NCBI GenBank assembly: GCA_028875875.1
Contig: JAGWUV010000021.1
Span: forward strand, 1 to 64,000
From: Bacteroidota bacterium
GTDB lineage: Bacteria > Bacteroidota > Bacteroidia > Chitinophagales > Chitinophagaceae
Length of the DNA: 64,000 nt
Direction of reading: 5' to 3'
Under the pieces are notes generated by a model, which searched no databases, had not been told where the DNA came from, and saw only the letters and a program-made list of their open reading frames with translations. The position numbers and the translations under genes are program-made. Below are positions 1-64,000 of this stretch, piece by piece. Numbering within the stretch: position 1 is the stretch's first letter; the number at the start of each line of letters is the position of its first letter.

Positions 1-220
1 TAAGAGCTGCTCGTTCAAGGCTCAGGGTAGGCAGCAACAGGTAAACAGTAATGTTTATCGCAGATAAATGATAGTGTAAAAACAGAATCCGGCTTACGAG
101 GTTTGTAGTTTGTTTTCTTATTCCTACTATTTTTATTGACTATTATAGCAAGTGACACAATTAGATTGGGGTTTATACGTTTTTTTTCTTATTTTAGGAA
201 GATAAATCCTGGTCCAACAG

Positions 221-2212
221 ATGAATGATCTCCCCCTGAACGAAAAACTGTTACAACTTAACCGTATATATGCGATAATCAGCCGCATTAACCAGGCAAT
301 TGTGCGTATAAGGGATAAAAAAGAGTTGTTACAGGAAATGTGTGATATTGTTATCCAACATGGAAAGTTTAGGATGTCATGGATAGGAATGGTTAACACT
401 GCAACATTAAAAGTAGAACCCGTAGCATGGAGTGGTATTGAAGAGGGTTACCTGGATAACTTAAATATTGCTATTGATGAAAGTCCTGAAGCTAATGGGC
501 CAACGGGCCGAGTAATAAAAGAAGACGCCGATTACATTGCATGTCTCAATTATACAACTGATCCTTCAATTCTTCCCTGGCGTGAAAGAGCATTGGCAAG
601 AGGATATTTAGCCTCTATTTCCCTTCCGGTTAAAATTGCTGGTAAAACAATTGGTGCTTTTACAATTTATGCTGATTCGGTAAATACTTTCGGAACACAG
701 GATGAAGTTGACCTGTTAAAAGAAGTGGCTGCCAATATTTCTTTTGGTTTGGAACAGTTTGAACTTGAAGAAAAGTATAAAAAGAACGAACAACTGGTAC
801 GCAAACTTTCACGTGCTGTTGAACAAAGTGCCTCATCTATCGTAATTACAAATCTTGATGGAAATATCGAATACGTAAATCCTGCTTTTTCCCAGTTAAC
901 AGGCTATAGCAAAGAAGAAGCTTTAGGTAATAATCCACGCATACTAAAAACGGGGTATACTTCTCCGGATAGTTATAAGAACATGTGGGAGTTGTTATCC
1001 CACGGAAACGTTTGGCATGGTGTATTCTGCAATAAGAAAAAGAATGGGGAGATTTATTGGGAATCCGCTACTATATCCCCCATTACAGATGAATGCGGCA
1101 AAGTAACCAATTATGTGGCAATAAAAGAGAATATTACCGAAATGAAGCGGTTGGAAGAGGAGTTGAAACAACAAAATGCCAAGCTGAATACCATCTATAA
1201 AAGTACACCTGCCTTTATTTGTGAAGTTGATCAAGAAGGATTAATTCTTTCTTTAAACCGGAGAGGACTTGGGCTCCCAGTTGAAGGCTTATTAGGTGTT
1301 AATATCACTAAAATATTTTCTGAAAGCTACCACACCCAGGCCTTGGAAATATTGGAGGATGTGTTTCAACATAAAGCTACCCGCCAGTTGCAGCATGTAC
1401 CTTGTTTTTATGAAGGAGAAACTATTGTACTAAGTATGGTCATTGCTCCCATTATACAAAATGATAAGGTTACAGCTGCCCTGATCACAGGAATTGATAC
1501 TTCAGAATTAGAAAGAAAGGAAAAGGAACTAAGACAGTCTGCGTACGCACTAAGGAGTTTTGCAGATCATCTTCAACAGATCAGGGAGGAAGAACGTGCT
1601 GGCATTGCTAAGGAAATTCATGATGAACTGGGGCAAAGTCTTACATTGCTTAAACTTGATGCTGCCTGGGTAAAAAAGAACTTCGATTCAGACAGGGAAT
1701 TTGCATTTGAAAAGCTAAATGCACTGATAAAAAATATAGAAGATACAATTCAAACAAGCAGGAACATTTATAATAAACTCAATCCCCAGATGCTGGATAC
1801 AATGGGGCTTGAACACAGTATTAAATGGCATGTGGCTAATTTTTCAAAACTCACAGGAATAGGAGTGGTGGTGGATGGCAGTATTCAGGAAGATGCAATG
1901 CCTAAAAAAATGAAGTTGGGTATTTTCAGGGTGTTGCAGGAAAGTCTTACCAATGTATTACGCTACGCTAAAGCTAAAGAAGTGCATGTTTCTTTAGGTC
2001 AGGATGATAAAAGTTTTATGATGAAGATTGAAGATGATGGTGTGGGATTTGATAAAACAAAAGTGAACACTTTTCAGAGTCATGGATTATTGGGTATGCG
2101 GGAACGCATTTATGCACTGGATGGGGTATTTGAAATAAATTCATCTGAAGGAATGGGTACTGCCATTCAAATTGAAGTTCCTCTAACGCATGTTCAACAG
2201 GTAAATGCATAA
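221..2212 (+). CDS. GAF-PAS-PAS sensor histidine kinase (HisKA_3 type)
   Basis: Soluble sensor kinase of 663 aa with no membrane segment. The order is an N-terminal GAF-like domain (about residues 15-180), a PAS domain (190-310, with NPAFSQLTGYS), a second degenerate PAS (320-440), a HisKA_3 dimerisation/phosphoacceptor region with IHDELGQ (His467), and a HATPase_c domain (565-655, with N in VLQESLTN, DDGVGFD and GLLGMRERI). This is the NarX/DegS/LiaS architecture, whose partners are normally LuxR/NarL-type response regulators. No response regulator is adjacent within the window. One could lie upstream of base 1. The ATG start gives a complete GAF domain. The signal is unknown. The C-terminal half resembles the kinase at 10105-12963. 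Confidence 0.92.
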   Translation: MNDLPLNEKLLQLNRIYAIISRINQAIVRIRDKKELLQEMCDIVIQHGKFRMSWIGMVNTATLKVEPVAWSGIEEGYLDNLNIAIDESPEANGPTGRVIKEDADYIACLNYTTDPSILPWRERALARGYLASISLPVKIAGKTIGAFTIYADSVNTFGTQDEVDLLKEVAANISFGLEQFELEEKYKKNEQLVRKLSRAVEQSASSIVITNLDGNIEYVNPAFSQLTGYSKEEALGNNPRILKTGYTSPDSYKNMWELLSHGNVWHGVFCNKKKNGEIYWESATISPITDECGKVTNYVAIKENITEMKRLEEELKQQNAKLNTIYKSTPAFICEVDQEGLILSLNRRGLGLPVEGLLGVNITKIFSESYHTQALEILEDVFQHKATRQLQHVPCFYEGETIVLSMVIAPIIQNDKVTAALITGIDTSELERKEKELRQSAYALRSFADHLQQIREEERAGIAKEIHDELGQSLTLLKLDAAWVKKNFDSDREFAFEKLNALIKNIEDTIQTSRNIYNKLNPQMLDTMGLEHSIKWHVANFSKLTGIGVVVDGSIQEDAMPKKMKLGIFRVLQESLTNVLRYAKAKEVHVSLGQDDKSFMMKIEDDGVGFDKTKVNTFQSHGLLGMRERIYALDGVFEINSSEGMGTAIQIEVPLTHVQQVNA

Positions 2213-2329
2213 AAAAAGCACCAAGCTGGTTCGTACCGGTTTTGATTGCTCATACCCGGATACTCACTAACCCGATGCTTTCCGAGGTTGCTTTTCATTT
2301 CTTTTTACAGATTTGTTAAGCTTCCCCTT

Positions 2330-2360
2330 TTTGGGAAGTAGCTTCTTTTGAAGGGTGCTG
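2330..2360 (-). repeat. hairpin motif copy B in candidate RNA
   Basis: On the minus strand this 31-nt segment contains CAGCA-C-CC-T-TCAAAAGA followed by GC and CTTCCC. It matches the segment at 2627-2657 at 25 of 31 positions. Both copies sit in the arms and loop of a hairpin whose loop is TCAAAA-like. The internal duplication suggests repeated structural modules rather than random sequence. Confidence 0.5.
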
Positions 2361-2626
2361 TCTTCCCTGGTTTTAAGAACCGCTAACAGTTTTTAAAACC
2401 ATTGGCTCGTAAGGTACTTTTAGTTCCTCCGACAGCCTTGCAGTTACTTACCCTCCGGCTTTTACTGCATTGAAAAGATTTGTTTTCTTTCAAAAACAAT
2501 ATCCTTTTCTTTTGGGCCTTGGAAGCCGTTGTGTAACTTCCTTATCCCTTTGGTTGCAGATCCTGTTTCCGTTACAAAAAACTTTTTCTAACAACCAGTT
2601 CATACAAGCGTATCCGCTTATATGAG

Positions 2627-2657
2627 TTCGGGAAGCTGCATCTTTTGAGGGATGCTG
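2627..2657 (-). repeat. hairpin motif copy A in candidate RNA
   Basis: Second copy of the 31-nt motif, with minus strand CAGCA-T-CC-C-TCAAAAGA then GC and CTTCCC. Here the stem is GAAGC/GCTTC outside and GCATC/GATGC inside. The bases that differ from copy B fall partly in paired positions, as expected if structure rather than sequence is kept. That covariation reading is an inference from two copies only. Confidence 0.5.
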
Positions 2658-3230
2658 AGTGCTTCTTTTAACAGTACAAATCTGTAACGATCCCTACTGT
2701 TTTTAGAGAAACTGTACAATCCCTTTCGGTTTTGTTTTTCTCAAAGATGCAGGCCTTCATACCTACACCTTCTTGAAAGTGTTGAGTTACCTCTCTGCTT
2801 TCATTGTGAGTTAATTTTCTTCTTCAAGAGCCTTAACTCGTTTTGCTGAAGGAAATTTTCCTTTGGCTTTGAAAAAGAAGCTTTTTGAAGATCTTCTTTT
2901 CCCGGATGAAGAACTTTGGATTCACACCCGTCATTGTTACGTTTTTTCTTTTCAGATAGTATCGTTATCAATGCAGAATAAAGGTACTTTTATAAACCCT
3001 CTGTTTCCAAATTTTAGGAGGTTTAGTTATGCAAGTTTTGTGCACTGCAAATGCAGGTGAATTAAAGGTTTTGCACAGTATTTACGCACATTTTCATCGA
3101 TTTAATTGCTTGTTTTAGTGGCATGTATGAATGAACAAAATGATGTAAATTCTTTTTACTGATCACTTGTTCTTGCACTGCAGGTTTAATAGATGCATTA
3201 TCAATCATTTAAGCTTATATATTTGTGGTT

Positions 3231-4320
3231 ATGACAATAGAACAAATCAAATCAATGCGGGACAGGGTTAGTGTCCTAAGGAGGTTTCTTTGACTACGAT
3301 AACAGGTCGTACAAAGTAGAACAAGACAAGCAGCTTTCGCTTTCGCCGGGCTTTTGGGATGATAACACCCGTGCCACGGCCATCATGAAGGAAATTAAAG
3401 TGAATGAATATTGGATGAAGCTTTTTACTTCGGTGGAAACCGCAGTGGAAGACTTTGCCGTTTTGTTTGATTTCTGGAAAGGTGGAGATGCAACGGAAGA
3501 AGAAACTAAACAGGCCTATGATGCTGCCATCGCTGCCATTGAAGATGCTGAATTCAAGAGCACCTTAAACCAACCTGAGGATGAATTGCCTGCAGTACTG
3601 CAAATTAATCCCGGTGCTGGTGGAACTGAAAGCCAGGATTGGGCTGAAATGCTTTTCAGAATGTACCGGATGTATGGTGAAAAACAGGGTTGGAGAGTAA
3701 CGGAATTGGATTTCCAGGAAGGAGATGGAGCTGGTATTAAAACGGCTACCATGCAATTTGATGGACCTTTCGCATACGGTTTTTTGAAAGCAGAAAGTGG
3801 TGTTCATCGCCTGGTTCGCATTTCACCTTTTGATAGCAATGCTCGACGCCATACTTCTTTTGCTTCCGTATTTGTTTATCCTTTGATCGATGATAGTATA
3901 GAGATCGAAGTAAATCCCGCAGATCTGGAATGGGAGTTTTACAGAAGTGGCGGTAAAGGCGGGCAAAACGTGAACAAAGTGGAAACGGCTGTTCGTTTGA
4001 AACACATTCCCAGCGGAATCATTGTTGAATGCCAACAGGCGAGAACACAAGGCGAAAACCGTGAAATGGCCTTGAAAATGTTGAAGAGCCGTTTATATGA
4101 AGAAGAGCTGAAACGCCGCGAAGAAGCAAAGAATGCAGCTAATGCAAATAAGAAAAAAATTGAATGGGGAAGCCAGATCCGAAGCTATGTTTTCCATCCG
4201 TACAAGATGATCAAAGACCATCGTACCGATTATGAAGTGGGAAATGTTGGACCTGTAATGGATGGTGAGCTGGATGGATTCATCAAAGCCTACCTGATGA
4301 TGGAAAAAGATGCCGAATAG
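3231..4320 (+). CDS. prfB: peptide chain release factor 2 with programmed +1 frameshift
   Basis: Release factor 2 recognises UGA and UAA stop codons and triggers peptide release. Translation starts at ATG 3231 and runs 20 codons to CTT 3288-3290, followed by in-frame TGA 3291-3293. Skipping T3291 enters the +1 frame (GAC at 3292), which continues to TAG at 4318-4320, giving 362 aa. This fits the usual RF2 length. The RF2-specific SPF tripeptide is at residues 198-200 and the catalytic GGQ at 243-245. The codon-skipping slip site is the classical autoregulatory device: low RF2 stalls the ribosome at UGA and promotes the shift. A plain ORF call from 3385 would lose the first 51 residues. A bidirectional terminator follows the gene. 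Confidence 0.97.
3279..3294 (+). promoter_or_regulatory. prfB programmed +1 frameshift site
   Basis: AGGAGG (3279-3284), then TTT, CTT (P-site slippery codon), TGA and C. This matches the conserved bacterial prfB element: a Shine-Dalgarno-like stimulator three bases before CUU, a UGA stop and a following C that weakens termination. It is one of the very few strong Shine-Dalgarno sequences in the window. Confidence 0.95.
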
Positions 4321-4344
4321 CAAATTACCACTAATACAATTCAT

Positions 4345-4386
4345 AAAGAGAAGAGGCCGCATCATTGATGCAGCCTCTTCTCTTTT
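4345..4386. terminator. bidirectional terminator between prfB and queA
   Basis: Long GC-containing hairpin with arms AAAGAGAAGAGGC and GCCTCTTCTCTTT and a short inner stem GCATC/GATGC. It lies between two convergent genes, with T-rich sequence on both exits. Confidence 0.85.
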
Positions 4387-4404
4387 CATGTTTCTTCTTA
4401 CAAC

Positions 4405-5454
4405 TTAGATGATCATTAAAGCATCACCATAGCTGAAGAAACGGTATTTATCTTTAATAGCTTTTTTGTAAGCTTCCATAGCCAGGTCATATCCCGCAAA
4501 AGCACAGGTCATGATCAGCAAACTTGTTTTGGGCAAGTGAAAATTGGTAACCAGACTATCTGCCACGCTAAAATCATAAGGTGGATGAATGAAGTGGTTG
4601 GTCCATCCTTCACTTGGTTTCAGTAGTTTCTGTGCTGTAAAGCTACTTTCCATGGCACGCATAGTAGTAGTGCCTATAGAACAAATGCGATGGCCGGTTT
4701 CTTTTGCTTTGTTTACAATATTGCAGGCTTCTTCCGGAATACGGTAATATTCTGCATCCATCTTATGTTTGCTCAGGTCTTCTACTTCAATTGGCCTGAA
4801 GGTACCTAAGCCTGTATGTAAAGTAACTTCAGCAAAGCGGATACCCTTAATTTCACAACGTTTGATCAGTTCTTTACTAAAATGCAAACCTGCAGTTGGC
4901 GCTGCAACGGCACCTTCATACTTAGCATAAACCGTTTGATAACGTTCTTTATCTTCTTCATCCGGCTTGCGTTTGATGTATTTGGGCAAAGGTGTTTCAC
5001 CTAAATGTTCAAGCATGGCCTTGAAGCTATCTTCATCATCATCCCATAAAAAACGAATGGTTCTTCCACGGCTGGTAGTGTTATCAATTACTTCAGCTAC
5101 CAGTTCTTCATTTTCTCCAAAGTACAGTTTGTTGCCTACGCGAATCTTTCTTGCGGGATCAACAATCACATCCCATAAACGATTGGGTTTATTCAGTTCA
5201 CGTAAAAGAAAAACCTCAATTTTAGCGCCGGTTTTTTCTTTGCGGCCATACATACGTGCAGGAAACACTTTGGTGTTGTTCACTACAAATACGTCTTTGT
5301 CGTCGAAATAGTCTAAGATGTCGCGGAAATGTTTGTTTTCCATGTTGCCCGTTTTACGGTCAACTACCATCATGCGACTGTCTTCTCTTTTTTTAGTAGG
5401 ATTTTGAGCAATAAGATTTAAGGGCAGATCGAATCTGAATTGACTAAGCTTCAT
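4405..5454 (-). CDS. queA: S-adenosylmethionine:tRNA ribosyltransferase-isomerase
   Basis: QueA transfers and isomerises the ribosyl part of SAM onto 7-aminomethyl-7-deazaguanine in tRNA, making epoxyqueuosine in the queuosine pathway. The protein begins [11 protein letters not shown] and continues [17 protein letters not shown], typical of the family. Later motifs include AAPTAGLHF, the TLHTGLGTF strand and the C-terminal YGDAMLII-like end (here YGDALMII). The start is placed at ATG 5454 because it gives the canonical N-terminus. An upstream ATG would add 22 unrelated residues. The length of 349 aa is normal. No other queuosine gene is adjacent. Confidence 0.97.
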
Positions 5455-5586
5455 GTTACGGCATGAATTTAAAAGATGAATAAAATTGTGAGGGCGGCAA
5501 AGGTAAGCTTTGCAAACCAATACGCCAATTTACAAAAAATGGGATACTATAAATATTAGGATACGGGCTTTTGTGCAGGTGGCATC

Positions 5587-5609
5587 GCCTGTTGCGTCGA
5601 AAGCACTTC
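5587..5609 (+). repeat. dispersed TTGCGTCG repeat, divergent copy
   Basis: GCCTGTTGCGTCGAAAGCACTTC. It shares the left half (GCCTGTTGCGTCG) exactly with the copy at 32249-32272 and keeps a diverged CACTT right half. It lies downstream of the ABC gene in the intergenic space before queA. Confidence 0.6.
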
Positions 5610-5622
5610 ATCGTTCCGTTCA

Positions 5623-7332
5623 TTAAGCAACAATGCCTTTGGGTATGGAAGCGATCAACTGCTGCGTATATGGGTGTATAGGATTTGCATACACTTCTTC
5701 TGCATCTCCTGTTTCTACTATTTTACCCTTGTGCATCACCATGATCCTATCGCTGATATAACGCACCACCGCCAGGTCATGTGAAATAAATATAGCCGTG
5801 AAGTTGAATTCTTTTTTTAAGTCGTTCAGTAAGTTCAGTACCTGGGCCTGCACACTTACATCCAGGGCACTCACACTTTCGTCGCATATAATAAATGACG
5901 GTTGTACAGCCAGTGCTCTAGCAATAACAATTCTTTGCCGTTGGCCTCCGCTAAACTCATGCGGGTAACGGTTATAATGTTCGGCAGTAAGGTTTACTTT
6001 TTCAAGTAGATCTATTACTCGTTCCTTTCTTTCTCTTGTCGAGGATGCGAGTTTGTGTACCAGCAAAGGTTCTGCAATCGCTGCACCTATTTTCATTCTT
6101 GGGTTTAAAGAAGAGTAGGGGTCCTGGAAGATGAGCTGCATATCTTTTCTTAGCAGTTTTGTTTCATCTTTAGTAAGGAGGTTCATGTCTCTTCCTTTAT
6201 AAAATATTTTGCCTTGTGTTGGGTTTACAAGTTTTAAAATGGTTCTTCCTAAAGTGCTTTTTCCGCAGCCGCTTTCTCCCACTAATCCAACAGTTTCACC
6301 TGCACACACTTCAAAGGTTACATCATTCACTGCATTGGTAAAAGCAAGAGGCTTTCCTAAAAAATTTTTCTGTAAAGGATACTGCACTTCCAGGTTTTGC
6401 ACCGATAAAATTGGTTGTGCCTGTTTTGCAGGATGATATTCTGTCTTCGTTTCCGGCTTCTTTGCTCCGGCTTCTTCTATTTTCCCAGCTAAAAAATCGC
6501 TGACAACAGGTAATCTTTCATGCCTGTGATACAGCACTGGTCTGCAGGCCAATAGAGCCTTGGTATAAGGATGCGTTGGGTGTTGAAATAACTCTTTGGT
6601 GTTATTCTCTTCCACGATCTTTCCCTTGTACATCACCAATACGCGGTCGGCAATTTCTGCTACCACGCCAAGATCATGTGTAATGAAGATCACGGCCATG
6701 TTGTTTTGCTTTTGCAACTGTTGAATCAGTTGTAAAATATTTTGCTGAACGGTTACATCAAGGGCGGTAGTAGGTTCGTCGCAAATAAGCAGTTCGGGCT
6801 GGCAACTCATCGCCATGGCAATCATCACTCTTTGTTTTTGTCCACCGCTGAGTTGGTGCGGATACTTGTGAATGATCTTTTCCGGATCAGGAAGCTGTAC
6901 TTGCCGGAACAATCTGATGGTTTGTTGTAACGCTTCTTTTTGTTTGATCTTCCGGTGTGTAATGATGGCTTCCATTACCTGTTGGCCGCAGGTTAATACA
7001 GGGTTTAGGGAAGTCATAGGTTCCTGGAAGATCATGGCAATATGGTTTCCACGTAAACCGGTAAGCTGATTTTCTGAGGCTCGTAAAAGATCAATTGTTT
7101 TTTCGGCTGAAGAAAAAATGATTTCGCCCTGTGGATACCTTACTGGTGGTGAGGATAGTAAGCGTAAAATGGATAATGACGAAACTGACTTGCCAGATCC
7201 GCTTTCGCCTACAATAGCAACAATTTCTCCTTTGTTTACCGTAAAACTTATGTCTTGTACAACCTGCGTTATTTGTTCTTTGGTAACAAATTCAATAGTT
7301 AAGTTTTTAACCTGTACAACCGGATTTGACAT
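5623..7332 (-). CDS. peptide/nickel-type ABC transporter, fused double ATPase
   Basis: Two complete ABC ATPase domains in one 569-aa chain (DppD-DppF or YejF architecture), energising uptake of oligopeptides or similar ligands. The first half has Walker A GESGSGKS, signature LSGGQKQR and Walker [13 protein letters not shown]. The second half has [17 protein letters not shown] and [12 protein letters not shown]. Each half ends with an oligopeptide-transporter C-terminal region ([18 protein letters not shown]). All catalytic residues are present. The start is placed at ATG 7332 ([11 protein letters not shown]) rather than an upstream TTG. No permease or substrate-binding protein is beside it, so the partners must be elsewhere and the substrate cannot be stated. 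Confidence 0.93.
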
Positions 7333-7450
7333 TCTGCTAATTAACACCAATTCGGGCAAAGATTTTCAAACAAAACATAAAAAACTTTAAAACTTGTATG
7401 TGGCTCATACTGTGTATTTAATCTTTGGGTAATTTTAGATACAACTATCT

Positions 7451-7478
7451 TTTGTAGCGGCACATTACCCTAATTTTG
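7451..7478 (+). promoter_or_regulatory. putative Bacteroidota promoter for ccmC-ccmD
   Basis: TTTG (7451-7454), 16 bases, then TAATTTTG (7471-7478), matching the TAnnTTTG -7 element of Bacteroidota primary sigma factor. The expected transcription start is near 7485, giving a leader of about 40 bases before ATG 7525. The spacer is slightly short. Confidence 0.45.
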
Positions 7479-7524
7479 CGCCACAAGATCATTAGCCTTA
7501 GGGCAGAACGGAAAAAAATGTAGC

Positions 7525-8208
7525 ATGATTCGTAAACCTTGGTGGAAGATTCTCAGCTTTGTATTTCTAATGTACACCTGTTCCATGGGCTTCTTAGTAG
7601 ATGTGCCAACGCCACCGGGAGTTCCTTTGCAGCAAAGCATCCGTAATTTATTCTTTCATGTACCTATGTGGTTTGGAATGAACATTTTATTCCTTGTTTC
7701 ACTGGTGTATGCAATTTTATACTTACGTAACCCGCTTAAGAAATATGATGTTTATTCCGCACAATATGCTACAACAGGTATTGTGTTTGGTGTGCTTGGT
7801 TTATGTACGGGTGCCATTTGGGCTAAATACCAGTGGGGGGCAGCATGGAGTGGCGATGCTAAACAAAATGGTGCAGCCATTGCATTGCTCATTTACTTTG
7901 CTTATTTTGTTTTAAGAGGCTCTTTAAATGATGATGAGAAGAAAGCTCGCATCGGAGCGGTATATAATATTTTTGCATTTTTCATGTTGTATCCTTGCAT
8001 TTGGATATTACCCCGAATGGTAGAAAGTTTGCATCCCGGAGGCCAGGGAAGTGAAGGTAACCCGGGGTTGAACGGCAAAGATCTGGCTCCTTCAATGCGA
8101 TTGGTTTTCTGGCCGGCAGTGATAGGATGGACATTACTGGGTGTTTGGATCACCACTTTAAGAATACGTTTCAACATTATTAAAGAAAAGAAATTAGGTC
8201 ATGAATAA
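7525..8208 (+). CDS. ccmC: CcmC-type haem handling protein for cytochrome c maturation
   Basis: Integral membrane protein of 227 aa with about six hydrophobic segments, CcmC/CcsA family. It presents haem at the outer face of the inner membrane to the CcmE chaperone. Visible family features are the FFHVPMWF motif with the haem-ligand-type histidine, the tryptophan-rich WGAAWSGD segment (WWD-like) between transmembrane helices, and a second histidine in ESLHPGGQG. The next gene, ccmD-like, overlaps by 8 bases, implying translational coupling. The haem-exporter partner CcmB is not here but 6 kb away at 14477-15142 on the other strand. Confidence 0.9.
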   Translation: MIRKPWWKILSFVFLMYTCSMGFLVDVPTPPGVPLQQSIRNLFFHVPMWFGMNILFLVSLVYAILYLRNPLKKYDVYSAQYATTGIVFGVLGLCTGAIWAKYQWGAAWSGDAKQNGAAIALLIYFAYFVLRGSLNDDEKKARIGAVYNIFAFFMLYPCIWILPRMVESLHPGGQGSEGNPGLNGKDLAPSMRLVFWPAVIGWTLLGVWITTLRIRFNIIKEKKLGHE

Positions 8209-8419
8209 ATTAAAATATTTTGCTGCATTGCTGGTAACGTTATGCAGTTCTATACTGGTAAAGGCACAAGAAGTAAATACAGCTGCAGATGAAACTGGTA
8301 TGAAAAGCCATGGTAAGATATATGTGGTAATGACTGTTGTGATTGTAATCGTGGCTGGATTGTTCCTGTATTTGCTGAACCTGGACAGAAAGATCAGTAA
8401 ATTGGAGAAGATGAATTAA
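8201..8419 (+). CDS. CcmD family small membrane protein
   Basis: Small protein of 72 aa. It has an N-terminal hydrophobic signal-like segment ending in VKAQ, a short hydrophilic linker, one transmembrane helix (about residues 41-60) and a charged tail DRKISKLEKMN. Position, 8-base overlap with ccmC and topology fit the CcmD family, which holds CcmC and CcmE together during haem release. Sequence identity in this family is low, so the call rests mostly on context. The apparent cleavable signal in front of the helix is the form seen in Bacteroidota. Confidence 0.75.
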   Translation: MNKLKYFAALLVTLCSSILVKAQEVNTAADETGMKSHGKIYVVMTVVIVIVAGLFLYLLNLDRKISKLEKMN

Positions 8420-8549
8420 GATTTTGCGGTCGGGCATTCGGTAATTGCCTGCACTGTTTTTTATGCTTGCTTAAGTTATTTTGTTTTTAATTCTTTGCTT
8501 ATATAAACCTCCTTTTTGCACTTGTGCTTAGCTGCATAGTGATATGAAA

Positions 8550-8569
8550 GTACAAGTGTGCGACGCAAC
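8550..8569 (-). repeat. dispersed TTGCGTCGCACACTTGTAC repeat
   Basis: Plus strand GTACAAGTGTGCGACGCAAC, exact reverse complement of the core copy at 32249-32272. About 25 bases upstream lies CACTTGTGC, which can pair with the ACAAGTG part. The gap between ccmD and glutamate dehydrogenase (8420-8633) otherwise holds nothing recognised. Confidence 0.7.
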
Positions 8570-8633
8570 CGAAGCTTCATAGTATTGTTAACGATTGGCT
8601 CCATATAAAAAATAAAATCTAAATCACACAGTT

Positions 8634-10052
8634 ATGTCAAATCAGCAGTACAGCTTTTTTCACAGTGTTGAAAAAAGCTTTGATAAGGCAGCAAAATTTA
8701 CCAAGTGGGACAAAGGTTTGCTCGAACAGATCAAGGCTTGTAACAGTATTTACAGTATGCGTTTTCCTGTAAAAATGGATGACGGCCGCATTGAAGTTAT
8801 TGAAGCATACCGCGTACAGCATTCGCAACATAAAACACCTTGTAAAGGTGGTATTCGTTTCAGCGATGAGGTAAACCAAGATGAAGTAATGGCGTTGGCA
8901 AGTTTAATGACTTACAAATGTGCTATTGTAAATGTTCCTTTTGGTGGTGCAAAAGGTGGTATCAGAATTAATCCACGTAACCACAGTTCTTATGAACTTG
9001 AAAAAATTACACGCCGTTATACAGCAGAGTTGGTAAAGAAAAATTTTATTGGCCCGGGCATTGATGTTCCTGCCCCTGATTACGGAACGGGAGAACGTGA
9101 AATGGCATGGATCGTTGACACGTATCAAAGTTTAAAGCCCGGTGAAATTGATGCCGCAGGTTGTGTTACGGGTAAGCCCATTAGCCAGGGTGGCGTAAAT
9201 GGCAGGAGAGAAGCAACAGGGTTGGGTGTTTTCTTTGGTGTACGTGAAGTATGCAGTATGAAGGATGTAATGGGTAAGCTTGGTTTAGAAACGGGTATAA
9301 AAGGCAAAAGAGTTATTGTGCAAGGATTAGGAAATGTTGGTTACCATACAGCAAAATTCTTCCGTGAAAACGGAGCTATATTAGTGGGCCTTGCGGAATA
9401 CGAAGGTGCGTTGTATAACGCAGATGGATTAAATGAAGAAGATGTATTTCAGTATCGCAAAAAAACAGGCAGCATATTGAATTTTCCGGGTGCTACAAGT
9501 ATTGCACATTCTGCAGAAGCTTTGGAAATGGATTGTGATATACTTATTCCGGCTGCTTTGGAAAATGTGGTGAATGGTGATAATGCTCCAAGGATTAAAG
9601 CAAAGATCATTGCCGAAGCTGCGAATGGCCCGTTAACTCCTGAGGCTGATGAAGTGTTTGCTTCAAAAGGTGTTTTGGTAATTCCGGATATGTATCTGAA
9701 TGCAGGTGGCGTTACGGTTTCTTATTTTGAGTGGCTGAAAAACTTATCGCATGTTCGCTATGGAAGAATGGAAAAAAGGTTTACGGAGAACATGAATAGC
9801 CATATTTTAAGTCAGATCGAAGAGCTGAGCGGTAAACAGGTTGGACAAAAAGAAAAGCAGTTCATTATGCATGGTCCGGATGAGATAGACCTGGTGCATA
9901 GCGGATTGGAAGAAACGATGATCAGTGCTACCAGGGAAATTATGGATATATGGAAGAATAATCCTGCAATACCCGATATGCGTACTGCGGCTTATGTTTG
10001 TGCTATTAATAAAGTAGCTACTTCTTACACTGAGTTGGGAATATTCCCATAA
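8634..10052 (+). CDS. Glu/Leu/Phe/Val dehydrogenase (glutamate dehydrogenase)
   Basis: Hexameric-type amino acid dehydrogenase of 472 aa that interconverts glutamate and 2-oxoglutarate plus ammonia with NAD(P). The N-terminal substrate domain has KGGIRF and the catalytic region PFGGAKGGI. The C-terminal Rossmann domain starts at [13 protein letters not shown] (about residues 225-237). The length is slightly above the roughly 420-450 aa usual for the family, with an extended C-terminus. Specificity (NAD or NADP, glutamate or branched chain) cannot be fixed from sequence reading alone, but the overall similarity favours glutamate. It is monocistronic and followed by a strong terminator. Confidence 0.9.
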
Positions 10053-10071
10053 AATAACTTATTCTTATCTG

Positions 10072-10100
10072 AAGCCGGCCTTAGTGCCGGCTTTTATTTT
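10072..10100. terminator. terminator after glutamate dehydrogenase
   Basis: AAGCCGGC, loop CTTAGT, GCCGGCTT, then TTTATTTT. A compact GC-rich hairpin with a T tract between two convergent genes. Confidence 0.85.
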
Positions 10101-10104
10101 AATG

Positions 10105-12963
10105 CTATGGTAGCGGATGTGGGTTTACATCGGGGATGCTTACTTTAATAATTGTACCTTTTCCAGGCGATGAGTTGATTTCAATAGAGCCATTGAGTGC
10201 ATATACACGTTCCCGCATGCCTACAAGGCCGTGGTGCTTGGTGGTATCAATTTCCGATATATCAAAACCGCAACCATTATCGGAAATCAATAGATCCACT
10301 ATATCGCCATTGAGCAACACGTTAATAGTAACCAACGAAGCTTTTGAATAGCGTATAACATTGGTAAGACTTTCCTGGAAAACCCTATATACGCAAAGGT
10401 TTACCGATTTATTAAAATTGATATTGTAAGGTTGGATGTTAAGAGAAAGATCTATTCCAGATGATTTAATGAAAGTTTTGGCATGCCATTGGAGTGTTGC
10501 AGGCAAGCCAATATCATCTAGCATATTGGGCCTGAGATTACTTACGATCTTCCTGCCGAGGTCAATTGTATCTTGTGTAAGTTGAAAAATAGTATTTACC
10601 GATTCTGATAAATGAGGATATTGATCTCCGCAATTTTTTTTCAGGCTAAAAGTGGCCATTTTAATAAGCGTAAGGTTCTGGCCTAATTCATCATGGATAT
10701 CCCTGGCAACTTCATTTCGTTCTTCTTCACGAACATTTTGAATACGGTTGTATAAATCTAAAAGTTCAGCACTTGTTTTCTTAAGTTCTTTTTCAACACT
10801 TTTCTGCGAGCTGATATCAATGGAAGTAATAGAAATATATTCGGGTTGGTTCTCTGCATTTTTATGGATAAGTACCATCTGCAGTGCAGGGATTATTTTT
10901 CCTGATCTTGATTTATACTCAATTTCTCCAAACCATCGTCCTTCCTCAATTAATCGCTGTTCTTCTTTTGCTATTTCTTTCAGGGAGTTCTCGCAAAGAA
11001 ATTCATATGTGTAAAGCTTCGTTATATCTTCATCTCTACCAATACCTAATTTGTTCCTGGCAGCAGCATTAGCGTATGTTAAACGCCAGTTGATATCTGT
11101 AATAACAACAATAGCATTTGTGTTTTCAACAATGCTACTCAGTCTTTTTACTTCCTGTTCTTTTTGTTCTAATTCAGAAATATCAATAGATGTGCTCGAT
11201 ATAAATTCAGGTTGTCCCTGTGCATCCTTGTGCAGGTAAATAACCTGCATTATGGGTATGGGTAAGCCGTTTCTGTTGTATAAAAGATTTTTTCCCTGCC
11301 ATTTGCCATGCAGCATCACTTCAGAAATGATTTCAGCATCGAACTTGCCGTCAGGAGAAAAGAAAATAGCAGCATCTAAATTTCTTACATCTTCATTTAA
11401 AGGAACAAGTAATTTTTCTTTTGCCGCCTCATTTAGGTAAATGATTTTATGATGAACATCCATAATGCCTACCATTGCAGCAGAGTTTTCTATTATTGCT
11501 GATAGCCTTTTGTTTAACTCGCCTTGTTGATCTACCACCTCTTCAAGTTGTTGACTGTATTGTTTTAGTTGTTCTTCCAGTTCCTTGATTTTTGTAATGT
11601 CTTTGGTAAAAACAATGTAATCAGTAATAACAGATTCAGTATTTACCACGGCATCTACCGTAAACATTAAATGCCTGATATTCCCGTCTTTATCATACAC
11701 CCGTATTTCGCCAGACCATTCCCCCTTGTCTTCTATCTTATGCCTGGCTGCAATTGCTTCTTCAGGAACTACCCAGTGTCTGCTTAATAGCTCCCTGATA
11801 TTTTTTTGTTTTACATCTGCATACTTGTATCCAAAAAAAGTTTCAGCAGCTTTGTTCCATAATGTTACTTCCAGGTTGCTGTTGAATGCGTAGATGCAAT
11901 CCTGGATTGTGTTCAGTAAGGTAGATTGATAACTCTTTAATTCAATTTCATTTTTAAGTGTTGCAAAGTCAATATTTACAGAATAATAACCAATGGGTTC
12001 CTGATTCTCGTTCTTCAATACAGAAATGGTTGTAAGAATGGTAAGTGGAGTGTTGTTGGCATGAGTGTTTTTTACCTCGCCTGTCCAAAACCCTCTTCTG
12101 TCAACTTCTTCAAACATTAAATTACCTTCTTCTTCGGTATTTTTTGATCCAACAGCTACTGCAACATGTTTTCCTATCACTTCATGTTCTTGTTTGCCAT
12201 ATAATTTAGCTGCCGCTTTGTTCCAGTAAATGATATTATGGTTTTTATCGGTAATAAGTGTGGCATCGGCAACATTAGCAACTACATCGGAAAGCAATTT
12301 GAATTTTTTGTTTAAGAAAATGGTTTGATTGATATGTATGATCAAAGTGTAACCTGCAAAAAGAAAAAGTGGGGTAACAATAAAGCATAGTATTAAAAAT
12401 AATTTCCAAAAAGTATGAGCATAGGTCTGCCGATCATCCTGGTAATGATGCAAAAGGGTTACTGCATTTGCATTGATGTTTTGTAATAATAAGGTAAGGT
12501 TAGACCGAAGTTGTATCGATGAGTCTTTATGAAAAAGGTGAAAGGCTTCTTGTTGTTTTTTTGCTGCTGATAGCTGTATGATGTTTTCAGAAAGTTGAAT
12601 TCTTTCATTAATAATGGAAGCAACCTTCACAACATCATCCGTAAAATGTTTTGTGATTAAAGAGCTTTTCTGAAGTGTTTTAAGGTATGTATTGATGGAG
12701 TCGATATTTTTTTTGTATTCAGCACCGCCTTCATTTGTAAATTTTTCGGCGCTGATTATGCGTATATCCGTGGAGTTAATTGTGAAGAGTAAACGCTGTA
12801 TGTTTTGGGTGGCAATGATAATATTCAGCCCAGTATTTTCCTTTTCAGTTAAGTCTATGGAATGTTTCCTGTTCTGTCGGAATAAAACACCTGCCCAAAT
12901 TAATGTAATTGCAAAAAGTCCCAGGGAAAAATAGATAGGTAAACTGATCTTTCGGCTTTTCAT
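10105..12963 (-). CDS. membrane multi-PAS sensor histidine kinase
   Basis: Sensor kinase of 952 aa. TM1 is at about residues 8-27, an extracytoplasmic helical domain of about 155 residues (CHASE3-like in layout) follows, and TM2 is at 183-208. Then come four PAS domains (about 215-340, 345-465, 480-595, 600-720), a HisKA_3 region with DIHDELGQN (His757) and HATPase_c (DNGCGFD, GLVGMRERV). It is the same kinase class as the gene at 221. It should phosphorylate a NarL-family regulator, but none is encoded nearby. PAS 3 and PAS 4 are closely alike in their second halves (HKDAQGQPEFIS and HKNAENQPEYIS), which points to domain duplication. Confidence 0.93.
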   Translation of the reverse strand: MKSRKISLPIYFSLGLFAITLIWAGVLFRQNRKHSIDLTEKENTGLNIIIATQNIQRLLFTINSTDIRIISAEKFTNEGGAEYKKNIDSINTYLKTLQKSSLITKHFTDDVVKVASIINERIQLSENIIQLSAAKKQQEAFHLFHKDSSIQLRSNLTLLLQNINANAVTLLHHYQDDRQTYAHTFWKLFLILCFIVTPLFLFAGYTLIIHINQTIFLNKKFKLLSDVVANVADATLITDKNHNIIYWNKAAAKLYGKQEHEVIGKHVAVAVGSKNTEEEGNLMFEEVDRRGFWTGEVKNTHANNTPLTILTTISVLKNENQEPIGYYSVNIDFATLKNEIELKSYQSTLLNTIQDCIYAFNSNLEVTLWNKAAETFFGYKYADVKQKNIRELLSRHWVVPEEAIAARHKIEDKGEWSGEIRVYDKDGNIRHLMFTVDAVVNTESVITDYIVFTKDITKIKELEEQLKQYSQQLEEVVDQQGELNKRLSAIIENSAAMVGIMDVHHKIIYLNEAAKEKLLVPLNEDVRNLDAAIFFSPDGKFDAEIISEVMLHGKWQGKNLLYNRNGLPIPIMQVIYLHKDAQGQPEFISSTSIDISELEQKEQEVKRLSSIVENTNAIVVITDINWRLTYANAAARNKLGIGRDEDITKLYTYEFLCENSLKEIAKEEQRLIEEGRWFGEIEYKSRSGKIIPALQMVLIHKNAENQPEYISITSIDISSQKSVEKELKKTSAELLDLYNRIQNVREEERNEVARDIHDELGQNLTLIKMATFSLKKNCGDQYPHLSESVNTIFQLTQDTIDLGRKIVSNLRPNMLDDIGLPATLQWHAKTFIKSSGIDLSLNIQPYNINFNKSVNLCVYRVFQESLTNVIRYSKASLVTINVLLNGDIVDLLISDNGCGFDISEIDTTKHHGLVGMRERVYALNGSIEINSSPGKGTIIKVSIPDVNPHPLP

Positions 12964-13106
12964 AAAATGATTGGGAAGTTTTCAGCGCTTAAATTAATAA
13001 ATTTTGATGGGTTGAGATTTGATTTTTTTGCTAAGGTCAATGCCTGGCACTTATTAATCTGTGGTATTTGTATTTTAAGAAAGTCTGGTTAATGGATTTT
13101 TAAATA

Positions 13107-13532
13107 TCAATAGTCTGGTAATGTGGTTAATGCTACCTTATTTTTTGTGGCGAGCCCATAACTGGTGTTGCCGTTGGTAATAATAAGATATTCTGTGTTG
13201 AGTGATTGATTGTAGCTAAGCACCTGGTCTATTACAGCATTGTTAATTGCTACGTTCATTTCTTTGCATTCCACAATCATCCAGGGTTGTTCTTTTTTGT
13301 AAACGATAATGTCGCAGCGTCGTTTTAATTCATGCAGGTTTATTTCTTTTTCTACTGCTATTAATGATGCCGGATATTTTTTTACGGTAACAAGGTAATT
13401 AAGAAAATTCTGCCTTACCCATTCTTCAGGTGTTAACCGGATCCACAATTTCCGGAATGAGTCAAATATATATTCCTTCCCATTTTCCTCTTTCATTTTG
13501 AATGAAGGAGGAGGATATTCAATATTGATCAT
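13107..13532 (-). CDS. HsdR N-terminal-like (PD-(D/E)XK fold) protein
   Basis: Protein of 141 aa resembling the type I restriction enzyme R-subunit N-terminal domain family (HSDR_N-like). The core RCDIIVYKKEQPWMIVECK has the D..(E/x)xK spacing of a PD-(D/E)XK nuclease fold. It stands alone, with no methylase, specificity or helicase subunit, so it is not a restriction system by itself. Such solitary forms are common in Bacteroidota and have no firm function. The start is ATG 13532 (MINIEYPPPSF). A TTG 12 codons upstream is less likely. It is divergent from AMP nucleosidase. Confidence 0.7.
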   Translation of the reverse strand: MINIEYPPPSFKMKEENGKEYIFDSFRKLWIRLTPEEWVRQNFLNYLVTVKKYPASLIAVEKEINLHELKRRCDIIVYKKEQPWMIVECKEMNVAINNAVIDQVLSYNQSLNTEYLIITNGNTSYGLATKNKVALTTLPDY

Positions 13533-13615
13533 GCTTATTTTATCAGGCTTTATTAGTATTTTAGCCAATTAACATATATCGAAGATAACACTGAATGAAG
13601 ATCAAATTGTAACGT

Positions 13616-14386
13616 ATGAAAACAAAAGAAGAAATTGTAAATAACTGGCTGCCCCGTTATACGGGAGAAAAACTGGAGAACTTTGGGAAATATATTTTGC
13701 TTACGAACTTCAGTAATTATGTAGACATGTTTGCCAAATGGAATAAAGTTGAAGTAGTGGGGAAGGATAAGCCTTTTCAATGTGCTACGGCAGAAGGAAT
13801 AACCATCATCAATTTTGGCATGGGAAGTCCGGGGGCGGCAACTATTATGGATCTGTTATCTGCTATAGAACCTAAGGCGGTACTTTTTTTAGGAAAATGC
13901 GGAGGCTTAAAAAAGCGAAATAAAATAGGTGATTTGATTCTACCCATTGCGGCAATTAGAGGAGAAGGTACATCGAATGATTATTTTCCGCCGGAAGTGC
14001 CTGCATTACCTGCATTCGCTTTGCAAAAAGCCATATCTACCACCATCCGGGATTATAAAACAGATTACTGGACGGGAACCGTTTATACCACTAACCGCCG
14101 TGTATGGGAGCATGATGAAGATTTCAAAAAACAATTGCAACGTGTAAGGGCCTATGCCATTGATATGGAAACTGCTACCATTTTTATGGTTGGTTTCTAT
14201 AATCATATTCCTACAGGGGCTTTATTATTGGTAAGTGATCAACCCATGATTCCGGAAGGAGTAAAAACTGAGGCGAGTGATAAGAAAGTTACAAACCAAT
14301 ATGTAGATAGGCATTTGAAAATTGGTATTGATTCGTTAAAACAACTGATCAACAATGGGGCTACCGTAAGGCATTTGCGATTTTAA
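13616..14386 (+). CDS. amn: AMP nucleosidase, short form
   Basis: Hydrolyses AMP to adenine and ribose 5-phosphate. The 256-aa protein belongs to the nucleoside phosphorylase fold: INFGMGSPGAATI is a phosphate/ribose-binding glycine region, GKCGGLKKRNKIGD follows, and DMETATIFMVG carries the purine-site methionine/glutamate pair. It lacks the extra N-terminal domain of the 480-aa Escherichia coli enzyme, as is usual in Bacteroidota. A hairpin terminator follows. Confidence 0.88.
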   Translation: MKTKEEIVNNWLPRYTGEKLENFGKYILLTNFSNYVDMFAKWNKVEVVGKDKPFQCATAEGITIINFGMGSPGAATIMDLLSAIEPKAVLFLGKCGGLKKRNKIGDLILPIAAIRGEGTSNDYFPPEVPALPAFALQKAISTTIRDYKTDYWTGTVYTTNRRVWEHDEDFKKQLQRVRAYAIDMETATIFMVGFYNHIPTGALLLVSDQPMIPEGVKTEASDKKVTNQYVDRHLKIGIDSLKQLINNGATVRHLRF

Positions 14387-14410
14387 TAGTATCAACTATA
14401 ATTTTATTTA

Positions 14411-14443
14411 GTGCTTGTGCAGGTGATGCACAAGCCTTTTTTG
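14411..14443 (+). terminator. terminator after AMP nucleosidase
   Basis: GCTTGTGC, loop AGGTGAT, GCACAAGC, then CTTTTTTG. Stem of eight pairs followed by six T. Confidence 0.85.
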
Positions 14444-14476
14444 CATAAAAACTTAAGAAGAAGGATGCTATTGGCG

Positions 14477-15142
14477 CTAATCTTTCCATAAAAAAGGGAA
14501 GAGGATGATAGCCAAGGCTACCACCATGATATCAAGTCCTATCATTAGCCCTATCATTTGCCATAGTCCACCCTGTACTACCTGTGCAAATGCAATGGAA
14601 GAAATTTTTATCAGAAGTAAAAGCTGTGGAATGATCAAAGGGAATCCCATAATGGCCATTAAAGCGGCTTGCTGTTGTGCTTTGGCAGCAATGGCAGCAA
14701 GAAAGGTGAATACAAGGCTAAGACTAGCCCCTCCTAAAAGGGCGATGCCAATAAATGAAAGTATGTTTTCGAGTGGATTGCCCAGTAATAAAGTAAAAAC
14801 AGCGAGGCTTAATAAACTCATCAGCAACATTAAAATAAGGTTGAAGGTGAGCTTGGCTATAACAAAATCTCTTGCTCCCGCAATGGAATAAAAGTATAGC
14901 ATACGACCCTTGCTCTCAGCTAAAAAACTTTTGGCCACTGCATTCACACAAACAAAAAGCTGGATGACCCAAAATAGGGCATTCCATACTTTTTCTTCAG
15001 GCTGGCCCATGGACAAATAAACTACAAAAATGGTGGAAGCTACATATAGTAGGATGCCGTAAAACGTATACTGCTGGCGGGTTTCAAGCAGTATATCTTT
15101 CTTTATCAGTGATAGGATATGTTGAGTTGATTTATTATTCAT
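14477..15142 (-). CDS. ccmB: haem exporter CcmB-like membrane protein
   Basis: Polytopic membrane protein of 221 aa with six hydrophobic segments, CcmB family, the permease of the CcmAB ABC transporter that energises release of haem-loaded CcmE. Family features include the N-terminal amphipathic LIKKDILLETR, the FLAESKGRMLYFY loop and the last helices rich in Leu, Met and Ile. The start is ATG 15142 (MNNKSTQHI). Upstream extension adds unrelated residues overlapping the tdk end. No ccmA ATPase is adjacent. ccmC and ccmD are 6 kb away, so the system is split. Confidence 0.82.
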   Translation of the reverse strand: MNNKSTQHILSLIKKDILLETRQQYTFYGILLYVASTIFVVYLSMGQPEEKVWNALFWVIQLFVCVNAVAKSFLAESKGRMLYFYSIAGARDFVIAKLTFNLILMLLMSLLSLAVFTLLLGNPLENILSFIGIALLGGASLSLVFTFLAAIAAKAQQQAALMAIMGFPLIIPQLLLLIKISSIAFAQVVQGGLWQMIGLMIGLDIMVVALAIILFPFLWKD

Positions 15143-15198
15143 TCGGTTGCAAAAGTAACTTTGATTATACAGCGGCCTCCTGATTTTCCTCATTGCCA

Positions 15199-15786
15199 TT
15201 AAATTTCTCTTGGAGCATCGGGGCCTTTTTGGCAGCAGCTCCTGCACCGGGGTTCATAAATATCTTTCTCACCTAACAATACTTGCCCATCCTGCGCCGT
15301 TTTACGGTAGGATATATTGGCTATATTACCGCATATCACGCATATGGCATGCAGTTTGGTAATATAATCGGCAATGGAAAGAAGGTTAGGCATTTGCCCG
15401 AAAGGTTTTCCCTGGTAATCCATATCAAGGCCGGCAACAATCACACGAATGCCTTGTAGGGCGAGCTTTTCGCAAACATCGGTGATCTGGTCGTCAAAAA
15501 ACTGGGCTTCATCAATGCCTATCACATCAACCTCCTGAGCCATTAATAAAATGGTTTGGGAATTTTCGATAGGAGTTGACTGTATAGAATTGGCATCATG
15601 ACTAACCACATTATTTTCATCATATCTGATATCTATGGCTGGTTTAAATATTTCAACTTTAAGGTTAGCGATCTTGGCTCTTTTCAGCCGGCGGATCAAT
15701 TCTTCCGTTTTGCCGCTGAACATGCTGCCGCAAATAACCTCAATCCATCCTTTCTTTTCTCCCCGAATGTGTGGCTCAATAAACAT
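15199..15786 (-). CDS. tdk: thymidine kinase
   Basis: Type II thymidine kinase of 195 aa, phosphorylating thymidine (salvage). It has the P-loop [14 protein letters not shown] (about residues 20-33), the DEAQFF Walker B with catalytic glutamate, the lasso loop, and a zinc site with CVICG and CRSC cysteine pairs. Length and motifs are complete. ccmB starts 56 bases downstream and may be cotranscribed, without an obvious functional link. Confidence 0.97.
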
Positions 15787-15864
15787 GCAACTGATCTTAT
15801 GTTTGTTTATAAAACTTAGTAACTTTAAAACTTTATCTATTAACCTCCAAATGTATCAATTCCT

Positions 15865-16524
15865 ATGGAAAGACTTCAATCATTAATCGACAAGTTGAAT
15901 GAGCAATGTAGACGACAGGAAACGGAAAAGATGTTGTTTACTGCCCAGTTGCTTTTATGCGAATTACAACAGATGGCAGCATTGCCTTGTACTGAGTCCA
16001 CGCAAAGAAAAGTGGCAGTTGTTTTACCTACGGCTATACAGGTAAAATCTTCTGAAGAAACCATTGTTCCCGTTGAACACGTAGTTAAAGAAAGAAAACA
16101 GGAGTATGCTAAAGCTGAATCTCCGGCAGAATGGGCATTTGACCCAATGTTGGTGGTGCCTACGCTTGTTCAGCAAAACAAAAGGGAAGTGTTTGAACTG
16201 AATGATGTTATGCTTCATGAAGAAGAAACCCTTAATCACAAATTGAAAGAAGAAAAAACGGAAATATCCGCCGTTTTGCAGGGAATGCCCATTCACGACC
16301 TGAAAAAAGCAATTGGTATTAATGATCGTTACACGTTTATTAATGAATTGTTCCGGGGAGATGAAGTGATGTATGAAAGAAGTATCAAAACCATTAACTC
16401 TTTTAGCATTTACCCTGAAGCGGAATACTGGATACAACGAGAACTAAAAGTGAAATTGGGTTGGGATGAACAAAGCGAAACTGTGAAAATCTTTGATCAG
16501 TTGGTTAAAAGACGCTTTTCCTGA
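15865..16524 (+). CDS. conserved Bacteroidota protein of unknown function
   Basis: Protein of 219 aa with no recognised domain. The N-terminal 40 residues look like an amphipathic helix with heptad spacing. The middle (about 55-130) is low-complexity and charged. The C-terminal 80 residues are compact and look like the conserved core (ITDLKKAIG-type phrase DLKKAIGINDRYTFINELF, then YPEAEYWI and LKVKLGW). No signal peptide or membrane segment is seen. Its 3' end overlaps the convergent waaA by 28 bases. It may act in the cytoplasm. Function unknown. Confidence 0.75.
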   Translation: MERLQSLIDKLNEQCRRQETEKMLFTAQLLLCELQQMAALPCTESTQRKVAVVLPTAIQVKSSEETIVPVEHVVKERKQEYAKAESPAEWAFDPMLVVPTLVQQNKREVFELNDVMLHEEETLNHKLKEEKTEISAVLQGMPIHDLKKAIGINDRYTFINELFRGDEVMYERSIKTINSFSIYPEAEYWIQRELKVKLGWDEQSETVKIFDQLVKRRFS

Positions 16525-17762
16525 ATATAAGAGCATATTTTTTGTGTTGCCCCTGCCTTTGATTCTACATACCTACCTGCCGCATCAGCCGCTATTCTAT
16601 ATTTTTTTTCATCAGCTATCAGTTCAGTAATCAATTCCTCCAGCTCCAGTGCATTTTCAATGCTAAATCCACCTCCGGAGCCTATCACTTCCGCCGCTTC
16701 TATGTACTTGTCGTATTCCGGTCCAAAGATTACAGGTTTATAATAAACAGCTGCTTCTAAAACATTGTGTACTCCATCTTCTCCAAAAGCACCACCCACA
16801 TAAGTAATGGTTGCATATTTATAGAGCCTGCTCAACATACCGATATTATCAATGATCAAAACGTTAGCGTTAGCTGTGTGTGGTTTTTCTGGGGATTGCT
16901 TTAAATGAGAGAACAGTAGGTTATGCTTGTATAATGTTTGGCATTCCTTTATTCTTTCTTCACTAATATCATGTGGCGCAATAATGAATTTTATCTCAGG
17001 ATGCGTATTGGCAAAATGATCCAGCTCTTCATCATCTTCGGTCCAGGTGCTACCGGCCACAATTACCTGCGATGCGCTGCCGATAAATGTTTCGATCAAT
17101 CTGATAGGCTCAAATTGTTCGGCTATTTCAATAACCCTGTCAAATCTTGTATCTCCTGCTATTGTTACATTTCTTGTGTAGCCAATGCTTGCTAATAAAG
17201 CTGCTGCATTATCAGTTTGTACAAAAAAATGAGAAACACATTGCAGCATTTGCTGGTGAAATCGGCCATACCATTTAAAAAAAGGCTGATCTTTTCTGAA
17301 TATGGCAGAGATGAGAAGTAGCGGTATTTCTCTTTTTTTCAGTGCTGAGAGGTAATAATGCCAGAACTCATATTTTACAAATAATACCAATGCAGGATTG
17401 GTGATTTGAATAAATCGGCGGGCATTGGAAGGAGAGTCCATTGGCAAATAGAAAATCCAGTCTGCTCCTTTATAATCTTTTCGTATTTCATATCCCGAAG
17501 GGGAAAAGAAAGTAAGGAGGATCTTGTGCTTGGAATATTGTTGTTTAATTTGCTCCAGGACCGGTCTTCCCTGTTCGAACTCACCCAAAGAAGAACAATG
17601 CATCCAAATTACAGGAGCAGTGTTGTTCGTAAAAGCCTCTTGTAAACGGTCGAAAATATTCTTTCTACCTTCCAGCCATAGTGCCGCTTTCCTGTTGCCT
17701 CCGCTGATTAGCCAGGCGATTTTAGGATAAAGAGAGATGAAAATGTAGTAAAGTACCCTCAC
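16497..17762 (-). CDS. waaA: 3-deoxy-D-manno-octulosonic acid transferase
   Basis: Kdo transferase (GT30), which adds Kdo from CMP-Kdo to lipid A precursor at the inner membrane. The 421-aa protein has an N-terminal hydrophobic anchor (YYIFISLYPKIAWLI), the WMHCSSLGEFEQGRP segment with the catalytic acidic residue, the GDTRFDR linker and a GT-B C-terminal domain with VGGAFGEDGVHNVLEAA. The start is GTG 17762, since no ATG precedes the anchor. It is divergent from the sugar-nucleotide genes, consistent with a cell-envelope neighbourhood. Confidence 0.95.
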   Translation of the reverse strand: MRVLYYIFISLYPKIAWLISGGNRKAALWLEGRKNIFDRLQEAFTNNTAPVIWMHCSSLGEFEQGRPVLEQIKQQYSKHKILLTFFSPSGYEIRKDYKGADWIFYLPMDSPSNARRFIQITNPALVLFVKYEFWHYYLSALKKREIPLLLISAIFRKDQPFFKWYGRFHQQMLQCVSHFFVQTDNAAALLASIGYTRNVTIAGDTRFDRVIEIAEQFEPIRLIETFIGSASQVIVAGSTWTEDDEELDHFANTHPEIKFIIAPHDISEERIKECQTLYKHNLLFSHLKQSPEKPHTANANVLIIDNIGMLSRLYKYATITYVGGAFGEDGVHNVLEAAVYYKPVIFGPEYDKYIEAAEVIGSGGGFSIENALELEELITELIADEKKYRIAADAAGRYVESKAGATQKICSYIQEKRLLTN

Positions 17763-17847
17763 GGCTTAAGATTTCATTACAAATAAACAGATAATCGTGC
17801 AGAATTAACAGAACGTGAAGCTTTTAAATAGATTAGTCATTTTCATG

Positions 17848-17855
17848 TAGATTTG
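17848..17855 (+). promoter_or_regulatory. putative -7 element for sugar-nucleotide genes
   Basis: TAGATTTG, matching the Bacteroidota TAnnTTTG -7 consensus. The start of transcription would be near 17862, 12 bases before the ATG. The -33 region shows only a run of T (17822-17825), so support is partial. Confidence 0.35.
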
Positions 17856-17873
17856 CCACCATTCAAAAAGAGT

Positions 17874-19007
17874 ATGAGGCCGATACAAATGGTAGATACT
17901 AAAAATCAGTATCTCAAAATAAAAACAGAAGTAGATGCAGCGATACATGAAGTGTTGGATAGCGCTGCTTATATTAATGGTAAAGCCGTTCAGGATTTTA
18001 CACTTGCGTTGAATAATTACCAGGGTTCTAAACATACTATCCCCTGTGCCAATGGTACAGATGCTTTACAAATAGCTATGATGGCACTTGGTTTGCAACC
18101 GGGTGACGAAGTGATAACCCCTTCTTTTACATACATTGCTACAACTGAAGTAGTGGCATTGCTGAAACTTAAGCCGGTGTTTGTGGAAGTAGATCCTGTA
18201 ACATTTTGTATTGATCCCGCTGCTGTTCGTAAGGCTATCACTTCCAAAACCAAAGCTGTTGTGCCCGTTCATTTGTATGGCCACGCCGCTCCGATGGAAG
18301 AGATTATGCAGATAGCCGAAGAATTTGGGTTATATGTGATTGAAGATAATGCACAAGCAATCGGTTGTGATTACACTTTTAGTAACGGAACGAGAAAGAA
18401 AACCGGGTCAATTGGCCATATAGGTTGCACGTCTTTTTATCCCAGCAAAAACCTTGGGGCTTTTGGGGATGGGGGTGCTATTTTTACCAACGATGATGTG
18501 CTGGCTGATAAGATGAAGATGATTGCGAATCACGGTCAAAGTAAAAGATACTACCACGATCTTGTAGGTTGTAACTCAAGATTGGATTCCATCCAGGCGG
18601 CTGTGTTAAACGTGAAATTGAAACAACTGGATCAATATATTGCTGCAAGGCAAAAGGCAGCGGCTTTTTATAACAATGCTTTTGCCAACTTCCCCCAAAT
18701 AACTACCCCCGCAATAGCGTCTTATTCTACTCACGTATTTCACCAGTACACATTGGTCTTGAATGGTGTAAACAGGGATGGATTGAATGCGTATTTAGCT
18801 GAAAAGAAAATACCATCCATGATCTATTATCCTGTTCCGGGTCATAAACAACAAATGTTTGCTGCGTTCGCATTAGAAGCATATCATCTTACAGTTACAG
18901 ATTGGTTAACAGAAAGGGTGATTTCTTTGCCTATGCATACAGAGTTGGATGAGGAGCAATTACAGTTCATCACTTCAGAAACTTTAAATTATATTCATTC
19001 AGTATGA
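17874..19007 (+). CDS. DegT/DnrJ/EryC1/StrS aminotransferase
   Basis: PLP-dependent sugar aminotransferase of 377 aa acting on keto-sugar nucleotides for surface polysaccharide or lipopolysaccharide. Visible are NGTDALQIA (phosphate cup), EDNAQAIG (Asp pairing with the pyridine nitrogen) and SFYPSKNLGAFGDGG with the Schiff-base lysine. The start is ATG 17874 rather than an upstream TTG. The stop overlaps the next gene's start by four bases (ATGA), so it is coupled to the UDP-glucose dehydrogenase. The exact sugar is unknown. Confidence 0.92.
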   Translation: MRPIQMVDTKNQYLKIKTEVDAAIHEVLDSAAYINGKAVQDFTLALNNYQGSKHTIPCANGTDALQIAMMALGLQPGDEVITPSFTYIATTEVVALLKLKPVFVEVDPVTFCIDPAAVRKAITSKTKAVVPVHLYGHAAPMEEIMQIAEEFGLYVIEDNAQAIGCDYTFSNGTRKKTGSIGHIGCTSFYPSKNLGAFGDGGAIFTNDDVLADKMKMIANHGQSKRYYHDLVGCNSRLDSIQAAVLNVKLKQLDQYIAARQKAAAFYNNAFANFPQITTPAIASYSTHVFHQYTLVLNGVNRDGLNAYLAEKKIPSMIYYPVPGHKQQMFAAFALEAYHLTVTDWLTERVISLPMHTELDEEQLQFITSETLNYIHSV

Positions 19008-20305
19008 AGATCGCTGTTGTAGGAACGGGCTATGTAGGCCTTGTATCAGGGACATGTTTTGCAGAAACGGGTAACCAGGTAACCTGCATTGATATTGATA
19101 AAAACAAAGTAGAGAAATTGTCCAATGGTGAGATCACCATTTACGAGCCTGGATTGGAAAAACTTTTTCTCAGGAATTTAAGAGAGCATCGCTTAAAGTT
19201 TACAACCGATTTAAAAGAAGGTGTTGCAGATGCACAGATTATCTTCCTGGCTTTGCCAACACCTCCGGGTGAAGATGGTTCTGCCGATCTCAAATACGTA
19301 TTGGGCGTTGCCAACGATCTTGGTAAAATACTTACTGATTATAAAGTGATCGTTGATAAAAGCACTGTTCCTGTTGGAACTGCCGAAAAAGTACATAACG
19401 CCATTGCCGTTAATTACAAAGGTGAGTTTGATGTGGTGAGTAACCCTGAATTTTTGCGGGAAGGTGTTGCTGTTGATGATTTTATGAAACCCGACCGTGT
19501 AGTGATCGGTACGAATTCCGAAAGAGCAAGAAAGCTGATGGGTGATTTATACGCACCCTATGTTCGCCAGGGAAATCCTGTTATTTATATGGATGAAAAA
19601 AGCGCAGAGCTTACTAAATATGCTGCTAATTCTTTTCTGGCTACCAAAATATCTTTTATGAATGAGGTAGCGCAGCTTTGTGAAAAGTTAGGTGCCGATG
19701 TAGATATGGTTCGGCGTGGAATAGGAAGTGATGAAAGAATTGGTAAAAGATTTTTATTTCCCGGCATTGGTTACGGCGGAAGCTGTTTTCCAAAAGATGT
19801 ACAAGCCCTGGTGAAATCATCTGAAGAGGTGAATTATGATTTCAAAATATTGAAAGCTGTTGAGGACGTGAATGAAGCTCAGAAACTTCACCTGGTACCT
19901 AAGATCAAATCGCATTTCAATGGAGATCTGACAGGTAAGCATTTTGCTTTATGGGGACTGGCATTTAAGCCGAATACGGATGATATTCGCGAAGCACCAG
20001 CTTTATACATTATTGATGCCTTGGTGGAAGCAGGGGCTACCGTTTGTGCTTTTGATCCTGAAGCAATGAATAATGTAAAGCGTTTGGTAGGAGATAAAAT
20101 CGCTTTTGCGGAAGATATGTACACGGCGTTGGATAATGCCGATGCCTTGATCATTGCAACTGAATGGAATGAGTTTAGAACACCGGACTTTTCTGTTATT
20201 GAAAATAAACTATCACAGAAAACCATTTTTGACGGACGGAATTTGTTTGAGGTAAAACAAATTCGTGAAATGGGTTATCATTACGAAAGTGTGGGAAGGC
20301 CCTGA
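19004..20305 (+). CDS. ugd: UDP-glucose 6-dehydrogenase
   Basis: Oxidises UDP-glucose to UDP-glucuronate with two NAD. The 433-aa protein has an N-terminal Rossmann fold (VGTGYVGLVSG), DKSTVPVGTA, NPEFLREG, the catalytic cysteine in GGSCFPKD and a C-terminal NAD-like domain with GLAFKPNTDDIREAP. Complete and typical. It is translationally coupled to the aminotransferase. The product feeds the next gene, a UDP-glucuronate decarboxylase. Confidence 0.95.
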   Translation: MKIAVVGTGYVGLVSGTCFAETGNQVTCIDIDKNKVEKLSNGEITIYEPGLEKLFLRNLREHRLKFTTDLKEGVADAQIIFLALPTPPGEDGSADLKYVLGVANDLGKILTDYKVIVDKSTVPVGTAEKVHNAIAVNYKGEFDVVSNPEFLREGVAVDDFMKPDRVVIGTNSERARKLMGDLYAPYVRQGNPVIYMDEKSAELTKYAANSFLATKISFMNEVAQLCEKLGADVDMVRRGIGSDERIGKRFLFPGIGYGGSCFPKDVQALVKSSEEVNYDFKILKAVEDVNEAQKLHLVPKIKSHFNGDLTGKHFALWGLAFKPNTDDIREAPALYIIDALVEAGATVCAFDPEAMNNVKRLVGDKIAFAEDMYTALDNADALIIATEWNEFRTPDFSVIENKLSQKTIFDGRNLFEVKQIREMGYHYESVGRP

Positions 20306-20335
20306 TTCAATTCATTCCAAACAAGCACTGCCGTT

Positions 20336-20352
20336 GAAGTGTGCGACGCAAC
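20336..20352 (-). repeat. dispersed TTGCGTCGCACACTT repeat
   Basis: Plus strand GAAGTGTGCGACGCAAC, reverse complement GTTGCGTCGCACACTTC. It lies in the 93-base gap between ugd and the UDP-glucuronate decarboxylase gene. GCAC a few bases upstream can pair with GTGC of the repeat. Confidence 0.7.
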
Positions 20353-20398
20353 ATAAGCTGAATAGCGCTACAGCGGCTGGTTTTAAATAAAAAAACAC

Positions 20399-21382
20399 AT
20401 GAACAGAAAGCGTGTATTAATAACTGGGGCAGCCGGCTTTTTAGGCTCCCATTTATGTGATCGTTTTATAAAAGAAGGATACCATGTTATTGGCATGGAT
20501 AACCTGATTACAGGTGATCTTAAAAATATCGAACACCTTTTTTCACTGGAACAGTTTGAGTTTTATCATCATGATGTTACCAAGTTCATCCATGTTCCGG
20601 GGCATTTGGATTATATTTTACATTTTGCTTCGCCGGCCAGCCCGATCGATTACTTAAAGATTCCTATTCAAACGTTGAAAGTGGGCTCACTAGGTATTCA
20701 CAATTGTTTGGGCTTGGCGAAGGATAAAGGCGCAAGGGTGCTGATTGCATCAACCAGTGAGATTTATGGAGATCCATTGGTGCATCCGCAGAATGAAGAT
20801 TATTGGGGCAATGTAAATCCTGTTGGACCGCGTGGTGTATATGATGAGGCCAAACGTTTCCAGGAAGCGATCACAATGGCATACCATACATTCCATGGAT
20901 TGGAAACACGGATTGTGAGGATATTCAACACATACGGACCTCGTATGCGATTGAATGACGGTAGGGCATTACCTGCATTCATTGGCCAGGCTCTGCGTGG
21001 AGAGGATTTAACTGTATTTGGTGATGGAAGCCAAACCCGCAGTTTCTGTTATGTTGATGATCTGATTGAGGGCATTTATCTGTTGTTATTGAGCGATTAT
21101 AGTAACCCTGTTAACATTGGTAATCCGAATGAGATCACGCTGAAAGAGTTTGCCGAAGAGGTATTAAAGCTTACGGGTTCATCTGTAAAAATCACTTATA
21201 AGTCTTTGCCGGTGGATGATCCAAAACAGAGAAGACCTGATATTACAAGGGCCAAAGAAATTTTAGGATGGGAACCGAAAGTAGGAAGAGCTGAGGGTTT
21301 GAAGAAAACATACGAGTACTTCAAATCATTGCCCACTGAGGAATTGTACAAACAACCGAAAGAATTTTCGAGCAGAAAATAA
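20399..21382 (+). CDS. UDP-glucuronate decarboxylase (UDP-xylose synthase)
   Basis: Extended short-chain dehydrogenase of 327 aa converting UDP-glucuronate to UDP-xylose. It has [11 protein letters not shown] at the N-terminus, the catalytic [15 protein letters not shown] with the Tyr-Lys pair, and [10 protein letters not shown] and [14 protein letters not shown] that mark the UXS group. Upstream ugd makes its substrate, so the two form a UDP-xylose route. It suggests xylose-containing surface glycans, though no xylosyltransferase is in the window. Confidence 0.93.
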
Positions 21383-21408
21383 TAATACGGTACACCTAAA
21401 ATTTATTT

Positions 21409-22287
21409 ATGTCAAAACCATTAGTGGTTGTTACCGGAAAGAATGGTCAGTTAGGTTGGGAATTGCAACGTTTGCATGAACAGTATATTCAGCAGTTCGA
21501 TTTTTTATTTGTCGACAGGGAAGAGATGGATTTAGGAAATCTTGATTCTGTGAGTGCTTTCTTTCACAAATATCAACCTGCATATTTTATCAATTGCGGT
21601 GCTTATACAGCCGTTGATAAAGCCGAAACAGAACAGGAATTGGCTTATACCATTAATGCTGCTTCCGTTGGTGTTATCGCCTCGGCCTGCAAAGCTATCG
21701 ATGCAACCCTGATCACTATTTCAACGGATTATGTTTTCAATGGTAAAGGAACAAAGCCTTATGCTGTTGATGATGCCACTGAACCGGTAAATTACTATGG
21801 TTATACAAAATGGTTAGGGGAGAAGTTAGCGAAGGAAAATAATCCTAAAACTATTGTTATTCGTACCTCATGGGTGTACAGTTCGCATGGTAATAACTTT
21901 GTGAAAACAATGCTCAGGTTGATGAAGGAAAGGCAGGAATTAAAGGTGGTAAGTGACCAGGTGGGGTCTCCTACTTATGCGGCTGATCTTGCAGAAGCTA
22001 TCATGCAAGTAATGTTGCAACAGGAAGCAGGGAACACCCAATATGGTACGTATCATTTTAGTAATGAAGGTGTGATCTCATGGTTCGATTTTGCAGTGGC
22101 CATCAGGGATAACGCTCAATTATCTTGTTCAGTATTACCAATTCCTACAGAAGCTTATCCAACACCTGCTAAAAGGCCGGCGTACTCAGTGCTGGATAAA
22201 CAAGCTATTGTAAAAGATTATTCCGTAGTATTGAAAGACTGGAAACCAAGATTGCAACAATGTTTGAAAGAATTACAAGCCATATAA
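21409..22287 (+). CDS. rfbD: dTDP-4-dehydrorhamnose reductase
   Basis: Final step of dTDP-L-rhamnose synthesis, NADPH-dependent reduction of dTDP-4-keto-L-rhamnose. The 292-aa protein has TGKNGQLGWEL, INCGAYTAVDKAE, STDYVFNG, YGYTKWLGE (catalytic Tyr and Lys) and SDQVGSPTYA, all diagnostic. The partners rfbA, rfbB and rfbC are not in the window. It starts 26 bases after the UXS gene in the same direction. Confidence 0.95.
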   Translation: MSKPLVVVTGKNGQLGWELQRLHEQYIQQFDFLFVDREEMDLGNLDSVSAFFHKYQPAYFINCGAYTAVDKAETEQELAYTINAASVGVIASACKAIDATLITISTDYVFNGKGTKPYAVDDATEPVNYYGYTKWLGEKLAKENNPKTIVIRTSWVYSSHGNNFVKTMLRLMKERQELKVVSDQVGSPTYAADLAEAIMQVMLQQEAGNTQYGTYHFSNEGVISWFDFAVAIRDNAQLSCSVLPIPTEAYPTPAKRPAYSVLDKQAIVKDYSVVLKDWKPRLQQCLKELQAI

Positions 22288-22355
22288 ACATTTATTATTC
22301 AGGCTTGTTCTTAGTTGCTTAAATAAAGAAATTCATAACATTTAAACTATATAGT

Positions 22356-22823
22356 ATGAAAATTGAAGTTGGTCAACAAGCACCCGAATTTACACTGGTT
22401 GATACAGAAAAGAACCAGGTTTCATTAAGTGCCTACAAAGGAAAAAATGTGCTGATATTGTTTTTCCCCATGGCGTTTACCGGAGTTTGTACAAAAGAAT
22501 TATGCAGTATCAGGGATAATATTGCTTTGTACAACAATGCTAATGCACAAGTATTAGGCATTTCTGTAGATTCTCCATTTACACTGGCGAAATTTAAAGA
22601 AGAGCAAGGGTTGAATTTCCCTTTGCTGAGTGATTTCAATAAAGAAGTTTCAACTGCTTACGGCGCGATCTACGATTCATTTATCGGATGGATGAAAGGT
22701 GTAAGTAAACGTTCGGCATTTGTAGTAGATGCAAATGGAGCTATTCGCTATGCTGAGGTATTGGAAAGCGCAGGCGATCTGCCCAATTTCGAGGCAATAA
22801 ACCAAGTTTTAAGTAGCTTATAA
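22356..22823 (+). CDS. PrxQ/BCP-type peroxiredoxin
   Basis: Thiol peroxidase of 155 aa, thioredoxin fold. MAFTGVCTKELC places the peroxidatic Cys45 and a second Cys50, the CxxxxC arrangement of the PrxQ/BCP class, which reduces peroxides with thioredoxin. The usual TPGCT is written TGVCT here, which also resembles AhpE-like redoxins, so the subclass is less certain than the fold. No signal peptide. A perfect 12-bp hairpin follows. Confidence 0.88.
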   Translation: MKIEVGQQAPEFTLVDTEKNQVSLSAYKGKNVLILFFPMAFTGVCTKELCSIRDNIALYNNANAQVLGISVDSPFTLAKFKEEQGLNFPLLSDFNKEVSTAYGAIYDSFIGWMKGVSKRSAFVVDANGAIRYAEVLESAGDLPNFEAINQVLSSL

Positions 22824-22836
22824 TAGTTATTTTCTA

Positions 22837-22864
22837 ATATGGCCCCGCTTTTGCGGGGCCATAT
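22837..22864 (+). terminator. hairpin after peroxiredoxin gene
   Basis: ATATGGCCCCGC, loop TTTT, GCGGGGCCATAT. A perfect 12-bp stem but with no T tract after it, so it may need other factors or act in RNA 3' end protection. Confidence 0.7.
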
Positions 22865-22926
22865 ACTATTCGGCCTCGGGAAACGTTTTTATAAAAAACG
22901 TATCTTTAAGTAGCCTTTTATTAAGA

Positions 22927-23268
22927 ATGAAAAAAATTTACCCGATCCTTTTATTCCTTTTTTTACTTTCATCTTCGGCATTCGCAAGCCGGACGGGTGA
23001 TTTGTTTTCTGGAGATCCGGTAAAAGTGATACAACTCTACCCCAACCCAGCCACATCAATTGTCAATTTCGAGTTCTCTGAAAATGTTAACAGAGATTAC
23101 ACGCTACTCATTTTTAGTTTCATCGGGAAAAAAATGAGTGAGATTATCGTAAGCGGTTCTAAAGTAAGCCTGCCGCTCGATAACTACTATCGCGGTTTAT
23201 ACATTTATCAACTGCGTGATAAAAAAGGAAACATTGTGGAGTGTGGTAAATTCCAGGTTATAAAATAG
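22927..23268 (+). CDS. minimal secreted protein made of a T9SS type A sorting domain
   Basis: Protein of 113 aa. A signal peptide (about residues 1-20, LFLFLLSSSAFAS) is followed almost at once by a type A T9SS C-terminal sorting domain: VKVIQLYPNPATSIVNFEF, then beta strands and GLYIYQLRDKKGN...GKFQVIK. There is hardly any passenger, only about ten residues between signal and sorting domain. In known T9SS substrates this domain directs export and is cut off by PorU during anchoring. A free-standing one is unusual. It could be a remnant of a larger gene, a small surface protein or a regulator of the export machine. Confidence 0.8.
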   Translation: MKKIYPILLFLFLLSSSAFASRTGDLFSGDPVKVIQLYPNPATSIVNFEFSENVNRDYTLLIFSFIGKKMSEIIVSGSKVSLPLDNYYRGLYIYQLRDKKGNIVECGKFQVIK

Positions 23269-23307
23269 CTTTTGAAACCGGCTTATGAGCTATGGTCATC
23301 ATCCCTA

Positions 23308-23324
23308 GCGTCGCACTCTTGTAC
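23308..23324 (+). repeat. dispersed repeat, partial copy
   Basis: GCGTCGCACTCTTGTAC, one mismatch from GCGTCGCACACTTGTAC in the full copies, lacking the left GTT part. It lies between the T9SS-tail protein and rlmI. Confidence 0.6.
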
Positions 23325-23387
23325 TTCCTGTTCTCTGAGCAGCAATAAAATTGTTCCTCTTACCATCCTCCAAAATAATGATTCATC

Positions 23388-24563
23388 TTATCTGTCTCTC
23401 ACCTCAACAATTAAAAATTTAAGGTAGTTCGTATTCTCCATTCCCCAAACAATAGGGTGGTCGCTGGCCTGTGCTTGGAAGGTAACCTGCCTGATTTTTT
23501 TCCGGGCATCCTTAGCCGCCATTTCAATAATCTCTAAAAATAAATCCGGTTGAACAAGGTTGGTACAACTTGATGTAACCAGGAAACCACCATTCTTCAC
23601 TAATTTCATTCCCCTTAAATTGATTTCTTTATAGCCAGTTATTGCTTTTTGAATGTTCTCCCGGCTTTTTGTAAAAGCAGGGGGATCGAGCATTACAACA
23701 TCATATTGTCTGCCATCCTTGCCCCATTGCTTTAATACATCAAATGCATTCAATGCTTCAAATTTGCATATCTTATCCAGGCCGTTCAACTGAGCGTTTT
23801 TATTGGCCTGGGCAACTGCATTCTCACTGATATCCAATCCCAGAACAGATTTTGCCCCATAATGTGCTGCATGGATTTCAAAAGTTCCGGTGTAAGTAAA
23901 TGCCCCTAGTACATCTGCTCCATTTACAATATGCCGGATCGCTCTTCTGTTGTCTTGCTGGTCTAAAAAGTAACCGGTTTTTTGTCCGTTTTCAATATCT
24001 ACATGAAAACGTAATCCATTTTCATTGATGATGATATTGGTGTCGAAAGGTGCAGACAAAAATCCTTTTTGTTGAGCTAATCCCTCCAGTTCCCGAACAG
24101 GTACGTCATTTCTTTCAAAAATGCCTTTGGGAGAGAAGATATCCTGCAAAGCCTTGGTGATTGCGTGTTTCCAAACATCCATCCCTAAAGAAAGAGTTTG
24201 AATTACAAAGTAGTCGTTAAATTTATCAATGATCAGTGCAGGCATTTCATCTGCTTCGCCAAAAATCAGCCTACAGTTTTCTGTATAGCCAATTTTTTGC
24301 CTGTATTGCCAGGCTTCTGCAATACGGTTATAAAAAAAGGCTTCATTGATTTCTTCTTTCTTTCTTGTTAAAAGCCTGACTAGGATTTGAGATTTTGGAT
24401 TGATATATCCTCTTCCGCAAAATTTCTCATCAGCATAAAAAACATCTACAATATCTCCGGCTTTCACTTCACCCAATACTTTCTCTACTTCGTTGGCAAA
24501 AATCCACGGGTGACCATTGGCAATTCGTTGTGCAATTTTTCTCTTCAGGTAAACTTTAGTCAT
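23388..24563 (-). CDS. rlmI: 23S rRNA (cytosine-C5)-methyltransferase, RlmI-like
   Basis: SAM-dependent methyltransferase of 391 aa, RlmI/RlmK family, which makes m5C in 23S rRNA. It has an N-terminal PUA-like domain (GHPWIFANEVEKV), a central beta domain, and a Rossmann methyltransferase with GAFTYTGTFEIHAA (SAM loop), GLDISENAV (acidic ribose contact), LDPPAFTKS (catalytic loop) and the cysteine in SSCTN. The start is ATG 24563, not the upstream TTG. It is divergent from grpE. Confidence 0.9.
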   Translation of the reverse strand: MTKVYLKRKIAQRIANGHPWIFANEVEKVLGEVKAGDIVDVFYADEKFCGRGYINPKSQILVRLLTRKKEEINEAFFYNRIAEAWQYRQKIGYTENCRLIFGEADEMPALIIDKFNDYFVIQTLSLGMDVWKHAITKALQDIFSPKGIFERNDVPVRELEGLAQQKGFLSAPFDTNIIINENGLRFHVDIENGQKTGYFLDQQDNRRAIRHIVNGADVLGAFTYTGTFEIHAAHYGAKSVLGLDISENAVAQANKNAQLNGLDKICKFEALNAFDVLKQWGKDGRQYDVVMLDPPAFTKSRENIQKAITGYKEINLRGMKLVKNGGFLVTSSCTNLVQPDLFLEIIEMAAKDARKKIRQVTFQAQASDHPIVWGMENTNYLKFLIVEVRDR

Positions 24564-24675
24564 GCGGCAAAGATAACTGCGCAACTGTCATTGCATGATA
24601 CTCACTGACAAAAAATCCCCTTTCTTTGCGTTGGCAAAAAAATTGACACTTAAAGTAGACTATCAAAAAAGTTTT

Positions 24676-25236
24676 ATGGAAGAAAAAGAAATGCCTGCAA
24701 CAGGAACTGTTGACAATAATGTTACGATTAATACTGACGAAAATGCAGCCGGATCAACGCATTTGAATGAGCCGATTGCTGAAGAACCTGAAACTGAAAA
24801 GTTGAAAGCAGAATTACAGGAACAAAAAGATAAGTACCTGCGTTTGATGGCGGAGTTCGATAATTTCCGTCGACGTACTGCAAAAGAAAATATTGAACTG
24901 AGGCAAACGGCAGCTAAAGATGTGATCATTTCTTTGCTGGAAGTACTGGACGACTGCGACAGGGCCGAAAAACAATTAAAATCCGGAGCCGACATTGAAA
25001 TACAGAAAGAAGGTATAATGCTCGTATTTAACAAGCTGCGAAACAACCTGCAATCCAAAGGCGTGAAAGCAATGGAAAGTTTGAATACGGATTTTGATGT
25101 GGAGAAGCATGAAGCCATTACTGAAATTCCTGCGCCAACAGAGGCTCTAAAAGGTAAAGTGCTGGATGAAGTAGAAAAAGGCTATTACCTGAATGAAAAG
25201 ATCATTCGTTTTGCTAAAGTGGTAGTAGGAAAATAA
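24676..25236 (+). CDS. grpE: nucleotide exchange factor GrpE
   Basis: GrpE releases ADP from DnaK. The 186-aa protein has an acidic disordered N-terminus (residues 1-50), a long coiled coil (about 50-110, KLKAELQEQKDKYLRLMAEFDN is its start) and the C-terminal beta domain with VLDEVEKGYYLNEKIIRFAKVVV. FDNFRRRT is the family signature. ATG 24676 is preferred. An in-frame ATG 81 bases upstream would add a non-homologous stretch. It is followed by dnaJ at 61 bases. dnaK is elsewhere. Confidence 0.95.
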   Translation: MEEKEMPATGTVDNNVTINTDENAAGSTHLNEPIAEEPETEKLKAELQEQKDKYLRLMAEFDNFRRRTAKENIELRQTAAKDVIISLLEVLDDCDRAEKQLKSGADIEIQKEGIMLVFNKLRNNLQSKGVKAMESLNTDFDVEKHEAITEIPAPTEALKGKVLDEVEKGYYLNEKIIRFAKVVVGK

Positions 25237-25297
25237 TTAAATAAAGTTTGCCGGGCTATCTACTAACTTGATGGTTTGGTGAAAGAATAAAAGCAAT

Positions 25298-26461
25298 ATG
25301 TCAAAGAGAGATTATTACGAAATACTGGGCGTTAGCAAATCAGCTACTGCCGATGAGATTAAGAAAGCTTATCGGAAAGTAGCCATGCAGTATCACCCGG
25401 ATCGTAACCCCGGAGATAAGGAGGCAGAGGAAAAGTTTAAAGAGGCCGCAGAAGCATACGAAGTATTGAGTGATGCAGATAAAAAGGCCAAGTACGATCG
25501 CTATGGTCACCAGGCTTTTGGTCCTGGAACCAGTGGTGGCGGTGGTTTTCATGCTTCCAACATGGAAGACATTTTCAGCCAGTTTGGAGATATTTTCGGG
25601 GATGATATGTTTGGTAACTTTTTTGGAGGCGGAGGAAGAAGAGGCGGTGGCGGAAGAAGGGCATCCGGTCAGCGTGGAAGCAATCTTCGAATCAAAGTAA
25701 AACTTACGTACGAGGAGATAGCTAAAGGGGTTACCAAAACAGTCAAAGTTAAAAAACATGTAGTGTGTACTACCTGTGCCGGAAGTGGGGCAAAAGATAA
25801 AGGTAGTGTACAAACTTGTAATACTTGTGGCGGTAGTGGACAGGTAAGAAGGGTTACCAATACTTTCTTAGGTCAAATGCAAACCGTAACAACCTGTCCA
25901 ACTTGTAACGGCGAGGGTACAACAGTAACTGCAAAATGTGGTGCTTGTAAGGGTGAAGGAAGAGTGTATGGGGAGGAAACCATCTCCATAGATATACCCG
26001 CAGGTGTTCAGGAAGGAATGCAGCTCAGCATGAGTGGCAAAGGAAATGCCGGTGAGCGAGGCGGAGCTCCAGGCGACCTGATTATTCAAATTGAGGAAGA
26101 ACAACATCCAGAGTTGCAAAGGGACGGTTTAAATGTGGCTTATGATCTGCATATTTCTTTCCCTGATGCTACTTTTGGAACCAGCGTGGAAGTGCCTACG
26201 ATAGATGGAAGAGCCAAAATTAAAATACCTGCTGGCACTCAAAGTGGTAAAATATTCAGGTTGAAAGGGAAAGGCTTTCCTGAAGTTCAGGGTTATGGTA
26301 GGGGAGATCAGTTGATTCACGTTAATGTTTGGACGCCTCAGCATGTTACAGCAGAGGAAAAGGCATTGCTGGAAAAATTAAATAATAGTCCCAACTTTAA
26401 ACCGCAACCCGGTAAAAATGATAAGAGTTTCTTTGAAAGAGTAAAAGAAGCTTTTCAATAA
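25298..26461 (+). CDS. dnaJ: chaperone DnaJ
   Basis: Hsp40 co-chaperone that delivers clients to DnaK and stimulates its ATPase. The 387-aa protein has a J domain (residues 4-70, with HPD in YHPDRNPGD), a Gly/Phe-rich linker (about 75-125, [12 protein letters not shown]), four CxxCxGxG zinc-finger repeats ([32 protein letters not shown]) and C-terminal substrate domains. It is a full-length type A DnaJ in the same transcript as grpE. Confidence 0.97.
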
Positions 26462-26462
26462 A

Positions 26463-26495
26463 AAATAGGTCCCCTGCAAAACAGGGGACCTATTT
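26463..26495. terminator. bidirectional terminator between dnaJ and rfaE2
   Basis: AAATAGGTCCCCTG, loop CAAAA, CAGGGGACCTATTT. A perfect 14-bp stem flanked by A-rich and T-rich sequence, between two converging operons. Confidence 0.9.
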
Positions 26496-26498
26496 GTA

Positions 26499-26993
26499 TT
26501 ATCCTAATTGTCGTATTTTCTGAATAATACCGGTTGTAGAAAAACCTTGTACAATGGGATTGATGACCACTCTTCCTCCTTTTGCTATCACTTCTTTGGC
26601 GCCAACAATTTGGTCTACGGTATAATCTCCACCTTTCACCAATACATCAGGCTGAATAGCCGAGATCAACTCATATGGTGTATCTTCTTCAAAAATCACA
26701 ACTGCATCAACGATCAAAAGACTCGCTAAAAGCAATGCCCTGCTATGTTCATTATTCACCGGTCGTTCTGCTCCCTTTAATCTTTTAGTACTTGCATCGC
26801 TATTTACCCCAACAATCAAAAGGTCTGCCTCGGCAGCTGCCTGGGATAAGGAAAAAATATGGCCTTCGTGCAAAATATCAAAGCATCCATTACTGAAAGC
26901 AATAGTTTTGCCTGTATTGCGCCAAGCCGCAATTGTCAATAATAACTGTGGTAAAGTGTATATTTTCTTTTCTATTGCATCAATTTGTTTCAT
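26499..26993 (-). CDS. rfaE2: D-glycero-beta-D-manno-heptose 1-phosphate adenylyltransferase
   Basis: Makes ADP-heptose for the lipopolysaccharide core. The 164-aa cytidylyltransferase-like fold has SNGCFDILHEGHI (nucleotide-binding HxGH), GVNSDASTKRLKG and the C-terminal STTGIIQKI. It corresponds to the C-terminal domain of HldE as a separate protein. It is last in the panC-panD-flippase-rfaE2 series, 12 bases after the flippase gene. The kinase half (rfaE1) is not here. Confidence 0.93.
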   Translation of the reverse strand: MKQIDAIEKKIYTLPQLLLTIAAWRNTGKTIAFSNGCFDILHEGHIFSLSQAAAEADLLIVGVNSDASTKRLKGAERPVNNEHSRALLLASLLIVDAVVIFEEDTPYELISAIQPDVLVKGGDYTVDQIVGAKEVIAKGGRVVINPIVQGFSTTGIIQKIRQLG

Positions 26994-27005
26994 TGGTCTT
27001 TTTTA

Positions 27006-28025
27006 TCAGGCTGTTTTTTGAATATGTTGTTTTTTCTTATTGTACCAGGGGAGTAGTCCCATGCAAATAAAGCCCACCAATACAATAATAATGAATTGGG
27101 CAAACCATTGCAGCGTTCCGTTAGCATAGCCCAATTCAAAAGGGATATTATTTTTTTCTAAAACCTTTGCCATAAAATAGGCGTAGGCGCCGATGCCCCC
27201 GGGAGTAATAATCATCCCAATGCTGGCAAATGCCAATGCAGAAAGGGCTTCCTTCAATCCTAATAAATTGGTGCCTTGTGTGGCATACAATCCTACCCAA
27301 GTACCACCAATATATAGTGCCCATATCAGAATTGAATAAATAATAAAGGCGCTTTTGTTTTGCAGGTTCCTGATACTGCTTAATCCTTCCCAAATTCCTT
27401 TTAAAATTCGTTTAAATGTTATTACAATTTTTAGATGAGAAAATTTATCAAACCATACTTTCACTATAACGATTAAAAGGATAAGAATGGACAATGCAAT
27501 TATGATTTTATGTGTAGAAAACTGTCCGGTTTTTGTTTTGAACAACTCACTGAAAAGCTGGCGGGCATATTCTCCAACCACATCATACTGTAAAATGAAA
27601 GCCAATAAAAATACAATGCCAAGTGAAATAACATCCACCGCTCGTTCGGCAACAATAGTACCCACCAGTTTCTCTGCCGGAACTTTTTCATACCTGGCCA
27701 GTAAAGTACATTTTAAAACTTCGCCTAATCTTGGAACAGCAAGGTTGGCAAGATAGCCGATCATAACGGCAAAGAAGGTATTAAGAAAGGAAGGATGATA
27801 GCCCATGGGTTGCATCAGTATCCGCCATCTCAAACTTCTTATTACATGGCTGGAAGATAGAATGAAGAAAACTGGTGCGATCAACCAGTACCTTGCGTGG
27901 GTTAATGATTCAGTAAATTCATTCCACTTGTTATCAGGAATCTGGTGCAGGCTCCACCAAACCAAGAAAACCCCAAGCCCTAAAAAGAACAAATATTTTA
28001 AAAAAGAGGCAAGTTTTCTTTTCAT
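27006..28025 (-). CDS. flippase-like lysylphosphatidylglycerol synthase TM-region protein
   Basis: Integral membrane protein of 339 aa with about eight transmembrane helices, of the UPF0104/LPG-synthase transmembrane family (AglD-like). Family motifs are SHVIRSLRWR, NLAVPRLGEVLKCTLL and GMIITPGGIGAYAYF. Members are thought to be lipid flippases or accessory proteins in envelope lipid synthesis. There is no C-terminal aminoacyl-transfer domain, so it is not a full MprF. Cotranscription with panC, panD and rfaE2 is likely from the 47-base and 12-base gaps. Substrate unknown. Confidence 0.85.
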   Translation of the reverse strand: MKRKLASFLKYLFFLGLGVFLVWWSLHQIPDNKWNEFTESLTHARYWLIAPVFFILSSSHVIRSLRWRILMQPMGYHPSFLNTFFAVMIGYLANLAVPRLGEVLKCTLLARYEKVPAEKLVGTIVAERAVDVISLGIVFLLAFILQYDVVGEYARQLFSELFKTKTGQFSTHKIIIALSILILLIVIVKVWFDKFSHLKIVITFKRILKGIWEGLSSIRNLQNKSAFIIYSILIWALYIGGTWVGLYATQGTNLLGLKEALSALAFASIGMIITPGGIGAYAYFMAKVLEKNNIPFELGYANGTLQWFAQFIIIVLVGFICMGLLPWYNKKKQHIQKTA

Positions 28026-28072
28026 GCAGGATGGAATTGTTACAGAGAGGAAAGTTACGAAAGCAAAAGCAT

Positions 28073-28417
28073 TTATAACTTATTACCTTCTTTAGGAAAT
28101 ACAACCCATGGTTTAAACTCTTTTGCTTTCTCAAAATCCATGAGTGCATAAGACATGATGATGATAATATCGCCAACAGCTGCCTTCCTTGCTGCAGGGC
28201 CGTTTAAGCAAGCTACACCTGTACCCCGGGGCCCTTTGATCAGGTACGTTTCAAGTCGCTCTCCATTATTCACATTTACCACTTGTATCTTTTCATGTTC
28301 TACCATATTAGCGGCATCCATGATGTCTTCATCTAATGTTAAGCTGCCAACATAATTAAGATTAGCTTCTGTAACAACAGCTCTGTGGACTTTAGATTTC
28401 AGTATTTGTATTTGCAT
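28073..28417 (-). CDS. panD: aspartate 1-decarboxylase
   Basis: Pyruvoyl enzyme giving beta-alanine for pantothenate. The 114-aa proenzyme has the self-cleavage site Gly24-Ser25 in [10 protein letters not shown], Lys9 near the active site, Tyr22, and the downstream [11 protein letters not shown] and [11 protein letters not shown] segments. Length and motifs are standard. It sits 50 bases after panC, so both pantothenate precursors are coordinated. Confidence 0.97.
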
Positions 28418-28467
28418 AGCGGCGCAAAAGTAGAATTTCAGGCATAATTAACAAGTTAAACCTGTAG

Positions 28468-29316
28468 TTAGTTAATCATGAGATTGTCAATTAATCGTAC
28501 ACCTTCAATAAAAGCAGCTACCAATACAACCAATTTTTTACCCGGTTGGTAAGTATGTATCGGTGCTAAGGTATGGGCATTGCAAATGGCAATATAATCT
28601 ACCGAATCAAAGCCCGCTTTCAGCAACTGATCAATTGATTTTTTTTGCAGCGCCTCTACATCTTCTTGTGTAATGTGTTCCTTGATATACTGCATTGAGT
28701 TGAAAATGGCTACGGCCTTTTGTTTCCCTTCATCACTCAATCGCATATTTCTGCTGCTCATGGCAAGGCCGGAGTTTTCCCGGTGAGTTGGCCCTAAAAT
28801 AAGTTCTACGGGTAGTGCTTCGAGCTCTATCATTTTACTGATCACCATACACTGCTGATAATCTTTCTGCCCAAGAAATAATACTTGTGGTTTAACAATA
28901 GAAAGCAAGCGGTGAACTACCTGGCAAACGCCCTGAAAATGGCCGGGGCGATATTTTCCTTCAAGCAGTGTTTCCAGGAATCCCAGGTCGTAAGGCTGTT
29001 TTAGTGCAGTTCCCTGCGGATACATTTCGTGTACAGAAGGAAGAAAAAGAACATCACAACCCGCCTCTTCCAATAGCAAAATATCATGCTCAATGGTAAC
29101 AGGATATTTTTGAAAATCGGTTTGATCGTTGAATTGGGTTGGGTTTACAAAAATGCTACAAACAGTAATATCTGCCTGCTTTTTACTTTGTTCAATTAAA
29201 GAAAGATGTCCATTGTGCAATGCACCCATTGTGGGTACAAATCCTATCTTTTTATTTTCCAGTATCAGCTTGCTGAGTACTTTCCCGATGCTCTGAACTG
29301 TTTTGAAAATGATCAT
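28468..29316 (-). CDS. panC: pantothenate synthetase
   Basis: ATP-dependent condensation of pantoate and beta-alanine. The 282-aa protein has PTMGALHNGHLSLI (HIGH-like), FVNPTQFN, GKYRPGHFQGV, FLGQKDYQQ and the KMSKS-like MSSRNMRLS. First gene of the panC-panD-flippase-rfaE2 operon. It is divergent from the GT5-like gene at 29420, an arrangement seen repeatedly in Bacteroidota. Confidence 0.97.
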   Translation of the reverse strand: MIIFKTVQSIGKVLSKLILENKKIGFVPTMGALHNGHLSLIEQSKKQADITVCSIFVNPTQFNDQTDFQKYPVTIEHDILLLEEAGCDVLFLPSVHEMYPQGTALKQPYDLGFLETLLEGKYRPGHFQGVCQVVHRLLSIVKPQVLFLGQKDYQQCMVISKMIELEALPVELILGPTHRENSGLAMSSRNMRLSDEGKQKAVAIFNSMQYIKEHITQEDVEALQKKSIDQLLKAGFDSVDYIAICNAHTLAPIHTYQPGKKLVVLVAAFIEGVRLIDNLMIN

Positions 29317-29353
29317 AATTTCTTTGCTGAATGGTCTAAAAACTTGGGTGATG

Positions 29354-29383
29354 TTGCGATTCGGGGTATTTTATTTACCTTTG
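29354..29383 (+). promoter_or_regulatory. Bacteroidota-type promoter for GT5-like gene
   Basis: TTG (29354-29356), 19 bases, TACCTTTG (29376-29383). Both elements and the spacing match the Bacteroidota TTG/TAnnTTTG consensus. The predicted transcription start is near 29390, 30 bases before ATG 29420. It is the best-matching promoter seen in the window. Confidence 0.6.
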
Positions 29384-29419
29384 CCCCCTCATTTTCATGC
29401 CCTTAAATTGGCTTAACTG

Positions 29420-30232
29420 ATGTCAAAGAAAAGAATTTTATTCATTGCTACAGAAATGTCACCCTACCTGGAGCTGACAGAATTCGCCGAAATCGTAAAT
29501 AAACTGGCAATAAAAAGTAATGATAGTGGCCTGGAAGTTCGCTGTATAATGCCTCGTTTTGGAGTGATCAATGAACGCCGCCACCGTTTACACGAAGTAG
29601 TGCGTTTGTCGGGCATTAATGTGAGCGTAGATAATGATGATTATCCTTTGCAAATTAAAGTGGCATCGTTACCCAATGCAAGGTTACAAGTATATTTCCT
29701 GGAAAATGAAGACTTCTTCAAACGCAAACAAATCTTTCATGATGAGGAAGAGAAATGGTTTGATGATAATGGGCTAAGAACAATTTTCTTTTGTAAAGGA
29801 GCATTGGAAACCGTGAAAAAATTTGGGTGGCCTCCTGATATCATTCATTGCAGCGGATGGATGACCGGCTTAATTCCCGCATATATTAAAACCGCATATA
29901 AAAAAGAACCGGTTTTCAGTAATAGTAAAGTGATCTTTACAATTGGCCAGAATACATTTAAAGAAAAGCTGGGAACTGACTTTGTTAAGAAGGCCATCAT
30001 TAATGCCAATATCAAAGAAAAGGACCTGGAGGCTTTTAAAGACAGTAACAATTCTGCCCTGTTTAAAGGAGGTGCAGCTTATGCTGATGCCATTACATTC
30101 GGTGCTGAGAAAGTAGATAAAAAGTTGGTAGAAGAATTCTCTAAAGTAAAAGGTAAAAAAGTAGTGCCTTTTAAAGGTTGGGAAACAGACCTAACCGAAT
30201 ACATTGAACTGTATCAATCTCTATCTTCATAA
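29420..30232 (+). CDS. glycogen/starch synthase N-terminal-domain protein (half GT5)
   Basis: Protein of 270 aa that matches only the N-terminal Rossmann half of GT5 glycogen synthases: ILFIATEMSPYLELTEFAEIV (compare the family's KxGGL region, here lost), PDIIHCSGWMTGLIPAYIK and KVIFTIGQNTFKE. The C-terminal GT-B half, which binds the nucleotide sugar, is absent. The family's lysine-glycine donor motif near the N-terminus is replaced by LELTEF. It is therefore unlikely to be an active glycogen synthase. Position divergent from panC suggests a conserved but different role. Function unknown. Confidence 0.75.
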   Translation: MSKKRILFIATEMSPYLELTEFAEIVNKLAIKSNDSGLEVRCIMPRFGVINERRHRLHEVVRLSGINVSVDNDDYPLQIKVASLPNARLQVYFLENEDFFKRKQIFHDEEEKWFDDNGLRTIFFCKGALETVKKFGWPPDIIHCSGWMTGLIPAYIKTAYKKEPVFSNSKVIFTIGQNTFKEKLGTDFVKKAIINANIKEKDLEAFKDSNNSALFKGGAAYADAITFGAEKVDKKLVEEFSKVKGKKVVPFKGWETDLTEYIELYQSLSS

Positions 30233-30280
30233 CAAAATAGTAATATTTTTAAGCGGTGTGTATCATTACATACATACAAT

Positions 30281-30288
30281 TATATTTG
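30281..30288 (+). promoter_or_regulatory. putative -7 element of metK
   Basis: TATATTTG followed by C, matching TAnnTTTG, 29 bases before the ATG. No good -33 TTG is seen at the expected distance. No SAM riboswitch structure is recognised in the 85-base leader. Confidence 0.35.
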
Positions 30289-30317
30289 CTACCATTAAAT
30301 TCTAAAGTATAAATTTT

Positions 30318-31571
30318 ATGCCTTATTTGTTTACTTCCGAAAGTGTATCTGAAGGTCATCCCGATAAAGTGGCCGACCAGATATCCGATGCGCTGATCGA
30401 TCATTTTCTTGCTTTTGATGCTCAATCTAAAGTGGCCTGTGAAACATTGGTAACAACCGGACAAGTAGTATTAGCTGGTGAAGTGAAGTCTAAAGCCTAT
30501 TTAGATGTACAGGATATTGCCCGTGATGTGATCAAAAGAATCGGTTATACCAAGAGCGAATATATGTTCGAAGCGAATAGCTGTGGTATCCTATCTGCTA
30601 TCCACGAACAATCTTCCGATATCAACCAGGGGGTAGACAAAAAGAAAAAGGAAGAGCAAGGTGCCGGCGACCAAGGTATGATGTTCGGTTATGCCACCAA
30701 CGAAACTGAAGACTATATGCCTTTGGCTTTGGATCTGGCTCATAAGATTTTGATCGAACTGGCTGCTTTGAGAAGAGAAAATAAACAAATTAAATATTTA
30801 CGTCCTGATGCTAAAAGCCAGGTTACGTTAGAATATGATGATAACAATAAGCCTATAAGAATTGATGCGATCGTTGTTTCTACACAACATGATGATTTTG
30901 ATACAGAGGAGAAGATGCAGGCTAAGATCAGGAAAGATATCATCGAGATATTGATCCCACGTGTAAAAGCTAAGTATAAAAAGTATGCGAAGTTGTTCAA
31001 TAACAATATCAAATACCATATCAACCCAACCGGTAAGTTTGTGATTGGTGGCCCGCATGGCGATACCGGCTTAACAGGTCGTAAAATTATTGTGGATACA
31101 TATGGCGGTAAAGGTGCTCATGGTGGTGGTGCATTCAGCGGTAAAGATCCTTCTAAAGTAGATCGTTCTGCTGCATACGCAACACGCCATATTGCTAAAA
31201 ACCTTGTAGCTGCCGGTGTTGCAGATGAGGTACTGGTACAGGTTTCTTATGCAATAGGTGTTGCCCAGCCTACTTCTATCAATGTAAAAACTTTTGGCAC
31301 TGCTAAAGTTGCTTTGAGCGATGGTGAGATCGGAAAGGTTGTAGAAGGTATTTTTGATATGCGCCCTTACTTTATCGAGCAGCGTTTAAAACTGCGTAAC
31401 CCTATTTACAGCGAAACGGCAGCTTACGGGCACATGGGGCGTAAACCTGAGACCGTAACCAAGGAGTTTAAATCACCCGATGGAAAAGTAAAGAAGGTAA
31501 AAGTGGAACTCTTTACCTGGGAAAAATTAGATTATATAGCGAAAGTGAAAAAAGCTTTCGGCATCAAATAA
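30318..31571 (+). CDS. metK: S-adenosylmethionine synthetase
   Basis: Makes SAM from methionine and ATP. The 417-aa protein has [19 protein letters not shown] at the N-terminus, [15 protein letters not shown] (ATP-binding hexapeptide), [14 protein letters not shown] and [19 protein letters not shown] (P-loop-like). It is longer than the usual 380-395 aa because of a lysine-rich insert around residues 105-115 and a 35-residue C-terminal extension, both common in Bacteroidota. A strong terminator follows. Confidence 0.98.
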
Positions 31572-31576
31572 AAACT

Positions 31577-31602
31577 AAAACCCCGCAACTGCGGGGTTTT
31601 TT
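31577..31602 (+). terminator. terminator after metK
   Basis: AAAACCCCGC, loop AACT, GCGGGGTTTT, TT. Classic rho-independent form. Confidence 0.92.
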
Positions 31603-31629
31603 GATACATCATTATCTTAAGCAAATTAA

Positions 31630-32199
31630 ATGCAACACGATCAAGCCAATCCCTGGAAAATTATAGATGCCGCGGAAGTGTACGATAACAAATGGATATC
31701 GTTAACCCATTACAACGTACTCAATCCTTCAGGCGGCAAAGGCATTTATGGCAAAGTACATTTTAAAAATTATGCAATCGGGGTGATCGCCGTGGATGAA
31801 GAACAGAACACTTACCTCGTTGGCCAGTTTCGTTTTACCATCAATCAGTATAGCTGGGAAATCCCGGAAGGAGGTTGCCCTTTTGACGAAGATCCGCTTG
31901 AAGCTGCAAAGCGGGAACTGTTGGAAGAAACAGGATTGAAAGCGGCGCAATGGACCTTACTCGGTTCTTCTTATCTCTCGAATTCCGTTACTGATGAAAA
32001 AGCTATATATTATCTTGCTACACAACTATCGCAACATGCGGCCGAACCCGAAGAAACGGAACAGTTAATCGTGAATAAAATGCCCTTGCAAAAAGTGTTT
32101 ACCATGATCGAAACGGGTGAAATAACCGATGCACTGGCTATTCTTGCTTTACAAAACCTGCAAATAAAACTGCTGCAAAACAAAATTCAGTTATCATAA
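31630..32199 (+). CDS. NUDIX hydrolase (ADP-ribose pyrophosphatase-like)
   Basis: Hydrolyses a nucleoside diphosphate linked to another moiety. The 189-aa protein has a complete NUDIX box GG-x5-E-x7-RELLEETG at about residues 81-103 (GGCPFDEDPLEAAKREL then LEETGL). The flanking EIPEGG and YLSNSVTDEKAIYYLA resemble ADP-sugar pyrophosphatases. The substrate cannot be fixed by reading. It is separated from metK by a terminator and so probably has its own promoter. Confidence 0.9.
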   Translation: MQHDQANPWKIIDAAEVYDNKWISLTHYNVLNPSGGKGIYGKVHFKNYAIGVIAVDEEQNTYLVGQFRFTINQYSWEIPEGGCPFDEDPLEAAKRELLEETGLKAAQWTLLGSSYLSNSVTDEKAIYYLATQLSQHAAEPEETEQLIVNKMPLQKVFTMIETGEITDALAILALQNLQIKLLQNKIQLS

Positions 32200-32248
32200 A
32201 ATAGAAGAAGAAAATGGCGGGGTGACCAACTTTTTATCACTCTTCAAC

Positions 32249-32272
32249 GCCTGTTGCGTCGCACACTTGTAC
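32249..32272 (+). repeat. dispersed TTGCGTCGCACACTTGTAC repeat, longest copy
   Basis: Core GTTGCGTCGCACACTTGTAC preceded by GCCT, in the 93-base gap between the NUDIX gene and rlmB. It shares 20 bases exactly (reverse complement) with 8550-8569 and 13 bases with 5587-5599. Confidence 0.7.
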
Positions 32273-32292
32273 ATTTGTAACAATACTCAGCT

Positions 32293-33093
32293 ATGAACAA
32301 TTTCAGGAAACATACGCCCTACAATACAGCTCACAAAACCCCTGGCAAGAATATGATTATTGGCCGCCAGCCATTGATCGAAGCCTTTGATGCCGGTAAG
32401 CCTATTGACAAAATCCTTTTGCAGAAGAATGCTGTTGGCGAAAATGTAAATGAGATTCGCTTGTTGGCTAAGCAACATAATGTTCCGGTACAGTTTGTTC
32501 CTATTGAAAAACTTAATTCCATCACAAGAGCCAATCACCAGGGGGTTATTGCTTTTGCAGCTTTGGTACAATATCTTAACTTACAGGAAATAATTGATTT
32601 TGTAGTTTCGAAAGGAGAGATGCCGTTGTTCATTATTCTCGATGGCGTAACAGATGTGCGAAACATTGGTGCTATCGCCAGAACAGCCGTGTGCTGTGGT
32701 GCCCAGGCGATCATCATACCCGATAAAGGTGTGGGTGCATTGAATGAAGAAGCGATGAAAAGCAGTGCTGGGGCTTTGGAGAAAGTGCATATATGTAGGG
32801 TAAACAGTTTAATGAAAGCGGTTGATGAATTGCATTTGAACGGTATTAAAGTAGTGGCCAGTGAAATGACCGCTACGCATAAGTTATACGATCTTACTTT
32901 TACAGAGCCTTGTGCCGTGGTAATGGGAAGTGAAGACAAAGGTGTGTTTCCTGCATTGATGAAGATCTGTGACGATAGTTTCCGGATACCGATGGCTGGA
33001 AAATTTGAATCACTGAATGTGTCTGTTGCAACCGGGATGATCTTATACGAAGCCATGAAGCAAAGAATGGGAATGGGCAATGGTGAGATGTAA
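32293..33093 (+). CDS. rlmB: 23S rRNA (guanosine-2'-O)-methyltransferase, RlmB-like
   Basis: SpoU/TrmH-type knotted methyltransferase of 266 aa that methylates the ribose of a 23S rRNA guanosine. It has an N-terminal substrate-binding domain (IIGRQPLIEAFDAG, NHQGVIAF). The SPOUT domain carries motif 1 DGVTDVRNIGAIARTA, motif 2 VMGSEDKGV and motif 3 IPMAGKFESLNVSVATGMI, with the knot residues intact. The first 20 residues before MIIGRQPL are polar and may be dispensable. Confidence 0.93.
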   Translation: MNNFRKHTPYNTAHKTPGKNMIIGRQPLIEAFDAGKPIDKILLQKNAVGENVNEIRLLAKQHNVPVQFVPIEKLNSITRANHQGVIAFAALVQYLNLQEIIDFVVSKGEMPLFIILDGVTDVRNIGAIARTAVCCGAQAIIIPDKGVGALNEEAMKSSAGALEKVHICRVNSLMKAVDELHLNGIKVVASEMTATHKLYDLTFTEPCAVVMGSEDKGVFPALMKICDDSFRIPMAGKFESLNVSVATGMILYEAMKQRMGMGNGEM

Positions 33094-33156
33094 ATAGTGT
33101 TAACTTTTGTTTGGGGGTGACGGTGACAATAGTAAGTGGAAAATAGTAATAGGTTA

Positions 33157-34020
33157 ATGTTGAATACTGCTGCCATACAACTCATAGAATGTCCCCGCGA
33201 TGCCATGCAGGGCTGGAAGCATTTTATTCCCACAGATCAAAAAATACGTTACATCAATGCGCTATTAAACGTAGGCTTTGATACCATAGATTTCGGCAGT
33301 TTTGTATCACCCAAAGCCATTCCGCAAATGGCGGATACCCAGGTGGTTCTAAAAGGCTTACAGCTTAATACCCAAAGCACTAAGCTCCTGGCGATTGTAG
33401 CCAATACCCGTGGTGCAGAAGAAGCCGTTGTGTTTGATGAGATTAGTTACCTCGGATTCCCTTTTTCTATTTCTCCCACCTTTCAGTTACGCAATACCAA
33501 CAGTACCCTTGGCGAAAGTTTACAACGTGTGGAAGAGATACAGGAGCTATGCATTAAAAATAATAAGCAGCTTGTTGTGTATCTCAGTATGGGTTTTGGC
33601 AATCCTTATGGTGATGCCTACAATGAAGAGGTATTGCTGCAATGGGCTGCAGAAATGGTGAAGCGGAAGATCAAAATTATTTCGCTGGCAGATACAGTTG
33701 GCGTAGCCACGCCGGAACAAATTAGCTTTGCCCTTGCCACTTTAATTCCTCAGCATCCGGATACGGTGATTGGTGTACACCTGCATTCGTCTCCCCTCAA
33801 CTGGAAAGAAAAATTACAAGCAGCCATAGATGCCGGCTGTCAGCGTTTTGATGGCGCTTTAAAAGGCATCGGTGGTTGCCCAATGGCGCAAGACGAGTTG
33901 ATAGGTAATATGGACACAGCCTTGATGATCGAATACTTTTTGCAGCAGCAGTTACTCCCTTCGCTTAATAAAGAAGCCCTGGCCGAAAGCCTGCTCATCG
34001 CTTCCGAAATATTTATTTGA
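33157..34020 (+). CDS. mvaB: hydroxymethylglutaryl-CoA lyase
   Basis: Cleaves HMG-CoA to acetoacetate and acetyl-CoA in leucine breakdown or ketone metabolism. The 287-aa TIM barrel of the HMGL-like family has ECPRDAMQG (catalytic Arg-Asp pair), SLADTVGVATPEQ, GVHLHSSP (metal-binding His pair) and GGCPMAQDELIGN with the active-site cysteine. Start at ATG 33157. An upstream GTG (33136) would add seven residues. It lies between rlmB and GSCFA without an obvious pathway partner. Confidence 0.9.
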   Translation: MLNTAAIQLIECPRDAMQGWKHFIPTDQKIRYINALLNVGFDTIDFGSFVSPKAIPQMADTQVVLKGLQLNTQSTKLLAIVANTRGAEEAVVFDEISYLGFPFSISPTFQLRNTNSTLGESLQRVEEIQELCIKNNKQLVVYLSMGFGNPYGDAYNEEVLLQWAAEMVKRKIKIISLADTVGVATPEQISFALATLIPQHPDTVIGVHLHSSPLNWKEKLQAAIDAGCQRFDGALKGIGGCPMAQDELIGNMDTALMIEYFLQQQLLPSLNKEALAESLLIASEIFI

Positions 34021-34076
34021 TAACATGATACAGCTTCTAGTACACGAAATAGAAGAACGTGTTGTTACCTTTGCGT

Positions 34077-35075
34077 ATGAAGTTTCGTTTTGAACTGGAT
34101 GTAAAAAAGATCGCCACACCCATACAACACCAGCACCAACTAATGCTGATCGGCAGTTGCTTTACAGAGAATATCGGAGAGAAATTGCGTAAGCATAAGT
34201 TCTCCATTCTTGAAAATCCCAATGGTATTTTGTTCAACCCGGTGAGTGTGGCAGAGGCTTTGATCAATGTGATAGACAATAAGCAATACACTACCGCTGA
34301 TCTCTTCTGTTATAACGAAACATGGCATAGCTGGCAGCATCATAGCCGATTTTCAGGCATTACGCCGGAAGATGCTATTCAAAAGATAAATAGTTCCACT
34401 ACTGATGCACACCACTTCTTAAAAAAGGCTAATTTTTTATTGATCACTCTGGGTTCTGCATGGGTGTACACGTTAACGGATAAGGCTATCAATGCTACTA
34501 AGGGAACCGTTGCTGCCAACAATCACAAAGCCCCGGCGGATTGGTTTGAACGTAGGCTGATGGATAGCAGCCAGGTGGTAGCCGTTTTGGGGAAAATGTT
34601 AGACAGGCTTGGTGCTTTTAATCCTGCTATACAAGTAATCTTTACCATTAGCCCGGTGAGGCATTTGCGTGAAGGGTTAATAGATAATAACAGAAGCAAA
34701 GCTGCTTTGATAACTGCAGTACATTACGTTGTTGAGAAGCTTTCTAAACTCTATTATTTCCCTGCGTATGAACTGGTGATCGATGACCTGCGTGATTATC
34801 GTTTTTATGCAGAAGACCTTGCCCACCCGAACTATGCGGCTACACAGTATGTTTGGGAAAAGTTTACAGGTGCCTGTATGAATGAGGAAACCAATGCACT
34901 AATGAAACAAATAGCCGAGATAAACCTTGCCTACCAGCATACGCCTTTTAATCCTGCTACACAGCAACATCAAAAGTTCCTGCAGACTTACTTTGAGAAA
35001 ACCAGGCAATTACAATTGGAACATCCCTATTTATCATTCGAACAAGAGTTGAAATATTTTGCATCTGAGGGTTGA
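34077..35075 (+). CDS. GSCFA family protein
   Basis: Protein of 332 aa with the GSCFA motif that names the family (LIGSCFTENIGEKL, about residues 23-38). Later are ITLGSAWVY, FTISPVRHLREG and HPNYAATQYVWEKF, an arrangement like SGNH/GDSL esterases (Ser block, Gly/Asn blocks, terminal Asp-x-x-His-like HPN). Enzymatic role unknown, possibly an acyl hydrolase or transferase. Common in Bacteroidota. ATG 34077 gives the canonical start. A GTG 18 bases upstream is less likely. Confidence 0.88.
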   Translation: MKFRFELDVKKIATPIQHQHQLMLIGSCFTENIGEKLRKHKFSILENPNGILFNPVSVAEALINVIDNKQYTTADLFCYNETWHSWQHHSRFSGITPEDAIQKINSSTTDAHHFLKKANFLLITLGSAWVYTLTDKAINATKGTVAANNHKAPADWFERRLMDSSQVVAVLGKMLDRLGAFNPAIQVIFTISPVRHLREGLIDNNRSKAALITAVHYVVEKLSKLYYFPAYELVIDDLRDYRFYAEDLAHPNYAATQYVWEKFTGACMNEETNALMKQIAEINLAYQHTPFNPATQQHQKFLQTYFEKTRQLQLEHPYLSFEQELKYFASEG

Positions 35076-35291
35076 TTTTTCAGAAAGAATGAAGTAAATT
35101 GTTGATCCGTTTAATTACTCGCTCAGGCTATCTTTTTTGTACCGGCTTTATCTCTGTAACATGACAAAGGTCATTGGAAGACGTTGATTCGTGTTTGAAA
35201 TTTATAAGGAGAATGAAGAAACAGAAGCTACTTATACTAACCTGTTTCTGAAAGAACACTAACAATTTTCTCACCTTCAAAATGCATAGTT

Positions 35292-35645
35292 ATGTATACT
35301 GAAACAACACACCGGTCATTGATCTCCGAATGCAATGACTGGATCAAATCATTGCGCCATTACAGGGAAGATATTACTGAATTGCGTAATCGTTTGTACC
35401 AGTTTGCCGCCGGAAAAACAGAGAAAGATATTCTCATTGAGATCGATCACTTTCATAACCAGTTCCACTTACAACTGATCAACATCCACGATCTAAAGCA
35501 CGAAATCAAAGGCCATATACAGCAGGCCGAACATCATCCTACATTCGGGCACCGCATACCACATCATCAACTGGAAGTGAAGTACAGAACACTTGTTGAA
35601 GACCTGGATAAACTGGAAAAAGACTTCCTGAACTTTATAGGATAA
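35292..35645 (+). CDS. small helical protein of unknown function
   Basis: Protein of 117 aa, predominantly helical by composition, with two long amphipathic segments (about residues 10-45 and 52-75) and a final heptad-like LVEDLDKLEKDFLNFIG. Histidine content is high (at least 11). No signal peptide, cysteine or known motif is seen. Coding is supported by a clean ATG, length and codon use like its neighbours. Regions 35076-35291 and 35646-35802 around it show no gene. Function unknown. Confidence 0.6.
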   Translation: MYTETTHRSLISECNDWIKSLRHYREDITELRNRLYQFAAGKTEKDILIEIDHFHNQFHLQLINIHDLKHEIKGHIQQAEHHPTFGHRIPHHQLEVKYRTLVEDLDKLEKDFLNFIG

Positions 35646-35802
35646 TACATTACAACTGTGTTGCAGGAACAATGCAGTAGAAAGATCGTTTGCTGAATAA
35701 AGAGCAGAACGTACAAGGGAGTGACACAACCGGTGTTGCAAATTGTTATAGTGCCGGTACCATACTCTCTTACCGAATTTGCGTACCACTAAAACAATTT
35801 TT

Positions 35803-37935
35803 ATGGCAACTTTTGATACCAATCACGTTAAAAACATTGTGCTGCTTGGCCATGCCGGCAGCGGCAAAACAACGCTTGCCGAATGCATGTTATTCGAAGC
35901 CGGCCTTATTAACCGCCGTGGATCTGTAGAAGAGCGTAACACGGTTAGCGATTACCACGAACTTGAACAGGAACGTGGTAATTCTATTTTTAGTAGTTTG
36001 CTGCATACCGAATGGCGGGGTTACAAGATCAACATTATTGATACGCCAGGCTATGATGATTTTGTAGGAGAAGTAGTAAGTGCATTACGTGTAGCCGATA
36101 CCGGTGTGCTGCTATTAAATGCTACAGCCGGTGTAGAAGTAGGGGCTGATTTGATTTGGGATTATACCGAGCAGTTTACAACACCGATGATTTTTGCAGT
36201 GAATAAGCTGGATGAAGAGAATGCCAATTATGATAAAACGGTGGCAGAAGCGAAGACACATTTTGGGGCAAATGTATTGCCTATTCAATATCCTGTAAAC
36301 CCGGGATTGGGTTTTAACTGTATCATAGATGTATTGCACATGGTGATGTATTGTTTTAAGAAGGAAGGAGGGAAGCCCGATAAATTGCCTATCCCTGAAG
36401 CTGAGAAGCCCCGTGCCGATGCGTTACATAAAGAACTGGTAGAAGCTGTGGCCAGCAATGATGAAGCTTTGATGGAGAAATATTTTGAACAAGGCGAATT
36501 AGCGGAAGAAGAACTGAAAGCAGGCATAAAAAAAGCGATGATTCATCACGACCTGTTTCCGTTGTTCTGCATCTCAGCCAAACAAGATATGGGCTCTGGC
36601 AGGTTGATGGGCTTTATTGATGTTTGCTGTCCATCGGCCAATGAAATGCCGCCACAACTAACAAAAGCAGGCCATGAACTGGCTTGTTCAGCAAATGGTC
36701 CTGCCTGCATCTTCGTATTCAAAACCATTTCAGAACCGCATGTAGGAGAGTTAAGTTTGTTTAAAGTGTATAGTGGCACTATTAAAACAGGTATGGAACT
36801 GGTGAATGAGAATACCGGTGTGTCGGAAAAGATCAACCAGTTGTTGTTGATTGAAGGGCATAACCGTACGAATGTAAATGAACTGGTGGCAGGAGATATT
36901 GGCGCCACGCTCAAGCTGCGGAATACGCATGTGAACAATACTTTGCATGAGAAAGGCAAGAACCTTGAGTTAATGCCTATTGCATTTCCACCTTCTAATC
37001 TTACTGTTGCCATTGAAGCCACCAAAAAAGGCGAGGAAGAAAAATTGGCGCAGGCATTACACGATATTCAACAGGAGGATGCTACCGTACAGGTGGAAGT
37101 GTCGGCCGAGTTGAAGCAAACCTTATTGCACTGCCAGGGTGAGCTGCATTTAACGGTAATCAAATGGAAAATAGAGCATATTCATAAGGTAGATGTAAAA
37201 TTCAGTCAGCCAAAAATCCCTTATCGCGAAACTATCCGTAAAATGGCTGAAGCCAGCTACCGGCATAAAAAGCAGAGTGGTGGCAGTGGCCAGTTTGGTG
37301 AAGTATTCATGCGTATAGAACCCTGGTATGAAGGGATGCCTGAACCTAATGGTTTAAATGTGAGAGGCAGGGACGAATACCCGTTAGACTGGGGTGGTAA
37401 ATTGGTATTTTATAACTGCATTGTGGGCGGTGCGATAGAAGCCAGGTTTTTACCGTCTATTCTAAAAGGGGTGATGGAAAAAATGCAGGAGGGGCCGCTA
37501 ACGGGCTCGTATGTACGAGATGTTCGGGTATGTGTGTATGATGGTAAAATGCACCCTGTAGATTCTAATGATATATCTTTTAAGATAGCAGGCTTGCAGG
37601 CGTTCCGGCAGGCATTTCAACAAGCCGACCCCCAGTTGTTGGAACCCATTTACAAAGTAGAAGTATTGTGTGACGATGAACAAACAGGCGCTGTGATGGG
37701 AGACCTGCAATCACGCCGTGCCATTGTGGAAGGCATGGATACAGAAGGCCATTTTCAGAAGATCGTTGCCAGGGTTCCGTTGGCAGAGATGTATGATTAT
37801 TCCTCTTCTTTGCGCTCCTTTACACAGGGCCATGCGAAGTTCAGGATGCAGTTCCTGGAATATGCACCTGTATCGTATGAATTACAGCGTAAACTGTCGG
37901 AAGCCTACAATAAAGAAGTGCTTGAAGAAGTGTAA
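35803..37935 (+). CDS. elongation factor G paralog, EF-G2 type
   Basis: Translation GTPase-family protein of 710 aa with all five EF-G domains. The P-loop GHAGSGKT (16-23), NKLDEE (G4) and the domain IV loop QSGGSGQFGEV are present. The G3 motif is DTPGYDDF, so the catalytic histidine of EF-G (DTPGH) is Tyr84. Switch I reads ERGNSI instead of ERGITI. These changes and the phrase GSVEERNTVSDY match the Bacteroidota EF-G2 group, for which a Bacteroides member has been reported to support translation without GTP hydrolysis. It is therefore predicted to be a slow or GTPase-deficient factor. Start at ATG 35803, not an upstream TTG. A strong terminator follows. Confidence 0.9.
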   Translation: MATFDTNHVKNIVLLGHAGSGKTTLAECMLFEAGLINRRGSVEERNTVSDYHELEQERGNSIFSSLLHTEWRGYKINIIDTPGYDDFVGEVVSALRVADTGVLLLNATAGVEVGADLIWDYTEQFTTPMIFAVNKLDEENANYDKTVAEAKTHFGANVLPIQYPVNPGLGFNCIIDVLHMVMYCFKKEGGKPDKLPIPEAEKPRADALHKELVEAVASNDEALMEKYFEQGELAEEELKAGIKKAMIHHDLFPLFCISAKQDMGSGRLMGFIDVCCPSANEMPPQLTKAGHELACSANGPACIFVFKTISEPHVGELSLFKVYSGTIKTGMELVNENTGVSEKINQLLLIEGHNRTNVNELVAGDIGATLKLRNTHVNNTLHEKGKNLELMPIAFPPSNLTVAIEATKKGEEEKLAQALHDIQQEDATVQVEVSAELKQTLLHCQGELHLTVIKWKIEHIHKVDVKFSQPKIPYRETIRKMAEASYRHKKQSGGSGQFGEVFMRIEPWYEGMPEPNGLNVRGRDEYPLDWGGKLVFYNCIVGGAIEARFLPSILKGVMEKMQEGPLTGSYVRDVRVCVYDGKMHPVDSNDISFKIAGLQAFRQAFQQADPQLLEPIYKVEVLCDDEQTGAVMGDLQSRRAIVEGMDTEGHFQKIVARVPLAEMYDYSSSLRSFTQGHAKFRMQFLEYAPVSYELQRKLSEAYNKEVLEEV

Positions 37936-37958
37936 TCGTTTCATTGTTCAATGAATAG

Positions 37959-38004
37959 AAAGGTATAACCTAGGGAGCATAGCCTCCCGGGTTACACCTT
38001 TTTT
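37959..38004. terminator. bidirectional terminator between EF-G2 and PUL regulator genes
   Basis: Long imperfect stem: AAAGGTATAACCT and GGGAG pair with CTCCC and GGGTTACACCTTT, with one bulge and one mismatch, followed by six T. It separates convergent genes. Confidence 0.85.
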
Positions 38005-38016
38005 GATACACCTCCC

Positions 38017-40983
38017 TTATTGGCTGCCAGCAACCTCATTCGGGTTGTCATTCTTTCTCTTCTCACTTTCAATATCGAATAGGAACTGAAATAAATTCAC
38101 TTCTGTAGGGATGCCCAATTTTTTTCTTAACCTATAACGACTGATTTCTACGCCTCTTACCGAAATGCTCATCAGGTTGGCAATTTCCTTGCTGGAGAGG
38201 TTCATCCTCAAATAGGCACAGAGCTTTAGTTCGTGCGGTTTGAGGTCAGGATATTTTTCCTTAAGCGTGATTAAAAAATCACTGTGTACTTTATTGAAGT
38301 GAACAGAAAACTGTTCCCACTCATCGTTTAGCTTTTCATCCTCCGAAAGAGTTTTCAGAATCTTTTTCAATTCTGCCGCATCAATTGTATCCTTGCCTGT
38401 TTTGCTTTGGTGATTCAATTTGTTCAACTCTTCTTTGATCTTGAGTAAAAATTCTTTTTTCTGAACAAGGTTCATAGCGGTGGATGCCAGTTCTGAATTC
38501 TTGTATTCTATCTCTGCTTCAAGCTTTTCATTTTGTAGCTGTATTAGTTCCCTCTCTGATTTTTCCAGCGCTAACTGGTGCTGGTAGGCAATGTTGCGTT
38601 GCTCTTCCTCGTATTTCTTCCTTTCCTCCAACAGTTTCTGTTCCTGTTTTTTATGCAGTTTATTTACCTGCCAGCGGTAGGTGCAGTATAACATGAAAAA
38701 TACCAGCAGTACATAAATGATCCAGGCCCAGATGGTATTATACCATGGCGGTGAAATGAAAAAGGTATAGGTACAAACGGTAGATTCAGTGTTTAGGTTA
38801 TTTCTAGCCTTCACCTGGAACGTGTACGAACCGGAGGGCAGGTTGGTATAATCTTTCTCTGTTTTTTTTGTCCATTCAGACCAGTCTTTGTCAAATCCTT
38901 TTAAATAGTAGCTGTATTCAATATTGGATTGCTGTTCGTAAAAAGGGGCCGCATATTCAAAATGGAAGGAATTGAACCTGTATTGAACGGTTGGGATTCT
39001 TTCTTTGGGTTGTACCCAACTATCGTTGTTCACCGCTGCATGATAGCCTCCGAATACGATACGCTCCGAATCGCTTTTTGCTTTTACAGTGCTGATAAAA
39101 ATTTTTAAAGGGTGAATATTCTTTTTATACAGTTCATAATTAATGTGATAAAATCCCAGTTCGCCACCAATGAAAATATTGTTTTTGTTCAACGGGTAAA
39201 TATGTTCAAACCCACTGAGTATCCTTCCTGTAAGTTCGGGTAAATAAATGATTGCCGGGGTTTTTCCGGAATAGTCAACTACGCCAACACTTTTTTCATG
39301 TATGAACCAGATATTCCCCTCTGTATCTTCTTTTAAATAGCGGATGCTGATACCCTTGAAAATATCGCTATAATCGGGGGAAGGGATGAAGCTGTCCTTA
39401 GCCGCATTGTATTCATAAATACCTTTAACGGTGGCAACCAGTATCTTGTTTTTTACCTTAAAAACATGATTGTCGAGCGTGGAAGGCAACCCATTGGCTT
39501 CCGTATAAAGCTTAACTGTATTAGAAGGTCGGTTTATTTTATACACTCCCCTGTAAGGATGGGATACCCAAATAATGTGGGCCGTATTATCCACAGCCAA
39601 AAATCTTGAAGAAGTATTAAGGTTGGCTATAACACCTGAGGGTATGAAGTTATCTCCGGAAGTATTAAATAAAGAAACGCCGAGGTAATTGCCGGCAACG
39701 AGGTAATCGGAGTCGGCCTGTTGAAAGGATTGAAATGTCCAGTAGCCAGTAGTCCTGTCAATTGCGGTAAATTGTTCGTTTTTATAAACATACAAACCGT
39801 CTACTCGGCCTGCCAGTAATCGATTGTTCAGTACTCCCAGTTGCCAGGTGAGGCCTTCTGTATTAAGTTTTACTTTGTTAGGTATATGACTTAGGTCGTT
39901 GTTATTTGAGAGTGGAACACTGTAAATACCGTTTGAAAGGGCAAAATACAGGTTGTCCTGGAAAGTGGTTACGGCATAGCCACTACCATCGTTGAAAAGC
40001 GCCGGATTGATGTGTTTGATGGCACTATTGTAGGGAATGAAGTCAATACCATTGCTTGTGCCGATCCAAATATTATGATACTGATCGGTAAACAGGCTCC
40101 TGATATTGTTGTTCTGCAGACCTTCTGGTTTCCCCAAATGTTCTATTACAATACCTTCCTTATTAATGTGGTAGATGCCATTATTATAAGTGCCAATGAG
40201 GTAATTATCTTCATCCAGTCGTGTTGCACCGGTGAAATTTTGAGAATTATCAAACCCATCTCCTTTGACGGTAAAGCTGGTCAGCTTGTTTCCTGACAGG
40301 ATGAAAAGCCCATTTTTTGCGGTGGTCAACAGGCTGTATTTCCCCAGTGGCATAATAGAAGTGATGTAGAAGCTATTAGGTAGTGATTTTTTTTCGATCA
40401 GGGTTTCCCAGGTACCGGATTGGTAAGCGAGTAAACCCTTGCCTTCATCATGGGCAATAACCCTGTTGCCATCCACACCCAGAAAAAGCCAGGAAGTCCA
40501 TGGTTGATAAACAGCTATTTTATTGTTGTGATAGCGGAACAATTTGGCATTAGACTGGAAGAAAACACCCTCGGCAGACTGTATAATATGCCATATGTCG
40601 GCAAACTTTTGATCCTGCTCTTCCAATAGATTTTTAAGTGAAGAATATGCCAGATTGCCATTTTTATCAGGAGAAAAGAATCCCATCTCATCCTGTCCAC
40701 CCACATACAATCGGTTGTCTTTGCCAAATTCAATTGACCAAACAATGGTTTTATTAGGGAGTGGTGTTATTTTCCAATAATTGCCATCGTATCGCAAGAC
40801 CCCTTCGTTATTGGCAAAATAGAGCCTGCCATAAGAATCCTGCCTGATATTCCAGTTTTGGGTACCTGCATTATAGGTTTGTTTGGAAAAGTTCAGCACT
40901 TCTCTTTGCCCAATAAATGGTTGGGCGGAGAGAAAGTGTATTGTACAAACAAGGAAGGTTAGTAAGATCGTTTTTAGGTTCAT
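38017..40983 (-). CDS. membrane-spanning propeller/Y_Y_Y/HTH transcription regulator
   Basis: Sensor-regulator of 988 aa. It has a signal peptide (1-20, ending LSAQ), a periplasmic region of repeated beta-propeller blades (about 25-640, for example NIWIGTSNGIDFIP and NIWFIHEKSVGVVD), a Y_Y_Y Ig-like domain (about 650-740, YSYYLKGFDKDWSEWT), one TM helix (about 747-769), a long coiled coil (770-860) and a C-terminal LuxR-like HTH (LSSKEIANLMSISVRGVEISRYRLRKKLG). It keeps the sensor of hybrid two-component systems but has no kinase or receiver domain, so it would bind DNA from the membrane. Divergent placement beside susC makes it the likely regulator of the glucan locus. Confidence 0.9.
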   Translation of the reverse strand: MNLKTILLTFLVCTIHFLSAQPFIGQREVLNFSKQTYNAGTQNWNIRQDSYGRLYFANNEGVLRYDGNYWKITPLPNKTIVWSIEFGKDNRLYVGGQDEMGFFSPDKNGNLAYSSLKNLLEEQDQKFADIWHIIQSAEGVFFQSNAKLFRYHNNKIAVYQPWTSWLFLGVDGNRVIAHDEGKGLLAYQSGTWETLIEKKSLPNSFYITSIMPLGKYSLLTTAKNGLFILSGNKLTSFTVKGDGFDNSQNFTGATRLDEDNYLIGTYNNGIYHINKEGIVIEHLGKPEGLQNNNIRSLFTDQYHNIWIGTSNGIDFIPYNSAIKHINPALFNDGSGYAVTTFQDNLYFALSNGIYSVPLSNNNDLSHIPNKVKLNTEGLTWQLGVLNNRLLAGRVDGLYVYKNEQFTAIDRTTGYWTFQSFQQADSDYLVAGNYLGVSLFNTSGDNFIPSGVIANLNTSSRFLAVDNTAHIIWVSHPYRGVYKINRPSNTVKLYTEANGLPSTLDNHVFKVKNKILVATVKGIYEYNAAKDSFIPSPDYSDIFKGISIRYLKEDTEGNIWFIHEKSVGVVDYSGKTPAIIYLPELTGRILSGFEHIYPLNKNNIFIGGELGFYHINYELYKKNIHPLKIFISTVKAKSDSERIVFGGYHAAVNNDSWVQPKERIPTVQYRFNSFHFEYAAPFYEQQSNIEYSYYLKGFDKDWSEWTKKTEKDYTNLPSGSYTFQVKARNNLNTESTVCTYTFFISPPWYNTIWAWIIYVLLVFFMLYCTYRWQVNKLHKKQEQKLLEERKKYEEEQRNIAYQHQLALEKSERELIQLQNEKLEAEIEYKNSELASTAMNLVQKKEFLLKIKEELNKLNHQSKTGKDTIDAAELKKILKTLSEDEKLNDEWEQFSVHFNKVHSDFLITLKEKYPDLKPHELKLCAYLRMNLSSKEIANLMSISVRGVEISRYRLRKKLGIPTEVNLFQFLFDIESEKRKNDNPNEVAGSQ

Positions 40984-41015
40984 ACATCTCGTTTTGAGCA
41001 GTGGTTTTTCAATCA

Positions 41016-41086
41016 GATGTAGTAATGATGTAGTGTTTTTATTGTAAATGTAGGGTCTTTTTTGATTGTAGTAGTAGTGATGTAGT
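41016..41086. promoter_or_regulatory. phased GATGTAG repeats, possible operator
   Basis: GATGTAGT at 41016-41023, 41027-41034 and 41079-41086, and AATGTAGG at 41047-41054. Start-to-start spacings are 11, 20 and 32 bases, close to one, two and three helical turns, so the sites would face the same side of DNA. They lie 30-100 bases upstream of the regulator start in the divergent 392-base gap. Operator function is inferred. Confidence 0.45.
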
Positions 41087-41125
41087 TGTATTTTTTTTAC
41101 TGGGAGAAAGCTGGGTTAGTTTTAC

Positions 41126-41158
41126 ATTCCGAAAAATGCACGCACATTTTATCGGAAT
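41126..41158 (+). promoter_or_regulatory. large inverted repeat upstream of susC
   Basis: ATTCCGAAAAATG (41126-41138), loop CACGCA, CATTTTATCGGAAT (41145-41158). 13 pairs with one bulged T. There is no T tract after it, so it is not a usual terminator. It could be a protein-binding palindrome or an mRNA leader hairpin. The rest of 41159-41376 shows nothing recognisable. Confidence 0.5.
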
Positions 41159-41376
41159 CATCACTTGTTAAACGCTTGCTTATGAAAATGAAGTTGTTGT
41201 TACCTACCAGGCTTAAGCTTATGTTTCTTCACCCGCTTATTTTATCCCCTGATGATGAGCACCATAAGCCTGAGTCGCCCTCCTAGTTTTCCAGACTTGT
41301 ACAAAAGGTAGATCTTATTTATGTCATTTTGACTGCTTTATCAATTCAACATCATAAATCATTTAATCACTTGCAT

Positions 41377-44300
41377 ATGAAATTTAAACTTAGGTTAGTG
41401 CTAAGTATAGCATGTTTCTTTAGCCTGCTTGTTTCGGTAAATGCCCAAAACATACTCATCCAGGGTAAGGTTATCCGGAAGAGTTCCGGTGAGGCCCTGG
41501 CAGGAGCCACTATTGTGGTGAAGGGCACAACGATTAAAACCACTTCAGACGCAACCGGGACTTACAAGCTTTCCCTTCCCGGCGCCAATAAAACCTTAGA
41601 AGTATCTTTTGTAGGGATGAATACCCTTCAAAAAGAAATAGCAGGAGCCGGTATCGTTAATTTTGAATTGGAAGATGCTGCCTCCATATTGAATGATGTG
41701 GTTGTGGTAGGATATGGTGTACAGAAGGTAACCAAAGTATCCGGTTCCATCGCTACCATCAAAAGTGCCGATATTGAAAAAATCAACGCAGTTAGGCCGG
41801 AAGATGCGATACAAGGTAGAGCATCAGGTGTAACTGTTATACAAGGTGGTTCCCCGGGTTCGGCACCAACATTGGTGATAAGAGGTATTCCTTCATACGC
41901 AGGGAATGACCCTTTAATTATCGTGGATGGTTCACAGCAAACCCTTGCCGATTTCAATTCTATCAATCCAAATGATATTGAATCAATCAACGTGTTGAAG
42001 GATGCGGCTACTACATCTATTTATGGTGTAAGAGGTGGTAATGGTGTGATCGTGGTGAATACAAAATCGGGCAGGAGAAACCAGAAACCGCAGATCAGCC
42101 TGAATACAAACTATGGCTTCCAGGAAGTAGCCAAGACCATCGGCGTACTTAACGCAACAGAATATGCGGCTATGGTTAATGAAGGAAGTACCACATCTGG
42201 AGGCTCAGTTATATTTCCTAACCTTAGTACCGTAGGTGTAGGAACCAACTGGCAGGATCAAATATTCAAAACTGCTCCTTTTCAAACGCATACCTTATCT
42301 GTAAGAGGCGGTAGCGACAAAAACACTTATTTCTTATCGGCTGGTTATTCAGATCAGGGTGGCATCGTAGGCGGTATTGATAAATCAGATTTCTCAAGAG
42401 GTAATTTCACTGCCAACCTCAATTTCCAGATCGCCCCTAAATTAAAGTTCATTATGAACACCAGTGGTGTATTGCTGAACTCTAAGGGTGTTTCGGAAAA
42501 TGCATTTAACAGCGTAATCGGTGCTGCACTCAACTTCGATCCTACGGTGCCTGTGTACAATACGGTGCCTAATACTGTGGGTACTTATGGTTTCAGTAAC
42601 CTGATCTTATCTGAGGTATATAACCCCTTAACCATTCTTGATAATACTTATAATAAAACAACCGGCAATAAATTATACGGCAAGTTTGAAATGCAGTATG
42701 ATGTAATTAAAAACGTACAGTTCACTTCTCGCTTTGGGTACACAAAATACGATGATGTTACCAAGAGCTTTACTCCACTTGTGTTTTATGGCCCGCTGAA
42801 CGTAGACAACTCCATGAATGCTGATGGTAGTACCGTAGCCGGCAAACACAACCAGGTGAATGAAGCGAAGAACAGCAACTTTAATTATACGTTTGAAAAC
42901 TTTATCAATTATAATTTCAAGATTAATAAAGACCACAATTTTGAAACTGTATTTGGTATGTCTGTTTCAAGAGTATCCGGTAATGCTGCCGGTGCTTCAA
43001 GACAGGATGTGCCTTTCAACTCATGGAGTTTTGCAGATTTCACTGCCGCAACCGGTACAAATACAGCTACCAATACCAATGCATTATCGGGATATTACTA
43101 TGAATATTTCAATAAGCATTTGTCTTATTTCGGAAGGGTGAATTATGATTACAAAAACAAATACCTCGCTTCTTTCTCTGCAAGAAGGGATGGTTCCAAT
43201 GCCTTTGGTGTGAATAATAAGTTCGGTAATTTTTACGCCGGATCTTTAGGATGGGTGGTGTCTAACGAGAACTTCTTCCATTCCAAATTCATCGATTATT
43301 TAAAGATCAGAACCAGTTATGGATTGGTAGGAAACGATGGTAATGCTACACCACAGTACAACAGCATTATCACAGGCGGCCCAAGTTATGGCCCTACTGC
43401 CAACAGTAACGGTTATACTTTTGGTAATGTGTTTTATCCCGGTTCAACCCTGGGTACAACAGTGAACCCCAATCTGCAATGGGAAAAGCAAAAGCAGTTT
43501 AACGTAGGTTTTGATGTGAATTTCCTGAAAAACAAGATCACGTTAACGGCCGATTATTTCCAGAAAGACGTGAATGGTTTATTGTTTACGCCATCTGCTT
43601 CCCTGTATCTTGGTACTGTGCCTATTCCTTTGGCTAATATCGGTTCAACCAGTACAAAAGGTGTAGATGCCACTTTAGGATATAATGATAAGATAGGTAA
43701 GAATTTCAAGTTAAGTACCTCCGTTACTTTTACTACATTCAACAGTATTGTAACCGCTACCAATACGGATGGAACGGCTAAGATTTTAGGTGGTTATTAT
43801 TTTAATGGACAGTCTCAAAACGCTACCGTATTTGAAAAGGGACAAACTCCTTTTTATTTCTATGGCTACAAAACGCAGGGCTTGTTTCAAACTGCGGATG
43901 AGATTGCCAAAGCACCTTCTCAACCAGGAGCACAACCGGGGGATATTCGTTTTGCCGATATCAATAAAGATGGTGTGATTGATGCCAACGATAAAACTAA
44001 GATCGGTAACCCTTTCCCAAAATACACATTGGGATGGAATATCAATTTAGAGTATAAGAACTTTGATTTCTCTGCTTTCATTTACGCTTCAGTAGGTAAT
44101 GATATTTACAGGGCATATGAAAGAAATGCTAACTATACCAATAAATTTAGAAGTATCTTGGCAAGATGGACTGGTCCTGGTACTACCAATGATGCTCGTG
44201 ACCCCAGGTATTCTTTCACTGACCCTAATAACAACGCAAGGGTATCAGACAGGTATGTGGAAGATGGTTCTTTTGTAAAAGTGAAGAACTTACAATTGGG

Positions 44301-44502
44301 TTATACTTTGCCATCTTCTGTAACCAAGAAAGCTATTCAGAGTATCCGCATTTACGCACAGGTAAAGAATGCATTAACACTAACAAAATACAGCGGGTTT
44401 GATCCTGAGATCACAGGCGGCGGACTTTCCAACACTGGCGTTGATCTTGGTGCATATCCACAGGCCCGTATTTATTCTTTTGGTGTAGATGTTAAATTTT
44501 AA
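41377..44502 (+). CDS. SusC/RagA-type TonB-dependent outer-membrane transporter
   Basis: Imports oligosaccharides captured by SusD, driven by TonB. The 1041-aa protein has a signal peptide (1-24, ending VNAQ), a carboxypeptidase-like beta domain (ILIQGKVIRKSSGEALAGAT), a plug domain (VVGYGVQKVTKVSGSI, PLIIVDG, INVLKDAATTSIYG, the RagA/SusC signature region) and a 22-strand barrel ending in an aromatic-terminated strand (YSFGVDVKF). It lacks an extra N-terminal signalling domain, so it does not act through anti-sigma. Start at ATG 41377. It is first in the operon, with susD 21 bases downstream. Confidence 0.97.
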   Translation: MKFKLRLVLSIACFFSLLVSVNAQNILIQGKVIRKSSGEALAGATIVVKGTTIKTTSDATGTYKLSLPGANKTLEVSFVGMNTLQKEIAGAGIVNFELEDAASILNDVVVVGYGVQKVTKVSGSIATIKSADIEKINAVRPEDAIQGRASGVTVIQGGSPGSAPTLVIRGIPSYAGNDPLIIVDGSQQTLADFNSINPNDIESINVLKDAATTSIYGVRGGNGVIVVNTKSGRRNQKPQISLNTNYGFQEVAKTIGVLNATEYAAMVNEGSTTSGGSVIFPNLSTVGVGTNWQDQIFKTAPFQTHTLSVRGGSDKNTYFLSAGYSDQGGIVGGIDKSDFSRGNFTANLNFQIAPKLKFIMNTSGVLLNSKGVSENAFNSVIGAALNFDPTVPVYNTVPNTVGTYGFSNLILSEVYNPLTILDNTYNKTTGNKLYGKFEMQYDVIKNVQFTSRFGYTKYDDVTKSFTPLVFYGPLNVDNSMNADGSTVAGKHNQVNEAKNSNFNYTFENFINYNFKINKDHNFETVFGMSVSRVSGNAAGASRQDVPFNSWSFADFTAATGTNTATNTNALSGYYYEYFNKHLSYFGRVNYDYKNKYLASFSARRDGSNAFGVNNKFGNFYAGSLGWVVSNENFFHSKFIDYLKIRTSYGLVGNDGNATPQYNSIITGGPSYGPTANSNGYTFGNVFYPGSTLGTTVNPNLQWEKQKQFNVGFDVNFLKNKITLTADYFQKDVNGLLFTPSASLYLGTVPIPLANIGSTSTKGVDATLGYNDKIGKNFKLSTSVTFTTFNSIVTATNTDGTAKILGGYYFNGQSQNATVFEKGQTPFYFYGYKTQGLFQTADEIAKAPSQPGAQPGDIRFADINKDGVIDANDKTKIGNPFPKYTLGWNINLEYKNFDFSAFIYASVGNDIYRAYERNANYTNKFRSILARWTGPGTTNDARDPRYSFTDPNNNARVSDRYVEDGSFVKVKNLQLGYTLPSSVTKKAIQSIRIYAQVKNALTLTKYSGFDPEITGGGLSNTGVDLGAYPQARIYSFGVDVKF

Positions 44503-44523
44503 ATTATCATTAATTAATTATAT

Positions 44524-46029
44524 ATGAAAAGATATTTGAAAGTAGTTAGCTGCATTACCTGCGTGCTGATTTTTTCATCCTGTAAAAAATGGGTGGATAA
44601 TAATCCGCAGGATAGTTATACGGTAACAGACCAGCAGTACCTGCAATCTGAATCTGATTACAGAACCATGGAAGTGAGTGTGTATACACCGCTACAATGG
44701 CTAAACCAGATGGTGCCTGTAGGAGATATTGCTTCTGATAATGCAGTATCAGGTGGTGAGAGTGCTTCTGATGTAATGTCGCTTCAACAGATCGATGATT
44801 ATACCGTAAATCCCGTGAACAGTACTTTGTCTGATTTATGGCAATCTGCTTACGAAGGCATCAATCGGGCCAATTACATGACACAGTATAAAGCTAAGAA
44901 TCCCGCCGGCATGACCGTTGATTTTGCAGGCAAAGAAGCTTTGTATGGTGAAGTTTATTTTCTACGTGCCTTTTATTATTTCAGTCTTGTGAAAATGTTT
45001 GGCGATGTGCCATTGTTTGTAGATAAGCGTTTAGACCTGGGAAGTTCAGGTACTTTGAAAAGAGCACCAAAGGCTGATGTTTACAAGCAGATAGAATTAG
45101 ATCTGAACAATGCGATCACGGTATTACCGGCTGCACAGATTCAAGCTGGCCGCATTACCAAATATGCCGCACAAGCTTTATTGGGTAAAGTATTATTGTA
45201 CGAAAACAAGTATGATGCAGCAGCTGCCATGTTACAGAATGTAATCAACGCGAATGCGTTTACGCTGGTATCAGATTTTGGTTCCATCTTTTTAGCTTCA
45301 GGAGAAAACGGACCGGAATCTGTTTTTGAAATTCAATATTCCAATACTTCTCCTTATTATAACTGGGGTGGTGTTACGAGAGGGCAGGGTAACTACGCTG
45401 TTCAACAGTGCGGTATCCGTGGATTAAATGGTTCATCGCCTTATGCACCCGGATGGAGTACCAATTTGCCTACGCAAAACCTGGCAGCGGCTTATGCCCC
45501 GGGAGACCAGCGTAAAGATGTAACTGTACTTGATATTGAAGCGTATAAGGCAGCGCATCCTTCTTACAATATCACTTACCAGGTGGCGCCTTACAAGAAT
45601 ACAGGTTTGTACAATCAAAAATATCTTCCCAGGAAAGGTGAAACATCTGGACAGGTTGAGTTGAATTATCTGAACAATTTCAGAACGATCCGTTATGCTG
45701 ATGTTTTATTGATGGCTGCTGAAGCGTACAATAAATCTGCTACTCCAAATGATACCAAAGCACAGACTTATTTGAATATGGTGAGAAGACGTGCTTTCGG
45801 TGATAACCTGCATGATGTAACTGCTACCGGCAGCGCTTTATATGATGCCATTTTAAATGAGAGAAGATTGGAGTTGGCGATGGAAGGCGAACGATTCTTT
45901 GACCTGGTGAGAACAGGGAAAGCAGCCTCAGTGTTAGGCCCTGCTTTCAAAACCGGGAAAAATGAATTGTTCCCGATTCCACAGGCTGAGATAGATATTT
46001 CAGGTCTTACTCAAAATCCGGGTTATTAA
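44524..46029 (+). CDS. SusD/RagB-type glycan-binding lipoprotein
   Basis: Surface lipoprotein that lids the SusC barrel. The 501-aa protein has a lipoprotein signal (IFSSC, Cys20, followed by KKW), tetratricopeptide-type helices (KEALYGEVYFLRAFYYFSLVKMFGDVPLF, the SusD signature) and a C-terminal RagB domain with the NERRLELAMEGERFFDLVRTGKA signature and LFPIPQAEID. Paired with the preceding SusC. The ligand is inferred to be beta-glucan from the two GH16 enzymes in the operon. Confidence 0.97.
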   Translation: MKRYLKVVSCITCVLIFSSCKKWVDNNPQDSYTVTDQQYLQSESDYRTMEVSVYTPLQWLNQMVPVGDIASDNAVSGGESASDVMSLQQIDDYTVNPVNSTLSDLWQSAYEGINRANYMTQYKAKNPAGMTVDFAGKEALYGEVYFLRAFYYFSLVKMFGDVPLFVDKRLDLGSSGTLKRAPKADVYKQIELDLNNAITVLPAAQIQAGRITKYAAQALLGKVLLYENKYDAAAAMLQNVINANAFTLVSDFGSIFLASGENGPESVFEIQYSNTSPYYNWGGVTRGQGNYAVQQCGIRGLNGSSPYAPGWSTNLPTQNLAAAYAPGDQRKDVTVLDIEAYKAAHPSYNITYQVAPYKNTGLYNQKYLPRKGETSGQVELNYLNNFRTIRYADVLLMAAEAYNKSATPNDTKAQTYLNMVRRRAFGDNLHDVTATGSALYDAILNERRLELAMEGERFFDLVRTGKAASVLGPAFKTGKNELFPIPQAEIDISGLTQNPGY

Positions 46030-46054
46030 ACATTTATTTCTAAAACGAAGAATT

Positions 46055-48172
46055 ATGAATGCATTAAAATATTATTTCTCTTCTCTGCTACTGCTGCTTG
46101 TTGTGGCAGGATGTAAGAAAGAGTCTTTCACGGATACATCTTTTGCATCAACAGCTGCACAACCTGCCAAGCTTACCATGATGTTTGAGATTACACAGGA
46201 TAATACAGGGCTTGTTACTATTACTCCTAATGGAGAAGGTATTGTTGCCTATGATATTTATTATGGCGATAATACCAGTACTCCGGTGCATGTGGTTGCC
46301 GGGAAAAGTACAAAACATATTTATGCGGAAGGTGTTTATAATGTAAAAGCCATCGGTTATAATATTAATGGCCAATCCGTTCAGGCTACGCAACAGTTAA
46401 CCGTATCCTTCAGGCCGCCGGCCAATCTAAAGGTGAATGTTAACATCAGTAACCTTACTGTAAATGTATCTGCTTCGGCATTGTACGAAACTTTCTTCAA
46501 AGTATATTTTGGAGATTCCACTACTGTAAATCCGGAGCCTTACACTTCTTTCCTGGAGGGTCAAACGGTTACACACAGTTACGCTCAGTCCGGTACTTAT
46601 ATTGTAAGAGTTATTGCTCTAAGTGGTGGAGCAGCAACAACCCAGTACCTAGATACGATCAAAGTAGCAAAGCAAATTGATCTGCCCGTAACTTTTGAGG
46701 ATCCTAATGTAGATTATACTGTTTCTGATTTTGGAGGTAACAGTTCATCACTCGTACTCGATCCTACCAATGCCAGTAACCATGTAATGAAGTCTGTTAA
46801 AACAGCAGGTGCACAGGTATGGGCCGGAACAACCGTTGGAACCGGTTTAGGTTTTGCAACGCCGATACCATTAACGGCCGCAGCTAAGAAAATGAGTGTA
46901 AGAGTATATTCCCCCGCCGCCGGATTGGATGTAAAACTGAAAGTAGAAGACCACAATAACGGAACACATTCTGTAGAAACAGATGTGTTAACTACGGTAG
47001 CAAACCAGTGGGAAACACTGACCTTCGATTTAGGCAATCCTGCTGCCGGAACCCAGGCCTGGAATGCTTCTTATACATACGATAAACTTTCTCTTTTCTT
47101 CGATTTCGGAAATCCGGGTATAGGATCTGTCTTCTATTTTGATGATATAAAAATGTTGCCGCCATCACTGGCGCAGATCAGCCTGCCTGTTAATTTCGAG
47201 AACCCGACAGTGGATTATACTGTAACCGATTTTGGAAATAACAGTACCGTAGATGCGGTTGATCCAACCAATAGCGCCAATCATGTAAAGAAAACAACAA
47301 AGACCAGTGGCGCTCAAACATGGGCTGGTACAACTATAGGAACAGCTTTAGGTTTTGCAAGTAAAATTCCTATTACTGCAGCTGCAACAAAAATGAGTGT
47401 TAAGGTATATTCCCCCGCAGCAGGTATAGATATTAAACTGAAAATAGAAGATCATACCAATGGAGCAAATTCTGTAGAAACAGATGTTAAGACCACTGTT
47501 GCCAACCAATGGGAAACACTTGTGTTCGATTTTAATAATCCTGCATCAGGAACGCCGGCCCTGAACACTTCATTCAATTACGATAAAGCATCCATTTTCT
47601 TTGATTTTGGAAATGCAGGAACAGGGTCTGTGTTTTATTGGGATGAAATTCATTTCTTATCTCAAATCAATTTGCCGTTGAATTTTAATAATCCTGATAT
47701 GGATCCGACTGTGAATGATTATGGCGGGAATGCAAGCACACTCGTTACTGATCCCGATCCTTCACATTCAACCGGTTTAGTGATGCAATCAGTTAAAACT
47801 TCCGGGGCACAAGTTTGGGCGGGAACCAATGTCAGTTCATTGAATGCAGCACAAACTGCTAATAATGGTTTCGCCAGTAATATTGTTTTAGGAAGTAGTA
47901 TGAAAATGAGCTTAGATGTATATGCTCCTGCAGCAGGGTTGGATATTAAATTAAAGTTGGGTAATGTTAATTCAAGCCTACCTACAGTTGAAACGGATGT
48001 ACTTACCACAAAATCAGGTTGGCAAACACTAACATTCGATTTTACTCAACCAGCAGCAGGAACACCGGCTTGGAGTGCTTCCAACACTTATAATCTGGCA
48101 TCAGTTTTCTTTGATTTTGGAAACCCGGGATCAGGTAAAACTTTTTATTGGAATAATTTAATCATTCAATAA
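46055..48172 (+). CDS. surface glycan-binding lipoprotein with two PKD-like domains and three tandem modules
   Basis: Lipoprotein of 705 aa: signal VVAGC (Cys20) then KKE. Two PKD-like domains follow (about 35-120 and 125-205, with HIYAEGVYNVKAIG and HSYAQSGTYIVRVIA). Then three tandem modules of about 160 residues start at DNA 46681, 47183 and 47672. Each begins LPxxFxxPxxDxTVxDFGxN, contains AGAQVWAGT-like, YSPAAGLDVKLKVED-like, SVETDVLTT and NQWETLTFDL-like phrases, and ends FFDFGNPGxGxxFYxDxI. The modules look like beta-sandwich binding domains. Position after SusD suggests the locus's second glucan-binding protein (SGBP). No catalytic motif was found. Confidence 0.85.
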   Translation: MNALKYYFSSLLLLLVVAGCKKESFTDTSFASTAAQPAKLTMMFEITQDNTGLVTITPNGEGIVAYDIYYGDNTSTPVHVVAGKSTKHIYAEGVYNVKAIGYNINGQSVQATQQLTVSFRPPANLKVNVNISNLTVNVSASALYETFFKVYFGDSTTVNPEPYTSFLEGQTVTHSYAQSGTYIVRVIALSGGAATTQYLDTIKVAKQIDLPVTFEDPNVDYTVSDFGGNSSSLVLDPTNASNHVMKSVKTAGAQVWAGTTVGTGLGFATPIPLTAAAKKMSVRVYSPAAGLDVKLKVEDHNNGTHSVETDVLTTVANQWETLTFDLGNPAAGTQAWNASYTYDKLSLFFDFGNPGIGSVFYFDDIKMLPPSLAQISLPVNFENPTVDYTVTDFGNNSTVDAVDPTNSANHVKKTTKTSGAQTWAGTTIGTALGFASKIPITAAATKMSVKVYSPAAGIDIKLKIEDHTNGANSVETDVKTTVANQWETLVFDFNNPASGTPALNTSFNYDKASIFFDFGNAGTGSVFYWDEIHFLSQINLPLNFNNPDMDPTVNDYGGNASTLVTDPDPSHSTGLVMQSVKTSGAQVWAGTNVSSLNAAQTANNGFASNIVLGSSMKMSLDVYAPAAGLDIKLKLGNVNSSLPTVETDVLTTKSGWQTLTFDFTQPAAGTPAWSASNTYNLASVFFDFGNPGSGKTFYWNNLIIQ
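46681..48169 (+). repeat. three tandem copies of a roughly 160-residue coding module
   Basis: Modules at about 46681-47158, 47183-47650 and 47672-48169. Modules 1 and 2 are closest (for example SVETDVLTTVANQWETLTFD and SVETDVKTTVANQWETLVFD). Module 3 has an insert (NVSSLNAAQTANNGFASN) and is more divergent. This pattern implies an older duplication followed by a recent one. Confidence 0.85.
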
Positions 48173-48189
48173 TTATACAATAATACGAT

Positions 48190-49086
48190 ATGAAAAATAA
48201 CATGAAATACATTTTACTGTTTGCCGGAATGATCGTTACTTCCATTCTTGCCTGCAAGAAAACAGAGTATTCATTCGGCAATATTAAAACGCCCAGTAAT
48301 CTTTCCATTACGGCAGCCATACAAGGGGCCAGTACTTCAAGCCCGGCAGGTGATGGTTCAGGTAATGTTACCATCACAGCCAGTGCTACCAATGCACTTA
48401 CTTACAAAATATATTTTGGTAATGGCGATTCTGTGTTAACCAGTACCGGAACAGCTAGCTACAAGTATACCACACTTGATACCAATACTTATACCATTAC
48501 AGTAAATGCAATTGGAACGGGAGGAGCTATGTCTACCATGAGTAAACAAATCAAAGTGTTATACACATACCAGATACCTAGTAATGTGATGGCTGCTCTG
48601 ACGAACGGAACGACAAAAAACTGGATCATTGCTAAAGATACCGTTGGGCATTTTGGTGTGGGCCCCAGTAACACTTTTTCGGCGGACTGGTACAAGGCTC
48701 AGCCTAATGAAAAACCATCTTGTGCTTATGGTGGTGTGATCACTTTTGCACAAGCAGGAAGCAATAGTATAACCGTGAATGTTAATAACCAGGGTTCTTC
48801 TTTTCTAATTGGTGCTGCCACATCTTTTTATGGCCAAAGTGGAGGAGATGGCTGTTATCCTATTAGTACTGGTGGTACTAAAACATTAGGGTTCAGTACA
48901 TCAAATTCAGGTTCTAATTCCTCTAACTCAACCGGTATCCAGTTTACTGTTCCAGGAAATGGTATCATTGGCTTTGGAACAGGTGCCACTGTCTATGAAA
49001 TATTATCATTATCACCAACGGTAATGGCTTTACGTAATATTGGAAGTGATGGTAATGCTTGGTACCAGATATTAAGGGCTCAATAA
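48190..49086 (+). CDS. PKD-domain lipoprotein of the glucan locus
   Basis: Lipoprotein of 298 aa (signal TSILAC, Cys22, then KKT). An N-terminal PKD-like domain (about 38-125, YKIYFGNGDSV, YKYTTLDTNTYTITVNA) is followed by a C-terminal beta-rich domain (about 135-298) starting TNGTTKNWIIAKDTVGHFGVG, with aromatic residues in SADWYKAQPNEKPSCAYGG and a Gly/Ser/Asn-rich stretch. No catalytic residues are seen. Likely another surface glucan-binding protein. The C-terminal domain is not assigned to any named family by me. Confidence 0.75.
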   Translation: MKNNMKYILLFAGMIVTSILACKKTEYSFGNIKTPSNLSITAAIQGASTSSPAGDGSGNVTITASATNALTYKIYFGNGDSVLTSTGTASYKYTTLDTNTYTITVNAIGTGGAMSTMSKQIKVLYTYQIPSNVMAALTNGTTKNWIIAKDTVGHFGVGPSNTFSADWYKAQPNEKPSCAYGGVITFAQAGSNSITVNVNNQGSSFLIGAATSFYGQSGGDGCYPISTGGTKTLGFSTSNSGSNSSNSTGIQFTVPGNGIIGFGTGATVYEILSLSPTVMALRNIGSDGNAWYQILRAQ

Positions 49087-49097
49087 ATAAGTAGAAT

Positions 49098-49129
49098 CCG
49101 GGAAGGTATTTTGAATAATATCTTCCCGG
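49098..49129 (+). terminator. intra-operon hairpin before GH16 genes
   Basis: CCGGGAAG ... CTTCCCGG with an inner GGTATT/AATATC-like pairing. No T tract follows. It separates the binding-protein genes from the GH16 genes and may attenuate read-through or protect the upstream RNA. Confidence 0.45.
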
Positions 49130-49150
49130 TATTCAAAACTTCCTGAACAA

Positions 49151-50185
49151 ATGATTATGAAGAAATATTTATTCTTTGCAACTGTGGCATTGTTATTCAT
49201 TACTGCTTATGGTTGTGGTGGGAAAAAAGATGCCACGGTCCCTGATACGGCACCTACCAATTTAACTGTTACGGCCAACGTATCAGCAGACAGTAGCGGC
49301 AATGTTAGCTTCACAGCTACTGCCACCAATGCAGTAAGTTATGATTACGATTTTGGTAATGGTGTTTTTCAAACCGTTCCTTCCGGCAATGTAACGTATA
49401 AGTATCCTTCCTCTGGTAATTATACCGTTAATGTTGTTGCTAAAAGTGCTGGTGGAAAAACAGCTTCTCAATCAGTGCAGATAACGGTGACTGTAAAACT
49501 ATCGCTGGTTTGGTCTGATGAGTTTAACACACCGGGAAGTCCTGATGCCTCAAAGTGGGGATATGACCTCGGCGGTGGCGGATGGGGCAATAATGAGCTG
49601 GAGTACTATACTTCGAGAACAGATAACGCATTCGTGTCAAACGGAACACTAAAGATCATTGCAAAGAAGGAAAGTTATGGAGGAAGTAACTATACATCTG
49701 CTAGATTGCTTACGAAAGGGTTGTATTCTTTTCAGTATGGAAGGATCGATGTAAGTGCTAAACTTCCTGCCACTACAGGAACATGGCCCGCAATTTGGAT
49801 GCTGGGTAATAACATTTCAACGGCAGGATGGCCCGCTTGTGGTGAAATAGATATCATGGAGCAAAATGGTAGCAACAAAAATATCATTTATGGCACTATG
49901 CATTATCCTACGCAAGCAAATCCCAATGGCGATGGTGGTACCACACAGGTGTCATCGGCTGTATCTGCTTTTCATAAGTATTCTGCTATTTGGTCGGCAA
50001 CCTCTATTCAGTTGTTGGTTGATGATGTAGTATATTACACTTTGCCTAATAGCAGTAAGCTTCCTTTCAACCAGAATTTTTTTATGATACTCAACCTGGC
50101 GATAGGCGGCAATTTTGGAGGAAGTGTTGATCCTAATTTCGTGTCTGATCAAATGGAAATAGATTATGTAAGAGTGTATCAGTAA
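49151..50185 (+). CDS. GH16 endo-beta-glucanase (laminarinase-type) lipoprotein with PKD domain
   Basis: Secreted lipid-anchored enzyme of 344 aa. The signal ends ITAYGC (Cys22). A PKD-like domain (about 36-115) is followed by a GH16 jelly-roll (118-344) with catalytic GEIDIMEQ: nucleophile Glu232, Asp234, acid/base Glu237. WSDEFNTPG opens the catalytic domain and WPAIWMLG forms the cleft floor. This active site without the beta-bulge-loss variants is typical of beta-1,3-glucanases, so endo-1,3-glucanase on laminarin-like glucan is the best guess. Start ATG 49151 or 49157. Confidence 0.92.
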   Translation: MIMKKYLFFATVALLFITAYGCGGKKDATVPDTAPTNLTVTANVSADSSGNVSFTATATNAVSYDYDFGNGVFQTVPSGNVTYKYPSSGNYTVNVVAKSAGGKTASQSVQITVTVKLSLVWSDEFNTPGSPDASKWGYDLGGGGWGNNELEYYTSRTDNAFVSNGTLKIIAKKESYGGSNYTSARLLTKGLYSFQYGRIDVSAKLPATTGTWPAIWMLGNNISTAGWPACGEIDIMEQNGSNKNIIYGTMHYPTQANPNGDGGTTQVSSAVSAFHKYSAIWSATSIQLLVDDVVYYTLPNSSKLPFNQNFFMILNLAIGGNFGGSVDPNFVSDQMEIDYVRVYQ

Positions 50186-50227
50186 CTTTTTTTAAAAAAC
50201 AAAATCAAGCAAATAAACATTGTAGCT

Positions 50228-51085
50228 ATGCTGTATAAAAATAAAAGGATTGCTTTGCTCTTTTTGCTGTCTGTCTTCTCCGGGCATGTAGCAATGGCGC
50301 AAATGAAGCCTGCGACAGGCTCGAATAAGAAAGTGATATTTTTTGATGATTTCAAAGAAAATAAACTTGATCGTTCTAAATGGAACGTAGAGATAACAGG
50401 TAATCATTTTAATGATGAACTGCAGGCTTATGTGGATTCATCAGCAACACTCAGGTTTGAAAAAGGGATGATGGTCTTTCAACCTTCATTTGAACCAGGG
50501 TTTGTAACCAAAGATGGGCAGCATTTTGATTTTATTTCCACACGCCTGAATACTAGGGATAAGTTTGATTTTAAATATGGTACTGCTGAAGCAAGAATAA
50601 AAATTTCAGATGGTGCCGGTTTATGGCCTGCATGGTGGATATTGGGTTATGATAACTGGCCGGCAACCGGGGAGATTGATGTGATGGAATATGTGGGAGA
50701 AAAAGACTGGGTAAGTGCAGCTGTACATGGGCCTGGCTACAGCGGTGAAACGCCATTCGTTAATCGTTTGTATTTCGATAAGAATAATGATGTTGCCCAG
50801 TGGCACGTGTATGCTGTTGACTGGACACCTGACAGCCTTGTTTTTAAGTACGACGGAAAGCCAATGTTCAGAGTAACAAGAATGATGACCAACAATTATG
50901 GTAAATGGGCTTTTGATAACAAGAAATTCCTGATCCTGAATTTTGCAGTAGGAGGTGCTTATCCTGCAAAGATCAATGGTGTAAAAAAACCTTATTACGG
51001 GCTTCCTGCCTCCACAATGGATATGATCAAGAATCATAAAGCTAAAATGTATGTGGATTGGGTAAGGGTAACTTCTAATGAATGA
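50228..51085 (+). CDS. GH16 family endo-glycosidase, secreted
   Basis: Protein of 285 aa with a signal peptide ending AMAQ (no lipobox), then a single GH16 domain: FFDDFKENKLDRSKWNVEI opening, WPAWWILG, and catalytic GEIDVMEYVG (Glu149, Asp151, Glu154). Unlike the upstream GH16 it lacks the PKD domain and lipid anchor, so it is expected in the periplasm or medium. Different cleft loops suggest division of labour on the same glucan. Last gene of the operon, followed by a terminator. Confidence 0.92.
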   Translation: MLYKNKRIALLFLLSVFSGHVAMAQMKPATGSNKKVIFFDDFKENKLDRSKWNVEITGNHFNDELQAYVDSSATLRFEKGMMVFQPSFEPGFVTKDGQHFDFISTRLNTRDKFDFKYGTAEARIKISDGAGLWPAWWILGYDNWPATGEIDVMEYVGEKDWVSAAVHGPGYSGETPFVNRLYFDKNNDVAQWHVYAVDWTPDSLVFKYDGKPMFRVTRMMTNNYGKWAFDNKKFLILNFAVGGAYPAKINGVKKPYYGLPASTMDMIKNHKAKMYVDWVRVTSNE

Positions 51086-51174
51086 TGAAGCTTTAATTTG
51101 AAAGATATTGCTTGTATCACAGCAATTAATTGAGATAAATATATTTTTTGTTTACTGGCTATAGGAGTTAAAAT

Positions 51175-51204
51175 AAAAGGTGGCTTGAAATAAGCCACCT
51201 TTTT
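51175..51204. terminator. terminator between GH16 operon and katG
   Basis: AAAAGGTGGCTT, loop GAAAT, AAGCCACCTTTT. Perfect 12-bp stem with A and T tracts, usable in both directions. Confidence 0.92.
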
Positions 51205-51222
51205 GATTCTGTATTATACAGT

Positions 51223-53764
<2,542 letters not shown>

Positions 53765-55477
53765 ATGAAACGTGAACTCAATCCATTGAAACTTTTACTG
53801 GTGGCTGTTTTACTTGGTAGCCAGCTGTTTGCACAAGTGCCTCAGCAAACTTTGTCAAGAGTTGAACAGATGCCAGATCTGCCCAAGCCTTTTCATATCA
53901 TTGATTATAAGAAAATGGCGATTGATTTTGATAAAACTGTATTCGATTTTAATGCAAAAGGTAAATATTGGCCATTGGTGTGGATTGATAGCAGTTATAA
54001 AAACTTTCATCAGCCTGTAGTAGGTATGTATACTGCCATGGCAGATTGCAGGCAGGGACCATCTAACAATAATGGAATGTTTCATGAAGCGCTGGCCAAT
54101 ATGGGCGCCTCTCTTGGTGCAACACTCGTTGGTATTGATAAAACCAGGGGCTTAAATTATATCAGTATGTTGAAGAATTATTTCAATAAAGAAACAGGAT
54201 GGAATATCATGATGAACAATACTTGTCCTGATGTAGCTAAACTCGGTGGAGGCTATGCCCGCGACTGGTGGTATGATGTATATCCCAATGTATTGTTCTA
54301 TGCTATTTATGATAAATATCCTTCAATAGAAGGTTTTGATGAGATAGCACGAAGCATTGCCGATAAATTTTATCAGGCGGATTCTGTTTTGAATGGTAAT
54401 TACCATTATTCTTTTTTTGATTACAAAGCTATGAAACCCGTGACAAGCCAAATCTGTCCACAACCTGATGTGGCGGCTGGGCATGCGTATGTATTGTATA
54501 TGGCGTATAAAAAGTTTGGTGAGGGGCGTTACCTGAAAGGAGCTATTAGTGCCATGAAAGCACTGCAATCTCAGCCAGTAAATCCTACTTACGAAGTGCT
54601 AATGCCTTTTGGTGCGTACATGGCAGCACGTATCAATGCTGAGTGTGGTAAAAACTTTGATATACACCAGATGCTTGACTGGTCTTTTAACGGAACGGCA
54701 GTATGCAGGGAAGGTTGGGGTGTTTTGGTAGGTAACTGGAATGGCTATGATATATCAGGAATGGTAGGAAGTACTGTGGATGAAGGAGGATATGGTTTTT
54801 TGATGAATACATATGATGCCGCTATTCCTTTGGTACCGATGGTGCGTTATAATCAATCGTATGCCAATGCTATTGGTAAATGGATGCTGAATGCTGCTAA
54901 TGTTTGCAAATTGTTTTACCCGCAATACATGCCTGCAGATCATCAAACACTACCTCAACTGGCTTCTGTTACAAAAGGAGTGATTGCATATGAAGGGATT
55001 ATCAAAAAATCTCATTATTCTCAGTTTGAAAATATACCAGGGCCCGTTGCCCAGGGCGATGGGCCGTTATGGATGCCAGGTAAGAATCCGGATGCATCGC
55101 AGTTCAGTGTATATGGAAGCGGCCATGTTGGTGTTTTTGGAAGCATCATTCGTAAAACCAATGTAGAAGGTATCTTGCAGTTAGATCTGCTGGCTACAGA
55201 TTTTTATCATGATAAAGCCTATCCAACTTATCTCTATTATAATCCTTATGCATCAGCCAAAAGTATCACATTACATAACGACTCAAAAATCAGGATGGAT
55301 GTGTACAATACAGTCGCTGGGAAGTTTATAGCGAAGAATATCAGTGCTACTTATACGGTTTCCATAGCGCCAAAATCATCAGTTGTTCTTGTGCTTGTTC
55401 CTTCCGGTGGAAAGCAAACAGTAAAAGATAAAATGCTAATGGTTAATAATGTTGTGATCGATTATATGTATCAATAA
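53765..55477 (+). CDS. secreted protein of unknown function, six-hairpin-like
   Basis: Protein of 570 aa with a signal peptide (about 1-24, LLLVAVLLGSQLFAQ). The body is rich in aromatic residues and looks helical. Recurrent helix-rich segments with ARDWWYDVYPNVLFYAIYDKYP, GHAYVLYMAYKKFGEG and FGAYMAARINAECG suggest an (alpha/alpha)6 toroid like carbohydrate-active lyases and hydrolases. A C-terminal beta domain (about 490-570, SKIRMDVYNTVAGKF) follows, as in such enzymes. No catalytic residues can be assigned, so glycosidase activity is only a hypothesis. Start ATG 53765. A terminator follows, so it is probably a single-gene unit. Confidence 0.65.
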   Translation: MKRELNPLKLLLVAVLLGSQLFAQVPQQTLSRVEQMPDLPKPFHIIDYKKMAIDFDKTVFDFNAKGKYWPLVWIDSSYKNFHQPVVGMYTAMADCRQGPSNNNGMFHEALANMGASLGATLVGIDKTRGLNYISMLKNYFNKETGWNIMMNNTCPDVAKLGGGYARDWWYDVYPNVLFYAIYDKYPSIEGFDEIARSIADKFYQADSVLNGNYHYSFFDYKAMKPVTSQICPQPDVAAGHAYVLYMAYKKFGEGRYLKGAISAMKALQSQPVNPTYEVLMPFGAYMAARINAECGKNFDIHQMLDWSFNGTAVCREGWGVLVGNWNGYDISGMVGSTVDEGGYGFLMNTYDAAIPLVPMVRYNQSYANAIGKWMLNAANVCKLFYPQYMPADHQTLPQLASVTKGVIAYEGIIKKSHYSQFENIPGPVAQGDGPLWMPGKNPDASQFSVYGSGHVGVFGSIIRKTNVEGILQLDLLATDFYHDKAYPTYLYYNPYASAKSITLHNDSKIRMDVYNTVAGKFIAKNISATYTVSIAPKSSVVLVLVPSGGKQTVKDKMLMVNNVVIDYMYQ

Positions 55478-55532
55478 GATGGTTTTGATAGAATCTTGCG
55501 CAAGAAAATAAGGCTAATACGTAGCCTGAATA

Positions 55533-55565
55533 CAAATAGGGAAGCCTCTAAAGCTTCCCTATTTG
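55533..55565. terminator. bidirectional terminator
   Basis: CAAATAGGGAAGC, loop CTCTAAA, GCTTCCCTATTTG. Perfect 13-bp stem between convergent genes. Confidence 0.88.
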
Positions 55566-55585
55566 TTAACTGATCGCATTTCTTT

Positions 55586-56557
55586 TTATTGAGGCTGGTT
55601 GTAATGGTTGATCATCCAGTTTATGCCGAACTTATCCGTGAATGAACCAAAATAGGCACCCCAAAACATATCCTGCAAAGGCATCGTAATATTGCCTCCA
55701 TCCGATAGTGCCTCAAAGATTCGTTTGGCTTCATCTCTCGATTCCGGTTCGATATTAATGTGCATATTATTGCCCTGAATTACCGTAAAACCCATTTCTT
55801 TTGGCGCATCTGTTCCCATTAAAACATGGTTCCCTGTAATGGGTAACTCAATATGCAGAATCATGTTTTTCACGCTCTCTGCTACTGGAGGATGATCTGC
55901 ATCCTGTGGAATATCGCCAAACCTGTGAATACCGCCACCGGAGAATGCCGTTTTAAATACAGATTGATAAAATAGAAAAGCTTCTTCCGTGTTTCCCGGA
56001 AAATTGAGATAGGTGGAAACTCTTGCTGAGTAATCTTTTTTGAGAGCAGTCCGTTCTTTAATTCTAGTTTCAAGATATTGATCAAGGTTACCCAGTGCCA
56101 TTGTAAAGCCTTCTTTAAAGCCCATCTCTATAATTTTCTCGAGGTCAGCAAGATTATCATAATGTATAGTGATATTCACTGTTGTATACTCACCGTCTTG
56201 TTCAAAGTTATTGCGCCATAATGAGCGAGGGAATGTTGTGTTGATGTTTCCTTCTTCATCACAAAATGCATCCAGTCCTTCAAAACTCTGTAAAGGCGTT
56301 ACTTCCATGTAATCGGCGCGGCACCAGTGAGCTACATTTTCCGGACTGTACATAGCATACAGCCAATAACCACCTTTCCTGAAATCCATGTGTTTGGTTT
56401 TGGTTTGGTAAGGTTTTGGGGCCCACCATTGATCAATAATCACAGGGTTTGTCCATGCCTCCCAAACCAGTGAGCGTTCTGCGGCAAATTCGCGTTGTAC
56501 ATGGATGGTGTTGTTTTCTTTGTTCACTGAAAAGCTGAATAGTAATGCGGGATTCAT
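55586..56557 (-). CDS. SRPBCC-VOC fusion protein
   Basis: Protein of 323 aa joining two small folds. Residues 1-165 are an AHSA1/SRPBCC domain (REFAAERSLVWEAWTNP, WWAPKPYQT, GEYTTVNITIHY, FKEGFTMALGNLDQYL). Residues 175-323 are a PhnB/3-demethylubiquinone-methyltransferase-like VOC domain (YLNFPGNTEEAFLFYQSVF, ending WGAYFGSFTDKFGINWMINH). Each usually exists as a separate protein. The fused form suggests the two act on, or bind, a related ligand. No catalytic residue assignment. It is divergent from a Crp/Fnr regulator. Confidence 0.85.
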   Translation of the reverse strand: MNPALLFSFSVNKENNTIHVQREFAAERSLVWEAWTNPVIIDQWWAPKPYQTKTKHMDFRKGGYWLYAMYSPENVAHWCRADYMEVTPLQSFEGLDAFCDEEGNINTTFPRSLWRNNFEQDGEYTTVNITIHYDNLADLEKIIEMGFKEGFTMALGNLDQYLETRIKERTALKKDYSARVSTYLNFPGNTEEAFLFYQSVFKTAFSGGGIHRFGDIPQDADHPPVAESVKNMILHIELPITGNHVLMGTDAPKEMGFTVIQGNNMHINIEPESRDEAKRIFEALSDGGNITMPLQDMFWGAYFGSFTDKFGINWMINHYNQPQ

Positions 56558-56764
56558 TTTCGTCTATTTAAGTTTGATGAATACTGTATACTGAGGGTGA
56601 GAAACAGTGTTCCCTTTTTATTCTTCAAGTTGTTATTCCATCTGGTTTAAGTTTTGAAACCGTTCGGTTGCTAATATATGCAATCATTTGGTTTCATGAA
56701 AAAATATTTTATGTGAGCCGATCGACTGCAAAGGAGAGTAATCGATTTCAGGTATTTTTACAGC

Positions 56765-57346
56765 ATGTTCGATGTTTTATTTTCGCATATATCAGAGAAG
56801 GTGGTACTTACTTCAACGGAGGAGTTGCTTATTAAGACTTATTTTTCTCCCAAAAAGCTTCGTAAAAAACAATACCTTCTGCAGGATGGCGAGGTTTGCA
56901 AGTATTTGGCTTTTGTAGAAAAAGGATTGTTGCGTTATTACACAGTAGATGATAAAGGTTATGAACATATGATTCATTTTGCCTGGGAAGGCTGGTGGAT
57001 TGCAGATACTTACAGTTTTCTTTCAGGCGACGTTTCAACCTATAATATTGATGCGATTGAAGATGCCGAGCTACTTATGATCACCTTACAGGGATTTGAA
57101 GAGATGATGGAGAAAGTACCTTCTATGGAACGTTATTTCAGAATCCTTTTCCAAAACAACATCATTTCTAAGGAAAGAAGGCTAATCAGTTCCATAGCGC
57201 ATTCTGCGGAAGAGCGATACGTAGCTTTGGCTACATCAAATCCTAAACTGGTGCAGCGGATCCCGCAAAATCTCATCGCCTCTTATCTTGGCATTACGCC
57301 TGAAACATTAAGTCGTATACGTAAAAATATTACTCATAAGCGATAG
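56765..57346 (+). CDS. Crp/Fnr-family transcription regulator
   Basis: Regulator of 193 aa: cyclic-nucleotide-binding-like beta barrel (about 25-115, VCKYLAFVEKGLLRYYTVDDKGYEH) and a C-terminal winged HTH ending IASYLGITPETLSRIRKNI. The effector pocket does not show the classical cAMP-binding RxS arrangement, and no cysteine cluster for Fe-S is present. It could control the redox cluster that follows in the same direction, which is an inference from position. Confidence 0.88.
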   Translation: MFDVLFSHISEKVVLTSTEELLIKTYFSPKKLRKKQYLLQDGEVCKYLAFVEKGLLRYYTVDDKGYEHMIHFAWEGWWIADTYSFLSGDVSTYNIDAIEDAELLMITLQGFEEMMEKVPSMERYFRILFQNNIISKERRLISSIAHSAEERYVALATSNPKLVQRIPQNLIASYLGITPETLSRIRKNITHKR

Positions 57347-57410
57347 AGGATTGATCTATATCAATTCTATTTCTTATCCTTTATCAACCATCTGTTCTCT
57401 ACTCCTCAAA

Positions 57411-57418
57411 TAATTTTG
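57411..57418 (+). promoter_or_regulatory. putative -7 element for redox cluster
   Basis: TAATTTTG, matching TAnnTTTG, 18 bases before the ATG of the Rossmann protein. No TTG at the right -33 distance, so confidence is modest. Confidence 0.35.
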
Positions 57419-57435
57419 TGCCATAATTTAAAAAG

Positions 57436-57924
57436 ATGGCCTGTACAAGATCATTGGCAATTATTGGTGCGGCAAGTGTTTGGGGTAGCAATATCTCCAG
57501 GGCATTAGCTGCAGCGAATTATCGATTACTGCTGATGGATGAAGCTTCTTTTCATCAAGAACTACTCCTTCTTTTCAATGCATTAATGCAAAGCAATATT
57601 TCGTTGAATGCAGATCTCATCACTTGCAGCAAAGAAGCTTCCTGGGAAGCAGATATCATTCTTTTGGTAGTAGATGCCCGAAAAGAAAAAGATTGGATAG
57701 GGAAGATGAAAGAGGTGGTAACACAAAAAATCATCATCAATATTTCAGCAGAAGAAAAAATGGATAATGAATTGCAACAACTGCTTCCGTACGCTAAAAT
57801 AGTGCAGGTGGTTGCTGAAGAGAAAGCTGACGGTAACCTGGTGTTCAAGATTGTACAGCCTGAAACATACGACCAGGAAGTTCTGAATACAGCAACTCAT
57901 CTTGTTACGCAAATGAATGTGTAA
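57436..57924 (+). CDS. truncated Rossmann-fold NAD-binding protein
   Basis: Protein of 162 aa resembling only the NAD-binding domain of 3-hydroxyacyl-CoA dehydrogenases: AIIGAASVWGSNISRALAAA (dinucleotide loop, slightly altered), YRLLLMDEA and ITCSKEASWEADIILLVVDA. The C-terminal catalytic/dimerisation domain is missing. No catalytic His/Glu can be seen. It may be a small redox sensor or a remnant. First gene of the block continuing with OYE and SDR genes. Confidence 0.6.
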   Translation: MACTRSLAIIGAASVWGSNISRALAAANYRLLLMDEASFHQELLLLFNALMQSNISLNADLITCSKEASWEADIILLVVDARKEKDWIGKMKEVVTQKIIINISAEEKMDNELQQLLPYAKIVQVVAEEKADGNLVFKIVQPETYDQEVLNTATHLVTQMNV

Positions 57925-57993
57925 GCATTAGAAGTATGATAAAAAACTAAATAACTCAATTCTACATTATCAACAACAGAAAAAACAAATACT

Positions 57994-59088
57994 ATGGACA
58001 AGAAAGTTTTATTTACGTCTTATGAACTGGCTGGATTGGAATTAAGCAACAGGATAGTAATGGCACCAATGACAAGAAGCCGTTCCGATAACGCAGAGAA
58101 TGCACCAACAGCGCTGGTTGCGGAATACTATGCACAAAGGGCTTCTGCGGGTTTAATAGTTACAGAAGGAGCCCCGGTGAGCAAGAAGGGCGTTGGTTAT
58201 ATTAACGTGCCGGGTATTCATAGTGCCGCCCAGATAGAAGGATGGAAATTGGTTACCAAGGCAGTACATGATAAAGGCGGAAAGATATTTGTTCAATTGT
58301 GGCATGTTGGACGTATGTCGCATCCCGATTTTCATAACGGTGAATTACCACATGCCCCGTCTGCTATTAATCCCAATGAAAAATCGTATACAGTTAATGG
58401 TTTTACAGATACTGTAACCCCCAAAGAAATGAGCATTGAAGATATACAAAAAACTATCCTCGATTTTAAGCAGGGTGCTGCAAATGCTTTGCAGGCTGGT
58501 TTTGATGGGGTAGAAGTGCATGGAGCGAATGGCTACCTGTTGCACCAGTTCTTCAATGGTACTTCTAATCACAGAAAAGATGCATATGGTGGAAGCATAG
58601 AGAACAGGGCCAGGATATTGTTTGATATTCTCGATGCTTTTAAAGAAGTGATCGACCTGAAAAAAGTAGGTGTTAGGTTAAGTCCTTCTTTAAATGGTTT
58701 ATTTGGTATAACAATGGATGAAGATACTATCCCAACTTTTGAATATATAATTAAGCGGTTAAACGATTATGATCTTGCTTATGTACACTTAACCGAACCA
58801 TTTGTACCGGTAGATCATCTTCCTTATGCAGTAACACAAGTGGCCAAACATTTCAGGCCTTTGTATAAAGGAACGCTGATCATCAACAGAGGTTTCAATA
58901 AAGAAACTGCCATTAAAGTTATTGAGGACGGTGATGCTGATCTTGTAGCTTTTGGCGTTCCGTTTATTGCAAATCCTGATTTCGTAAAACGTTTGGAAAC
59001 AGATGCTCCCTTGCAAGATGCAGATCAATCTACTTTTTATACACCAGGAGCCAAAGGTTATACTGACTATCCTTTTCTTACAGCTTAA
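57994..59088 (+). CDS. Old Yellow Enzyme family alkene reductase
   Basis: FMN-dependent reductase of 364 aa (NemA/OYE class) that reduces activated C=C bonds of enones, quinones or nitroesters. N-terminal NRIVMAPMTRSR, the substrate-binding HGANGYLLHQF (His-x-x-Asn variant), NHRKDAYGGSIENR and the C-terminal FMN phosphate site NRGF, DLVAFGVPFIANPDFVKRL. Complete TIM barrel. It leads a run of NAD(P)H-dependent genes, consistent with detoxification of reactive electrophiles. Confidence 0.93.
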   Translation: MDKKVLFTSYELAGLELSNRIVMAPMTRSRSDNAENAPTALVAEYYAQRASAGLIVTEGAPVSKKGVGYINVPGIHSAAQIEGWKLVTKAVHDKGGKIFVQLWHVGRMSHPDFHNGELPHAPSAINPNEKSYTVNGFTDTVTPKEMSIEDIQKTILDFKQGAANALQAGFDGVEVHGANGYLLHQFFNGTSNHRKDAYGGSIENRARILFDILDAFKEVIDLKKVGVRLSPSLNGLFGITMDEDTIPTFEYIIKRLNDYDLAYVHLTEPFVPVDHLPYAVTQVAKHFRPLYKGTLIINRGFNKETAIKVIEDGDADLVAFGVPFIANPDFVKRLETDAPLQDADQSTFYTPGAKGYTDYPFLTA

Positions 59089-59144
59089 CCTAAGCGCTTT
59101 TATTAGCGGGAAATTGAAATAAGTTTACAAGTAATTAAAACAAT

Positions 59145-59861
59145 ATGGAATCATTACAAGGAAAGAATGCTTTAATAACCGGTGCCGGAAAAGGTATTGG
59201 CCAGGCAATTGCCATTGCTTTAGCAAAAGAAGGAGTGAATGTAGGTTTGATAGCCCGTACTGAGAAAGACTTGCTTCAGGTAGCCGAGCAGGCAGCAGTC
59301 TATAATGTTAAGACTGCCATTGCCACAGCTGATGTAAGTGATATACAGTCAGTAAATAGTGCAGTGAACGGCATACAATCTCAATTAGGTGCTATTGATA
59401 TTCTCATCAATAATGCCGGCACCGCTGCTTTTGGTAAGTTCCTCGAACTGGAACCGGCTGAGTGGGAAAAACAAATTAAGGTAAATCTCTTTGGCGTGTA
59501 TTATGTTACGAGGGCCGTGTTGCCACAAATGATCGAGCGGAAAACGGGAGATATCATCAACGTTTCATCTACTGCAGGTTTAAAGGGTAATGCGGTTACC
59601 AGTGCTTACAGCGCTTCAAAATTTGGAGTGATGGGTTTAACAGATTCTTTGATGCAGGAAGTGAGAAAACATAATATCAGGGTTACAGCGTTAACGCCTA
59701 GTACTGTTGTTACAGAACTGGCTAAAAGTGCTAACCTGATCAATAACAATGACGATAGGCTGATGCATCCTGAAGATTTTGCAGAACTCATTATTGCTCA
59801 TTTGAAGCTCAACAGGAGGGTGTTTGTGAAAGATGCAGCTATTTGGTCAACCAATCCATAA
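59145..59861 (+). CDS. SDR family NAD(P) oxidoreductase, FabG-like
   Basis: Classical short-chain dehydrogenase of 238 aa: [12 protein letters not shown] cofactor loop, NNAG, catalytic Ser in NVSSTAG and YSASK (Tyr-x-x-x-Lys). Resembles 3-ketoacyl-ACP reductases, but adjacency to OYE and absence of fatty-acid genes make a general ketone reductase more likely. Start ATG 59145, 56 bases after the OYE stop. It is followed by another SDR. Confidence 0.9.
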
Positions 59862-59902
59862 GTATTAATTGTGTAACTTTCTATCATTAAATAATTGATA
59901 TT

Positions 59903-60760
59903 ATGATGAACACGAGTGATACACCTGTGTGGTTTATTACGGGATGCTCTACAGGTTTTGGAAGAGAGCTGGCTAAACAGGTACTCAGGAAAGGATGGTA
60001 TGTGGTGATAACAGCAAGAAATACAGACCAGGTGATTGATATAGCTGAAGGATATGAAGACCAGGCTTTGCTATTACAGTTGGACGTTATCAATAAATCT
60101 CAGATTGAAACCGCAGTCGCAAAAGCCGAAGAGCGGTTTGGTAGGATTGATGTGCTGGTGAACAATGCTGGATATGGTTATTTCAGTAGCATTGAAGAAG
60201 GGGAGGAAGAAAAAATAAGAGCACAATTCGAAACGAATTTTTTCGGCCTGGTGAATATGACCCAGGCTGTGTTGCCCGGCATGCGTAAGCGAAGGCATGG
60301 GCATATTATCAACTTTTCTTCCATAGGAGGATTGGTGGCTTTTACCGCAACAGGTTATTATCATGCAACCAAGTTTGCAGTAGAAGGTTTTTCTGAGTCT
60401 TTATCCAAGGAAGTAGAATCTTTAGGTATCAAAGTTTTATTGGTGGAACCAGGTCCGTTCCGCACCGATTGGGCGGGGCGGTCTACAACAAGAACACCGG
60501 TAGCCATAGAAGATTATGAAAGTACGGTAGGTGCCAGAATGCAGGCCAGTCAACGCAATAGCGGCAAGCAGCAGGGAGATCCTGTAAGAGCAAGCGAAGC
60601 CATTATTAATGCGGTGATGTCGGAAAAACATTACCTGCGTTTATTGCTCGGGAAGCCGGCCTATGATTTTGCGATGGATAAGTTAAAAACACTTGAGGAC
60701 AATTTTACTGCTTGGCAAGCTTTAACGTTGAGTGCAGACTATCCGGAATCTGAAAGATAA
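59903..60760 (+). CDS. SDR family oxidoreductase
   Basis: Short-chain dehydrogenase of 285 aa: TGCSTGFGRELAKQ, NNAGYGYFSS, catalytic Ser in NFSSIGG and YYHATKFAVEGFSESL. The TGxxxGFG form and length match the family of oxidoreductases and retinol-dehydrogenase-like proteins often labelled 'SDR, unknown substrate'. It is 41 bases after the preceding SDR. Substrate unknown. Confidence 0.9.
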   Translation: MMNTSDTPVWFITGCSTGFGRELAKQVLRKGWYVVITARNTDQVIDIAEGYEDQALLLQLDVINKSQIETAVAKAEERFGRIDVLVNNAGYGYFSSIEEGEEEKIRAQFETNFFGLVNMTQAVLPGMRKRRHGHIINFSSIGGLVAFTATGYYHATKFAVEGFSESLSKEVESLGIKVLLVEPGPFRTDWAGRSTTRTPVAIEDYESTVGARMQASQRNSGKQQGDPVRASEAIINAVMSEKHYLRLLLGKPAYDFAMDKLKTLEDNFTAWQALTLSADYPESER

Positions 60761-60803
60761 TACTTGTCCTGATGCTTTATTGAATAAACTGGTAAATAAG
60801 GCT

Positions 60804-61646
60804 ATGAAAGAGATACATACTTTACAGGGGTTGAAAGGATTTGCAGATACACTTCCGCAACAAGATATATTAATGCCCGTGCTATTTGTGGGGCATGGAT
60901 CTCCAATGAATGGAATTGAAGATACAGAGTTTAGCCGCAACTGGGCAGCCATGGCAAGTGCTATTCCAGTACCTGCAGCGGTTCTGGTAGTTTCTGCTCA
61001 TTGGTTCACAAAAGGTACTTATATCACGGCTATGGATTTTCCACCTACAATTCACGATTTTGGTGGTTTCCCAAGAGCGTTATATGATGTGCAATATCCT
61101 GCACCGGGTAATCCTGTTTTAGCAAAGGAAACAGCAGCAATGATTCATTCGGCACAAGTGCATTTGGATCATGAATGGGGATTGGATCATGGTACATGGA
61201 CAGTTGTAAGGCATATGTATCCACAGGCAAATATCCCGGTACTGCAACTTAGTATTGATTACACAAAAGATCCGCGTTATCATTATGCGTTAGCGAGGGA
61301 AATCTTCAGCTTAAGAAAGAAAGGTGTATTGATTATTGGAAGCGGAAATATGGTTCATAATCTTAGAATGGTTGCATGGGATAAATTGTCTGAGCCTGAA
61401 TATGGTTACGATTGGGCATTGCAGATGAACCAGCAGTTTAAAGAACTCATAGTGGCGGGTGATCATGATCAACTGATCAACTATCATTTGCTAGGGAAAG
61501 AAGCGATGTTGGCTATCCCCACTCCGGAACATTATTTACCGCTTATTTATACATTAGGATTGAAAGATAAAGGGGATGAATTATCATTCTTTAATGATAA
61601 AGCAGTTGGAGGCTCATTAACAATGACCTCGTTACGAATAGGATAG
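60804..61646 (+). CDS. 4,5-DOPA-dioxygenase-extradiol family protein
   Basis: LigB-type extradiol ring-cleaving dioxygenase of 280 aa (YgiD/DODA class). VLFVGHGSPMN opens the domain. Metal-ligand-type histidines appear in FVGHGSP, SAHWFT and LDHGTW, and GSGNMVHNLR carries a further His. Start ATG 60804 is preferred over a GTG 24 codons upstream that overlaps the SDR gene. In the cluster it could open catechol-like rings produced or reduced by the neighbours. Confidence 0.9.
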   Translation: MKEIHTLQGLKGFADTLPQQDILMPVLFVGHGSPMNGIEDTEFSRNWAAMASAIPVPAAVLVVSAHWFTKGTYITAMDFPPTIHDFGGFPRALYDVQYPAPGNPVLAKETAAMIHSAQVHLDHEWGLDHGTWTVVRHMYPQANIPVLQLSIDYTKDPRYHYALAREIFSLRKKGVLIIGSGNMVHNLRMVAWDKLSEPEYGYDWALQMNQQFKELIVAGDHDQLINYHLLGKEAMLAIPTPEHYLPLIYTLGLKDKGDELSFFNDKAVGGSLTMTSLRIG

Positions 61647-61669
61647 ATAAGTTTGAATCTTACTTTGCT

Positions 61670-61698
61670 AAAGGCTTTTGATCTGATCAAAAGCCTTT
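61670..61698 (+). terminator. terminator after DODA gene
   Basis: AAAGGCTTTTGAT, loop CTG, ATCAAAAGCCTTT. Perfect 13-bp stem. The downstream T tract is short and broken. Confidence 0.65.
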
Positions 61699-61895
61699 GG
61701 AGTTTCTAACGTTAATGATGATTGTTTTGAAATCCGTATCTGTTGAATGAAGAGGATGAGAAAATTAAAAAAGTAAGTTATTACTTACAACCACCGGGTG
61801 ATCTACATCAATCGTACCGCTAATCATGGTCATTGATTCTTCCGAGATACGATCATAACTTACATTTTATCTCGTCATCCATTTACTTGATTTAT

Positions 61896-62432
61896 ATGGA
61901 AACTTTATTGATGAAAGATGCAATGACTGTAATCAGTGAACGCAAAAGTGTACGAAAGTATACAGGGGAATTGATCAGTAAATCTGATATCGAAAGAATT
62001 TTGAAAGCTGCTATGGCTGCACCTTCTGCTATGCATATGTTGCCATGGAAGTTTGTTGTGGTGAGTGAGCCGGATACCTTAAAACAATTGTCTGCTCAAT
62101 TGCCTTTCGCCCAAATGTTAGAAAAAGCGGGAACTGCTATTGTTGTATGTGCGGTAACAGAAGAGGCGGCCGGTGGCAACGAAGCTTTTGCAATATTGGA
62201 TTGCGCCTGTGCCAGCGAAAACATTTTATTGGCAGCCGAGGCTTTAGGTTTAGGTGCTGTTTGGACAGCCGTTTATCCGGACGAACAACTAATGATTGCT
62301 GTAAGAAAAGTGTTGAACATTCCCGGGGATATAATCCCTCTAAACATAATACCGGTAGGGTATCCGGCAGGTGAGGAGAGGGCTCAGGATAAATACAATC
62401 CGGTGAATATACATTGGGGCAAATGGAGTTGA
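61896..62432 (+). CDS. nitroreductase family protein
   Basis: FMN-binding NAD(P)H reductase of 178 aa. ISERKSVRKYTGELIS opens the fold, APSAMHMLPWKFVVV is the flavin phosphate-binding strand, and GLGAVWTAVYPDEQ and IIPVGYPAGE follow. Start ATG 61896. The ATG 18 bases later (MKDAMTV) is also possible. Nitroreductase, OYE and SDR proteins often occur together for quinone and nitroaromatic reduction. It lies after a hairpin, so it may have its own promoter. Confidence 0.9.
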   Translation: METLLMKDAMTVISERKSVRKYTGELISKSDIERILKAAMAAPSAMHMLPWKFVVVSEPDTLKQLSAQLPFAQMLEKAGTAIVVCAVTEEAAGGNEAFAILDCACASENILLAAEALGLGAVWTAVYPDEQLMIAVRKVLNIPGDIIPLNIIPVGYPAGEERAQDKYNPVNIHWGKWS

Positions 62433-62453
62433 TCAATTTAATAATTACGTTGT

Positions 62454-62885
62454 ATGTATATAGAGGTGAATGATACTACTACTATCCATCATATTCAGAA
62501 AAGATTTGAAGATTATTACCCTTATCTGAGTATTAATTTCTATAAGATGCCGCATAAAAAATATGAAGCATCTAAAGAAGGAGACCTGATACCGGGGAAT
62601 AAAAAAATTGGAGAAGTAAAGAAAACACATGTTTCAGCAATACTTGAAATAAAACCAAGTTCAATGGTTGCAGAAATTGAAAAAGAATTTCTGCATCGTT
62701 TTGGGTTATCCGTGCAAGTGTTGCGGAAGCAAAAAGGGGAGTGGGTGCAAACAAGGGGAACCGATGATTTTACGGTAAAGGAGTTAAATGAGTTGGCCAG
62801 AAATTCTTCTGACGATTATATTCTCTCTGAACCTGATTCAGAATATCCTGATGAAAAAGCTATTGATGAATCGGAAGGGGAATGA
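62454..62885 (+). CDS. small conserved protein of unknown function
   Basis: Protein of 143 aa, hydrophilic, with no signal peptide or cysteine. It opens MYIEVNDTTTIHHIQKRF, continues LSINFYKMPHKK and VSAILEIKPSSMVAEIEKEF, and ends in an acidic tail (SEPDSEYPDEKAIDESEGE). The repeated beta-alpha pattern could be a ubiquitin-like or ferredoxin-like fold, only a guess. It is 21 bases after the nitroreductase and probably cotranscribed. Confidence 0.6.
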   Translation: MYIEVNDTTTIHHIQKRFEDYYPYLSINFYKMPHKKYEASKEGDLIPGNKKIGEVKKTHVSAILEIKPSSMVAEIEKEFLHRFGLSVQVLRKQKGEWVQTRGTDDFTVKELNELARNSSDDYILSEPDSEYPDEKAIDESEGE

Positions 62886-62949
62886 TCTCTTGTTCTCAAC
62901 CAAAAAATCCTTGATTATCCAATATGCGGATTCTGTTGCAACAATCATT

Positions 62950-64000
62950 CTAGTTAATAATATCAGAACAATTATTGATAATATATCCTGGCTTCAATCC
63001 AGAAACCGTTGTAACATTTTTGAAAGTAACAGCTTGAGCTTCAGTTAATTTAACTTTCGCATTTTCGGGTAATACTATATTTTCAAAAATCACATTTTTC
63101 AATTGATGCAAAGGCACGGAAAATCCATTAATGTCAATCACAGGATTATTCGTATTTGCTTTTGAGAGATCAAGTCTTTTAAAAGTAAAGTTTGAAAAAA
63201 CGGGTGCTTCTGGTGCGGCTTTTCCATCATTATTATAGTTTACAGCCGAGAACACTGTTATTTGAAGTAGTTGACAGTTTATTACAGTTATGTTCTTAAC
63301 ATAGCCGCCTCTTTCTTTAGTACCCTTTATCTGAAAGCCGTGTAATAAGTTACCAGCTTTACAATCCTTCACCACTACGTCACTTACACCACCAGACATT
63401 TCACTGCCAATGGATATGCCATGTCCTCTTTTAAAATCACAATCTGTAATGTATACATGCTGAGTAGGCTTTGCAATATAGTAGCCTTCCGGGTTTTTAC
63501 CAGATTTGATAGCGATGCAATCATCACCTGTATCAAAAGTACAATTGAAAATATAAGCATCAGTAGATGAATCTGGATCTATTCCATCTCCGTTGCGAAT
63601 ATGGAATGTATTAATGTTTAAATCATGACAGGTAATATTATTGCTGTAGATATAGTGTATCGTCCAGCTAGGAGGCTCTGTAATGGTAAGGTTTGATATG
63701 CAAACATCCTGGCAATTCATTAAGCAGATTAGTCTGCCTCTGCTTCTTAACCCTTTTGCTTTAATCATTGCATCACCTAATTTTCCTCCTCCACCTGATA
63801 TCGTACCACCACCTGTAATGCGTAGGTTTCTAATATTGTAAACTCCATTGTGGTTTAGCCTGCCGGCATTAATTAAGCTTGCATAGGTCTCCATTTCCCA
63901 ACCTTCAAAACGATTTAAGATCATCGGCTCATAATCTGCTATTTCTGTAGATCCTTTCAAGGTAGCCCCCTGTTCAATATAAAGCGTCATATTACTTTTC
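62950..64000 (-). CDS. GH28-family polygalacturonase-like hydrolase, 5' end outside window
   Basis: Right-handed beta-helix enzyme whose reading frame stays open to the window edge. Frame-consistent sequence before the first visible Met and the phrase TLYIEQGATLKGS, normally internal in GH28 proteins, show that the N-terminus and signal peptide lie beyond base 64000. Catalytic blocks of GH28 are visible: NGDGIDPDSS, FDTGDDCIAIKSG (Asp pair) and RGHGISIGSE with FQIKGT. It should act on a galacturonan- or rhamnogalacturonan-like polymer. At least 350 codons are present in the window. Confidence 0.85.
   Translation of the reverse strand, partial: KSNMTLYIEQGATLKGSTEIADYEPMILNRFEGWEMETYASLINAGRLNHNGVYNIRNLRITGGGTISGGGGKLGDAMIKAKGLRSRGRLICLMNCQDVCISNLTITEPPSWTIHYIYSNNITCHDLNINTFHIRNGDGIDPDSSTDAYIFNCTFDTGDDCIAIKSGKNPEGYYIAKPTQHVYITDCDFKRGHGISIGSEMSGGVSDVVVKDCKAGNLLHGFQIKGTKERGGYVKNITVINCQLLQITVFSAVNYNNDGKAAPEAPVFSNFTFKRLDLSKANTNNPVIDINGFSVPLHQLKNVIFENIVLPENAKVKLTEAQAVTFKNVTTVSGLKPGYIINNCSDIIN

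Follow-up and report, generated by a model that had tools for sequence, protein, structure and literature searches.

What occupies the roughly 1,000 bases, devoid of any credible gene, that separate the stop codon of a kinase gene (position 2212) from prfB (start at about 3231) in a bacterium of the Chitinophagaceae? The window, by which we mean the whole analysed stretch of 64,000 nt from contig JAGWUV010000021.1 (GCA_028875875.1, Bacteroidota bacterium), had been the subject of a sequence-only reading that took this interval for a candidate structured RNA of a new kind, encoded on the minus strand. That proposal is supported here by homologues, by compensatory changes and by a folding energy below that of shuffled sequence and, while there are no transcript data, we are close to certain that 2214-2975 is a member of an RNA family absent from Rfam. 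The same reading held 2213-3000 to be free of genes, which agrees with the longest ORFs (ATG, GTG or TTG start) that lie fully within it, at 51 aa on the plus strand and 56 aa on the minus strand; its end point of 3000 has to be corrected, as it takes in the promoter. The RNA proper is a hairpin-array ncRNA of about 760 nt that runs from about 2214 to 2975 on the minus strand, an assignment that rests on the z-score of its fold, on a homologous 3' domain and promoter, and on the lack of an Rfam match. Its transcription start is inferred from the -7 box and its end from the terminator.

For 2213-3000, the folding energy of the minus strand is -258.7 kcal/mol, compared to a mean of -172.5 for dinucleotide shuffles (z -13.7), whereas the plus strand reaches -218.7 kcal/mol (z -6.65). 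The minus strand is therefore favoured, as had been supposed from a G-U stem at 2601-2624 and a GNRA-capped stem near 2725; both stems are real, the first as a minus-strand stem at 2600-2625 and the second as a GAAA-capped stem at 2706-2742 of the same strand. Restricting pairs to a span of 48 nt left the z of 2214-2981 (minus strand) at -13.9; segments of 768 nt from elsewhere in the window, 160 in all and used as controls under span-limited folding, had a mean z of -0.6 and a minimum of -5.1. The folding signal is thus local, with local hairpins accounting for -223.7 of the -254.3 folding energy, and a folding energy no lower than that of shuffled sequence, which would have spoken against the candidate, was found in neither calculation.

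Span-limited folding resolves 19 tandem hairpins at 2284-2973 (minus strand), back to back, with a mean period of 35.9 nt and linkers of 0-6 nt. The earlier count of at least eight stems was right in that the stems exist and too low in number, given 19 hairpins and a terminator domain; all hairpin counts depend on folding. The conserved 3' domain (2214-2282, minus strand), delimited by matches to the covariance models R1 and R2 described below, comprises a terminator hairpin, GAAAGCAUCGGGUUAGUGAG.../...GCUUGGUGCUUUU, with a GCAA-capped inner stem, and the terminator U-tract, read from the sequence at 2211-2217 on the same strand, shares bases with the stop codon of the kinase gene, which converges on the RNA. 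The top match in the 64 kb to R3, a model of the hairpin module, is a minus-strand hairpin at 2284-2327 with a UCUGUAAAAAGA loop (14.6 bits, E 0.22), and the second is a minus-strand hairpin at 2632-2665 with the family loop CCUCAAAA, a near-copy of the hairpin at 2333-2367 (E 0.63). Each match is weak singly, and both lie inside the RNA and on its strand. A direct repeat joins 2330-2360 and 2627-2657 (81%), and the modules of the window resemble one another only modestly, the top pair scoring 27 compared to a mean top of 18.8 for shuffles, 2 of 200 of which scored as high. The long arrays combine several loop types, among them GNRA, UUCG, GUAAAA and CCUCAAAA.

Relatives and their structure

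A blastn search over 396 family genomes first revealed that the 3' end recurs elsewhere. R1, a covariance model of this 3' end whose training set includes the window, matches the window's own domain at 2214-2282 with 73 bits (E 1.6e-17) and finds homologues in 110 of 396 Chitinophagaceae genomes, representing 45 of 103 genera. Among the carriers are MAGs labelled Pseudobacter and Parafilimonas. The RNA is single copy in 106 of these 110 genomes and present twice in four, where the copies sit at separate places (L033/L078 in G166, L100/L107 in G148, L077/L086 in G264 and L072/L074 in G248). The weakest R1 matches are not all genuine, and L062, L120 and L063 were dropped after inspection. R2, a covariance model made from 23 relatives with the window left out, matches the window at 2214-2330 (E 7.1e-7) and is positive in 59 of 197 family genomes; outside the Chitinophagaceae, it has no match among 295 genomes drawn from the class. 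Stricter filters were applied in R2 searches over 40 genomes, and distant members may be missed. Some early candidates were discarded: the first blastn matches in relatives (L002-L005, 1e-4) are chance matches, L003 being coding, L005 rplM-like and L002 short and purine-rich, and L010, L011, L018 and L019 are without the 3' motif and likewise resemble chance matches.

The RNA had been described as matching no known class, and this description stands. Scanning the window against 4227 Rfam families with cmscan gave no match at gathering score and nothing credible at E up to 10, 20 homologous loci had no Rfam match, a tRNA and tmRNA search found none, and neither Rfam nor ARAGORN gave a match to tmRNA, RNase P, SRP RNA or group I/II introns. 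There was no match in phage and plasmid searches and none bearing the 3' motif in viral contigs, and we found no earlier description of the hairpin-array RNA in the literature, where only open-access papers were covered.

Homologues with compensatory changes, which had been named as the support to look for, emerge from R1 and R2 and from covariation in two alignments. In alignment A6 (23 sequences), 26 of 35 pairs change on both sides, and the covariation score of 0.372 compares with 0.227 for shuffled alignments, none of 500 of which equalled it, and with 0.06-0.12 for slid partners. The single hairpin module, aligned without gaps in A7 (22 sequences), scores 0.645 vs 0.237 when shuffled. The structure was derived from the same sequences and the A7 modules were picked for pairing, and both biases favour the real over the slid versions; nevertheless, compensatory changes are numerous. 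In the module, a purine internal loop, commonly GGAA/GGAA, separates 6-9 bp of outer stem from an inner stem of 3 bp, which is capped by the 8-nt loop CNUNAAAA. It is the 3' domain and not the hairpin loops that holds the most conserved sequence, with AAAGCAUCGGGUUAG near invariant across the founding set, and much of the conserved 3' sequence falls within the terminator stem. R1 was built with AAG paired to CUU in the 3' domain, which proved mistaken (helix 2 was only 69% paired), and refolding yielded the outer stem of 13-14 bp used in R2.

Between genera, the hairpin count differs by a factor of about twenty, with a range of 1 to about 19. Most relatives are compact, with 1-3 hairpins in 100-180 nt, 4-7 times shorter than the window RNA, and many have one module hairpin only. 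At the 71 loci with a recognised promoter, the 3' domain lies at most 160 nt from the -33 box in 55, corresponding to 1-3 hairpins, while 12 measure 400-760 nt. Arrays of 10-19 hairpins are found in several genera, including that of the window, with 19 hairpins in the window, 16-17 in L080, 13-14 in L060 and about 17 in L115; L104 has 4 module hairpins. Members from genus g24 (L064, L091, L094, L097, L098 and L111) possess a different long body of about 450-495 nt that is not a clean hairpin array; within it, the 18-nt block AACAGCGGAAGCCTTGCC is invariant, and ACAAWGCAGAAGCTA is conserved ahead of the 3' domain.

The promoter and its direct repeats

A sigma-70 scan found nothing, as is expected for Bacteroidota, whose sigma-A promoters have TTTG at -33 and about 19-21 bp to the -7 element. 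The RNA promoter meets this pattern: on the minus strand, a -33 element, TTTGG (3007-3011), is followed after 21 bp by the -7 element TACCTTTA (2979-2986), which has the same place and spacing in homologues, and TTTGG-21 bp-TAnnTT is present in 65 of 71 loci. The -7 consensus for sigma-A in Flavobacterium is TAnnTTTG (PMC9723704). Farther upstream, the family has three direct-repeat boxes, GTG[C/G]ATAAC, GTGCAnAAC and GTGCATAAC, spaced by 12 and 11 bp, and box 3 stands 23 bp before TTTGG. On the minus strand of the window, these correspond to box 3, TTGCATAAC (3026-3034), 23 bp upstream of TTTGG; box 2, GTGCACAAA (3037-3045), 11 bp from box 3; and box 1, CCTGCATTT (3049-3057), which keeps the 12-bp spacing of the family and is degenerate, a weak match in this genome. 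As boxes were sought at fixed positions in the tally of 71 loci, their conservation is slightly overstated; the raw listing agrees with it.

The tri-box occurs once per genome in 19 of 25 RNA-bearing genomes, in 18 of them at the RNA promoter, and the remaining site (in G188) is poor and without the RNA-type promoter arrangement. The promoter pattern is present in 58 of 97 RNA loci compared to none of 38 genomes without detected RNA, indicating that promoter presence tracks RNA presence.

Box 1 is often TGTGGATAA (L024, L033, L044, L052 and others), a perfect DnaA box. Control of the RNA by DnaA, in a role as transcription factor, therefore stays possible. That the DnaA-box-like boxes mark a chromosomal origin was considered and rejected, given that RNA positions are scattered in single-contig genomes and that the promoter spacing is fixed.

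These features bear on whether there is an RNA gene at all, or merely a decayed coding region or a hairpin element that acts at the level of DNA. Hairpins do also form in DNA, and the plus strand has a z of -6.65, yet G-U pairs clearly favour the minus strand; different genera share the promoter, the terminator and covariation that passes through G-U intermediates, and the element is mostly single copy and contains no reading frame. We find the absence of an RNA gene scarcely credible.

Possible function

The interpretation that we tentatively favour, which may well prove wrong and which is inferred without transcript or protein data, is that of an independently transcribed, regulator-driven ncRNA whose hairpins sequester an RNA-binding protein, with a logic like that of CsrB. 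A dedicated activator or repressor would bind the boxes, whose arrangement as direct repeats, each offset from the next by about one turn of the helix, makes a protein of the response-regulator type probable. The tandem hairpins would be repeated docking sites that titrate the protein, from which we propose that array length sets capacity. While the logic would be that of CsrB/RsmZ, the protein would be a different, unidentified one. Sequestration of RsmA in Pseudomonas requires several GGA motifs, and rsmX, rsmY and rsmZ have a common upstream activating sequence (PMC2375449).

Like CsrB/CsrC and RsmX/Y/Z, the RNA has its own, probably regulated promoter, repeat numbers that vary and no tie to a single neighbour; its chain of repeated small hairpins ends in a strong terminator, and its upstream promoter element is largely confined to the sRNA gene, with one poor extra site. 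It is not, however, a CsrB, because CsrA is absent from the genomes searched and the signature of GGA in hairpin loops is unmet. CsrA (PF02599) was not detected in 12 genomes, including G000, while the controls E. coli, B. subtilis and T. maritima were positive; only one GGA lies in a hairpin loop, and the total of 16 is near the 13.3 expected from shuffles. Membership of the CsrB/RsmZ group was rejected on these grounds, and the loop, the purine internal loop and the phylum differ as well. Little is understood of how Bacteroidota exert global control after transcription, and CsrA is absent from the 12 genomes tested.

Several observations count against sequestration by the hairpins. The mixed loops of the long arrays are weaker than a single repeated binding motif, compact members with a single hairpin are a poor sponge, the long body of g24 is not a clean hairpin array, and the strongest conservation lies in the 3' domain rather than in the loops. 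This last feature would suit a base-pairing sRNA in which an unpaired UAGUAAGUA stretch of the 3' domain does the work and the upstream hairpins merely protect or present it. The near invariance of AAAGCAUCGGGUUAG in the founding set and the size of the compact members, which is usual for sRNAs, are in keeping with such a role, and GibS and FopS of Bacteroides act via base pairing (PMC11697453). We nonetheless judge it unlikely, as it leaves selection for up to 19 regular hairpins unexplained and much of the conserved 3' sequence is inside the terminator stem. The RNA does resemble the Bacteroides sRNAs GibS and FopS, and the RNA-binding protein RbpB, in comprising a Bacteroidota sRNA with a standard promoter and a link to an RNA-binding protein, RbpB being theirs (PMC11697453) and that of the hairpin-array RNA only inferred. 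FopS is multicopy and about 65-70 nt long (PMC11697453), whereas the hairpin-array RNA, mostly single copy, can reach about 760 nt; the contrast is one of copy number and length only.

Alternatively, the RNA could be structural, forming an RNP or an RNA-only scaffold as might the large ornate RNAs OLE, GOLLD and ROOL, with which it shares size, strong structure and the lack of an open reading frame. The length, structure and isolation of the gene, together with the invariant internal block of the long g24 members, are compatible with this idea, but it is improbable in our estimation: most of the folding energy is explained by local hairpins (-223.7 of -254.3), the array is variable in number and has compact relatives of 100-180 nt, and there is no Rfam match to OLE, GOLLD or ROOL. 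The folds of those RNAs are intricate and long-range, and they are not known to have compact relatives.

A regulator of RNA polymerase that stands in for 6S RNA was also considered, given that searches of 14 family genomes with the 6S (RF00013) and 6S-Flavo (RF01685) models gave no match, so that the niche looks open. The absence of 6S-Flavo is not established, since the RF01685 search had no positive control. 6S-Flavo is likewise a Bacteroidota ncRNA, of about 108 positions, and neither model matched the window or its homologues. The hairpin-array RNA has several hairpins instead of one long hairpin with a central bubble, and its occurrence is patchy (110 of 396 genomes), whereas 6S RNA is expected to be near universal, making a 6S substitute highly improbable. 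ANTAR-binding RNAs have paired hairpins with hexaloops bearing A1 and G4, a signature that is unmet by the hexaloops of the window (ATGAAG, GTTACA, TGTAAC and GTAAAA), none of which has both.

Returning to a regulator-driven RNA that titrates a protein, it is possible, if rather doubtful, that this is a new regulatory RNA whose dosage has been evolutionarily tuned by hairpin number (1 to about 19), with a tri-box regulator nearly dedicated to it and an RNA-binding protein hitherto unknown as a target of sponge RNAs. A widespread, mostly single-copy RNA with a near-private promoter offers an entry to both the RNA-binding protein and the regulator, and the varying hairpin count provides a natural series in which to test if number sets regulatory capacity.

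Neighbouring genes

The neighbours of the RNA, named by inspecting translations, vary between genomes. About half of the RNA loci are downstream of yajQ, and others adjoin tyrS, a ferredoxin-NADP-reductase-like gene or, in the window, L028 and L052, prfB. The RNA gene is thus not bound to one neighbour, which fits a stand-alone gene. At yajQ-linked loci (e.g. L036, L066-L069, L077 and L104), the RNA closely follows yajQ and shares its strand, but has its own promoter.

In the window, the convergent neighbour is a plus-strand ORF of 663 aa (221-2212) that was named a sensor histidine kinase of PAS/GAF type by inspection, without a family scan. The divergent neighbour, recognised by reading the sequence, is prfB (3231-4320, plus strand; main-frame ORF 3385-4320). 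Near its start (3231-3300) is an in-frame ...AGG AGG TTT CTT TGA C, the well-known site at which release factor 2 undergoes programmed +1 frameshifting, and ORF callers begin prfB at 3385. Directly 3' of prfB, a strong inverted repeat, AGAAGAGGCCGCATCATTGATGCAGCCTCTTCT (4348-4385), precedes a convergent queA-like gene on the minus strand and is a probable bidirectional terminator for the two genes.
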